A DNA stretch of 40,320 bases. It comes from Bacteroidales bacterium (lineage in GTDB: Bacteria > Bacteroidota > Bacteroidia > Bacteroidales > UBA932). Both the position numbers and the translations under genes were made by a program. The first letter of the stretch is position 1. The number at the start of each line of letters is the position of its first letter. Under the pieces are notes generated by a model that searched no databases, was not told where the DNA came from, and saw only the letters and a list, made by a program, of their open reading frames with translations. Below, piece by piece: positions 1 to 40,320 of the stretch. The DNA is taken from positions 1-40,320 of the forward strand of contig JAKSKH010000022.1 of assembly GCA_024401855.1 (NCBI GenBank). Direction: 5' to 3'.

Positions 1-516
1 AAGAAGAATTTCGCATTCTTCCACATTGTAGTGGCAGATTCACGTTCACCTCGTGACGGACGTTACATCGAGCAGATCGGCTCTTACAACCCCAACACCA
101 ACCCTGCAACAATCGTTCTCAACTCTGAGAAGGCTCTCGCTTGGGTTAAGGTAGGTGCCCAGCCCTCACTCGTTTGCCGTCGTATCCTCTCCTATGAGGG
201 AGTACTTCTTCGTCACCACCTTGACGGCGGTGTAGCAAAGGGAGCTCTCACCCAGGAGCAGGCCGATGCAAAATGGAACGCCTGGAAAGCAGAGCGCGAC
301 GCCAAGATCGAAGCTAAGAAGACCGGTATCAAGAATGCCGCAATTGAGGCAAAGAAGGTAGCCAAGGCCGCAGAGTCAAAGGTTAACGAGGCACGCGCAG
401 AAGCCATCGCCAAGAAAGCTCAGGAGCTTGCAGCCGCTCAGGCAGCAGCCGCCGCTGAGGCAGAGGCAGCAGAGACTCCCGCAGAGGAGACCGCTGAAGC
501 ACCCGCAGAGGCATAA
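1..516 (+). CDS. rpsP: 30S ribosomal protein S16, 5' end cut by the window
   Basis: Small-subunit ribosomal protein that binds 16S rRNA during 30S assembly. The frame is open from base 1 and reads KKNFAFFHIVVADSRSPRDG, the core S16 block, so only about the first dozen residues are missing. A GTG at position 31 lies inside this block and is not the start. After the roughly 80-residue S16 fold comes a long tail rich in Ala, Glu and Lys (about residues 105-171), common in Bacteroidetes S16 and absent from E. coli S16. The stop TAA shares its last A with the ATG of rimM, so the two are translationally coupled. The S16-RimM order is conserved in many bacteria and supports both calls. Confidence 0.96.
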   Translation, partial: KKNFAFFHIVVADSRSPRDGRYIEQIGSYNPNTNPATIVLNSEKALAWVKVGAQPSLVCRRILSYEGVLLRHHLDGGVAKGALTQEQADAKWNAWKAERDAKIEAKKTGIKNAAIEAKKVAKAAESKVNEARAEAIAKKAQELAAAQAAAAAEAEAAETPAEETAEAPAEA

Positions 517-995
517 TGCTCCGGATTGCCAAGATTCTCAAGTCCAACGGTACCGACGGGGGAGTACTCCTCGGACTCAGGGATGTTGAAATCGGGCAGA
601 TCGATCTTGAGGAACCGGTATTCATCGAATTCGATGGACTCCCGGTTCCTTTCTTTATTCAGTCCATCGCTCCCAAGGGCACTTCGAAGGCTGTCGCGCA
701 TCTGAACGACGTGTCATCCCTCGAAGATGCTGAAGAAATGGTAGGCAGGGACGTCTTCATCGAAGGGGAATGGGAAGAAGAGGATGAGGAGGACTTCACA
801 GGATGGACCATTTATGACAGGGGTCATTTGATAGGCACCGTCACGGGCATCGAGGATATCCCGGGAAATCCCTGCCTGTATGTCCAGCCGGAGAACGGAG
901 AGGAAATTCTGATTCCTCTTCACGAAGACTTCATTCTTGAAGCCGACCCTTCCTCTCTTAAGCTCGATCTCGAGCTCCCCGAAGGACTTTTTTAA
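516..995 (+). CDS. rimM: ribosome maturation factor RimM
   Basis: RimM binds S19 and helps maturation of the 30S head; it acts in the cytoplasm. The 159 residues show the two-part family layout: an N-terminal beta-barrel (MLRIAKILKSNGTDGGVLLG through the stretch with EPVFIEFDGLPVPFFI) and a C-terminal PRC-barrel-like half (LIGTVTGIEDIPGNPCLYV, then EEILIPLHEDFI). It is a little shorter than the usual 165-180 residues. The ATG overlaps the rpsP stop by one base. Its last 38 bases overlap, tail to tail, the 3' end of the flippase gene on the other strand, so there is no room for a terminator between the convergent genes. Confidence 0.9.
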   Translation: MLRIAKILKSNGTDGGVLLGLRDVEIGQIDLEEPVFIEFDGLPVPFFIQSIAPKGTSKAVAHLNDVSSLEDAEEMVGRDVFIEGEWEEEDEEDFTGWTIYDRGHLIGTVTGIEDIPGNPCLYVQPENGEEILIPLHEDFILEADPSSLKLDLELPEGLF

Positions 996-2481
996 GATAA
1001 TTCCTTTCACCTCCTGTCAAGACAAGGATGAAGGACAGGGCGCATATGGATATGACGCCCGTTGATGCCGTTGCAATCAGTCTCCACGGTTCTTTCCCTT
1101 CCAGAAGCCTGTAAGGGATATAGGATAATGCCGAAGACAGAACCGTCACGGCAATGAGCGGCAGGAGCACCTCACGGATAAAAGGTTTCAGGGGGAATCC
1201 TCTCTTCCCTGCCAGGTTCAGCCGCATAAAGGCAATAAGGCAGAAGACAGTTATTGAGATGCAATATGAATAATGAGCCGGAAAGCCATGGCTGAATGCA
1301 ATCCAGCTCCCTGTGAAAGACAGGGAACTTATCACCGAAAGAAGGGAGTAGTACATGCCCACACGTCCTTCCGCCATTATCAGCTGTCCGAGCGAATTCG
1401 ACATCATGTCGCACATCACGCAGAAAATGGCCAGCTTGGTGAACAGGGATGCGCTTTCCGGAACTTCCTCCAGCCACAGATCAAGAAGGTAGTCGGCCTC
1501 GAATAAAAAAGGTATGGCAAAAAGCAGGACTATCAGGTACGAGAACTTGCATCCTTTCCTTACAATGGAAAAACAGTACTGCCTGTCGTCCGATGCCCAG
1601 GACTTGGTTATCTGCGGATTCAGGGCCGTCAGGAGGTTGCTGACCAGCTGCCTTACTATGTTTTCTATCTGTGACGCAATTCCCCGGGCGGCGTTTATGC
1701 GTACCCCGAAGGCCGCATTGGACAGGAGATTGACTCCCTGCGTGTTGAAGGCACCGACTCCGTAGGCCGTTGCGCTCCACGCGCTCATTGAAAGCATTGA
1801 ACGGACAACATCCCTGTCCAGCACAAGGCCTCCGGAGGTCTCTTCGTAATGTTTCCTGCAATAAAGGGCATAGGCGCTTCTGACCGCAAGCGAAACCGCA
1901 ACCATCAGTACCGCATATACCTTCAGCTTGTCTGCCGGGAAAGCGTACAGAGCAAATGCCACAGCCAGTTTGAGCACACCTTCCAGTATGCTTATCCACG
2001 CGAAGGCCTTCATGTCTTCATGAGCTATTATGGCGCAGTTGAACGGAATGCTGAAGAGTTGGACCACAAGCAGGAAAACGGAGCATTGGAACACCCACAT
2101 TGCCGCCGTTTCCCTTCCTGCGGGAATGTCAACGTGGTTGCGGAGATACCATATTCCCAGAGTCTCCCCTATGAGAATGAGCAACAGGCTGCAGGCAATC
2201 TGAATGAGGACTGCCGATGAAAAGGCTTTCTTCAGCCTTTTCCCGTCTTCTTTTCCGAGTTCGTAGGCAAGGAATCTGTTGACCGCCCCGCTGACGCTTC
2301 CGGATATCACCGTGAACATCATCACAAGGGAGTACACCACATTGTAGGTTCCGTAGTCATCCACTCCCAGACACTTGAGAACAATCCTCGAAGTGAAAAG
2401 GCCTATGACCATCAGAACCAGCATCCGCACATACAGCAGAATGGTGTTCCTTGCAACTTTCCCGCTATTCAGTCCGTTCAT
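958..2481 (-). CDS. oligosaccharide flippase, Wzx/MATE-like polysaccharide exporter
   Basis: Multi-pass inner-membrane protein of 507 residues with about 12-14 hydrophobic helices. The N-terminal block (ARNTILLYVRM, then GLFTSRIVLKCLGVDDYGTY) is typical of the polysaccharide biosynthesis/MOP flippase family that moves undecaprenyl-linked glycans across the membrane. The open frame runs further upstream to 2592, but the ATG at 2481 is preferred: it overlaps the glycosyltransferase stop in an ATGA and removes a hydrophilic Arg-rich extension. As last gene of a glycosyltransferase operon it is the likely exporter of the glycan made by the upstream enzymes. Substrate unknown. Confidence 0.87.
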   Translation of the reverse strand: MNGLNSGKVARNTILLYVRMLVLMVIGLFTSRIVLKCLGVDDYGTYNVVYSLVMMFTVISGSVSGAVNRFLAYELGKEDGKRLKKAFSSAVLIQIACSLLLILIGETLGIWYLRNHVDIPAGRETAAMWVFQCSVFLLVVQLFSIPFNCAIIAHEDMKAFAWISILEGVLKLAVAFALYAFPADKLKVYAVLMVAVSLAVRSAYALYCRKHYEETSGGLVLDRDVVRSMLSMSAWSATAYGVGAFNTQGVNLLSNAAFGVRINAARGIASQIENIVRQLVSNLLTALNPQITKSWASDDRQYCFSIVRKGCKFSYLIVLLFAIPFLFEADYLLDLWLEEVPESASLFTKLAIFCVMCDMMSNSLGQLIMAEGRVGMYYSLLSVISSLSFTGSWIAFSHGFPAHYSYCISITVFCLIAFMRLNLAGKRGFPLKPFIREVLLPLIAVTVLSSALSYIPYRLLEGKEPWRLIATASTGVISICALSFILVLTGGERNYLKKVLRGARDRA

Positions 2482-3602
2482 ATGAATTGCACTATCTTGG
2501 ATGTTTCCGTCCTGTAATTGAAATGAGTTCTCGCCACTTCTTCGCCTCTGAGCCCTATTTGCGCGGCTTTCAAAGGGTTGTTGATAACCCATTCCATCCT
2601 GGATGCAAGATCTCCGGCATCCCCCGCTCTTGCGAATATGGCGGAGACGCCGTCTTCAAGGAAAAGGGGAATCTCTCCGACGGGCGATACCACTACGGGA
2701 TTCCCGCTGGCCAGGTACTCCCCGAGTTTGGTGGGGAATCCGTAGCTGGCCTGAACCCCCTCCGGCCTGGCGAGAACGAGCATTTGCGCATTCTTAAGGA
2801 GACCGGGCATATTCTCCGGACTTGTATAACCGGGAAGAAGAACCCTTCCTTCCAGTCCCAGAGATTTTATAAGCTCCAGGTTGGCCCTCTTTTCCTTCTC
2901 TTCGGGAATGCGGCCTGCGAGCATGAGAGCATAGTCGGGATGTCTGTCAGCAATGGATGCAAATGCTTTTATCAAACAGTCTATGCCATCCTTGGCATTG
3001 TTCCACAAGCTCCCGCAATAAGCGATGTATTTCCTTTCAGGCGCTTTCTTTATCCCTTCAAACCGTGTTCCGTCAACTATCATATTCACTATCTCCACCT
3101 TTTCGGCGGGAACACCGTTTGCGACATACAGGTTTCTGAGACTGTTTGAAATGACAAAAACCTTGTCAATGCCGTTGCAGCAGGAATAATATTCTTTCAG
3201 AGTTGGGGCTCCGAGAGTCCCGTCGAGTCTGAAGAGTTCGGGGTTTTCAGTTCTTTCGTGCAGAATCCTCACACCGCGGCGGCGAAGTCTTGTCATGCGG
3301 GGGAGAAGTTCTGTCAAGGAGTACAGGAATACCGTGTCCCCCTTCCTGATTCCTGCCGAGAGAATAAAATATCTTATAAAGAGGTTGATGGTCCTGAAAG
3401 GCCTTCTCTTTATGTTCTCAGACCATAGATACACGAATCTCACAGATGGGTAAGATTCCTTTACCCGGTCTCTGAAAACGTTGGGGTAAGGGAACACGAC
3501 CGTAGTGGGTATGCCTTTCTCACTCAGATACTTTATGTACGCGGACACCCTGTTGTTCGCGGCCTCGCCCGGCCAGTAGTCGTGATGGAACAGATAGAAC
3601 AT
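2478..3602 (-). CDS. GT4-family glycosyltransferase
   Basis: Retaining GT-B glycosyltransferase of 374 residues, probably cytoplasmic and membrane-associated. The N-terminal Rossmann half starts FHHDYWPGEAANNRVSAYI. The C-terminal donor-binding half has YIAYCGSLWNNAKDGIDCLI, LMLAGRIP, LPGYTSPENMPGLL and the family signature GFPTKLGEYLASGNPVVVSP, where the Glu contacts the nucleotide sugar. ATG at 3602 lies 3 bases after the stop of the preceding gene; the stop overlaps the flippase ATG by 4 bases. Operon context says surface polysaccharide assembly. Donor and acceptor sugars cannot be read from sequence. Confidence 0.9.
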   Translation of the reverse strand: MFYLFHHDYWPGEAANNRVSAYIKYLSEKGIPTTVVFPYPNVFRDRVKESYPSVRFVYLWSENIKRRPFRTINLFIRYFILSAGIRKGDTVFLYSLTELLPRMTRLRRRGVRILHERTENPELFRLDGTLGAPTLKEYYSCCNGIDKVFVISNSLRNLYVANGVPAEKVEIVNMIVDGTRFEGIKKAPERKYIAYCGSLWNNAKDGIDCLIKAFASIADRHPDYALMLAGRIPEEKEKRANLELIKSLGLEGRVLLPGYTSPENMPGLLKNAQMLVLARPEGVQASYGFPTKLGEYLASGNPVVVSPVGEIPLFLEDGVSAIFARAGDAGDLASRMEWVINNPLKAAQIGLRGEEVARTHFNYRTETSKIVQFI

Positions 3603-3605
3603 ACT

Positions 3606-4292
3606 CTACTTTGCAGAATGAAGGTTGTATCTGAATCCGGGGTTGTTTCTGGTAGACTGCCCCTGCGGAAGAAGATAGTCCCTCCGTATGCCGCACTCTC
3701 GCAGACACCACATCTGGGTCATCTGGTCCCTGCGGCAGAAATGAAGCACCTTCTGCCACCACATTTCATCGAAACGGATAATGTCGGGGTCATTGTGCCT
3801 GCGGAACATCAGGTTCGCCTCATACATTCCGTAATGCCTAGGGAAACGGTGCATAGCCAGAAAAGCCCATATCCTCGCAAGCTGGAGATATGAGAAATAC
3901 TTCATATCCCTGCATTTCCTGGCTTCCTCGTAAACGCAGTCTCTGGACGGATGTGACACTCCGGAGAATTTCACACCGGCAGATTGTTTGATGACAGCCG
4001 CACGGAACAAGGTGGAATCGCATATTTCTATGTTTCCGTCCACCCACACGCTGCATTCATATTCCGGAAGCAGTTCGTGGGGGTGCATCTTGGGGTATCT
4101 TGAATCAAGAGCAGCATCTCCGAAGGAGAAAGGGAGCTCCCTGATCTGCCAGACACCGTCCATATCAGGGTGTGTTTCGCCTTTTCCTACAAAACAGATG
4201 AAATCAAAACCCTCCTGCACCGATGCCGGCTGCCGGAGGATGTCATAACCACCTATGATGCACGTGTAAATTGCTATTCTGCCGTCTGACAC
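3606..4292 (-). CDS. TOD1/MUCI70 (formerly DUF616)-type glycosyltransferase
   Basis: A 228-residue protein beginning RIAIYTCIIGGYD, followed by SRYPKMHPHELLPEYECSVW and VDGNIEI. This order (opening Y-T-x-x-x-G-x-Y-D, then SRxxKxxPH, then a WxDxN metal-binding-like motif) is what I know of the TOD1/MUCI70 glycosyltransferase-like family, common in polysaccharide clusters. The likely start is GTG at 4292, which overlaps the DUF975 stop by 19 bases; GAGGG lies about 7 bases upstream and no in-frame ATG is near. Probably adds one sugar of the glycan built by this operon. Catalysis by this family in bacteria is mostly inferred. Confidence 0.78.
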   Translation of the reverse strand: MSDGRIAIYTCIIGGYDILRQPASVQEGFDFICFVGKGETHPDMDGVWQIRELPFSFGDAALDSRYPKMHPHELLPEYECSVWVDGNIEICDSTLFRAAVIKQSAGVKFSGVSHPSRDCVYEEARKCRDMKYFSYLQLARIWAFLAMHRFPRHYGMYEANLMFRRHNDPDIIRFDEMWWQKVLHFCRRDQMTQMWCLRECGIRRDYLLPQGQSTRNNPGFRYNLHSAK

Positions 4293-4927
4293 GGAATATC
4301 CCTCTTCAGATCGTTATAGAATGAGGCCTGTGCCGTGGCAAGATAGGGCTCAAGCCAGAAGAATCCTATGCCGCAGGTAAGGATGGCAAGGAAGAACCAG
4401 CCGATGAAACTCAGGTACAGCCAGAACAGGTCGAACTTGTGTCCTCTCATCATCTCGCTGCTCGCCCTGATGGCCTCTGACGCGGAATACTCGGGATGTT
4501 CCACCGCTATGTACGGAGTCATGGCGTATGAAAAAGACTTGATGATTCCGGGAACGATGAGGAGCAGAGACCATAGAAGGACCTTCACGGTCATCAGGAA
4601 ATAAACGAACACAATGTGGAGATAGTTCCCTGAAGGAATGGTGAACATGTTGTGCACGATGTCGTTGTCGGCCTCCTCGTACAGTTTTCTGAAAGAGTTC
4701 ACATACCCTATCACAACGGGGCTGAAGACGAAGAAAACAAGGACCAGGCTTGCACCGGTCACGGTCATGAGCATCCCCGGGGAGAAATGGAAGAAAGCGC
4801 TCAGCTGACTTCCCTGAGTGCAGATCAAAGCAAGCAGTACATACACGATAGTGGCAACCACCGCCGGTGCCCAGTTTCCTTTCAACGATGCCAGGGAGGC
4901 ATTCTTATATTCCTGATTCGTTCTCAT
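4274..4927 (-). CDS. DUF975-family integral membrane protein
   Basis: 217 residues with about five or six hydrophobic segments. The block PGIIKSFSYAMTPYIAVEHP followed by SASEAIRASSEMMRGHKFDL is the DUF975 signature: a membrane domain with a conserved loop A-I-x-x-S-x-x-M-x-G. The frame can be extended to TTG at 4945, but ATG at 4927 is preceded by the A/T-rich leader typical of this phylum. Function is unknown for the family. It sits inside the glycosyltransferase operon and overlaps the next gene, so it is co-transcribed with it; a link to glycan assembly is inference only. Confidence 0.82.
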   Translation of the reverse strand: MRTNQEYKNASLASLKGNWAPAVVATIVYVLLALICTQGSQLSAFFHFSPGMLMTVTGASLVLVFFVFSPVVIGYVNSFRKLYEEADNDIVHNMFTIPSGNYLHIVFVYFLMTVKVLLWSLLLIVPGIIKSFSYAMTPYIAVEHPEYSASEAIRASSEMMRGHKFDLFWLYLSFIGWFFLAILTCGIGFFWLEPYLATAQASFYNDLKRDIPCQTAE

Positions 4928-4959
4928 AATTTTATATTTTTCCAAATATAATCAATTGA

Positions 4960-5829
4960 TTACAAAAAGGCTCCTTTTTTACGGGATTCTTTCCGCAGTG
5001 CCTTGAGCTCTCCGTACCTTGCCGTAAGTTCGCTGATATACTTGAAGGGAACCGTGGAGAAGTTCTTGAGCGTCATCCCGAAAAGGCGTACCGGCTCAAC
5101 GAGGGTCCTCCAGAAGAAGCACCTCCCCGGGTCGCTCAGTTTCACCACGGATGAGATGCATTTCAGGCGCATCCTCCTTTCCTTGGGGACCTTGCGGTCG
5201 GAACGGTCATGGATGGCCCTGGCGGCGGGAACCACGCCTGCGCGGAGTCCGAACCTGCGCATCCTGTCTACGTAGTTCTCGTCCTCTCCGTAATGCCTGA
5301 ACGCGGGCGAGAACGCTCCCACTGTTTCTATCGACTGACGGCTCAGCATCCAGTGCGCGGCCATCACAAACGGGACACGTACAATCAGCTTCTCGCCATC
5401 CACGGCATTGTCCGCCTTTCTCAGGTACCTGCCGCATTTCTTCCTGAAATTCGGGTCCATCTTTCCCTTCGCGTCAAGCTGTACCGGACTCAGGACTCCG
5501 TACTTGGGGTTCCAGGAACCGATCAGCGTGGCAATCGTATCCTTTTCCACCCAGGCATCCTGGTTCAGGAGATATACGAAGTCGTATTTGTTCTCCAGGG
5601 CATACCTCAGGCCGATGTTGTTGGCGGCTCCGAAACCCTCGTTTGCGGTGTTCCTGACAAGGCGGACCTCCGGGAAATGCTCCGACACATATTCCTGGGT
5701 TCCGTCATACGAACAGTTGTCTACAACAATAACATCCGCCTTATGGGAGGATTTACTTAAGGAGCCGAGGCATTTGTCTATCCACGGCATGGCGTTGTAT
5801 GTAACGACTATAGCAAGGACTTCAGCCAT
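4960..5829 (-). CDS. GT2-family glycosyltransferase (rhamnosyltransferase-like)
   Basis: GT-A fold, 289 residues. It shows the GT2 start LAIVVTYNAMPWIDKCLGSL, the nucleotide-binding VIVVDNCSYDGT, the acceptor-side GFGAANNIGLRYAL and the metal-binding region YLLNQDAWVE. This G-F-x-x-x-N-N-x-G pattern is typical of WbbL/RfbN-like rhamnosyltransferases, though the sugar is not certain. The C-terminal 80 residues are basic and may hold the protein at the membrane. ATG at 5829 overlaps the stop of the upstream GT2 gene by 8 bases; 32 bases separate its stop from DUF975. Confidence 0.9.
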   Translation of the reverse strand: MAEVLAIVVTYNAMPWIDKCLGSLSKSSHKADVIVVDNCSYDGTQEYVSEHFPEVRLVRNTANEGFGAANNIGLRYALENKYDFVYLLNQDAWVEKDTIATLIGSWNPKYGVLSPVQLDAKGKMDPNFRKKCGRYLRKADNAVDGEKLIVRVPFVMAAHWMLSRQSIETVGAFSPAFRHYGEDENYVDRMRRFGLRAGVVPAARAIHDRSDRKVPKERRMRLKCISSVVKLSDPGRCFFWRTLVEPVRLFGMTLKNFSTVPFKYISELTARYGELKALRKESRKKGAFL

Positions 5830-6766
5830 TGTAATACTTGATAAATATTTCCTTGGGTGTGAGATTGGAGAAAATCTCCTTTGATATATTCCTGAAAGAA
5901 AGCCATTTGATGCGGTTCTCCCCGCTCGGGTGCAACTTGTAGCGCATCCACGCCTTCAAGCGCTTGGTACTTTCCGCGCACCACACCGCAAAACTGAGAA
6001 GGAACCTTTCCGCACGGCTTCTGCGGCCGAAAAAGATAAGGCTTCCCTTTACTGCGGCCGGCCTTATGCACGGAGAAATGCCGGATACGGTGGTTTTCCA
6101 CTTATGGGTGATTGACTGGGCCGCATCAACATACACGGCGTATCCCCGCTCCCTTGCAAGCGTCGAGAGGGCGATGTCTTCCGGGGTGAAGAAGTACCTC
6201 TCGTCAAACCATCCGAGAGACTCGAAAACGGAGGTCCTTATGAGAAAGCAGGCTCCGGTTATGTTGGATGTCCCGTAAACGTTCCCGGTCACGGGAGACT
6301 TGGACGCAGTGTCGTCTATGGGCTCCCTGTGCAGGTGCCACTGCTGGAGCGCATAGTAGATTGCGGGATAGGGAGGACGCCCGCACAGCTGCAGCGTGCC
6401 GTCTGCATTCAGAATCCGCGGGCTAACTATTGCCGCGTTGTCGGGAAGGGAGTCGAAATCCTTCACAAGGGCATCTATGACGGGGGTTGAGAACTCCGTG
6501 TCGTCGTTCAGGACAAAGCAGAAACGTCCTTTCGCCCGCCTGAGCGCAAGGTTGTTGTTCTCGGAAAATCCGCGTATTTCGTCACTCCTTATGAAGGTGA
6601 CCGAAGGGAAATCGGCGCACGCCTTTGCATAGTTCTCATCCGAGAACATATAGGCCACTACCAGTATCTCATAACTCACGCCCGTATTGGATATGACGCT
6701 GCGCAGGCAGGGGTACAGATTGTCCGGCCTGTTCATGCACACTATCACGATACTGACATCCAGCAT
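5822..6766 (-). CDS. GT2-family glycosyltransferase, first gene of the glycan operon
   Basis: GT-A fold, 314 residues. Motifs: VSIVIVCMNRPDNLYPCL, the region after YEILVV, GFSENNNLALRRAKGRFC, and the DxD-like LNDDTEF. A later ED motif (FFTPEDIALSTLARERGY) fits the catalytic-base region of the family. It is the first gene of the minus-strand glycan cluster: ATG at 6766 with a TATATTTG element (6775-6782) just upstream. The downstream GT2 is a paralogue of the same fold but the two are clearly diverged, suggesting successive different linkages. The substrate cannot be read. Confidence 0.9.
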   Translation of the reverse strand: MLDVSIVIVCMNRPDNLYPCLRSVISNTGVSYEILVVAYMFSDENYAKACADFPSVTFIRSDEIRGFSENNNLALRRAKGRFCFVLNDDTEFSTPVIDALVKDFDSLPDNAAIVSPRILNADGTLQLCGRPPYPAIYYALQQWHLHREPIDDTASKSPVTGNVYGTSNITGACFLIRTSVFESLGWFDERYFFTPEDIALSTLARERGYAVYVDAAQSITHKWKTTVSGISPCIRPAAVKGSLIFFGRRSRAERFLLSFAVWCAESTKRLKAWMRYKLHPSGENRIKWLSFRNISKEIFSNLTPKEIFIKYYNG

Positions 6767-6774
6767 ATCAAAGA

Positions 6775-6782
6775 CAAATATA
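6775..6782 (-). promoter_or_regulatory. candidate -7 element of the glycan operon
   Basis: On the minus strand TATATTTG matches the Bacteroidetes -7 consensus TAnnTTTG exactly, 8 bases upstream of the first GT2 ATG. No TTTG lies at the expected 19-20 base spacing; the nearest is 12 bases away. The transcript would be almost leaderless. Weak support. Confidence 0.35.
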
Positions 6783-6851
6783 TCAATTCTTATTCAAAAA
6801 TGGGTTTCCCCCCTGACCCCAAATTATTCATGAAAGGAGGACCGGCATGAC

Positions 6852-6892
6852 GAAAAAAAGAAAAAGAGCTGAAAACGAATTTCAGCTCTTTT
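6852..6892 (-). terminator. intrinsic terminator of tRNA-Leu
   Basis: A perfect 13-bp stem (arms 6862-6874 and 6880-6892) with a 5-nt loop lies 2 bases after the tRNA on its own strand. It is followed on that strand by TTCTTTTTTT (6852-6861). Confidence 0.88.
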
Positions 6893-6894
6893 CG

Positions 6895-6977
6895 TGCGGC
6901 AGGTGAGACTCGAACTCACACAGGCCAACGCCCACTACCCCCTCAAAGTAGCGTGTCTACCATTTCACCACTGCCGC
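6895..6977 (-). tRNA. tRNA-Leu (anticodon GAG)
   Basis: On the minus strand the acceptor arms GCGGCAG and CTGCCGC pair perfectly. The anticodon stem CTACT/GGTAG closes the loop TTGAGGG, giving anticodon GAG (reads CUC and CUU). The T arm is GTGAG-TTCGAGT-CTCAC. An extra variable-arm segment, expected for leucine tRNA, precedes it. Discriminator base A; CCA is not encoded. It has its own promoter and terminator and is a single transcription unit. Confidence 0.95.
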
Positions 6978-6994
6978 ATTCTACTTTGGGACTG

Positions 6995-7026
6995 CAAACA
7001 TAGGTATATTTCTTATATTTCCCAAA
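6995..7026 (-). promoter_or_regulatory. promoter of tRNA-Leu
   Basis: On the minus strand TTTG (7023-7026), 20 bases, then TATGTTTG (6995-7002). Both elements match the Bacteroidetes housekeeping consensus. The predicted start falls a few bases before the mature tRNA 5' end at 6977. Confidence 0.78.
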
Positions 7027-7030
7027 AAAT

Positions 7031-7063
7031 TTTGTAATTTTCTTTCGTTTAGAATTATTTTTG
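7031..7063 (+). promoter_or_regulatory. candidate promoter of feoB
   Basis: TTTG at 7031-7034, 21 bases, then TATTTTTG at 7056-7063, a match to TAnnTTTG. The ATG at 7088 follows after about 25 bases. Lies back to back with the tRNA-Leu promoter. No Fur-like palindrome was obvious to me. Confidence 0.5.
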
Positions 7064-7087
7064 CATTCGGAAGACAAAGACCGGAAT

Positions 7088-9094
7088 ATGAAGTGTAACT
7101 TGAACTGCAGCGCCTGTCCTTTCTCCGCATGCGAGACTGCCGGAGGCAAGGGAATAGTGGTTGCGGTCGTGGGCGCGGATGCGGGAATCCCCGGTCTTGA
7201 TTTCTCGGAATCCCCCTCTCTCGTCTTCAACCACAAGGGCCGCAGGATACGCTTCTTGAACTTCTCCGGAGAGGAATGGCACGTTGGCAGGAAGATACTT
7301 GCAAGCGGTGCCGACATGGTTCTTGATGTCGTTGACTCCACCAATCTCGAGCACGACCTTGTGCTCACCTCCCGTCTGACAGACATGGACTGCCGCAGGG
7401 TCGTTGTGTTCAGCAATTACCATCGTTTGCTTGCAACGGGGCACTCTCTGGACTTCGGTAAGTTCGGAGAACTGATAGGGGCGGGGGCAACCACTTTCGG
7501 GGAATACTCACCGGAGTCCTTCAGCCGCCTGCTGAGCTTTCTGGCCGATGCCTACGAAAACCCTGTCACCAGGCATGTTCACGTGCCCTACGGTCAGGAC
7601 ATAGACAAGGCTCTTGAAGTTCTTTCTTCATCCATATCCTCGCAGATGGTTCTTCCGGCCACCCATCACGACCGCTACATTGCAGTGCGGATGCTTGAAA
7701 ATCCCGGATACATCCGTGAGAACATTTCCGACGACCCGGCTCTCGGTGGGATAGCTGATCTGGCTCTGTCCCGGACCCGATTTCTGGAAAAATCGTACGG
7801 ACAGACCATTTCCGAACTCATTCAGGAAGGGAGAAGGGGCTTTATCCGGGGAGCCCTGCAGGAGACTCTTGTTCACGGAGGCAGCGACTCGGACCACAGC
7901 ATCATACAGAAGATAGACACTGTGCTGACAAGCCGCATCTGGGGCTTCCCGATTCTGGCGGCAGTCCTTTTCTCCGTATTCCAGGCGACGTTCTCGCTCG
8001 GAGCCTTCCCCCAGATGTGGATAGAGTCGGGAGTGTCGGCCCTTGCCTCATTCCTCGCATCCAACCTGCCTTCGGGATGGTTCTCCAACATGCTTGTGAA
8101 CGGAGTTCTTCTGGGTGTGGGAGCCGTTGTGGCCTTCCTGCCGAATATCATCATATTGTTCTTCTTCCTGTCCGTCCTTGAAGATTCGGGATATCTTGCC
8201 CGCGCCGCCTTCCTGATGGACAAGGTGATGCACAGGGTGGGGCTGCACGGGAAATCCTTCATCCCCATGCTCATAGGCTTCGGGTGCAACGTGCCGGCTA
8301 TCATGGCCGCCCGTTCCATAGAGGACCGCCGCGACAGGACGCTGACGATGCTTATGATTCCTTTCATGTCCTGCTCGGCCCGCCTCCCGGTGTATATGCT
8401 TCTGGTGTCGGCCTTCTTCGCGAAGCACAAGGCGCTTGTGATGATATCAATTTATCTTCTGGGCATCGTCCTCTCCATACTGTTCGCCTTCCTCATGAAG
8501 CGCACCCGCTTCTTCCGCAAGGAAGACGAGGACTATGTGTCCGAGCTGCCTGCCTTCCGCCGTCCCACCTGGCGCAGCACCTGGGGACACATCTGGGAAA
8601 GGACGTCGGATTATCTCAGGAAGATATCCACGGTCATACTTACCGCGTCCGTGATAATATGGGCGCTGGAGTACTTCCCCGCGGACCGTACCGGCGGAGG
8701 CGCTGTTAAGGAGGAGTCTTGCCTGGCGATGATAGGACGGGCGATGGAACCCGTTACGAGCCCCCTGGGCTTCGACTGGAGAATGAACGTATGCCTGCTT
8801 ACCGGCCTTCCTGCCAAGGAGGCGATAGTCAGTACAATGGGTATCCTCTTCCATACGGACGATGACGGATCGGCCTCCTTGGCGGAGGTGCTGCGGGACG
8901 GCGGAGACATCAGCGCCCTGACGGCCCTGGCCTTTATGGCGTTTGTGCTGCTGTATTTCCCCTGCGTGGCCACGGTGTCGGCCCTGAAGCGTGAAGCGGG
9001 GGGCAGATGGGCACTCTTCACGGTAGTGCATTCATTGCTCCTTGCCTGGGTGGTGGCATTCATCATACACAATGTGGGACTGTTGATTTTATGA
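7088..9094 (+). CDS. feoB: FeoB-like ferrous iron transporter with degenerate GTPase domain
   Basis: Inner-membrane Fe(II) transporter family, 668 residues. The membrane half is intact. It has the gate-domain motifs GFGCNVPAIMAAR, FMSCSARLPVY, TGLPAKEAIVSTMGILF and FPCVATVSALKREAGG, including the conserved Cys and the K-E pair. The N-terminal half still resembles the FeoB G domain (DVVDSTNLEHDLVLTSRL matches the usual N-V-V-D-A-T-N-L-E-R-N-L), but its nucleotide-binding motifs are gone. The P-loop position reads GADAGIPG instead of GxxxxGK[ST], the DLPG position reads NFSG, and the NMxD position reads SNYH. The N-terminus has Cys in a C-x3-C-x2-C-x3-C pattern (residues 3-14); no FeoA domain is fused. 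Start: ATG at 7088 rather than the TTG at 7061, which overlaps the promoter. CYTH follows 4 bases later. Confidence 0.85.
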   Translation: MKCNLNCSACPFSACETAGGKGIVVAVVGADAGIPGLDFSESPSLVFNHKGRRIRFLNFSGEEWHVGRKILASGADMVLDVVDSTNLEHDLVLTSRLTDMDCRRVVVFSNYHRLLATGHSLDFGKFGELIGAGATTFGEYSPESFSRLLSFLADAYENPVTRHVHVPYGQDIDKALEVLSSSISSQMVLPATHHDRYIAVRMLENPGYIRENISDDPALGGIADLALSRTRFLEKSYGQTISELIQEGRRGFIRGALQETLVHGGSDSDHSIIQKIDTVLTSRIWGFPILAAVLFSVFQATFSLGAFPQMWIESGVSALASFLASNLPSGWFSNMLVNGVLLGVGAVVAFLPNIIILFFFLSVLEDSGYLARAAFLMDKVMHRVGLHGKSFIPMLIGFGCNVPAIMAARSIEDRRDRTLTMLMIPFMSCSARLPVYMLLVSAFFAKHKALVMISIYLLGIVLSILFAFLMKRTRFFRKEDEDYVSELPAFRRPTWRSTWGHIWERTSDYLRKISTVILTASVIIWALEYFPADRTGGGAVKEESCLAMIGRAMEPVTSPLGFDWRMNVCLLTGLPAKEAIVSTMGILFHTDDDGSASLAEVLRDGGDISALTALAFMAFVLLYFPCVATVSALKREAGGRWALFTVVHSLLLAWVVAFIIHNVGLLIL

Positions 9095-9098
9095 CTAT

Positions 9099-9569
9099 AT
9101 GGAGAATACGGAGATAGAAAGGAAATTTCTGGTAAGCGGGGAATTCCGTAGCCACGCCTTTTCCTCCACCAGAATCTGTCAGGGATATCTGAGCTCGGCA
9201 AAAGGCCGTACGGTGCGTGTGAGGATTGCCGGAGACAAGGCATTCATCACAATCAAGGGACCTGTTCAGGGAATCTCCCGTTTCGAGTGGGAGAAGGAGA
9301 TTCCGATGGATGATGCGCAGGCTCTGCTGGAAATATGTGAACCCGGGGTGATAGACAAGACACGTTACCTTGTGCGCAACACAGACAGAACCCACGTCTG
9401 GGAAGTGGATGAGTTTCACGGAGAGAACGAGGGGCTAGTCGTGGCCGAAATAGAACTCCATTCGGAGGAGGATACCTTCGACAAACCTTCATGGATAGGG
9501 GAGGAGGTATCCGGAGACCGCAGATATTATAACTCCAGTCTCATCTCCAATCCATATTCAAAATGGTAA
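9099..9569 (+). CDS. CYTH-domain triphosphate tunnel phosphatase
   Basis: 156 residues, the length of a single bacterial CYTH domain. It begins with the family signature ExExK (EIERKFLV), then RTVRVRIAGDKAFITIKGP and an Arg/Glu-rich series of beta strands (WEKEIPM, KTRYLV, WEVDEF, VVAEIEL). These alternating charged strands form the tunnel that binds triphosphate and metal. Characterised short bacterial members are inorganic triphosphatases or related phosphatases; an adenylate cyclase role is less likely. It is 4 bases downstream of feoB and ends in the shared terminator. A functional link with iron uptake is not evident. Confidence 0.85.
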   Translation: MENTEIERKFLVSGEFRSHAFSSTRICQGYLSSAKGRTVRVRIAGDKAFITIKGPVQGISRFEWEKEIPMDDAQALLEICEPGVIDKTRYLVRNTDRTHVWEVDEFHGENEGLVVAEIELHSEEDTFDKPSWIGEEVSGDRRYYNSSLISNPYSKW

Positions 9570-9572
9570 CAT

Positions 9573-9605
9573 AAAAAAAGACGCGGAACGGTCCGCGCCT
9601 TTTTC
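9573..9605. terminator. bidirectional terminator
   Basis: A hairpin with core stem CGCGGA/TCCGCG (9582-9587 and 9592-9597), loop of 4, one A-C mismatch, then outer pairs. It is flanked by a run of A (9573-9579) and of T (9600-9604). It can end both the feoB-CYTH transcript and the oppositely oriented Cys-rich lipoprotein transcript. Confidence 0.85.
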
Positions 9606-9627
9606 ATTCTCTTTTCAAGAACTCTGA

Positions 9628-9861
9628 TTACTCAGCCTTCTGCTCGCATTTGCCGCAGCACTCGGTGGCGTCTGCACACTCACCGCAACACTCCTTGTTC
9701 TCCTCGCTGCACTTTCCACAGCATTCCTTGTTCTCTTCGCTGCACTTGTCGCAGCACTCTACTGCCTCTTCTGCAGCCTTGTTGCATTTGCCGCAATTCT
9801 TGCAAGATGAAACAGCTGCCATAGCTGCAACAATTGCGATTGCCAAAAATACCTTCTTCAT
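9628..9861 (-). CDS. small Cys-rich repeat lipoprotein
   Basis: 77 residues. MKKVFLAIAIVAAMAAVSSC is a lipoprotein signal peptide with lipobox VSSC, so Cys20 would be lipidated. The mature 58 residues hold 15 Cys in repeats of the form E-C-C-x-K/E-C followed by an acidic linker; the unit CCGKCSEENKE is nearly duplicated. There is no other domain. Such Cys density suggests metal binding or a disulfide scaffold at the periplasmic face of a membrane; this is inference. It has a strong promoter (9924-9955) and a terminator on the far side, so it is a monocistronic unit. I do not recognise a named family. Confidence 0.85.
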   Translation of the reverse strand: MKKVFLAIAIVAAMAAVSSCKNCGKCNKAAEEAVECCDKCSEENKECCGKCSEENKECCGECADATECCGKCEQKAE

Positions 9862-9923
9862 GGTTAAACTATTAATACCGTTATTTTAAAAAAGTTTCTA
9901 AGCGGACTTCCCGCATTCTGGCG

Positions 9924-9955
9924 CAAAGGTAATAGTTTTTATGTATCCTGCAAAA
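9924..9955 (-). promoter_or_regulatory. promoter of the Cys-rich lipoprotein gene
   Basis: On the minus strand TTTTG (9951-9955), 19 bases, TACCTTTG (9924-9931): one of the best matches to the Bacteroidetes consensus in the window. The leader to the ATG would be about 50-60 bases. Confidence 0.78.
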
Positions 9956-9962
9956 TTTTTTG

Positions 9963-10460
9963 TTATCTATTGCGTTGGATTTCAAAGACTTCCATATCCT
10001 TTATCTTCCCTTCTTCCAATTTGAAGCGCAAAGCGGTGCGTACAACTTGCCAACCCTGAAGCCCCGCAGCTCCCGGATTTATGCATAACATATTGATACT
10101 ATGGTCGTTGATAACTTTCAGTATATGCGAATGCCCGCATATGAAGATATCCGGTTTGTATCTGTCTATCAATGCATAAGCGCGTATGTTGTAGTGCCCG
10201 GGATAACCTCCTATATGGGTCATGAGCACCTTCAAACCTTCAACCTGCAGGAACTGATGCTGCGGGTACATGAATCTTATGTCCTGCCCGTCGCAATTGC
10301 CGTGCACTCCAACCACGGGTTTGAATTCCGCAATGCTCTCGGCGAAAGATGCTCCTCCGCCAAAATCACCTGCGTGCCAGATAACGTCCACAGGCTCCAG
10401 AAAATCCTTGAATTCCCGGCTGAATACCCCGTGGGTGTCACTGATAAGTCCTATGTACAT
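9963..10460 (-). CDS. YfcE/MJ0936-type metallophosphoesterase
   Basis: Calcineurin-like phosphodiesterase of 165 residues, the usual size of this family. All metal-site motifs are present in order: GLISDTHG, HAGDFGG, GNCDGQD, THIGGYPG and CGHSH. Family members hydrolyse phosphodiesters in vitro with Mn; the natural substrate is generally not known. No signal peptide, so cytoplasmic. ATG at 10460 shares one base with the galE stop (TGATG), so it is coupled to galE. No terminator is visible between its stop and the promoter of the next minus-strand gene at 9955. Confidence 0.9.
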   Translation of the reverse strand: MYIGLISDTHGVFSREFKDFLEPVDVIWHAGDFGGGASFAESIAEFKPVVGVHGNCDGQDIRFMYPQHQFLQVEGLKVLMTHIGGYPGHYNIRAYALIDRYKPDIFICGHSHILKVINDHSINMLCINPGAAGLQGWQVVRTALRFKLEEGKIKDMEVFEIQRNR

Positions 10461-11476
10461 CAGTCGCGGTATCCGTCAGGATTATTTTTCTGCCAGTTCC
10501 AGGAGTCGCGGCACATATCCTCTATTCCGTACTTTGCCTTCCATCCGAGTTCCTTGAAAGCTTTCTCAGGATCTGAATAGCAACTGTCTATGTCACCGGG
10601 TCTGCGCGGCTTGATGCTGTAGGGAATCTTAACCCCGTTAGCCTTCTCGAAAGCGTTCACCACGTCTAGGACGGAGTATCCGTGCCCTGTTCCGAGATTG
10701 TAGATCTTGAGTCCGCAGGAACGTGAAATGGCCTCAAGTGCCCTCACGTGGCCGTTTGCGAGGTCAACCACGTGAATGTAGTCGCGCACGCCCGTGCCGT
10801 CGGGAGTGTTGTAGTCATTGCCGAATACACCCAGCTCCTCCCTCTTCCCGACGGCTACCTGGGTGATGTAGGGCATCAGATTGTTGGGAATCCCATTGGG
10901 GTCTTCTCCTATGAGTCCGCTCTTATGAGCTCCGATCGGGTTGAAGTAGCGCAGCAGGACCACATTCCATTCCGGGTCCGCTTTCTGAATGTCCTTGAGG
11001 ATTTCCTCGAGCATGCTTTTGGTCTGTCCGTAGGGATTGGTGCACTGGCCCTTGGGGCATTCTTCGGTGATGGGAATCTGCGCGGGGTTGCCGTAAACCG
11101 TAGCGGATGAGGAGAAGATTATGTTCTTGCATCCGTGTGAGCGCATGGCGTCAATGAGAACCAGAGTGCCTCCGATATTGTTCTCGTAATATTCGTAAGG
11201 TTTGGAAACAGATTCCCCCACGGCCTTGAGCCCGGCGAAGTGGATGCAGCAGTCTATCTTGTTTTCCTCAAAGACCTTGTCCAGACCGGCGCGGTCCCTG
11301 ATATCTACCTTGTAGAACGGGACCTTCTTACCGGTGATGCCCTCCACCCTCTCGAGTGATTTTTCGCATGAATTGCAGAGGTTGTCAACGACCGTCACAT
11401 CGTGTCCGGCGGCCGCGAGTTCAATGATTGTGTGCGAGCCGATGTATCCGGCTCCTCCAGTTACGAGTATGTTCAT
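10460..11476 (-). CDS. galE: UDP-glucose 4-epimerase
   Basis: Interconverts UDP-glucose and UDP-galactose (Leloir pathway and supply of UDP-Gal for surface glycans). Extended short-chain dehydrogenase fold, 338 residues, the standard GalE length. Visible motifs: NAD-binding [10 protein letters not shown], the SSSATVYG serine region, the catalytic pair in [12 protein letters not shown] (YxxxK), [10 protein letters not shown] and [17 protein letters not shown]. All are GalE hallmarks. First gene of a two-gene unit with the phosphoesterase; divergent from radA with a 70-base spacer. Confidence 0.96.
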
Positions 11477-11531
11477 ATCAAATCAATTTTTATCCTCACT
11501 TAATTTATGCAAATATGCAACATTATTTTGA

Positions 11532-11539
11532 TAACTTTG
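11532..11539 (+). promoter_or_regulatory. candidate -7 element for radA
   Basis: TAACTTTG matches TAnnTTTG and ends 7 bases before the radA ATG, implying a leaderless or nearly leaderless transcript. No clear TTTG is at the right spacing upstream. Confidence 0.4.
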
Positions 11540-11546
11540 TCCAACT

Positions 11547-12914
11547 ATGGCTACTAAAGCGAAAACAGTCTGGTTCTGCAGTTCCTGCGGAAACGAGAGT
11601 CCGAAATGGATGGGACGCTGCCCCGCCTGCGGCGAATGGAATACTATGGTTGAGGCTCCCCGGGAAGCAAAGTCCGCAACATCGTCGCGACAGTCTCCCC
11701 TTGACCGCAAATTAGACAGAAAAGCGTTGCACCTTAAGGAGATAGATTACTCCAAGGAGTCAAGGATATCCCTGGGTCTGGAGGAGGTGAACCGCATTCT
11801 CGGGGGTGGGCTGGTCCCCGGCTCCCTCGTGCTTGTAGGCGGGGAACCCGGAATAGGGAAGTCAACCCTGTCATTGCAGATTCCCCTGGCCTGCCCGGAC
11901 ATCAGGACCCTGTATGTAAGCGGGGAGGAAAGCACCCGGCAGGTAAAAATGAGGGCGGAGAGACTCGGCGGGGACGACTCCAACTGTCTCGTGTTCTGCG
12001 AGACCATGATAGAGACCATACTTGAAGAAGCCAGGGAAGTCCGGCCGGACCTGATGATTGTGGATTCCGTGCAGACAATGTTCACGGAAAGTGTTGAATC
12101 AACACCCGGCTCCGTTTCTCAGATCAAGGAAGTTGCTGCCTGCCTGCTGCGTTTCGCGAAGGAAAGCGGCATACCTGTCATTCTCATAGGCCATATCACC
12201 AAGGACGGATACATAGCCGGTCCCAAGATTCTCGAGCATATTGTAGATGTTGTCCTTCAGTTCGAAGGGGAGAACCGGGGCTCGTACAGGATACTGCGCA
12301 GCATCAAGAACCGCTTCGGCTCAACATCCGAACTTGCCGTCTTCGAGATGACGGGTTCCGGGTTGAGGGAGGTGAGCAACCCTTCCGAACTGCTTATCCC
12401 AATGCATGAGCAGGGACTCAGCGGAACGGCTATTGCGGCGATGCTGGATGGAACGCGGCCCTTCCTTTTCGAAGTGCAGGCCCTTGTGTCCAGTGCCGCA
12501 TACGGCACGGCCCAGCGTTCGGCTACCGGCTTTGATTCCAGGCGCCTGAACATGCTGCTTGCCGTTCTGGAAAAGAGGGCGGGCTTTCATCTGAGCGCCA
12601 AGGATGTATTCCTGAATATGGCGGGTGGCCTCAAGGTCAATGACCCTGCGTGTGACCTTGCCGTAATCTGCGCCGTGTTGTCATCAAACTTTGATTTTGC
12701 AATTCCTTCGGACGTCTGTTTCGCGGCAGAAATCGGCCTCAGCGGAGAAATCCGTCCCGTGGCGCAGACAGACCGCAGAATCACCGAAGCGTCCCGGCTC
12801 GGGTTCAGTAAGATTTTCATTTCATCGTTCACAAAGCTGGATACATCCCACGACGGGATTAAGGTAGTCAGGGTGGCTGATGTCCCTGCTTTGGTTAAGG
12901 CACTTTTCAAGTAA
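11547..12914 (+). CDS. radA: DNA repair protein RadA (Sms)
   Basis: RecA-related ATPase that helps branch migration in recombinational repair. 455 residues, normal length. Domains in order: N-terminal C4 zinc finger (CSSCGNESPKWMGRCPACGE), RecA-like core with Walker A GGEPGIGKST, the RadA-specific KNRFGS motif (SIKNRFGSTSELAVFEM), and a C-terminal Lon-protease-like domain (LNMAGGLKVNDPACDLA, EIGLSGEIRPV). All key motifs are intact. The stop shares a base with the rsmE ATG. Confidence 0.96.
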   Translation: MATKAKTVWFCSSCGNESPKWMGRCPACGEWNTMVEAPREAKSATSSRQSPLDRKLDRKALHLKEIDYSKESRISLGLEEVNRILGGGLVPGSLVLVGGEPGIGKSTLSLQIPLACPDIRTLYVSGEESTRQVKMRAERLGGDDSNCLVFCETMIETILEEAREVRPDLMIVDSVQTMFTESVESTPGSVSQIKEVAACLLRFAKESGIPVILIGHITKDGYIAGPKILEHIVDVVLQFEGENRGSYRILRSIKNRFGSTSELAVFEMTGSGLREVSNPSELLIPMHEQGLSGTAIAAMLDGTRPFLFEVQALVSSAAYGTAQRSATGFDSRRLNMLLAVLEKRAGFHLSAKDVFLNMAGGLKVNDPACDLAVICAVLSSNFDFAIPSDVCFAAEIGLSGEIRPVAQTDRRITEASRLGFSKIFISSFTKLDTSHDGIKVVRVADVPALVKALFK

Positions 12915-13630
12915 TGGAGATATTTTATTCGGACAGTTTCTCCGGAGACACTCTTGTCCTGAATCAGGAAGAATCGGGACACTGCATAAAGGTCCTCAGG
13001 CACAGGGAAGGGGATGCGATTTCCGTGATAGACGGGGAGGGGGCCCTGTACGACTGTGTGCTTATGAATGCGGATCCCAGGGAGGCCAGGGCGCGCATAA
13101 AGGGAAAGACGGCCGGCTTCGGTTCTCATCCCTACCACCTGACCATGGCCGTATGCCCTACAAAGAACGCAGACCGCTTCGAATGGTTTGCGGAGAAGGC
13201 GACGGAAGTGGGAGTTGATGTGATTGCTCCAGTAATAGCGGACCATTCGGAAAGGAAAGTCTTCAAGACGGACAGAATAAAGAGGATAGTTCTTTCCGCA
13301 ACGAAACAATCATTGAAGGCCCGTCTTCCAAAGGTTTCCGAACCTGTTTCCGTGAAGGATTTCATAAAGTCCGCTCCCGGTGATGCCCTCAAACTTATAT
13401 GTTACTGCGACTCCACTCTCCCGCGGGAGAAACGTATCAGCATCATGGATGCCATATCCGGTGAAAGGGAAATATGCATCCTGATAGGCCCCGAGGGGGA
13501 TTTCTCGAATGAAGAAATTGCCCTTGCCTTTGCTGACGGGTGGAAACCCGTACATCTGGGCGATTCGCGCCTGCGTACGGAAACTGCGGCTGTTGCGGCT
13601 GTTACAGCCGTGTATTTCAAGCTCTTATAA
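12914..13630 (+). CDS. rsmE: 16S rRNA (uracil-1498-N3) methyltransferase
   Basis: SPOUT-class enzyme that methylates U1498 of 16S rRNA using SAM. 238 residues. N-terminal PUA-like domain (HCIKVLRHREGDAISVIDGE), then RFEWFAEKATEVGVD, and the knotted SAM site IGPEGDFSNEE and HLGDSRLRTETAAVAA, which are the family signature. Overlaps radA by one base at the start (TAATG) and the convergent Sua5-type gene by 14 bases at the end. Confidence 0.95.
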   Translation: MEIFYSDSFSGDTLVLNQEESGHCIKVLRHREGDAISVIDGEGALYDCVLMNADPREARARIKGKTAGFGSHPYHLTMAVCPTKNADRFEWFAEKATEVGVDVIAPVIADHSERKVFKTDRIKRIVLSATKQSLKARLPKVSEPVSVKDFIKSAPGDALKLICYCDSTLPREKRISIMDAISGEREICILIGPEGDFSNEEIALAFADGWKPVHLGDSRLRTETAAVAAVTAVYFKLL

Positions 13631-14189
13631 TCTCAACTTCGCCTTTGAGGCCGAGCTTGATGATCTGCGAGGCCTTGCCTGTACCTTTATCGAGGTTTGC
13701 CGGAGCGCAGTAGTCAACGGCATTCCTTATTTCTTCGGAAATCTCATTCCAGCAGGAAGGCGTGGGCTCACCTGAGATATTGGCCGAGGTGGATACAAGG
13801 GGCCTGTGAAGACGGTGCAGCACTTCCTTGCAGAATTCCGCATTGTCCAGAGGAACGCGTATTCCAACGGAACCGTCTTCAGCCACGGTATTCGGAGCCA
13901 GATATTGGGCTCCCGGATAGATGATAGTCATCGGAGCGTCGTTGACTTCCACAAGGTCTATTGCAATGGACGGTATCTCTTTCACGTACTTCGCCACCAT
14001 ATCCAGGTTTTCTGCAAGCAGGACGAGGGATTTTGCTCCGCTTCTCCTCTTTATTGCAAACACCTTTTCTACGGCTTTTTCATTGGTGGCGTCGCAACCT
14101 ATACCCCATACAGTGTCTGTAGGGTAGAGAATGACACCACCCTCCTTAAGTACTTTGACGGCTTCGGCCGCAATTTCTTTTATATCCAT
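13617..14189 (-). CDS. L-threonylcarbamoyladenylate synthase, Sua5/YciO/YrdC family
   Basis: Makes threonylcarbamoyl-AMP for the t6A modification of tRNAs reading ANN codons. 190 residues, YrdC-type (no Sua5 C-terminal domain). Motifs: GGVILYPTDTVWGIGCDA, AIKRRSGAKSLVLL, APMTIIYPG, SVGIRVPLD and LVSTSANISGEPTPS, covering the ATP, threonine and carbonate site. The frame is open far upstream to 14660, but only the ATG at 14189 begins at the family N-terminus; the upstream stretch is antisense-like low-quality sequence overlapping the rhomboid gene. Overlaps the rhomboid stop by 10 bases. Confidence 0.92.
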   Translation of the reverse strand: MDIKEIAAEAVKVLKEGGVILYPTDTVWGIGCDATNEKAVEKVFAIKRRSGAKSLVLLAENLDMVAKYVKEIPSIAIDLVEVNDAPMTIIYPGAQYLAPNTVAEDGSVGIRVPLDNAEFCKEVLHRLHRPLVSTSANISGEPTPSCWNEISEEIRNAVDYCAPANLDKGTGKASQIIKLGLKGEVEIIRA

Positions 14190-14815
14190 ATGTCCCTGTT
14201 GAAGAGTTTGTTGGTTTTTCTCCAGTAATACATGAGAAGGAATCCGACGAGCATGCCTCCCACGTGAGCGAAGTGGGCCACCACTCCTACATTGGCAACC
14301 GTGCTGATGACTCCGGTGCCGAGTTCGATGGCCAGGAAAATGATCACCATCCATTTGGCGCTGAGGGTGACGGGAGGGAAGATCAGGGTCATCTTGTTGT
14401 CGGGGAACAGCATGGCATAGGCTATTAGAACGCCGTAGATGGCGCCGGATGCTCCCACGCAGGCTCCGTAGCTGTGGGTGAGGGCCTGAATCCCGATATA
14501 AATTGCCGCAGACCCTATTCCGCTGAGCATATAGAATGTGAAGAACTTCTTCGATCCCAGCATCTGTTCCACCACGCTCCCGAATATGTACAGGGTGTAC
14601 ATATTGAAGAAAATATGCCAGAAGTTGGCATGCATGAACATATATGTGACGAACTGCCACCAGTGGAACATCTGTGACTTGGGGAAATAGAGTGCGAAAA
14701 TCCCGAACATCACGTCTTTGTTGGCCAGCGTTGCCAGGAATATGATGATGTTGGTAATGATGAGGTTCTTGGTGACAGGTGGGGTGCTGTACCTCTGCAT
14801 GCTGTAGTATCCCAT
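14180..14815 (-). CDS. rhomboid-family intramembrane serine protease
   Basis: 211 residues, about six transmembrane helices. The catalytic dyad is present: Ser in GASGAIYG and His in VAHFAHVGGMLVGF. The WQFVTYMFMHANFWHIFFNM block is the conserved L1/helix-2 region with the H-x2-x2-H-x3-N pattern. It cleaves membrane-spanning substrates within the bilayer; the target is unknown. It starts 6 bases after mutL and overlaps the t6A gene, so the three are one transcript. This neighbourhood (mutL followed by rhomboid) recurs in Bacteroidetes as far as I recall. Confidence 0.92.
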   Translation of the reverse strand: MGYYSMQRYSTPPVTKNLIITNIIIFLATLANKDVMFGIFALYFPKSQMFHWWQFVTYMFMHANFWHIFFNMYTLYIFGSVVEQMLGSKKFFTFYMLSGIGSAAIYIGIQALTHSYGACVGASGAIYGVLIAYAMLFPDNKMTLIFPPVTLSAKWMVIIFLAIELGTGVISTVANVGVVAHFAHVGGMLVGFLLMYYWRKTNKLFNRDIWI

Positions 14816-14821
14816 ATCTAT

Positions 14822-16582
14822 CTAAAACAATTTGTCTATATCTGAAATCTCCATTATGTTCACTATTTTCCTGCCTCCGGGAGTGAACTCTGCGTTATCA
14901 CAGGCAAAAAGCATGTCAATCAGGTGCTGGGCCTCTGTGGGGGAACCGAAGTTTTCGCCGTTGGAGGCCCCCAGAACAGCGAATTTCTCCGCCATATTCT
15001 GTTTCAGGACTTCGGACAAAGTGCCGGTGTTCTCTGACAGAATGACCATAATGTCATTGACAAGGCTGCTTACCTTGCCTTCCTCGCAGCTGTATCCTTC
15101 GGGAACTCCGTTCACCACCACCGTGTCCGGTCCGAAGGGACTGATGTCGAAACCCAGTTTCTGGAGAGTCTCCGCGTTGTCGTCGAACAGAAGCCTGCCG
15201 GCCGCTCCCACCTGAACCTGAACGGGGAACAGTGCGGTCTGCGTGACGTGCCTGCTGCCTTCCAGGGCCTTTACAGTGTTTTCATAGATTATCCTTTCCC
15301 TTGCTCGCCGGATGTTTACAATCATAATCCCGGAAGCAACTGTGGTGAGTATATATTTGTTTTGAAGGGCTATCGTCTTGGATACGCTTATTGCACGGTC
15401 TTCAAACAGCTTGCCGTAGTTCTCGTTCCTGTCTGTATGGCTGCTGAAATCGAAATTTGGAGTGAAGGGATTGTAGCTTGGGTCCGTTCCGATGGCGGGA
15501 GCCTTTATTTCTCCCTTGTACTCTTCGAAACTCCTGCCCAGTTGAGGCAGTTCCACGGCCCCCTCCATGTCGAAGTCTATGCTGGCTCCGAATGAATTCT
15601 TTCCCAGGGTCTCCCTTACGCAGGCATACAGGGTCTGGAAAACAAGGCTCTCGTCTTCGAACTTGATTTCCGTTTTCGTGGGGTGGATGTTTACGTCAAG
15701 GCTGTGCGGGTCGATTTCCAGAAAAATGAAATAGGATGGTGTGAAACCTTCCGGAATCATTTCCTCATAGGCTTTCATCACCGCCTTGTGCAGGTATGCG
15801 CTGCGGAAATATCTGCCGTTCACGAAGAGATACTGGTTTCCCACTGTCTTTCTTGCGCTGTCGGGCCTTGCCGCAAAACCGCTTACGTGCAGGAATGATG
15901 TTGAGGTGTCTATGTCAACCACGTCTTCCACCACATTGCTTCCCATGAGATCCAGAATCCTGAATTTGAGCGATTTTGCTTTCTTCAGGACAAAGATGTC
16001 CCGTCCGTTGTGTGTAAGGGAGAATCCCGTTTCCGGTCTGGTGATGGCAATCCGGGTGAATTCCTCAATGATATGTTTCAGCTCTACGTTGTCGCTCTTG
16101 AGGAATTTTCTGCGCGCCGGAGTATTGTAAAAGAGATTCCTGACTGCAAAGTTGGAACCCGGAGGGCAGGAAACGGTGGAAGATTTTACCGTCCCGAAAT
16201 CGCCCGTCGTCACCTGTGTCCCGGTTTCTTCACCGGCCTTTCTTGTCTTGAGGGTGACATTGGCCACGGCGGCAATGCTTGCCAGCGCTTCTCCGCGGAA
16301 TCCGTACGTGAGAATCGCCTCAAGATCGGTGGCGCTTGCAATCTTTGATGTGGCATGTCTCTCGAAACACAGCACGGCATCGGAGGCGCTCATGCCGCAA
16401 CCGTTGTCGATGACCTGTATGAGTGTCCGTCCGGCATCGCTTATGATTACGTCAATCTGCCCGGCTCCCGCATCCACTGCATTCTCCATCAATTCCTTGA
16501 CCACGGATGAAGGTCTCTGTACAACCTCTCCCGCGGCTATCATATTGGCTATGTTTGCCGGAAGTACCTTGAGCTTGCCCAT
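14822..16582 (-). CDS. mutL: DNA mismatch repair protein MutL
   Basis: Mismatch-repair coordinator, 586 residues from ATG 16582. The N-terminal GHKL ATPase is intact: VVKELMENAVDAGA, VIDNGCGM, RHATSK and YGFRGEALASIA. The C-terminal dimerisation half is present, but the endonuclease motif DQHA(x)2E(x)4E reads NIRRARERIIYE (residues 423-434): D, Q, H and A are lost and only the two Glu remain. The second metal motif, usually C-P-H-G-R-P, reads FTPGGRKIV. The frame extends to 16627, but that part overlaps the small membrane protein gene and lacks homology, so the later ATG before GKLKVLPANIANMIAAGEVV is chosen. Confidence 0.93.
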   Translation of the reverse strand: MGKLKVLPANIANMIAAGEVVQRPSSVVKELMENAVDAGAGQIDVIISDAGRTLIQVIDNGCGMSASDAVLCFERHATSKIASATDLEAILTYGFRGEALASIAAVANVTLKTRKAGEETGTQVTTGDFGTVKSSTVSCPPGSNFAVRNLFYNTPARRKFLKSDNVELKHIIEEFTRIAITRPETGFSLTHNGRDIFVLKKAKSLKFRILDLMGSNVVEDVVDIDTSTSFLHVSGFAARPDSARKTVGNQYLFVNGRYFRSAYLHKAVMKAYEEMIPEGFTPSYFIFLEIDPHSLDVNIHPTKTEIKFEDESLVFQTLYACVRETLGKNSFGASIDFDMEGAVELPQLGRSFEEYKGEIKAPAIGTDPSYNPFTPNFDFSSHTDRNENYGKLFEDRAISVSKTIALQNKYILTTVASGIMIVNIRRARERIIYENTVKALEGSRHVTQTALFPVQVQVGAAGRLLFDDNAETLQKLGFDISPFGPDTVVVNGVPEGYSCEEGKVSSLVNDIMVILSENTGTLSEVLKQNMAEKFAVLGASNGENFGSPTEAQHLIDMLFACDNAEFTPGGRKIVNIMEISDIDKLF

Positions 16583-16583
16583 A

Positions 16584-16886
16584 TTAAAGCAGGGAGTAGA
16601 ATTTGGCAATGAAGTAAAGCACGGCACAGATCAGAATCAGAGTGACGATTCCTATTATGGTCTGTATCCTGCTCATGTGCCCCCTTGTACGCTGGTATGC
16701 TCCGTCGCGCATGGACCCCTTGATATACGATCCGGGTACGTAGGTGCCGTCTTCCTTGCTTTTCTCCAAAGACCCGTCTACGGCTCCGAACCTGCGCCGG
16801 AGTTCCTCCTTCTCGGGGTCATAATATATGGGTTTATAGTTGAACACCCTGTGTTCGCCATCTCCGAAAAAATTGAACAGTGCCAT
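16584..16886 (-). CDS. small single-pass membrane protein, unknown function
   Basis: 100 residues. A soluble, charged N-terminal 75 residues (NYKPIYYDPEKEELRRRFG, then basic stretch) is followed by one C-terminal helix, IIGIVTLILICAVLYFIA, giving a tail-anchored topology. Its stop lies 1 base before the mutL ATG and its ATG overlaps the GH116 stop. A similar small protein next to mutL is something I associate with Bacteroidetes genomes, which suggests a conserved unit. Function unknown. Confidence 0.78.
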   Translation of the reverse strand: MALFNFFGDGEHRVFNYKPIYYDPEKEELRRRFGAVDGSLEKSKEDGTYVPGSYIKGSMRDGAYQRTRGHMSRIQTIIGIVTLILICAVLYFIAKFYSLL

Positions 16887-19399
16887 CAGATTTGTTTTCC
16901 TGAAACCAGTATTTTATCAATTGGAATGTTTCCTTCCTTCACTTCAACGAAGGGTTTGCCGTTTTTAAGTCCCACTGATGCGAATCCGTATGCCGTGGAC
17001 AGGAATGAAGTGAAGTTCCCGCCTATCCTGGAATCAATGTAAAGAGTTTTCTCAACAGCATCATAGCGTACCCCCGTAAGGGCCTGGAGCATGCTGTATC
17101 CCGAGAGGGCGCGGGCATACCATGCTCCGCACTCATATTCGTTGTACGGGTTGCGCACAGATCCGTCGTAGCGGTCACGTACGGCTCTTACGAGTTCACA
17201 TCCTTTTTCTACCTCGCCTTCAAACATGAGATGGGCTGCGACCTCATATTCGATTCCGGTCCACACCTCGTCGCTGTATACGAAAGGAAGGCTGGGCTTT
17301 CCTCCGCGAGGCCAGCTGCACAGCAGAGTCCCGGCATCATGGCGTCCACCGTAGGTTGGGCGCTGTGCGCATGCATGGTCTGAAAGATCCTTCTTGAAGT
17401 TGTATTTGTAAATGGAGTTCAAGTGGCTCTTGACGTAGCCCTTTTCCAGAACTTCTTCGCGTCCTGCCGCAAGCGACATCCAGAATCCTATCATTCCGTC
17501 GGAAATGCATCCGGTGCCATACTGATATTTGGGCCCTTCCTTTTCAAGAATGGCCAGGGCCTCGGGCGAATAGGAGGTGCCGTATGATTTCGAGCCTATG
17601 GGGCTGCCCGCGTGCAGATTCTTCCAGTCAACGACCTGATAGAAATATTCTCCGTTCCAGAGATTGGTCTTCATGTATGAGACGGAAGCGTCAAGCAGGT
17701 CCCGGTATTCGCGGCTGTCTTCTCCCAGATAATCGCACATAGCCACGTAGCTGTCCAGCGCGGAAATATAGAAACTTGTGCAGAGAGGGTCGGCGCCCCA
17801 GAATTCTATATCGTAGGTGTTGTGGTGCGGTTCCAGTATCGCGCCCTTGCGGTCGGGATCCCAGGTCCTGATGCAGTAATCCATACTGGACTTGACCAGA
17901 GGGAATATGTCTTTGAGCCACTGGTCGTTTCCATATATCCTCCAGTCCCTGTATACTTTTGTTATTCCTCCCAGCTGACCGTCCGCCGCAGAGAGGAAAG
18001 TGTGCCTGACAGGTCTTATGGGCAGAGCGCCGCGGAATGCCTGATGCCCGTCCAGAGCCTGGTCCACATAGAACTCGGTTTCGCGCAGAGTCCTTTCCAA
18101 TGCCGGAAAGAGGTGTGGCAGAGCCTGGGTATAGTTCCATACATGCGTGGTTGTGCCCGGGCAAGACCCCCAGCCGTCACCTGTTCCTTCATAGCAGTAC
18201 AGCCGTCCGTCGTGCTGCCTGAGAATCGTGGTTGACTTGAGTATGGAGAGATTGGATGCGACAGCATCAATGACCTCGGCGGGAAGGGTGCTGGCGAAGA
18301 AGGTGTCCGAGAACAGCGTGGAGCGCTCCCTGAGAGATGGCGCGTTTGTCTTCCAGTATTCCGCCGCATCCATGACGCTGGAGAAACGGTGGCTGTACCA
18401 GGGTTCATAGAATTCGGGAATGTCCTTGTACAGGTCGGGATTGTAGCAGGGTCCGCGCTCATTGTCGTCCTGCGCGTCGCTGTATGCCTCGATATCGCTC
18501 CCGGGAACGTACCATACGAAACTCAGACGTACGGTTTCCGTTCCGCCGGGCCGGATTGTCAGCGGGACGTACAGGGAGGCATTTGCATAGTGCTCCTGCG
18601 GGGGAACCTCTTCATAGTCGCAGGTGGCAATCTTCTTCCACTGTATGGAGAGTCCGTCAAACCATCCGCCCCTGAATCCGCAGGCATCGACTACCGTCCC
18701 CGGGCGGTCTGTGAATATGGCGCAGTGTCCGTCGGATTTTCCCGGTTCATTCTCTGCGGGCACTGCGTTGAGAAGGAAGCCGTTCTCTATTCTCTCAATG
18801 CTTCCGACAGTGTAGGAACGATCCATGAAATTCTCCGAACTGAATGCGTAGAGGGCTTCCAGAGTCTTGTCCGTATTGTTGGTGAAACTGTATTCCAGAC
18901 AGGCTGCGGGAAGGCTGGAATTGTCCTCGTCATTGGGAATGAAAGGACTCCATGCGCATATCTTCACGTCAAGCGGGATATCGTCATCCTGCAGGGTGAT
19001 GTCGGCAAATGGGAATCTTCCCCGGAATTCGCAGTTCTCGAATCTGGGAAGACCCCATGAGGTCTCTCCCCGTCCCAGGGCGCATCCGGCAGATCCGAAT
19101 ATCTTGTAGTCCGGGACCATCCCTTCGAGCACCTTGGCTCCGTTTTCATATCCCTTGACGCTGATTGCGGAGAACATCCTGGGCTCGTTGAACACGTCCG
19201 GACAATGGTATAGAGAGACATTGGAGATACATCCTGTCCCTTCTATGCACATCATGCCGGAACCGATTCCTCCAAGAGGAAATGCAATGTGGTCAAGTTT
19301 CTTGCCAGTGTAAATCCCGGAATATTCAGGGTTTTCCCGTGGACCTGCGCAGGCTCCGAGCACCAATGCGCATAGAAGAAGAATGTGGGTGTATCTCAT
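16886..19399 (-). CDS. GH116-family glycoside hydrolase lipoprotein
   Basis: 837 residues with lipobox LGAC at residues 14-17 after MRYTHILLLCALV, so membrane-anchored outside the cytoplasm. The N-terminal half is a GBA2_N-like beta-sandwich (HIAFPLGGIGSGMMCIEG is its usual opening). The C-terminal half is an (alpha/alpha)6 barrel with THVWNYTQALPHLFPALE, RDWRIYGNDQWLKDIFP, EPHHNTYDIEFWGADPLC and YSDEVWTGIEYEVAAHLM, hallmarks of DUF608/GH116. Family members are retaining beta-glucosidases, beta-xylosidases or N-acetylglucosaminidases; the specificity cannot be read here. It is downstream of the oxidoreductase (10-base gap) in one operon and overlaps the next gene in TGATG. Confidence 0.9.
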   Translation of the reverse strand: MRYTHILLLCALVLGACAGPRENPEYSGIYTGKKLDHIAFPLGGIGSGMMCIEGTGCISNVSLYHCPDVFNEPRMFSAISVKGYENGAKVLEGMVPDYKIFGSAGCALGRGETSWGLPRFENCEFRGRFPFADITLQDDDIPLDVKICAWSPFIPNDEDNSSLPAACLEYSFTNNTDKTLEALYAFSSENFMDRSYTVGSIERIENGFLLNAVPAENEPGKSDGHCAIFTDRPGTVVDACGFRGGWFDGLSIQWKKIATCDYEEVPPQEHYANASLYVPLTIRPGGTETVRLSFVWYVPGSDIEAYSDAQDDNERGPCYNPDLYKDIPEFYEPWYSHRFSSVMDAAEYWKTNAPSLRERSTLFSDTFFASTLPAEVIDAVASNLSILKSTTILRQHDGRLYCYEGTGDGWGSCPGTTTHVWNYTQALPHLFPALERTLRETEFYVDQALDGHQAFRGALPIRPVRHTFLSAADGQLGGITKVYRDWRIYGNDQWLKDIFPLVKSSMDYCIRTWDPDRKGAILEPHHNTYDIEFWGADPLCTSFYISALDSYVAMCDYLGEDSREYRDLLDASVSYMKTNLWNGEYFYQVVDWKNLHAGSPIGSKSYGTSYSPEALAILEKEGPKYQYGTGCISDGMIGFWMSLAAGREEVLEKGYVKSHLNSIYKYNFKKDLSDHACAQRPTYGGRHDAGTLLCSWPRGGKPSLPFVYSDEVWTGIEYEVAAHLMFEGEVEKGCELVRAVRDRYDGSVRNPYNEYECGAWYARALSGYSMLQALTGVRYDAVEKTLYIDSRIGGNFTSFLSTAYGFASVGLKNGKPFVEVKEGNIPIDKILVSGKQI

Positions 19400-19409
19400 A
19401 AACAGCAGT

Positions 19410-20747
19410 TTAATACCTGAAAACTTTTCCTCCGGCCATTACTTCCTGGGAAGCCTCGTCGAAGGTGACCTTTTCTCCCGTGCGGAGTGCGGCGTTGCAC
19501 ATTATGGTCGCAATCGAATGGTTGTATCCGGCCTTTACAGGTGCGTTGGGCTGCTTGCGGCTGCGGACACATTCCATCCAGTTGCGCATGTGGAGGTTGG
19601 TCATGGGGTCGGAACCCGTGTTTGCGCTTGTCTCAACCTTGATGGAAGGAAGGGTGTAAGTGTCGAGAAGGTTGGCTTTCATTCCCATTTCATCTGCAGC
19701 CCACTGCTCCAGACCGCCTTCGGAATTAACCTCATTGGTATCAAGATTGAGCGAGCCTCCGTTGGAGAAGTAAAGCTCCTTCACTCCGCCGGCGGAGTTG
19801 TGCATCCTTGAGCTGTAAACCAGCTGGAATCCCTTGTCGCCCTCGCCGTAGTCGAAGACCGCCGTGATGGTGTCGAAGTTGCGCCTTCCGTCTTTCCAGC
19901 AATATACGCCACCGTTTGCAGCGACGCTCCTCGGGTGGTTGTAGCCTGTGAACCAGTGAACGGTGTCTATCTGGTGAGACATCCACTGCCCCGGAATACC
20001 TGATGAGAACGGCCAGAAGAGCCTGTACTCAAGATATTTGCGGGGATCCCACTCTTCGTACGGGCGGTTGCAGAGGAAGCGCTTCCAGTCCGTGTCCTTC
20101 TCGAAGCACTGCGCTACGAGCTCGGGCCTGCGCCATCTTCCGGGCTGGTTTACGTTCCAGCACATCTCCACCATTGTGATGTCTCCGAACTTTCCTGACT
20201 GGATGAAGTCGTGAGCCGCCTGATAGTTGGGGGCTGAACGGCGCTGTGAACCTATCTGGACAATCTTTCCTGCAGCCTGGACTGCTGTGAGGGCGCGCCT
20301 TCCGTCATCCATTGTCTCTGCGAACGGTTTCTCCACATAGGCGTCACAGCCGGCAATCATGGCCTCAATGAGGTGGGTTGCGTGCTGGAAATCCGCAGTG
20401 GAGATGATAACTGCGTCACACATCTTGGAATCGTAGAGCTCCTCGTTGTTCCTGAATGTCTTTACCTTCTGCTGATATTTGTCCATGAAGAATTTCTCAG
20501 CCTCGTCGCGACGGCGTTTCCAGATGTCGGACACTGCAACGATTTCGAATCCAAGTTCTTTTGCGTATAACTGGAATGAAGGGATGAGGGAGCTCCTGCA
20601 CCTGTCGGAGAATCCGACGATTCCGACTTTAATCTTGTCGTTAGCTCCTTTGACTGCCGCAAAATTCTTTGCGTTGAGTCCCGTTCCGGTTACTGCGAGC
20701 CCGGCCGCTCCGGCCAGACTGGTCTTTAAAAAGTCTCTTCTTTCCAT
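19410..20747 (-). CDS. Tat-exported Gfo/Idh/MocA-family oxidoreductase
   Basis: NAD(P)-dependent sugar oxidoreductase fold, 445 residues. The start MERRDFLKTSLAGAAGLAV is a twin-arginine signal, so it is exported folded, probably with its cofactor bound. The Rossmann domain starts KVGIVGFSDRCRSSLIPSF (the G-x-x-G-x-x-G glycine pattern is partly altered to G-F-S-D-R-C). The family EKP motif is present (AYVEKPFAETMDDG), as is the helix with HQIDTVHWFTG in the C-terminal domain. Exported members in Bacteroidetes oxidise or reduce glycosides, including 3-keto-glycoside chemistry. Its ATG overlaps the stop of the TIM-barrel fusion by one base (TAATG). Confidence 0.9.
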   Translation of the reverse strand: MERRDFLKTSLAGAAGLAVTGTGLNAKNFAAVKGANDKIKVGIVGFSDRCRSSLIPSFQLYAKELGFEIVAVSDIWKRRRDEAEKFFMDKYQQKVKTFRNNEELYDSKMCDAVIISTADFQHATHLIEAMIAGCDAYVEKPFAETMDDGRRALTAVQAAGKIVQIGSQRRSAPNYQAAHDFIQSGKFGDITMVEMCWNVNQPGRWRRPELVAQCFEKDTDWKRFLCNRPYEEWDPRKYLEYRLFWPFSSGIPGQWMSHQIDTVHWFTGYNHPRSVAANGGVYCWKDGRRNFDTITAVFDYGEGDKGFQLVYSSRMHNSAGGVKELYFSNGGSLNLDTNEVNSEGGLEQWAADEMGMKANLLDTYTLPSIKVETSANTGSDPMTNLHMRNWMECVRSRKQPNAPVKAGYNHSIATIMCNAALRTGEKVTFDEASQEVMAGGKVFRY

Positions 20748-22672
20748 TATTCTATAGTTTTAATCTGTTTTTTCATTTCATCGAGGGCTTTTCCAACCTC
20801 GTTGTCGAAGTCCTTCCATACGCATTCGACTGAGATGCAGCCTTGGTATCCTATCTGCTTGAGGGCCTTGAAATAGGGGGTGAAGTCGTCACCCTTGTTC
20901 CCAGGCGCGCGCCGGCCTTCATTTTCCGCTATATGGCAGTGGGTGAGGAGGTCTCCGGCCTCGACAATGACTTCGGGCCCTTCGTTCTCCTGAGCCATGT
21001 GGTAGAAGTCTGCAAGAACGGTGATTCTGGGATGTCCCACTTCTCTGGCAATGGAGGTGGCTTCCCTTACGGAATTGATGAAGTTGGTTTCCTGTCTGCG
21101 CAGGGGCTCTATCGCGATGGTAACGTCATATTTTTCCGCAACCGGTCCGAGAGCGCGGCATAGTTTCACGAACTGCGCCCTTGCCTCCTCACGGTTGGTG
21201 CCGTCTTCAATCTTCCTCGCTCCGCCGCTTCCAAGGACGAATATCCTGATTCCGATGCGCGATGCGCGGCGCATGGCATTCTCTGCAAAGTTCACCGCTC
21301 TGGTCAGGTCCGCATCGTTGCCCACCAGCTTGAGGTCTCCCGGGAAGAATCCGTTTGCCCGTATGACGGGAAGCGGGGCTTCAAGAGCCGTCGCCTGGTT
21401 CCCGGCGAACTCACTCTCGCTCTTTTCGGGTATGAGGAAGGAGGAGATACCCGTTTCTACATACGAGCCTCCGGCGGCCTTGACTTTGGCCGCATCATCA
21501 ACGGAACAGCAAACCCCGAGATGGTCCTCCATCTTGTATTCAGGGTAGAAGTTGCAGTCTTTCAAATGCTTATCCACGAATTCCCAGGCTCCTGCCTTGT
21601 AGTATCTGTGTCCTTCAGGCCCGACGTAGAGCGAGCAGTTGTCGGGCGCTCCCGCCCAGGCGTAAATCCGCTGGAGTCCGCTGAAGGCCTTCCTGGTCTC
21701 TCCGATGGGGAAGATGGGGTCCTGCTCTCCGTGAATTGCGCAGAAGAAGCGCGGTGCCGTCAGCCCGGCAACGTCGTACATCTCTCCAAGGTTGAGTATT
21801 CCCGGGACGTAGTTGCATTCGCAATGCTCGATGGATCCTATGCTGCCGGCAAAGGTGCAGAAGTAGGAACCCGGCATGGTGATGGCGATTCTGGTGTCCA
21901 CCGCTCCGGTGAAAAGAGACACCGTCCCTCCGCCGGAATTGCCCGAAATGCATATTTTCTGCCGGTCGACGGGAAGATTCTCAAGCGCCCAGTCGATGAT
22001 TCTCATCATGTCCCACACCCTGTCGCCGATTGCGGTGCGTCCGGCAATGAGGTCGCGCAGCATGTGCGTGTGGCAGGAGCAGTAATCATCGTTTGCGATT
22101 CCTTCGTTCGTTCGTGTCTTTCCGAAAGCCCTGGAGGTCGGCGCGATGGAGATGAAACCGTGCTGGACAGCCTGTACGGCAACGTTGCGCTCTCCTTCTT
22201 CTCCTTCCTCCCTGTCCTCCTCATTCCAGTAAACGCCGGCATAGGCCTCGGTGTTCTTTCCGTGACCGTGCGGTGTAACCATCAGGGGCAGTTTTCCCTT
22301 GATGTCCTTAGGTTTCATTATTATCACGGGAAGGGGTATGTCCGGCTCTGTCCATATTTCCCATCTTTCCCTGACGGCATAACCGAGGTCTTCGGAATCA
22401 ATCTGTCTTGCTGTGGGCTTGAACCCCATCAACTGCTTCTCCATTGCGGTGATGCCCAGAGTTTTCTTGAGTTCCTGCCTGAACAGGGTTTGCCATTCCG
22501 CAAAATTGGTGAAATTGTCTTTGTTGGAAATTGAATATTTCATTTCGGCATTCTCATATAATGAGCGGAAATGGGCATCGGAATTGTATGAGTCCGAAAG
22601 CGCATATTCCTGAGCGGAAACGGAAATTCCCAGCAGGGCTGCGGAAATTGCGGCCAGATGTCTGATTTTCAT
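20747..22672 (-). CDS. exported fusion: alpha/beta-hydrolase esterase plus sugar isomerase-like TIM barrel
   Basis: 641 residues, uninterrupted frame. Residues 1-20 are a Sec signal peptide (cleavage near VSA-QE). Residues about 100-375 are an acetyl-xylan-esterase-like alpha/beta hydrolase: nucleophile Ser246 in SGNSGGGT, Asp318 in HGEQDPIF and His355 in GPEGHRYY. Residues about 380-640 are an AP-endonuclease-2/xylose-isomerase-like TIM barrel with the metal tetrad in place: Glu522 (IEPLRR), Asp555 (LADFYHM), His580 (HCHIAEN) and Glu616 (SVECVW). First gene of the minus operon with the Gfo/Idh/MocA enzyme and GH116. Fusion of these two enzyme types is unusual. It probably deacylates and rearranges a glycoside in the periplasm; substrate unknown. 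Confidence 0.88.
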   Translation of the reverse strand: MKIRHLAAISAALLGISVSAQEYALSDSYNSDAHFRSLYENAEMKYSISNKDNFTNFAEWQTLFRQELKKTLGITAMEKQLMGFKPTARQIDSEDLGYAVRERWEIWTEPDIPLPVIIMKPKDIKGKLPLMVTPHGHGKNTEAYAGVYWNEEDREEGEEGERNVAVQAVQHGFISIAPTSRAFGKTRTNEGIANDDYCSCHTHMLRDLIAGRTAIGDRVWDMMRIIDWALENLPVDRQKICISGNSGGGTVSLFTGAVDTRIAITMPGSYFCTFAGSIGSIEHCECNYVPGILNLGEMYDVAGLTAPRFFCAIHGEQDPIFPIGETRKAFSGLQRIYAWAGAPDNCSLYVGPEGHRYYKAGAWEFVDKHLKDCNFYPEYKMEDHLGVCCSVDDAAKVKAAGGSYVETGISSFLIPEKSESEFAGNQATALEAPLPVIRANGFFPGDLKLVGNDADLTRAVNFAENAMRRASRIGIRIFVLGSGGARKIEDGTNREEARAQFVKLCRALGPVAEKYDVTIAIEPLRRQETNFINSVREATSIAREVGHPRITVLADFYHMAQENEGPEVIVEAGDLLTHCHIAENEGRRAPGNKGDDFTPYFKALKQIGYQGCISVECVWKDFDNEVGKALDEMKKQIKTIE

Positions 22673-22685
22673 ATGGTATGTTTTA

Positions 22686-22725
22686 TTTTCGTAAAGATAG
22701 TAAAAAAACGGTATCTTTACGAAAA
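22686..22725. promoter_or_regulatory. perfect inverted repeat forming a symmetric divergent promoter
   Basis: Arms TTTTCGTAAAGATA (22686-22699) and TATCTTTACGAAAA (22712-22725) are exact inverse copies with a 12-base centre. Read outward, each arm carries TATCTTTACG, close to the -7 consensus TAnnTTTG. The far arm supplies a TTTTCG at about -33 spacing. The two flanking ATGs (22672 minus, 22735 plus) are 13 and 9 bases from the arms. One site could therefore drive or block both genes; a dimeric repressor operator is the alternative reading. Confidence 0.65.
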
Positions 22726-22734
22726 AGAAATATA

Positions 22735-24237
22735 ATGAAAAAGCTTCTTCTTCCCCTGATTGCGGCCGTCCTGCCCAGCATTCCCTGTCTTGCCGAATTC
22801 GTCATGAGCCAGGAGGCCGTCAGGGACAGGATACGTGGCGCCTGGGCGGGCCAGATCATAGGCTGTACCTACGGCGGACCCACTGAATTCCGTTTCGGTT
22901 CAATGATAAACAAGGAGATAGAGATACCCTGGGACAGTCACCGCATAAAGTATTATTATGACAATTTCCCCGGGCTTTATGACGATGTGTACATGGACCT
23001 CACTTTCGTCGATGTCTTCTCGCGCGAAGGTCTTGATGCTCCCGTGGGATCGTTCGCAAAGGCGTTCGCAGAGGCGGAGTATCCCCTCTGGCATGCCAAC
23101 AGGGCCGCGCGCTACAATATCCTCCACGGAATAGATCCTCCCGGATCGGGATACTGGGAGAACAATCCGCATGCGGACGACATAGACTTCCAGATAGAGG
23201 CGGATTATGCCGGAATAATGTCTCCGGGAATGCCCCGGGCCGCTTCGGGGTTCACCGACGGCATAGGTCACATAATGAACTATGGAGACGGCTGGTACGG
23301 CGGGGTTTACGTTGCCAATATGTATTCTCTTGCCTTTGTCAGTACGAGTATGGAGTTTGTAGTTGAGGAAGCCCTCAAGGCGGTTCCGGAACGCAGCAGG
23401 TTCCACAGATGCATCTCTGACGTAATCGGATGGCACAGACAGTATCCCGAAGACTGGGAGATTGCCTGGGCTCTGGTGAACAGGGATTACGGGTTTGACA
23501 CGGGATGCCCCGACGGTGTCCTGGAGGAGTTTGACATAGATGCTGTCCTGAACGGTGCGTACATTGTGATAGGCCTTCTGTATGGAGAGAAGGACTTTTT
23601 CAGGACAATGGATATCGCCACCAGATGCGGGGCCGATTCTGACTGCAATCCCGCCTCAGCTGCGGGAATCCTGGGTGCGATGATAGGTTATTCCCGTATT
23701 CCGGAGAAATGGAAGGAGCCTCTGTACGAGGTTGCGGACAGGCCTTTCAAATACACGGACATTTCTTTTGAGAAGGCCTGTGAACTTTCATATGCCCAGG
23801 CTGTAGAGGTTATTGAAAGGAATGGGGGAACATCGTACGAAGGGAAGGTCTCCATTCAGGTCCAGAGTCCCGAACCCGTCAGGTTCGAAGAGAGTTTTCC
23901 CGGGCTCAAACCCGTTCTGAAGGAGAGGATGAACGTCAAGCTTTCCGATGATGCCGTTATCGGATTCGACGGTGCCGGGGTGGTTCTGAACTATCATTTC
24001 TCCGAAGGGACCGGATATGTTCCCGGGCAGGGATATGAAGCCCGGGTGGAGGTTTTCCTGGACGGAGAACCGGCCGGAGAAGTCCTTCTCCCCCATGGAG
24101 GAAACTGCCTGAGGGATGAGTTGTTCTTCAGGTACGACTTGCAGCAAGGCCCTCATAAGCTTGCTTTCCGCTGGAAGAACAAACCCGAGGGCCTTGATAT
24201 TGTAGTGAACAGGCTGATTGTTTACCTGAAGCACTGA
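22735..24237 (+). CDS. exported ADP-ribosylglycohydrolase-fold protein
   Basis: 500 residues from ATG 22735; an in-frame start at 22678 would run through the promoter repeat. Residues 1-21 form a Sec signal peptide (KKLLLPLIAAVLPSIPCLAE). The all-alpha ARH core shows RDRIRGAWAGQIIGCTYGGP at the N-terminus, an acidic metal-site segment (LYDDVYMDLTFVDVF) and the C-terminal signature RCGADSDCNPASAAGILGAM, matching the usual G-G-D-T-D-x-N-A. About 110 C-terminal residues look like a beta-sandwich. Exported Bacteroidetes members occur beside glycan-degrading genes and probably act on ribosides or other glycosides rather than on ADP-ribosylated protein. Divergent from the fusion-enzyme operon and converging on the next gene with a 16-base overlap. 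Confidence 0.85.
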   Translation: MKKLLLPLIAAVLPSIPCLAEFVMSQEAVRDRIRGAWAGQIIGCTYGGPTEFRFGSMINKEIEIPWDSHRIKYYYDNFPGLYDDVYMDLTFVDVFSREGLDAPVGSFAKAFAEAEYPLWHANRAARYNILHGIDPPGSGYWENNPHADDIDFQIEADYAGIMSPGMPRAASGFTDGIGHIMNYGDGWYGGVYVANMYSLAFVSTSMEFVVEEALKAVPERSRFHRCISDVIGWHRQYPEDWEIAWALVNRDYGFDTGCPDGVLEEFDIDAVLNGAYIVIGLLYGEKDFFRTMDIATRCGADSDCNPASAAGILGAMIGYSRIPEKWKEPLYEVADRPFKYTDISFEKACELSYAQAVEVIERNGGTSYEGKVSIQVQSPEPVRFEESFPGLKPVLKERMNVKLSDDAVIGFDGAGVVLNYHFSEGTGYVPGQGYEARVEVFLDGEPAGEVLLPHGGNCLRDELFFRYDLQQGPHKLAFRWKNKPEGLDIVVNRLIVYLKH

Positions 24238-25127
24238 GTCATGGGCCTGCCAATCCAGACCTGAGGCTGCTTGAGACCGAAGAGACCGGCGATGGTGGCC
24301 GCGACGTCGTACTGCATCATGCTCTCCTGGAATTCTCCGCCTTTGCGTATTCCCTTGCCGCAGATGATGAAGGGGGTCTCGTATTCTTCGGGCTTGATTC
24401 CTCCGTGTCCCATGCCTTTTCCGCCATGGTCCGCAGTGACGATTATGGTTGTGTCTTCCCAGATGCCGGCATTCTTGACGGCCTGCAGTATACGGGATAT
24501 TTCGTGATCATAGAATCTGACAACCTTGTGGTATTCATCGGTGTCCCATCCTGCATTGTGACCCACGTGGTCCGGCTGGTCATACACGATGGTGAACATG
24601 GTGGGTTTCTTTTCCTTGATGTATTTCATGGCCATTTCCGTCAGGTGCTGGGGATTCTGCTCGAAATCCGCCGCCTGTTCGTAATAGTCGAGGGCGAGGG
24701 AGTCCACCAGACATTTGATTGTTCCCCATTCGGAGATGCATCCTATTTCGCTATTGGGACGCTGTTCCCTCAGAATCGAGTTTATTGTTGGGAAAATTCC
24801 ATGGTCGTTGACAACTCTTGAAGGAAGTTCCGGGGTCCTGGAACCCCATTCGGTGTATCCGTGGAGCTCGGGACCGGCGGCCATGAACATTGAAGCCCAG
24901 TTTATTGCGCTCGAAGACTTGAATGCGCTGCGCTTTGCGAGTGTCCAGCATCCTTCGTCCATAAGCATGCTCATTGTGGGAAGTTCGGTCCTGTCGAAGT
25001 AGGCGGATGCCATTCCGTCAAGGCCTATCAGAATTACGTGTTTTGTTTTCGGACCGTTCTTGGCTGTACCGGGAACGGATGCGAGCACCATCATGGCGCC
25101 GACAAGGAGTGCGATTGTTTTTTTCAT
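24222..25127 (-). CDS. exported type I phosphodiesterase / nucleotide pyrophosphatase-like enzyme
   Basis: Alkaline-phosphatase superfamily, 301 residues, with a Sec signal peptide (MKKTIALLVGAMMVLASVPG). Zinc-site motifs: VILIGLDGM, nucleophile region AFKSSSAINWASM, YDQPDHVGHNAGW, TADHGGKGMGHGG. This order is that of NPP/phosphonoacetate-hydrolase-like enzymes, which cleave phosphodiesters or phosphomonoesters outside the cytoplasm. Whether the nucleophile is Thr or Ser cannot be set without alignment; the segment offers only Ser. It may release phosphate or nucleoside from exported substrates alongside the neighbouring ARH-fold enzyme; this is inference. Confidence 0.87.
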   Translation of the reverse strand: MKKTIALLVGAMMVLASVPGTAKNGPKTKHVILIGLDGMASAYFDRTELPTMSMLMDEGCWTLAKRSAFKSSSAINWASMFMAAGPELHGYTEWGSRTPELPSRVVNDHGIFPTINSILREQRPNSEIGCISEWGTIKCLVDSLALDYYEQAADFEQNPQHLTEMAMKYIKEKKPTMFTIVYDQPDHVGHNAGWDTDEYHKVVRFYDHEISRILQAVKNAGIWEDTTIIVTADHGGKGMGHGGIKPEEYETPFIICGKGIRKGGEFQESMMQYDVAATIAGLFGLKQPQVWIGRPMTQCFR

Positions 25128-25178
25128 TCTGCAGATATGTGATAATTGATTAGAACTTTCAAGATGGATTTCATGTTA

Positions 25179-25186
25179 CAAATATA
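25179..25186 (-). promoter_or_regulatory. candidate -7 element for the phosphodiesterase gene
   Basis: TATATTTG on the minus strand, about 50 bases before the ATG at 25127. The only upstream TTG is 22 bases away, so the -33 part is weak. Confidence 0.4.
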
Positions 25187-25193
25187 TAGTTCA

Positions 25194-25226
25194 TTTTGCA
25201 TATTATTACAATAAAAGGTAAATTGC
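25194..25226 (+). promoter_or_regulatory. candidate promoter of the maltose-type operon
   Basis: TTTTG (25194-25198), 20 bases, then TAAATTGC (25219-25226), an imperfect -7. The ATG follows 19 bases later. No palindromic operator was clear. Confidence 0.35.
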
Positions 25227-25245
25227 ACGGACAAAACCAAAACTG

Positions 25246-26562
25246 ATGACCAGAAACACATCCTTGCCGTTCAGAAGCATTTTTGATCTGAATTTCGGCT
25301 TTTTCGGAGTGCAGATTGCCTATGCCCTCCAAAGTGCAAACATCTCAAGAATATTCGCCACCCTCGGGGCGGATCCGCACCAGTTGAGTTTCTTCTGGAT
25401 ACTTCCACCTCTTATGGGAATGATAGTGCAGCCGCTTGTCGGGAAGTATTCCGACCGCACCTGGTGCCGTCTGGGCAGACGCAAACCGTATCTGCTCGGC
25501 GGTGCAATCGTTGCTGTTCTCGTAATGATGCTCCTGCCCAATGCCGGCAGCATCAATTTCAGCGCGCGTCTGTTTCTGGGGCTCAACGGAGCCATGTGGT
25601 TCGGTCTTTTCAGCCTTATCTTTCTGGATACCAGCATCAATGTTGCCATGCAGCCCTTCAAGATGATGGTAGGGGATATGGTGGGGGACAACCAGAAGGC
25701 CCAAGGCTATTCTGTCCAGAGTTTCCTCTGCAACGCAGGTTCGCTCGTCGGCTATCTCTTCCCCATTTTCTTCACCTGGATAGGCATAGCCAACACAGCT
25801 CCCTCGGGAGTGGTCCCCAAGAGCGTCATCTGGAGTTTCTACTGCGGTGCGCTGATTCTGATACTCTGCGTCCTGTACACCTTCTTCAACGTAAAGGAAA
25901 TGCCTCCGAAGGAGTATGCCGAATTCCACGGGATCAACGATAATGAGGCAGGGGAGGAAGAAGCTTCCCTCGTGAAGCTTCTCAGGAAGGCCCCTTCCAC
26001 TTTCTGGACAGTCAGTCTTGTGCAGTTTTTCTGCTGGGCGGCTTTCCTTCTGCTCTGGACATATACCAACGGAGCGGTGGCTGATACCTGCTGGGGTACG
26101 TCCGATGCGGCATCCGAAGGTTATCAGGCTGCCGGCAACTGGGTGGGGGTGCTCTTCGCCGTGGAGGCCGTGGGTGCGATGCTATGGGCCCTCGTCATCC
26201 CCAGATTCAAGACTCTCAAGAGTGCATATGTGGTCAGCCTCCTGCTTGGAGCCGCCGGTTTCGTGTCTGTGTTCTTCATACATAACCAGTGGCTGCTCTT
26301 CGGCAGTTTTCTGCTCATAGGCATAGTCTGGGCCGCAATGCTGGCTCTTCCTTTCACCCTTGTCACCAATGCGCTGAAAGACCATATAGGAACGTATCTG
26401 GGTCTCTTCAACTGCGCCATATGCATCCCGCAGATAGTGGCGGCATCTCTTGGAGGATGGATTCTCACCCTTGTCGGAGGAAGCCAGGCCGCGATGTTCA
26501 TAGTTGCCGCAGTTCTTCTTGTATGCGGAGCGCTCAGTGTTTTTGTCATCAAAGAGAAATAA
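25246..26562 (+). CDS. MFS sugar transporter, MalT/SLC45-like
   Basis: Twelve-helix proton symporter of 438 residues. The opening SIFDLNFGFFGVQIAYALQS and QPLVGKYSDRTWCRLGRRKP (a D-R-x-x-x-R-x-G-R-R-x-P loop) are typical of the SLC45/GPH-like maltose and sucrose transporters of Bacteroidetes. Followed at once by a GH13 lipoprotein, which points to import of maltose or short maltodextrins, although sucrose cannot be excluded. The GH13 ATG is 1 base after the stop. No transcription regulator is encoded next to it. Confidence 0.88.
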   Translation: MTRNTSLPFRSIFDLNFGFFGVQIAYALQSANISRIFATLGADPHQLSFFWILPPLMGMIVQPLVGKYSDRTWCRLGRRKPYLLGGAIVAVLVMMLLPNAGSINFSARLFLGLNGAMWFGLFSLIFLDTSINVAMQPFKMMVGDMVGDNQKAQGYSVQSFLCNAGSLVGYLFPIFFTWIGIANTAPSGVVPKSVIWSFYCGALILILCVLYTFFNVKEMPPKEYAEFHGINDNEAGEEEASLVKLLRKAPSTFWTVSLVQFFCWAAFLLLWTYTNGAVADTCWGTSDAASEGYQAAGNWVGVLFAVEAVGAMLWALVIPRFKTLKSAYVVSLLLGAAGFVSVFFIHNQWLLFGSFLLIGIVWAAMLALPFTLVTNALKDHIGTYLGLFNCAICIPQIVAASLGGWILTLVGGSQAAMFIVAAVLLVCGALSVFVIKEK

Positions 26563-26563
26563 T

Positions 26564-27793
26564 ATGAATATGAAACGTTGTTTTTTGTTCGTCGCCGCAA
26601 TGTTCATGGCGGCTGTTGCGTGCAAACCTGTTTCCAGTGTACCCGCAGGTGTTCATCCCGACTGGATAGAAGGGACTACCGTTTATGAAATGAATGTCCG
26701 TCAGATTACTCCCGAAGGCACCTTCGAGGCTGCTTCGCGCATGCTTCCCCTGTTGAAGGAAAATGGTGTGGACATTGTCTGGCTCATGCCCATATTCCCT
26801 ATTGGGGTATTGGAGAGGAAAGGCACCCTGGGGTCATATTACGCCCCCCGCAAATACGATGACGTGAATCCGGAATTCGGAGGACTCAAAGATTTTGACG
26901 CTTTCCTGGAGGCTGCGCATTCCGCCGGCCTGAAGGTCATTCTGGACTGGGTTGCAAATCATACTTCCCCCGATTCCGAATGGGCAGAGGCTCATCCCGA
27001 CTGGTTCCTCCGCAACGAGGACGGTTCGTTCGTGGTCCAGCATGACTGGACGGACATAGCTCCTCTCGATCTTTCCAATCCGGAAATGCGCTCGGCTATG
27101 CGTGACTGTTTCCGTTTCTGGCTCGACCGCGGGGTTGACGGTTTCCGCTGCGATGTTGCGGGAGAGATGCCGGTGGATTACTGGAAGGAGCAGATAGAAA
27201 TCCTCCGTGCCGAATATCCCGGCAGGTACTGGCTCGCCGAGGGGGAGAAACCCCAGTTGCATGACGCCGGATTCGACGCCACATATTCATGGGAACTGCA
27301 TCATATGCTCAACGGCCTTGACGAGGGCAAGGTCAATGCAGACACTCTGGCTGCCTACATCAACAGGAACGCCGGGAAGTACGGTCCCGATGCATATCGT
27401 CTGACCTTTGTCACCAACCATGATGAGAATGCCTGGGCCGGTACTGAGTTCGAGCGCCTGAATGATGCATGGAAGGCCGCCTGCGTGCTGTGCTGGACTC
27501 TTCCGCAGTCCCAGCCCCTGATGTACACCGGACAGCTCGGCGGAATGCACAAGCGTTTGCAGTTCTTCGAGAAAGACCCCATTGACTTTACCGGATGGAA
27601 TTCATACAATGATTTCTACAAGTCTCTCAATGACCTCTATCACAGCCATCCCGCCCTGTGGGCCGGAAAGGCCTCTTCGTTTGAAATTCTGTCCACGGCC
27701 GACAGCACCATCACATTCCGCCGGACACGGGATGATGATGCCGTTACAGTGAGCGTACAGCTTTGTGCTCCATGGGGCTACGAAATCAGATGA
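26564..27793 (+). CDS. GH13 alpha-amylase-family lipoprotein
   Basis: 409 residues, lipobox AVAC near residues 17-20 after MNMKRCFLFVAAMFMA. All four GH13 regions are present: DWVANHTS (I), GVDGFRCDVAGEM (II, nucleophile Asp), YWLAEGEKP (III, acid Glu) and FVTNHDENAW (IV, transition-state Asp). The C-terminal beta domain is short. Acts outside the cytoplasm on alpha-glucans or maltodextrins, feeding the MFS transporter encoded just upstream. The open frame reaches back to 26504 inside the transporter gene, but ATG 26564 gives the signal peptide. Its TGA overlaps the next ATG (ATGA). Confidence 0.92.
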   Translation: MNMKRCFLFVAAMFMAAVACKPVSSVPAGVHPDWIEGTTVYEMNVRQITPEGTFEAASRMLPLLKENGVDIVWLMPIFPIGVLERKGTLGSYYAPRKYDDVNPEFGGLKDFDAFLEAAHSAGLKVILDWVANHTSPDSEWAEAHPDWFLRNEDGSFVVQHDWTDIAPLDLSNPEMRSAMRDCFRFWLDRGVDGFRCDVAGEMPVDYWKEQIEILRAEYPGRYWLAEGEKPQLHDAGFDATYSWELHHMLNGLDEGKVNADTLAAYINRNAGKYGPDAYRLTFVTNHDENAWAGTEFERLNDAWKAACVLCWTLPQSQPLMYTGQLGGMHKRLQFFEKDPIDFTGWNSYNDFYKSLNDLYHSHPALWAGKASSFEILSTADSTITFRRTRDDDAVTVSVQLCAPWGYEIR

Positions 27794-28809
27794 GACTTAT
27801 TTTTATTGCAACAGCCGTTCTTATGAATGTTTTTTTTGCTTGTGGCCGGACAGGAGAGGGGATTCCCGATATTCCGGGAGCAGGACTTTCAGGACATTAT
27901 GCCGCCGTTCTTGACGGTGTGCTGACGGTTGCGGGAGGAGCCAACTTCCCGGACAGGCCTCCGTACGAGGGAGGGAAGAAGGCATTCTATGCCGACATCC
28001 TGACGCTGGAGGGAGGAGAATGGAAAACCTCCGGAGCGCTGCCGGCGAGTTCCGCGTACGGCGCTTTTGCATCGTCAGGAGAGAAACTGTTCGTTGCAGG
28101 CGGTGCCGGCGGGAACGGAGAGACTGCCTCCTTCGTGTGTGTCTCGTTGAAGGGCGGGAAGGCTGAAGTCTTCGATCTTCCCTCCCTTCCGGCAGCGGTG
28201 CAGCAGTGCGGAGGTGCCGTCGAAGGCGATTATTTCTATCTTGCCGGTGGATTCAATGCGGGCGGTCCCTTCACCGACGTTATGAGGTTCGACTTCAAGG
28301 AGAATGCCTGGCAGGTCCTTGCGCAACTGCCGGAACCGATGGTGCAGCCTGTAGTCGCTGTCCGGAACGGGGTGCTTTATGTCTGGGGCGGTTTCAATCC
28401 CGATGAAAAGAAAGCGCTGGATTACGGGTACCGCTTTGCCGACGGCAGATGGGGAAGGATACCCGGTCTTCCTGACGGGGGAACGATGACAGGGTCGGCG
28501 TACGCCGTATCCGATGCCCGCCTTTACGTCACCGGGGGTGTGGATGCGGATGTCTTCAATGCGGCCATTGCTCTTCCTCCGGAAAAAATCAGAGAATATC
28601 AGACCAGACCTGTGGAATACTATAATTTCAGGAAGGATGTTTATTGTTTTGACTTTGAAACTGAATTATGGTCACTTGTTGCCGCCGGCTGCAACGGGAC
28701 GGCCAGAGCGGGTGCTGCCTGTGTGGTAAGTGACGGAATGCTGATAAATGTAAACGGAGAGCTCAAGCCAGTTGTGAGGTCTTCTGAAATAACTTGCTTA
28801 AAACTATAA
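27790..28809 (+). CDS. kelch-type mutarotase lipoprotein, NanM-like
   Basis: 339 residues from the ATG at 27790. Lipobox FFAC after LIFIATAVLMNV. Six-bladed kelch beta-propeller with repeated G-G blade ends: LTVAGGANFPDRPPYEGGKK, LFVAGGAGG, YLAGGFNAGG, LYVWGGFNPDE, LYVTGGVD. The GGANFPD motif with a following GGKK is the signature of the cyclically permuted mutarotase / N-acetylneuraminate epimerase family. No other sialic-acid gene is in the window, so it may act as a mutarotase for the sugar released by the GH13 enzyme or on an unknown sugar. Coupled by ATGA to GH13. Confidence 0.83.
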   Translation: MRLIFIATAVLMNVFFACGRTGEGIPDIPGAGLSGHYAAVLDGVLTVAGGANFPDRPPYEGGKKAFYADILTLEGGEWKTSGALPASSAYGAFASSGEKLFVAGGAGGNGETASFVCVSLKGGKAEVFDLPSLPAAVQQCGGAVEGDYFYLAGGFNAGGPFTDVMRFDFKENAWQVLAQLPEPMVQPVVAVRNGVLYVWGGFNPDEKKALDYGYRFADGRWGRIPGLPDGGTMTGSAYAVSDARLYVTGGVDADVFNAAIALPPEKIREYQTRPVEYYNFRKDVYCFDFETELWSLVAAGCNGTARAGAACVVSDGMLINVNGELKPVVRSSEITCLKL

Positions 28810-28813
28810 TATT

Positions 28814-29296
28814 TTGAAATACAGGATAGGACAAGGATATGACGTGCATGCGTTGGCGGAGAATCTGCCGATGTGGCTCGGGGGTGTGAGGATTGAAGGT
28901 ACAGTCGGTTTTGTTGCGCATTCAGACGGGGATGTGGCCATCCACGCTCTTTGCGATGCCCTTCTGGGAGCTCTGGCTCTTGGAGACATAGGGAAGCATT
29001 TTCCGGATACGTCCGAAGAGTTCCGGGGCATAGACTCGAAGGAACTGCTGCGAAGAACCATGGAAATGCTCAGGTCTTTGCGCTGGTCTGTGGCCAACGT
29101 GGATATAACCATTGCGCTGCAGTCCCCAAAGATAGGGAGCTATGTTCCGCAGATGTGCAGTACTCTTGCTTCCGTTATGGACATAGACGTTGAATGTGTG
29201 TCGGTTAAGGCAACCACTACGGAGAGACTGGGCTTCGTGGGGAGGAAGGAGGGATGCGAAGTGTGGGCTGTTGCGTTGTTGCAGAGAGAAGATTGA
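28814..29296 (+). CDS. ispF: 2-C-methyl-D-erythritol 2,4-cyclodiphosphate synthase
   Basis: Fifth-step enzyme of the MEP isoprenoid pathway; forms a trimer with Zn and Mg. 160 residues. Motifs: RIGQGYDVHAL (Zn ligands Asp and His), the segment AHSDGDVAIHALCDALLG (third Zn ligand His), LGDIGKHFPDT, and VKATTTERLGFVGRKEG. All catalytic residues are present. The only start consistent with the family N-terminus is TTG at 28814 (TTG AAA TAC), 4 bases after the mutarotase stop, with no ATG nearby. It is probably read from the upstream sugar operon. Confidence 0.93.
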   Translation: MKYRIGQGYDVHALAENLPMWLGGVRIEGTVGFVAHSDGDVAIHALCDALLGALALGDIGKHFPDTSEEFRGIDSKELLRRTMEMLRSLRWSVANVDITIALQSPKIGSYVPQMCSTLASVMDIDVECVSVKATTTERLGFVGRKEGCEVWAVALLQRED

Positions 29297-29303
29297 AAAT
29301 TTT

Positions 29304-29334
29304 TTTGAAGTTTTCAGAAATTACACTACATTTG
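29304..29334 (+). promoter_or_regulatory. promoter of tRNA-Gln
   Basis: TTTG (29304-29307), exactly 19 bases, TACATTTG (29327-29334): a consensus Bacteroidetes promoter. The predicted start lies about 20 bases before the mature tRNA 5' end. Confidence 0.82.
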
Positions 29335-29361
29335 CAAGCCCGAATAGGGGGATTGAAATAT

Positions 29362-29432
29362 TGAGATATGGTGTAATGGTAGCACTACAGATTCTGGCTC
29401 TGTCAGTGAGGGTTCGAATCCTTCTATCTCAA
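29362..29432 (+). tRNA. tRNA-Gln (anticodon CTG)
   Basis: Acceptor arms TGAGATA and TATCTCA pair perfectly, with the U1-A72 pair typical of glutamine tRNA. The anticodon stem ACAGA/TCTGT closes the loop TTCTGGC, so the anticodon is CUG (reads CAG). T arm GAGGG-TTCGAAT-CCTTC. Discriminator A, CCA not encoded. Confidence 0.95.
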
Positions 29433-29440
29433 CTCTGCAA

Positions 29441-29479
29441 AAAAGCCCTTCCAGAATACTCTGGAGGGGCTTTTCTTTT
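29441..29479 (+). terminator. intrinsic terminator of tRNA-Gln
   Basis: 15-bp stem (29441-29455 with 29460-29474, one G-T wobble), 4-base loop, followed by CTTTT. Ends the conserved region; accessory DNA starts just after. Confidence 0.88.
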
Positions 29480-29486
29480 AAGAATT

Positions 29487-29554
29487 GGCTAACCGAAATA
29501 TCAGGTTGAAAAATTGAGTATAGACATATCTATAAAAAGAGGGAGTTTGGTTGA
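29487..29554 (+). repeat. left copy of a perfect 68-bp inverted repeat
   Basis: Checked base by base against 32504-32571: the two are exact reverse complements over 68 bases, and the match ends sharply on both sides. The repeat contains a 16-bp palindrome, TATAGACATATCTATA (29519-29534), and the GGTTGAAA core seen in other repeats near the right end. It starts 7 bases after the tRNA-Gln terminator. Confidence 0.97.
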
Positions 29555-29650
29555 TTAGCCGAGCCGATTCAAATAGTGTTATAACTATGTCTTGCCCAAA
29601 TAAGCTACGGTAGAAAAGGAATGACATATTCGGTTCAGTTATTCATCAAC

Positions 29651-30067
29651 TTAAATAGAGGCCATCTGTTGTCCAATTTCACGAATGGTGTTCATAATCT
29701 GGTCCACTCGTTGCTGTGACGGCTTTTTGATGCCATAAATGTAACGCGACAGGAGGCTTTTGTTGATTCCCATAGTGCGGGCTACTTCGGAGACATTAAG
29801 CTGTGGGAACCTATGAAATACCGCAGCAACAGGATTATCCATATTGGGTTCTGCTGTCTCAAAGAAACTACTGATGTGGATGTCTTCGTCAATGTCATCC
29901 CAGTGAAGGTCATCACCATCAAGGCCAATTTCATACTTTGCTCTTTGCTCATCAGTAGCATCGAGGAGCAAAGGGAAAGCCTCCAAAGGTCGGCTGTATG
30001 TATTGTCTTGATCGGTAAGAATGAAGATTCTGCCCTCATCAAACCATACTTTTATAATTGCTTCCAT
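29651..30067 (-). CDS. DUF2442 plus helix-turn-helix protein, likely antitoxin or regulator
   Basis: 138 residues from ATG 30067 (the frame extends to 30115 but overlaps the partner gene). The N-terminal 60-70 residues (VWFDEGRIFILTDQDNTYSR, then FPLLLDATDEQRAKYEI and LHWDDIDEDI) match the DUF2442 pattern. The C-terminal 50 residues are an XRE-type HTH: VSEVARTMGINKSLLSRYIY followed by GIKKPSQQRVDQIM. It is 4 bases downstream of the DUF4160 gene. DUF4160-DUF2442 pairs are widespread and look like toxin-antitoxin pairs; toxicity has not been shown as far as I know. The HTH suggests autoregulation. Confidence 0.82.
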   Translation of the reverse strand: MEAIIKVWFDEGRIFILTDQDNTYSRPLEAFPLLLDATDEQRAKYEIGLDGDDLHWDDIDEDIHISSFFETAEPNMDNPVAAVFHRFPQLNVSEVARTMGINKSLLSRYIYGIKKPSQQRVDQIMNTIREIGQQMASI

Positions 30068-30071
30068 AACA

Positions 30072-30308
30072 CTAGTTCTCGTCAAAATACTCATTCCACG
30101 CTTTTGTAAAATCATCCTTGTATTGCTTTACAGCATCCACCGCCTTCTTCAAATCAGCTGGCTTAAGGCCGTTATTCTCAATAACTTCTGCAGTTAGAAT
30201 ATCAATCTTGGCCTTACCGTCACCATTCTTTACATGAACATGCATTGGCAGATGTTCATCGGAATAGAAGAAGAAACGCAGTCCGAAAAGGAATAAAATT
30301 GTAGGCAT
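30072..30308 (-). CDS. DUF4160 protein, partner of DUF2442
   Basis: 78 residues. MPTILFLFGLRFFFYSDEH followed by MHVHVKNGDGKAKIDI is the DUF4160 signature (M-P-x-I, then R-F-x-F-x-S-x-E-H, then H-x-H-V). ATG 30308 gives the usual MPTI start; a TTG two codons upstream is the alternative. First gene of the pair, with a TATATTTG element (30328-30335) just upstream on its strand. Possible toxin of a type II-like pair; biochemical role unknown. Confidence 0.85.
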   Translation of the reverse strand: MPTILFLFGLRFFFYSDEHLPMHVHVKNGDGKAKIDILTAEVIENNGLKPADLKKAVDAVKQYKDDFTKAWNEYFDEN

Positions 30309-30327
30309 AATCAATCTGTTTACCTGA

Positions 30328-30335
30328 CAAATATA
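30328..30335 (-). promoter_or_regulatory. candidate -7 element for the DUF4160/DUF2442 pair
   Basis: TATATTTG on the minus strand, 20 bases before the ATG at 30308. No TTTG was found at 19-20 base spacing. Confidence 0.4.
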
Positions 30336-30436
30336 GGTATAATTTTTTATCCCTACACGATACTATTCAAAATATTGAAGCGTATTTTCATTTGTGTAAC
30401 ATTAATATCTTGCAAGAAACATTGCGTCACCTTTTG

Positions 30437-30466
30437 CCGATTCAAGTTGTCTTATATATGAATCGG
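30437..30466. promoter_or_regulatory. inverted repeat upstream of the sigma-factor operon
   Basis: CCGATTCA (30437-30444) and TGAATCGG (30459-30466) form an 8-bp perfect inverted repeat with a 14-base centre, 40 bases before the first ATG of the sigma operon. GCCGATTCAA recurs at 29563-29572, just inside the left 68-bp repeat. It may be an operator or part of an ECF promoter; no -35/-10 pair can be assigned. Confidence 0.4.
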
Positions 30467-30506
30467 TTCAAAACAACATAAGTTTAACACAGTAAACAAC
30501 AATTTT

Positions 30507-30965
30507 ATGAACTACGACATACTACTTGGTATAGCAAACACAGTAAGACCTATCTGTGCTACAAGCGTATTTGTGCTGACCGCATGGTTCGTCACCCGTG
30601 CAACCGTCAAGAAGAACGAAGGGAAAAGAGACATCATCCTCGCTGCTCTCGAGAAGAATCCCAATCTTGACGCAAATGAATTAATCAAGGGATTCCAATC
30701 GGGTTCTGCATGTCTGAAAGAGAGACTGCTCAAGAAACTCCTGTGGGGATGCATCTTCACTTTCGCAGGTTTGCTTGGTTACATCGCATTGCTGATAGTG
30801 TCAATCGTCGGAGGTGAAGGCAACAAAGACGTATATGGACCCGTAATCGTTTTTGCCGCACCTACATTGGCCGTTGGAATCTCATTCCTGCTCAACTACT
30901 CCGTAAGCAAGAAGGTCCTCTCAAAAGACATAGAGGCCGAAGAGAAGCAGCGGCTTGCGAAATAA
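30507..30965 (+). CDS. small membrane protein, first gene of the sigma operon (DUF6249-like)
   Basis: 152 residues. Three hydrophobic segments: VRPICATSVFVLTAWFV near residues 14-30, a second at about 78-102 (WGCIFTFAGLLGYIALLIVS), and a third at about 110-132 (VIVFAAPTLAVGISFLL). Between the first two is a charged loop, DANELIKGFQSGSACLKERL. It resembles the small membrane proteins (DUF6249-like) that accompany ECF sigma factors in Bacteroidetes; the family name is from memory. Its stop overlaps the sigma ATG by one base (TAATG). Might be a sensor or a sigma-regulated membrane protein. Confidence 0.75.
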   Translation: MNYDILLGIANTVRPICATSVFVLTAWFVTRATVKKNEGKRDIILAALEKNPNLDANELIKGFQSGSACLKERLLKKLLWGCIFTFAGLLGYIALLIVSIVGGEGNKDVYGPVIVFAAPTLAVGISFLLNYSVSKKVLSKDIEAEEKQRLAK

Positions 30966-31441
30966 TGACAAGGGAGCAGTTCATAGAACTGGTCAAAGGT
31001 GAGCAGGATGCCCTCAGGCATTATCTGCTCGCCCTTTGTTGTGGAGACATGGCAACAGCTGATGATATCGCACAGGAGACTCTTGTCAAGGCTTATCTGT
31101 CCATCTTATCTTATTCCGGCAAGGGGAAGCTACGGTCATGGATATTTGCGATAGCACACAACACATTTCTGAATCATCAGAAAGCAATAAGGACACACGA
31201 GACTCTGGAAGAGGCAAAGACGGTCGCTGGCAACAGGGAAACGGATTATCAGTATGCCCACGACGACCTGTATCTGGCCCTGTCAACACTTCCTCCCAAA
31301 GAAAGGTCTGCGATCACACTCTTCTATTTTTCCGGCTATTCCGTGAAAGAAATAGCATCAATCTCAGGCAACACTGAGGATGCCGTAAAGAAACAACTCT
31401 CCAGAGGCAGGGACAAACTCAAAACAATACTCAAAAGATGA
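30965..31441 (+). CDS. ECF-type RNA polymerase sigma factor
   Basis: 158 residues. Region 2: HYLLALCCGDMATADDIAQE followed by TLVKAYLSILSY, and the promoter-melting LRSWIFAIAHNTFLNHQK. Region 4: LSTLPPKERSAITLFYFSGY and SVKEIASISGNTEDAVKKQL, ending with the SRGRDKL helix typical of ECF factors. Sits between two membrane-protein genes with a 1-base overlap upstream and a 4-base overlap (ATGA) downstream, so stoichiometric, coupled synthesis is expected. It probably directs transcription of its own operon and unknown targets. Confidence 0.93.
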   Translation: MTREQFIELVKGEQDALRHYLLALCCGDMATADDIAQETLVKAYLSILSYSGKGKLRSWIFAIAHNTFLNHQKAIRTHETLEEAKTVAGNRETDYQYAHDDLYLALSTLPPKERSAITLFYFSGYSVKEIASISGNTEDAVKKQLSRGRDKLKTILKR

Positions 31442-31848
31442 CACCAGACAAAGATATACAGGAACTGTTTGACTCAGTGAACGTACCCTTAGCTGACGCT
31501 GATGTATTTCTTGAGACACTCAATCAGCGTCTTGAAAAGGTAGAGTACATAAAAGAGGCACAGGATATCCAGATCAAACGATACAAGGCATCAGTAATCT
31601 ATTCTTTGATCGCTGGAATAATCGTTGGTGCTGGCTCAATGGTGCTGTTGCCGTCCATAAAAGCAACAGTCATTGAAAAGATGGCATCAACGCTTGCTGC
31701 AACGTCCATGATAGAAATCGACAACCCGATTGCAACTGTGAACATGGGCATTGCGCTGATTGCTGGAATCACGGCATTCCTGATAGTCTGGAATGTTCAG
31801 GGAATACGCGGCATCCTTGATAGAGATACTTCGACAGTGAAATTATAG
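31438..31848 (+). CDS. two-helix membrane protein, likely anti-sigma factor
   Basis: 136 residues. The N-terminal 55 residues are soluble and charged (IQELFDSVNVPLADADVFLE, then NQRLEKVEYIKEAQDIQIKR). Two helices follow: SVIYSLIAGIIVGAGSMVLL and MGIALIAGITAFLIVWNVQ. It overlaps the sigma gene by ATGA. Position, coupling and topology fit a membrane anti-sigma factor, but no zinc-finger anti-sigma motif (HxxxCxxC) is present. I do not recognise the family. Confidence 0.75.
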   Translation: MTPDKDIQELFDSVNVPLADADVFLETLNQRLEKVEYIKEAQDIQIKRYKASVIYSLIAGIIVGAGSMVLLPSIKATVIEKMASTLAATSMIEIDNPIATVNMGIALIAGITAFLIVWNVQGIRGILDRDTSTVKL

Positions 31849-32187
31849 GCACGCCAGCGCTTCACCATTTGAAACCAGCACGCAAATAGAAATAAAGCAG
31901 TCCCTGATAACGCATTTTGTTTGCCGGGCCGAAGTGCATTTGGCCCAAAATATATAATACTATATGCTTGGCCTTCACGTGTGTAAAATCGGTCATTTCA
32001 CACATTATTTGCCTGAGAGGTTGATTTTTACCTTATGTTTTTAGACAGACGGAAAGATTTAGCGCCAAAACAAACTATTTTTGGCTTTCCGAAATTTGGG
32101 GTTGAATTTTCACTGAAAGAAGGAGTGTTGTCAAACCCTCACATCGCAAAATTTGGTTGAAACTTATATCTTCACGTTCTGTTGAGT

Positions 32188-32207
32188 ATCGCAATTTGAG
32201 GTTGAAA
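32188..32207 (+). repeat. left arm of a 20-bp inverted repeat
   Basis: ATCGCAATTTGAGGTTGAAA is matched exactly, in inverse orientation, at 32456-32475, with 248 bases between. Related imperfect copies lie at about 32093 and 32148. Confidence 0.9.
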
Positions 32208-32455
32208 GAAATTGCAATGAAAAGAGAAGGATATAAGAAGGTCTGAGGCTTTTTGGGGGAAGATACGCTGTACATTTGTCATTCATCCAGATATGCAGAT
32301 GGAAATGAAGAATCCCCGCCTTGAAAAGCATGTTGGCTTGAAACAAGATTGATTGGAAATTAACGAACTGTGTTTTGCAGCGTGAATTCAAGACAAATAT
32401 GCTTATGTCCCTAACTCTATACGGACCATGACACGTTGTCTCATTCGCATTTAGT

Positions 32456-32475
32456 TTTCAACCTCAAATTGCGAT
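32456..32475 (-). repeat. right arm of a 20-bp inverted repeat
   Basis: Exact inverse copy of 32188-32207. It lies 28 bases inside the right 68-bp repeat, so the two repeat pairs are nested at this end. Confidence 0.9.
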
Positions 32476-32503
32476 GAACACCAGAAGAGGGAGCATGGCT
32501 TTT

Positions 32504-32571
32504 TCAACCAAACTCCCTCTTTTTATAGATATGTCTATACTCAATTTTTCAACCTGATATTTCGGTTAGCC
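32504..32571 (-). repeat. right copy of the perfect 68-bp inverted repeat
   Basis: Exact reverse complement of 29487-29554. No target-site duplication is visible outside the two copies (left flank ends AGAATT, right flank begins CTATTT). With the left copy it bounds 2949 bases. Confidence 0.97.
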
Positions 32572-32769
32572 CTATTTTTTCAGAAATCTGCTTGTCTGCA
32601 GCGATTTTTCTGCCTCAAACGTTGATTTTTCTCTATATTTGCGGTGGTGGAAACTGTTCAGTTTTCCGTGAGCATTCTGTTCAAATTTCGATTAGCATCT
32701 ACAATCTTTTGTCTATCCGACAAAACGTTCTGGGTAGAGAAATGGAAATATTACGTCTTGCTTTGAGAT

Positions 32770-33105
32770 TTACAGTGCGAGAGCCGCCTGATCAAGGGAG
32801 GTGCTGATTACTGAATTCAGAGAAACCCCTTTTTGCTTTGCGTATAAAGCCAGACGTCTATGTGTCTCAGGATTAATCCGGATATTCAGATTCCCACTGT
32901 AGCTTTTATGAAGAGGGAGACCTTCTTCCGTGCAATAAGCGATATAATCCTCTACAACCTCGTGGAAAGCGTTTGTAAGTTCGGTAACACTTTCACCTTC
33001 AAAATTGACCAGTCCGTCAATCCCTTCAATCTTCCCGAAAAAGACACTATCCTTTTCAGAAAAATAGACTGTTCCCATAAAGCCTTTGTAACTTAATGTA
33101 TTCAT
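32770..33105 (-). CDS. hicB: HicB-family antitoxin
   Basis: 111 residues. The N-terminal HicB fold (GTVYFSEKDSVFFGKIEGID, then GLVNFEGESVTELTNAFHE and VVEDYIAYC) is a partial RNase H-like domain. The C-terminal part is a ribbon-helix-helix DNA-binding segment: GNLNIRINPETHRRLALYAK followed by GVSLNSVISTSLDQAA. It neutralises HicA and represses its own operon. The ATG overlaps the hicA TGA (ATGA), the usual toxin-first order of hicAB. Confidence 0.92.
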   Translation of the reverse strand: MNTLSYKGFMGTVYFSEKDSVFFGKIEGIDGLVNFEGESVTELTNAFHEVVEDYIAYCTEEGLPLHKSYSGNLNIRINPETHRRLALYAKQKGVSLNSVISTSLDQAALAL

Positions 33106-33356
33106 ATTAACTCCTTATTTTTCAATTCATCCATTACTTGTCTGAGTGCATAAGTTCTGACGATATTGCCAGGGTGCGGTTTATGCAACATGATCGGCGT
33201 TCCTGATTGGTTCTTAAAAACGACCCTGGAACCGGGTGTCTTTCCTTTATTTGAACGTTCAAACCCATAAATTGCCAATAACCGCTCCAATTCATCGAAC
33301 GTAAAATCCGATGGAATTGTTTTGAATCGCTCTATTAATTTTTCCTTAGTTCCCAT
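33102..33356 (-). CDS. hicA: HicA-family mRNA interferase toxin
   Basis: 84 residues from ATG 33356 (the frame extends 4 codons to a TTG). A dsRNA-binding-like fold that cleaves mRNA. FTFDELERLLAIYGFERSNK, GSRVVFKNQSG, then IMLHKPHPGNIVRTYALRQV. The common G-S-H catalytic His position reads GSR here, but the later HKPHP block of this subfamily is kept, so activity is likely though not certain. First gene of the hicAB unit, with the operator-promoter at 33366-33397. Confidence 0.9.
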   Translation of the reverse strand: MGTKEKLIERFKTIPSDFTFDELERLLAIYGFERSNKGKTPGSRVVFKNQSGTPIMLHKPHPGNIVRTYALRQVMDELKNKELI

Positions 33357-33365
33357 AATACATTG

Positions 33366-33397
33366 CAAATGTAACTAAAAATTAGTTGCAGGCCAAA
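33366..33397 (-). promoter_or_regulatory. hicAB promoter with operator palindrome
   Basis: On the minus strand TTTG (33394-33397), 20 bases, TACATTTG (33366-33373), then the hicA ATG only 9 bases further. The spacer contains the palindrome AACTAAAAATTAGTT (33373-33387), placed so that a bound HicB RHH dimer would block RNA polymerase. The transcript is expected to be nearly leaderless. Confidence 0.75.
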
Positions 33398-33408
33398 TAT
33401 TCTGTAAT

Positions 33409-33600
33409 TTTTTTCCAGTCAAGGACATATTCATCGCATCTGATGATCCGGAAAAACGTACTGACCTCATTGAGGCGCTGAGAGGTCGTCGAATGAAGAA
33501 CATAACGCTTCATGTCCCCAAAGAATCCGTCTGCAAGTATCGCAGTCATCCAGTATTTAAGAAATTTCAGAACATAATCTACCCGTTACCACGTGGGTAG
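33409..33600 (+). pseudogene. possible gene remnant, unknown
   Basis: The frame reads protein-like sequence (SDDPEKRTDLIEALRGRRMK, then ITLHVPKESVCKYRSHPVFK) to a TAG at 33598. It has no start in context: the only in-frame ATG, at 33493, would give 35 residues. It looks like the 3' end of a lost gene whose 5' part was replaced by hicAB. I do not recognise the family. Between this stop and the ATPase ATG at 33691 there are 90 A/T-rich bases. Confidence 0.35.
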
Positions 33601-33690
33601 TTTGTGGGTTCTCTCACATTTTTATTAGCTAAATTGTGCGCTTTTGGAATTTTTTTCATATCTTGCATTGTTGAATAATTCGAAGAAGAT

Positions 33691-35127
33691 ATGATTATTA
33701 CAAGAGAAATCATTACTAAACTTGAAGATTGGAAGAATCGTAAGGACCGTTCTCCTCTGATTGTGCAGGGAGCGAGGCAGATCGGTAAGTCCTGGGCGGT
33801 AACGGAATTCGGGCGTACGCACTATAAGCATACGGCCGTTTTCAATTTTGACAAGCAGGTCGAACTGAAAGACATCTTCGAAAGGACCAAGGACGTCAGA
33901 CGCATCCTTGGGGAACTGGAACTATATACAGATGTTCCCCTGATGGAAAAAGAAACGTTGATATTCTTCGACGAAATCCAGGAATGCAAGGCGGCCCTGA
34001 ATACGTTGAAATATTTCAAGGAAGATGCCCCTGGATATCATATCATTGCTGCCGGTTCTCTGCTCGGCGTTGCGGTAAACAAGAAAAAGGACAAGGACGG
34101 TAAGACGGAAGAAGAAAGCGACACCTTCCCGGTTGGCAAGGTCGAATTTCTGGATATGTATCCCGTAACGTTCCGGGAGTACCTCCGTATGAGCGACGAA
34201 ACCCTTATGCGGCAGACGGAGGCAAGGCTCGGGATGCTCGAACCTCTTCCCGAAATTCTTTTCAACAAGCTGTCGGAACAATACCGGCGCTACCAGGTGT
34301 GCGGCGGGCTGCCGAAGCCTTGCAGCGATATGCTTGATGGTGCCGGGATGCAGCAGGTAGAAACCGACCTTGACAATCTGAGGCAGGCATATGAGTACGA
34401 TTTCACGAAACACGTGGCTGCGAAGGATATTCCAAAGATAAGGGAGATATGGCGGAGCATCCCTTCACAGTTGTCCCGTGAGAACAAGAAATTCGTCTTC
34501 AAGGTTGTGAGGGAAGGTGCCAGAGCGCGTGAGTATGAGTCCGCATTGGACTGGCTCGTCCTGTCGAGAATGGTATATCGCATCTTTGTGTGCGAAAAGC
34601 CGCAGTTGCCCCTCAAACATTATGAAGATACAAATGCTTTCAAGGTATATGTGCTTGACCAGGCAATTCTACGCACCTTGTCAGAGCTGCCTCCGGAAGC
34701 CGTGATTGCCAAGGGAGACCTTCTCAAGGAGTTCAAGGGCGCGATGGCGGAGAACTTTGTCCTTGGCTCCCTTCTGGCGCAAGGATACAAGGCACCGCAT
34801 TACTGGACCATATCCGGCAACAAGGCTGAAGTGGATTTCCTCATTCAAGACGGCATTGAGGTTCGCCCGATTGAGGTAAAAGCTGAAGATAATATCTCCG
34901 GACAGAGTTTCAAGGTCTACCAGGACAAGTATTCGCCGAACCTCAGGCTTCGTTTCTCGATGAAGAATCTTAAGCTTAACGGGAATATCATTAATATCCC
35001 GATTTTCCTGTGTGATTGGCTGAAAGTGATACTTGAAAGTTACAAATTTGTACAACTAAAGAAACAATACGACAATGTCCAGGCCAACCAGAGAAGAGAG
35101 CATCTACCAGGTATCAATCCATCGTAA
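33691..35127 (+). CDS. AAA_14/DUF4143 ATPase
   Basis: 478 residues. The N-terminal AAA domain has Walker A VQGARQIGKSWAV (variant G-A-R-Q-x-G-K), Walker B TLIFFDEIQECKAAL and sensor-1 region IIAAGSLLGV. The C-terminal DUF4143 part has a PD-(D/E)xK-like ending: KAEVDFLIQDG followed by RPIEVKAED (D, E and K in place). Such ATPases are abundant, often horizontally moved, and of unknown role; a nuclease activity is inferred from the fold. The last 22 residues (from QLKKQYDNVQ) look like non-native read-through, because the frame overlaps the next gene by 53 bases. Confidence 0.9.
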   Translation: MIITREIITKLEDWKNRKDRSPLIVQGARQIGKSWAVTEFGRTHYKHTAVFNFDKQVELKDIFERTKDVRRILGELELYTDVPLMEKETLIFFDEIQECKAALNTLKYFKEDAPGYHIIAAGSLLGVAVNKKKDKDGKTEEESDTFPVGKVEFLDMYPVTFREYLRMSDETLMRQTEARLGMLEPLPEILFNKLSEQYRRYQVCGGLPKPCSDMLDGAGMQQVETDLDNLRQAYEYDFTKHVAAKDIPKIREIWRSIPSQLSRENKKFVFKVVREGARAREYESALDWLVLSRMVYRIFVCEKPQLPLKHYEDTNAFKVYVLDQAILRTLSELPPEAVIAKGDLLKEFKGAMAENFVLGSLLAQGYKAPHYWTISGNKAEVDFLIQDGIEVRPIEVKAEDNISGQSFKVYQDKYSPNLRLRFSMKNLKLNGNIINIPIFLCDWLKVILESYKFVQLKKQYDNVQANQRREHLPGINPS

Positions 35128-35398
35128 CGGAGGCTATATGTACGCATCCACCCATCCATATACAACTGACGACAATACCGTAAAGCGCCTGTACAGGTGG
35201 TTCAATATTGTGTATGACAACAACACGCGTATAATCAGCAGCTTCTCTCTCAACGACAAGAAGGTCGCGATGGCACGGCGCACCTCCGGCTTCTATGCGA
35301 TAGCCACACTCGGAATGGACCTTACCGCCATCAGACCGTCCATATCCTTGCAGCCTGTAGCGGCAAGAAGCTTGGCAGCCTGCCCGGTGGCCTTATAA
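35075..35398 (+). pseudogene. unknown small gene, 3' end replaced by esterase antisense
   Basis: 107-residue frame. Residues 1 to about 78 look like a real protein (REESIYQVSIHRNGGYMYAS, then TVKRLYRWFNIVYDNNTRII and NDKKVAMARRTSGFYAI). From about base 35310 the frame reads the antisense of the carboxylesterase (DLTAIRPSISLQPVAARSLA), which is not native. So the gene is probably truncated by a rearrangement. I do not recognise the N-terminal part. It overlaps the end of the ATPase frame by 53 bases. Confidence 0.5.
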
Positions 35399-36162
35399 TT
35401 CTCGGGCGTATGTTCCAGACATATCTCCCCGGACATAGGAATTGCCCTGCGGAACAATCCTTCTGAACCTTTTGCAATAAGATGACAGGACACAGAGCCG
35501 CCGCCCGCCGATTCTCCGAAGATGGTCACGTTGTCAGGGTCGCCTCCGAATGCACTGATATTCTTCTGAATCCAGCGAAGAGCCTGCTGCTGATCAAGTA
35601 TTCCGAGATAAGGCGCATCGGGAAATGCTTCTCCTCCGGGAACATCCACAAAATCGATGAACCCCATAGCGTTGACTCTGTATTCAACGGAAACCAATAC
35701 CAAATCAGGATACTCTGCAACAAGGTATTTTCCCTCATACAGAGGGTCAATGGTGCCGCCCCAACCATATGAACCTCCGTGGAACCAGACCATCACAGGA
35801 CGACCCTTCGCCATCTGAAGGTCTTTTGTCCAGACGTTCAGGTAGAGGCAATCCTCACTTAATTCGCCGTGGCTGGCCACTTCGCCTTCATCGTACGACT
35901 GGAGTCCGGGGAAGCCGTTGACCTTGGCCTCAAAAATTTCATCAGAAACATCTACCGGCTGCGGAGCCTTCCACCTGAGTTCTCCCACAGGTGCTTTGGC
36001 GAAAGGGATACCCTTGAAGGTAAGGACACCGTTATCCTCTACATATCCCACGAACTGTCCGTTCTCGCAAACAGCTACGGGGTCACTCTGCTTCACGGAG
36101 CAGGATATTGCGGCAAAGCACAGGGCTGTGCCAGCCACCAGAATATTGATTCGTCTCATCAT
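35293..36162 (-). pseudogene. carboxylesterase type B lipoprotein, C-terminally truncated
   Basis: 289 residues where the family has about 500. Lipobox AISC (residues 18-21). Intact N-terminal half: FKGIPFAKAPVGELRWKAPQ, SEDCLYLNVWT, VMVWFHGGSYGWGG (oxyanion hole), LVSVEYRVNAMGF, and nucleophile FGESAGGGS. After ATGCKDMDGLMAVRSIP the frame ends at 35295; the catalytic acid and His, expected further on, are missing. The cut coincides with the start of foreign plus-strand sequence, so this is a truncation and the enzyme is almost certainly dead. It starts 4 bases after the amidohydrolase-fusion gene and was its operon partner. Confidence 0.88.
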
Positions 36163-36166
36163 CGGT

Positions 36167-38980
36167 TTACAGTTTGAATTCGTAATGATTTTCGTATTTC
36201 TCGCGGACTGTCACCCAAAGAGTCTTGTTAGCGATGTCGTAGATACTGTTGTGAGCGGTGAACCACAGATTCAGTTCAGGTTCATATTCACCGGTCTTCT
36301 CATATACTTTATAGGCTTCAACCTCTATTGCCGGCATTTCCTGTTCCAAAACCTTTTCCTTTGTCCAGTATTCCTGGGAATGTTCGCTGAATGACGGGAT
36401 GACGTCATAGTATTCCGAGCACCAGAAAGGGTCCGTTGACTCCTTGTATGCCTGTGTGTATTGCACCTTCTTCATAAGCTCCCACATTCCCTGCATCGTG
36501 TTGCTGCCATCGTAGTTCGACTTGAGGATTTCATATCTCTCAACGCCACATGCGTGTTGAGGATACTCTCCGGCAGCTTCAAACAGATGATTGTAAAAGT
36601 TGGTCATAATGTCAGTCTCGATAAACTTCACTTCCGAACCCTTTTCACCTGTGAACTCTACAATCACTGTGTTGTCTGCGTCTGCAATCATTATATGGCC
36701 ATCCCACAATTCTCCCAGTTCTGCCGGGATAGGGGTGATGTTGTGATTGTTGATGAACGCTTTAGCCTCCTCCACGTTGCCGCAGTTGTCAAGAAGCGCA
36801 CGGACCAGATTCATAACCATTATCTGAGGCTTGCCTGGATTGGTGTGTGAGTGCATATTCTTCTCAATGTCATACATATTAACGACATTGATATTGCACA
36901 CGAGCCCGGCATCGTTTATGCCGTCCATTGTCATCCACGGGATGAAATTAATATCCTCTTCCGTGAGCCCGGACTGAACTTTCTCATTCGTAAGGTTCCG
37001 GAATACCGGATTTGCCACACCGATTGATGCGTGCTTGCGAGTCTCGGTAGCTTTGGTCCTAACTATGAATTCACATATTTCGTTTATGTTCAGGTCCAGA
37101 TTCCTTCCGTAGAAGTTCCCGTTTCTGACCGCACTGCAGCCGAATGCCAAAGGACCGTCATCTGTCAGGAGTGCTGAAGGAGCCTCGGTGCCATAATCTT
37201 CGGCCTCGAATTCATAGAGATAGTCAGCAATCTTAGTCATAGACGCCTGATAAACTTTCTCTCCCTCGAACCAGGTGGAGACAACCTTTGTCTTGTGGAT
37301 GTCCGTCACCGGACAATTGAACACATCCTGATCGGCAAGCACGAAGTCGGCATATTTGCCCACCTTGATGCTGCCGCGCTCGTCATCAAGGCCGAGCTGC
37401 CAAGCCCCGTTGATGGTGAGTGCCTGCAGAGCCTGCTCCAAAGTGACAAGTTCTTCCGTGTCGAAAGCCGGTGTAGGTTCTCCTGTGTACGGGTAAATCA
37501 TCTGGCCGGTGACGGCGACTTCCATGATTCCGAACGGATCCTGAGGGCAGGTTCCGTTTGCAGGGTAATCGGTATGGCTGCTGACCTTGACTCCCGCATC
37601 GAAGAAAGATTTGACAGGATATCCGTGAAGGACATAATCTTCGTCTATATAGTCGGGCAATGCCGACAGGGTCAGATCATCCGTGACGTGCCAGGTAATG
37701 CCGGCCGTGCATGCGATATTGTTCTCGGCGAAGCGCTTGAAATCCTCCTTGCGGACATTGCGCAAGTGAACCAGGCAGTTGCGGTGTACTCCGTCGCCAC
37801 CCTTTATGTATGCGTCAGTGGCCTCTGCGATGGCTTTGTCCCCCATAACGTGAGTATGAACGGTAAGACCTTTGGCATTGCATTCGCGTGTGACGTCGGC
37901 AAGATGGTCAACAGACCAATGGCTGTTGTAAACAACTCCGTTCTTGTACGGCTTGAACATGGAGCCGGTAGTTGATTCCACGACACCGTCCATGAACACC
38001 TTCAGGTACTGGGGGCGCACGTGAGATGTCCCGTATTTTTCATTCAGAGATGCAAGGCAGTCGATCTGATAGCTCATATCATTCTGCCAAGGCTCAACCT
38101 CATAACTCATGGAAAGAAGAAGTTTGAGTCTGCCCTCCTTGTCAAAGCGGTTTGCCACCTCGTAGAATTTGCTTGGATGATAGGAATTGGACCAGCCTTC
38201 CATATAAGACACATAACCTGTTGAAAGCAGCAGTTCCTGAGCTTTTTCAAGAGCAATGCCCGCGACTTCATCATCTATGATTTCGTCAGGGATGAGGCCG
38301 CCCATACGCATAGGATAACCCGTCACGCGTTCATCGATGAATCCCGTAGGGAATCCATTCTCATCAAGTTCAAGCACACCGCCGGGAATCTTGTTTATGA
38401 GCACGTTACCCTTGTCGTCAATGATGCCGCAGCGACGGAAACATTCCGTATTGCAGAACATATTATGCCCGCCGGAATCAAAGAGGGCGACGGACACTCC
38501 GTGCGAAACCGCATCCAATTCAGCCAAAGTGATCTTGTTCTCGGGACTGGCTATCATAATGGAGTAGAAATCCCAACCGAAACCCATCAGACAATGTTTT
38601 CCGGAATTGACGGCTTCAAGAGTCGCGGCATCGACTTTTTTCAGAATCTCAGCCTTGCCATCCTCGTGGGCGAAAAGCACCCCGCCTTTCATATTCGCGA
38701 GGCAGATGGTCATCATATAATGTGCGTGACCGTCAAAACAGCCAGGCATCACCATACCTTTGCCGGTATGGTCAATCACCTCGGTAACGCCCTCCTTGAT
38801 ATAGGCTTCGGCCCCGGCCTTGTCGCCCACGTAAACAAACTTGCCGTTTTTGACAGCAATGGCTTCAACTACAGGGTTGTCTTCCTCCGCCGTGCGGATG
38901 GTTCCGAAGACAACGGTGTCAGCCGCCTTGTTGCAGCCGACTGCCATAAGAATGGCGATTGCGTAAATGATTATTTTCAT
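36167..38980 (-). CDS. lipoprotein fusion: YtcJ-like amidohydrolase plus choloylglycine-hydrolase-like Ntn domain
   Basis: 937 residues in one frame. Lipobox MAVGC (Cys16). Residues about 20-580 are an amidohydrolase-3 TIM barrel: PGCFDGHAHYM (metal His85, His87), DSGGHNMFCNTECF, RPQYLKVFMDGVVESTTG, VHTHVMGDKAI, SSHTDYPANGT and GSIKVGKYADFVLAD. Residues 615-937 look like a linear-amide C-N hydrolase: FGCSAVRNGNFYGRNLDLN supplies nucleophile Cys615 with Arg626 and Asp629, and DGINDAGLVCNINVV matches the family Asn region. Ntn enzymes need the Cys at a free N-terminus, so cleavage between Gly614 and Cys615 would split the chain in two enzymes. Both domains cleave amide-type bonds; the substrate may be an N-acyl amino acid or conjugate (inference). 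Confidence 0.85.
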   Translation of the reverse strand: MKIIIYAIAILMAVGCNKAADTVVFGTIRTAEEDNPVVEAIAVKNGKFVYVGDKAGAEAYIKEGVTEVIDHTGKGMVMPGCFDGHAHYMMTICLANMKGGVLFAHEDGKAEILKKVDAATLEAVNSGKHCLMGFGWDFYSIMIASPENKITLAELDAVSHGVSVALFDSGGHNMFCNTECFRRCGIIDDKGNVLINKIPGGVLELDENGFPTGFIDERVTGYPMRMGGLIPDEIIDDEVAGIALEKAQELLLSTGYVSYMEGWSNSYHPSKFYEVANRFDKEGRLKLLLSMSYEVEPWQNDMSYQIDCLASLNEKYGTSHVRPQYLKVFMDGVVESTTGSMFKPYKNGVVYNSHWSVDHLADVTRECNAKGLTVHTHVMGDKAIAEATDAYIKGGDGVHRNCLVHLRNVRKEDFKRFAENNIACTAGITWHVTDDLTLSALPDYIDEDYVLHGYPVKSFFDAGVKVSSHTDYPANGTCPQDPFGIMEVAVTGQMIYPYTGEPTPAFDTEELVTLEQALQALTINGAWQLGLDDERGSIKVGKYADFVLADQDVFNCPVTDIHKTKVVSTWFEGEKVYQASMTKIADYLYEFEAEDYGTEAPSALLTDDGPLAFGCSAVRNGNFYGRNLDLNINEICEFIVRTKATETRKHASIGVANPVFRNLTNEKVQSGLTEEDINFIPWMTMDGINDAGLVCNINVVNMYDIEKNMHSHTNPGKPQIMVMNLVRALLDNCGNVEEAKAFINNHNITPIPAELGELWDGHIMIADADNTVIVEFTGEKGSEVKFIETDIMTNFYNHLFEAAGEYPQHACGVERYEILKSNYDGSNTMQGMWELMKKVQYTQAYKESTDPFWCSEYYDVIPSFSEHSQEYWTKEKVLEQEMPAIEVEAYKVYEKTGEYEPELNLWFTAHNSIYDIANKTLWVTVREKYENHYEFKL

Positions 38981-39021
38981 AATTTGTTTTTATAGTGTTC
39001 AATTTATTTCAGGTCTTTCTT

Positions 39022-39029
39022 CAAATCTA
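39022..39029 (-). promoter_or_regulatory. candidate -7 element for the amidohydrolase fusion
   Basis: TAGATTTG on the minus strand, about 40 bases before the ATG at 38980. No convincing -33 element. The rest of 39030-39356 holds nothing I can support. Confidence 0.4.
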
Positions 39030-39356
39030 CGACATTCAGTATTTTTTCATCCGGATATATACGACTTCCGCCCGTGGCTTTTTGACAAGACCGCAGGCGG
39101 AAATCTCGATATCTTCAAATGTTAATTCGCTGATTACAAAGCAGTTGCTTGCCACCTGACAAAGCGAAGGGAAGAACGTACTTTTATATGTCAAGCAAGT
39201 AAGCATAAAATCTTTATGAAGATACTCAAAATCAGTGGAATTCAAGCAATTATTTCTTCAGTATCCGTCAAATTTTGATCAAGACAATTAGTAGCGTATT
39301 TTGAGAACTTTATTGCCACAACCATCGAGACGGGCCGTTTATGATTGTGCTGTTTT

Positions 39357-39388
39357 TTTCTCTATTTCGGGAATTATTCTTACATTTG
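39357..39388 (+). promoter_or_regulatory. promoter of the outer-membrane protein gene
   Basis: TTTC (39357-39360), 20 bases, TACATTTG (39381-39388). The -7 is exact; the -33 differs in one base. The ATG at 39411 follows with a leader of about 15 bases. Confidence 0.6.
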
Positions 39389-39410
39389 GCATAACCAAAA
39401 TGTAAACCAA

Positions 39411-39902
39411 ATGAAAAAAGCGCTTTTCACCATCTTAACCGCTATCCTCCTCTCCTTGACTGCCAATGCACAACCATACAAGAATGCGGTCGGTATATCG
39501 TTCGGTCCGAACTGGACAGGACCAGACCACAATCTCGGCGTACAATGGAACCATTTTCTGTCTGAGAAGACAAACCTTGACGTCCGCGCCCTCTATAATT
39601 TCAATTGGGGCCCCATTTTCGAGGGACTTTATGAATGGGATGTATATATTGGAGAAGGCGGGTTCCGTTTCTACGGAGGCCCCGGTGTCCACTTCGGCTT
39701 CGTCCCGAACTATAACGGCAAGGGCGACGCATGCGCCGCATTCGGCTTCACCGGAGCTGCCGGCTTTGAGTATGTATTTTCCAAGGTGCCTCTTGCCATC
39801 TCCATTGACTGGCGTCCCTACCTTACCTGGCAACCAAAACTTGACAACAAGGCGAAATTCGGCTACTCAGGCATCGATTTCGGCTTCAAATATTGTTTCT
39901 AA
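39411..39902 (+). CDS. small outer-membrane beta-barrel protein
   Basis: 163 residues from ATG 39411 (an upstream in-frame start at 39345 would run through the promoter). Signal peptide KKALFTILTAILLSLTANAQ. The mature part alternates polar and aromatic residues in short strands (NAVGISFGPNWTG, NLDVRALYNFNWGPIF, GGFRFYGGPGVHFGFVPNY, AISIDWRPYLTW, GIDFGFKYCF), a beta-barrel pattern. The last residue is Phe, as in many barrel proteins that use the BAM signal. About eight strands fit the size. Function unknown; OmpX- or OmpW-like is possible. Confidence 0.82.
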   Translation: MKKALFTILTAILLSLTANAQPYKNAVGISFGPNWTGPDHNLGVQWNHFLSEKTNLDVRALYNFNWGPIFEGLYEWDVYIGEGGFRFYGGPGVHFGFVPNYNGKGDACAAFGFTGAAGFEYVFSKVPLAISIDWRPYLTWQPKLDNKAKFGYSGIDFGFKYCF

Positions 39903-39905
39903 TAC

Positions 39906-40121
39906 CTGACGAGTAAACAAATTATCTTTCCGCAGTCCAAAAGGCAGGGAGTTTTCCTACATGAGTGGGAACCTACACAATGGCTGATTGATGCGGGGAT
40001 GGCCTATTACTCCTACAATGTAAATGCATTCTCGCTTCCTTTTGCTAATATAGGGGTCCCACCAACATTTGCACCAAAAGTCACAATAAGGCTTAAACAG
40101 GCATTCTTCGTCTTCAGATAG
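39906..40121 (+). pseudogene. in-frame remnant after the barrel gene
   Basis: Downstream of the stop TAA at 39900 the same frame stays open for 72 codons to TAG at 40119. It reads protein-like sequence (VFLHEWEPTQWLIDAGMAYY, then PPTFAPKVTIRLKQAFFVFR), with a barrel-like last strand. No start codon precedes it. It is either the tail of a second deleted gene or of a larger form of the barrel gene. Confidence 0.4.
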
Positions 40122-40151
40122 AGTTAACGGCGTAAATGAACTAAGTTTTGC

Positions 40152-40173
40152 TTCATCCGTATGGACGGATGAA
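40152..40173. promoter_or_regulatory. hairpin of unknown role
   Basis: TTCATCCGT and ACGGATGAA form a perfect 9-bp stem with a 4-base loop. No T-run follows, so it is not a classical terminator. Confidence 0.4.
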
Positions 40174-40255
40174 CCTTGCGGGATTCAACCGTATTCGCGG
40201 ATATTGATGCCACCCGGGGGACTGAAGGCCTCTCGCTCCCCCGAAACGGCATTAC

Positions 40256-40292
40256 TGAGTCAAAATGTCTTTAACTGAAAAAGGTTGACTCA
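40256..40292. promoter_or_regulatory. inverted repeat before a possible next gene
   Basis: TGAGTCAA (40256-40263) and TTGACTCA (40285-40292) are exact inverse copies. An ATG at 40313 (ATG AAA AT) at the window edge may start the next gene, making this a possible operator. Not testable within the window. Confidence 0.3.
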
Positions 40293-40320
40293 CAAATCAA
40301 GAGTTAATCTTTATGAAAAT

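Follow-up and report, generated by a model that had tools for sequence, protein, structure and literature searches.

Can an iron importer of the FeoB kind work without GTP? This question is raised by a gene on the forward strand of a 40,320-nucleotide stretch of DNA from a Bacteroidales bacterium (the whole stretch that we analyzed, hereafter the window). The NTPase activity of FeoB was reportedly held to be essential by Marlovits in 2002 and by Shin in 2019. The same view is expressed in the available portions of PMC3153494 and PMC4847171, the latter of which presents FeoB as a conundrum, in that the G domain is needed but GTP hydrolysis is too slow for active transport, with the GTP-driven transporter, GTP-gated channel and Fe(II)/H+ antiporter models all open. 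Among the papers listed by our search of the open-access literature, none, mostly judged by title, dealt with a FeoB without a G domain, a truncated FeoB of this type, a pseudo-GTPase FeoB, a GTP-independent FeoB or a FeoB of Cryptobacteroides. The window gene (7088-9094, + strand), a single unbroken open reading frame with an ATG start, encodes a FeoB-derived protein of 668 aa with a degenerate G domain that, judged from its sequence, keeps what the gate needs and is without what GTP needs.

Membership of the FeoB family is clear. The window protein scores 414.4 bits against TIGR00437, above the curated cut-off of 315.65, whereas it reaches 311.7 bits against the PRK09554 equivalog NF007105, below the cut-off of 683. 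Pfam Gate (PF07670), FeoB_C (PF07664) and FeoB_Cyto (PF17910) all exceed their cut-offs, the last marking the FeoB cytosolic helical (GDI-like) domain at residues 168-261 (7589-7870, + strand; 40.1 bits, cut-off 23.4), where the structure model places helices at 170-260. The membrane gate domain occupies residues 285-668 (7940-9091, + strand) and its pore residues are intact. A first-pass annotation of the locus had described all four gate motifs as conserved, and all are present: GFGCNVP at 397-403, SCSARLPVY at 428-436, GLPAKEA at 573-579 and FPCVAT at 624-629. C400, C429, K577, E578 and C626 are identical in 90 of 90 aligned rows (32 with a degenerate G domain, 11 consisting of the gate only and 47 intact), and membrane identity to 17 intact Bacteroidales rows is 45-53%. 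The membrane part is predicted to adopt the fold of the concentrative nucleoside transporters, or CNTs (4pb1, 3tij), although the substrate differs, identity in bacterial CNT rows is 12-13%, and a shared fold shows no function.

The G domain is a different matter. G1 is reduced to GADAGIPG (residues 29-36; 7172-7195, + strand), with no Lys or Ser and no helix after it in the model, NFSG replaces DLPG at G3 (residues 58-61; 7259-7270, + strand), and SNYH replaces NxxD at G4 (residues 109-112; 7412-7423, + strand), Tyr111 of this last remnant being invariant across 20 aligned proteins. The loss of G1, G3 and G4, proposed when the locus was first described, is borne out by alignment to intact FeoBs, that adds G2/switch I and G5 to what is lost. 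Compared with an NTPase-coupled FeoB, the window protein is missing G1, G2, G3 and G4, it contains no FeoA domain, and PF04023 is not found in its 85%-complete genome. Set against the Bacteroidales FeoAB fusion (B. fragilis type, as presented in the available text of PMC8980893), it retains the Gate, FeoB_C and helical domains, but not the FeoA domain, the helix after beta1/switch I, or G1-G5, and the nucleotide site of the NFeoB GTPase domain (PDB 3k53, 9d8b) is absent. Pfam FeoB_N covers only profile positions 63-136 of 156. The fold of NFeoB is nonetheless predicted by the structure model to be retained, and the N-terminal profile aligns with that of intact Bacteroidales NFeoB over residues 22-286 (hhalign 100%, E 7.8e-57).

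A frameshift concealing a normal domain, a concern raised in the first-pass annotation, is unlikely, because regular expressions for the P-loop, DxPG, N[KMQ]xD and GNPN found none in the six frames of 6600-7800; a normal G domain hidden in another frame was rejected on the same grounds. Complete G motifs in relatives had been a second concern, and no aligned row of the clade described below has the full set. Across residues 1-160, dN/dS is 0.065-0.205 in those 8 of 11 pairs whose dS was unsaturated, although the pairs have branches in common and are not independent. The ratio of dN in the remaining G-domain shell to dN in the membrane domain is 0.7-5.2 in degenerate pairs versus 0.43-1.13 in ten intact pairs, which indicates that constraint is partly relaxed. 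Constraint on the shell is weaker than that on working G domains, but it is clearly present. The original description as a decayed or re-purposed domain and not a random fusion is thus supported by the clade, by purifying selection and by the predicted NFeoB fold, and the G domain is almost certainly degenerate but under selection.

The degenerate state is shared by relatives from other metagenome-assembled genomes (MAGs). Searching 149 genomes of the family with the window protein found relatives in 122. A GTDB genome scan gave 164 confirmed relatives, 80 of which were analyzed (the N-termini of 24 were read directly); 45 of these lack DLPG and are of the degenerate type and 35 are of the intact type. 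One degenerate-type protein, L164, is cut by a contig end and was left out of later alignments. Merging gave 65 rows and at least 48 distinct proteins of the degenerate type, the window's included, with distinctness judged by the last 380 residues. At E <= 1e-44, a threshold that weaker members would escape, a profile of three degenerate N-termini matched 24 of the family's 398 genomes. Degenerate proteins are carried by 20 of the 24, including the window's own genome; the other four are G033, G051, G113 and G602, the first three of which, when read, proved to be intact FeoABs, with G602 unread. Named carriers come from horse, ruminant and other sources and include Candidatus Cryptobacteroides and Candidatus Limimorpha; all look like MAGs, and no known carrier is an isolate. 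Across the order, L176 as a query matched 62 of 393 genomes at E 1e-150, a level at which weaker or partial members would escape, and identity above 50% was confined to G000 (57%) and G390 (68% across query positions 225-571, in a 566-aa frame).

A tree built on the membrane domain alone (65 rows; 27 degenerate, 8 gate-only and 30 intact) unites the degenerate rows in a single clade (100/99), which answers the clade check proposed in the first-pass annotation, and puts the gate-only rows in a separate one (100/100). A second tree of other rows (77; 27 degenerate, 9 gate-only and 41 intact) gave the same result. Both trees place these two clades side by side, apart from the intact FeoBs (95/99 with 65 rows, 97/92 with 77 rows), and the idea from a quick tree that the G domain was lost twice is no longer favored. 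One origin and two origins both remain, and they are not distinguishable from this grouping since long stems may mislead; the gate-only stem has a length of about 1.0. In simple pairwise identity, one gate-only protein stands closer to two intact FeoABs (50-51%; G288 and G458) than the window protein does to gate-only proteins (about 42-48%).

Loss of the G domain is graded. In a 62-row alignment of 45 degenerate (window's included) and 17 intact proteins, G2 is missing in all 45 degenerate rows, but what else is lost differs among groups. Six of the seven rows of a P-loop group (L169, L176, L178, L180, L183 and L187) keep GxxxxGKS without switch I or DxxG, and such members could be a binding-only intermediate. 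In the Limimorpha group the P-loop Lys is lost and NxYD is found at G4 in 6 of 6 rows. The P-loop Lys occurs in none of 31 Cryptobacteroides-type rows, among which NNYD is retained at G4 in L160 and L162 and DxTG at G3 in L153 and L155; GSGLSGKT in L161 was rejected as a P-loop, as it belongs to a shortened loop and does not align with G1. In L216 the G domain is almost gone. The gate-only clade, found in the window's family, consists of open frames of 408-471 aa (11 tree rows) with no G domain (loci L040-L053, for example L048 4995-6299). A gate-only query matched 4 of 393 genomes of the order at E 1e-130, and short gate-only frames among them are confined to G010 and G030, which belong to the same family as the window. 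The gene order dxs, gate-only feoB, tuf, with dxs and tuf named by eye from sequence, is seen in five of six loci laid out, the sixth (L041) stopping at a contig end. Gate-only proteins resemble the degenerate ones in having no working G domain, in being the sole FeoB match in 10 of 13 gate-only genomes and in being mostly His-rich before the gate, but they have neither the shell, the helical domain nor the HxxDxSDH motif.

Relative to the FeoAB fusion, the degenerate FeoBs carry three new motifs, CX3CX2C, TxHSxD and HxxDxSDH. CX3CX2C lies at the N-terminus (C3, C7 and C10; 7094-7117, + strand) and is absent from the intact rows aligned. A cluster of cysteines at residues 3, 7, 10 and 14 had been reported here; the first three (C3, C7 and C10) stand and are the only ones that relatives conserve, and the fourth Cys is residue 15 and not 14. 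Of the 48 distinct proteins (window's included), 39 have the motif close to the N-terminus, versus a shuffled mean of 0.003, a placement within the first 20 residues that is partly by construction, as the start was taken as the last Met before the motif; the count is 39 of 40 once the P-loop group and L216 are set aside. Model confidence is low in this region (pLDDT 57 and 51). The FeoB-associated Cys-rich protein PF12669 and FeoC likewise have a Cys-rich motif tied to Feo, according to the available part of PMC8749426, but here the motif is located at the N-terminus of FeoB itself, and PF12669 gave no match at E 0.1 in ten proteins scanned (8 degenerate, the window's among them, and 2 gate-only). 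The second motif, T-x-H-S-x-D (residues 117-122; 7436-7453, + strand), is a motif of the clade, with T.HS.[DN] found in 46 of the 48 distinct proteins and in none of the 17 intact rows. The third is a membrane-proximal His/Asp linker, HGGSDSDH in the window protein (residues 263-270; 7874-7897, + strand). Just before the gate, a regular expression of the HxxDxSDH type matched 30 of the 32 degenerate rows but none of the 47 intact or 11 gate-only ones, and the two degenerate rows missed are variants, the window's own and HSNDDSKH in L057. The mean number of His among the 40 residues before the gate is 3.53 for degenerate, 3.45 for gate-only and 0.53 for intact rows, with at least two His in 32/32, 9/11 and 6/47 rows, respectively, although part of the stretch counted in gate-only rows may precede the true start. 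From these patterns we infer that the Cys and His/Asp motifs may bind metal.

When the 20 degenerate genomes were searched with an intact FeoAB, 16 yielded no further FeoB match, and six of these 16 (G780, G686, G678, G688, G067 and G581) are at least 93% complete. The first-pass annotation had suggested looking for a normal feoAB elsewhere in the window genome; no other FeoB and no FeoA (PF04023) was matched there, although, with this genome 85% complete and the rest likewise drafts, the lack of FeoA or of a further FeoB is uncertain for each genome taken alone. Among the other four, G740 carries an intact FeoAB (GNPNCGKT and DLPG, read) about 2 kb downstream of its degenerate FeoB (L108/L148, 7998-13964), and a hemerythrin-family gene comes after this FeoAB. 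In G763 and G710 a further FeoB match spans the FeoA and G parts, judged by match coverage, and G618 has an N-terminal fragment. FeoA was found in 11 of 37 genomes, namely these four, three gate-only genomes with another FeoB and four intact-FeoAB controls, indicating that FeoA goes with the G domain in this sample. No Nramp exceeded its cut-off in the 37 genomes, two weak fragments falling below it. Zip was rejected as a substitute importer, being over cut-off in 21 of the 37 and in 7 of the 16 sole-degenerate genomes with no clear link; the window genome has none. A conserved partner gene was likewise rejected, as the commonest neighbor families reach at most 7 of 45 loci (window locus left out). 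At two loci (L138 2356-3303 and L139 10030-10977) a hemerythrin-HHE and LuxR-type HTH protein is encoded directly downstream of the degenerate feoB on the same strand, assigned by Pfam in L138 and by sequence cluster in L139. About 530 bp from the window feoB lies a Cys-rich 77-aa open reading frame (9628-9861, - strand) that is secreted/lipoprotein-like, has CCGKCSEENKE repeats and gave no Pfam match at E 0.01.

Upstream of the window feoB, 32 bp before the ATG, is a -7-type box, TATTTTTG (7056-7063, + strand), that fits TAnnTTTG, which we take to be the -7 box consensus of Bacteroidales promoters. Of the 43 degenerate feoB genes examined (out of 46, several rows being near copies), 31 have TAnnTTTG in the 80 bp upstream, versus a shuffled mean of 1.7 and maximum of 5. 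The TTG at 7061 is an unlikely start because it lies inside the box. Scored against what we assume to be the 7-1-7 Fur box consensus, the window gene has a Fur-like box of 9/14 that is not significant (p 0.54), and boxes of 12-13 of 14 precede 4 of 42 genes (L142, L144, L145 and L149), 63 bp before the start. A tRNA-Leu(gag) gene (6894-6977, - strand) lies about 110 bp upstream on the opposite strand.

We favor, with moderate confidence, the reading that the window protein is a permease for divalent metal that derives from FeoB and most likely carries Fe(II), and that its G-domain shell probably binds no nucleotide. Nucleotide-free metal transport by the degenerate FeoB is the component we infer to be fairly likely, Fe(II) is the substrate toward which we lean, and a gate that senses metal through cytosolic His/Asp or Cys sites is conceivable but doubtful. 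The Cys/metal-gated variant of the first-pass annotation likewise stays a hypothesis, one that the conserved Cys motif and the additional His/Asp motif would fit. The gate, with a modeled fold like that of the ion-driven CNTs, would let metal run down an electrochemical or ion gradient and need no nucleotide to do so. GTP and FeoA would once have had a regulatory role that is now lost and that metal-responsive sites facing the cytosol (the HxxDxSDH linker and the N-terminal CX3CX2C) may have taken over, and the shell may be kept for assembly or regulation. The first-pass annotation had suggested that the protein may be nucleotide-independent, and the lost motifs, the joint absence of FeoA and the 16 of 20 genomes with no other FeoB match support this indirectly; for nucleotide binding itself, its absence is a prediction from sequence.

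A switch to another metal as substrate (Mn, Zn, Co or Ni), or to a role as a metal sensor, with nucleotide coupling dropped as the role changed, would account for the new His/Asp and Cys motifs and for another FeoB match in 4 of 20 genomes, and in the available text of PMC10434189 P. gingivalis FeoB1 is labeled as transporting manganese and FeoB2 iron. We regard it as unlikely, as the gate cysteines and their neighbors are the same as in intact FeoBs, 16 of 20 genomes have no other FeoB match, no Nramp is over cut-off, and there are the Fur-like boxes before 4 of 42 genes and the hemerythrin gene adjoining feoB in two loci. Improbable too is that another GTPase or an intact FeoB acts in trans on the degenerate protein, the partner-driven variant of the first-pass annotation: with neither another FeoB nor a FeoA match in 16 of 20 genomes, a second FeoB is disfavored as the partner there, and no neighbor family exceeds 7 of 45 loci, but G740, with an intact FeoAB close by, and the matches in G763, G710 and G618 fit such an arrangement, and an unrelated GTPase might still be the partner. 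GxxxxGKS in six of seven P-loop-group rows and NxYD in all Limimorpha rows would be expected if the shell bound nucleotide non-canonically or if P-loop members kept a switch; we consider this very improbable, as the window protein possesses neither the P-loop Lys nor switch I, and none of G3, G4 and G5. That the named carriers are MAGs could hint at a pseudogene, chimera or assembly error, but at least 48 distinct proteins from several hosts and studies, dN/dS well under 1 and a recurrent promoter-type box make this barely credible, and misassembly or a pseudogene is also spoken against by the clade.

Extending the reading of a nucleotide-free permease, we tentatively propose that the FeoB membrane domain may be an autonomous CNT-fold secondary metal carrier, for which GTP and FeoA would be a dispensable regulatory layer that one Bacteroidales lineage took apart in stages (P-loop only, then shell, then gate only), with metal-binding sites on the cytosolic side taking its place. 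Our data suggest that an iron importer of the FeoB kind can work without GTP. Natural FeoBs found as the sole one in their genome, with neither a GTP site nor FeoA, would separate transport from nucleotide use with no engineering, and the stepwise series that runs from P-loop members to gate-only ones would provide ready-made test proteins.
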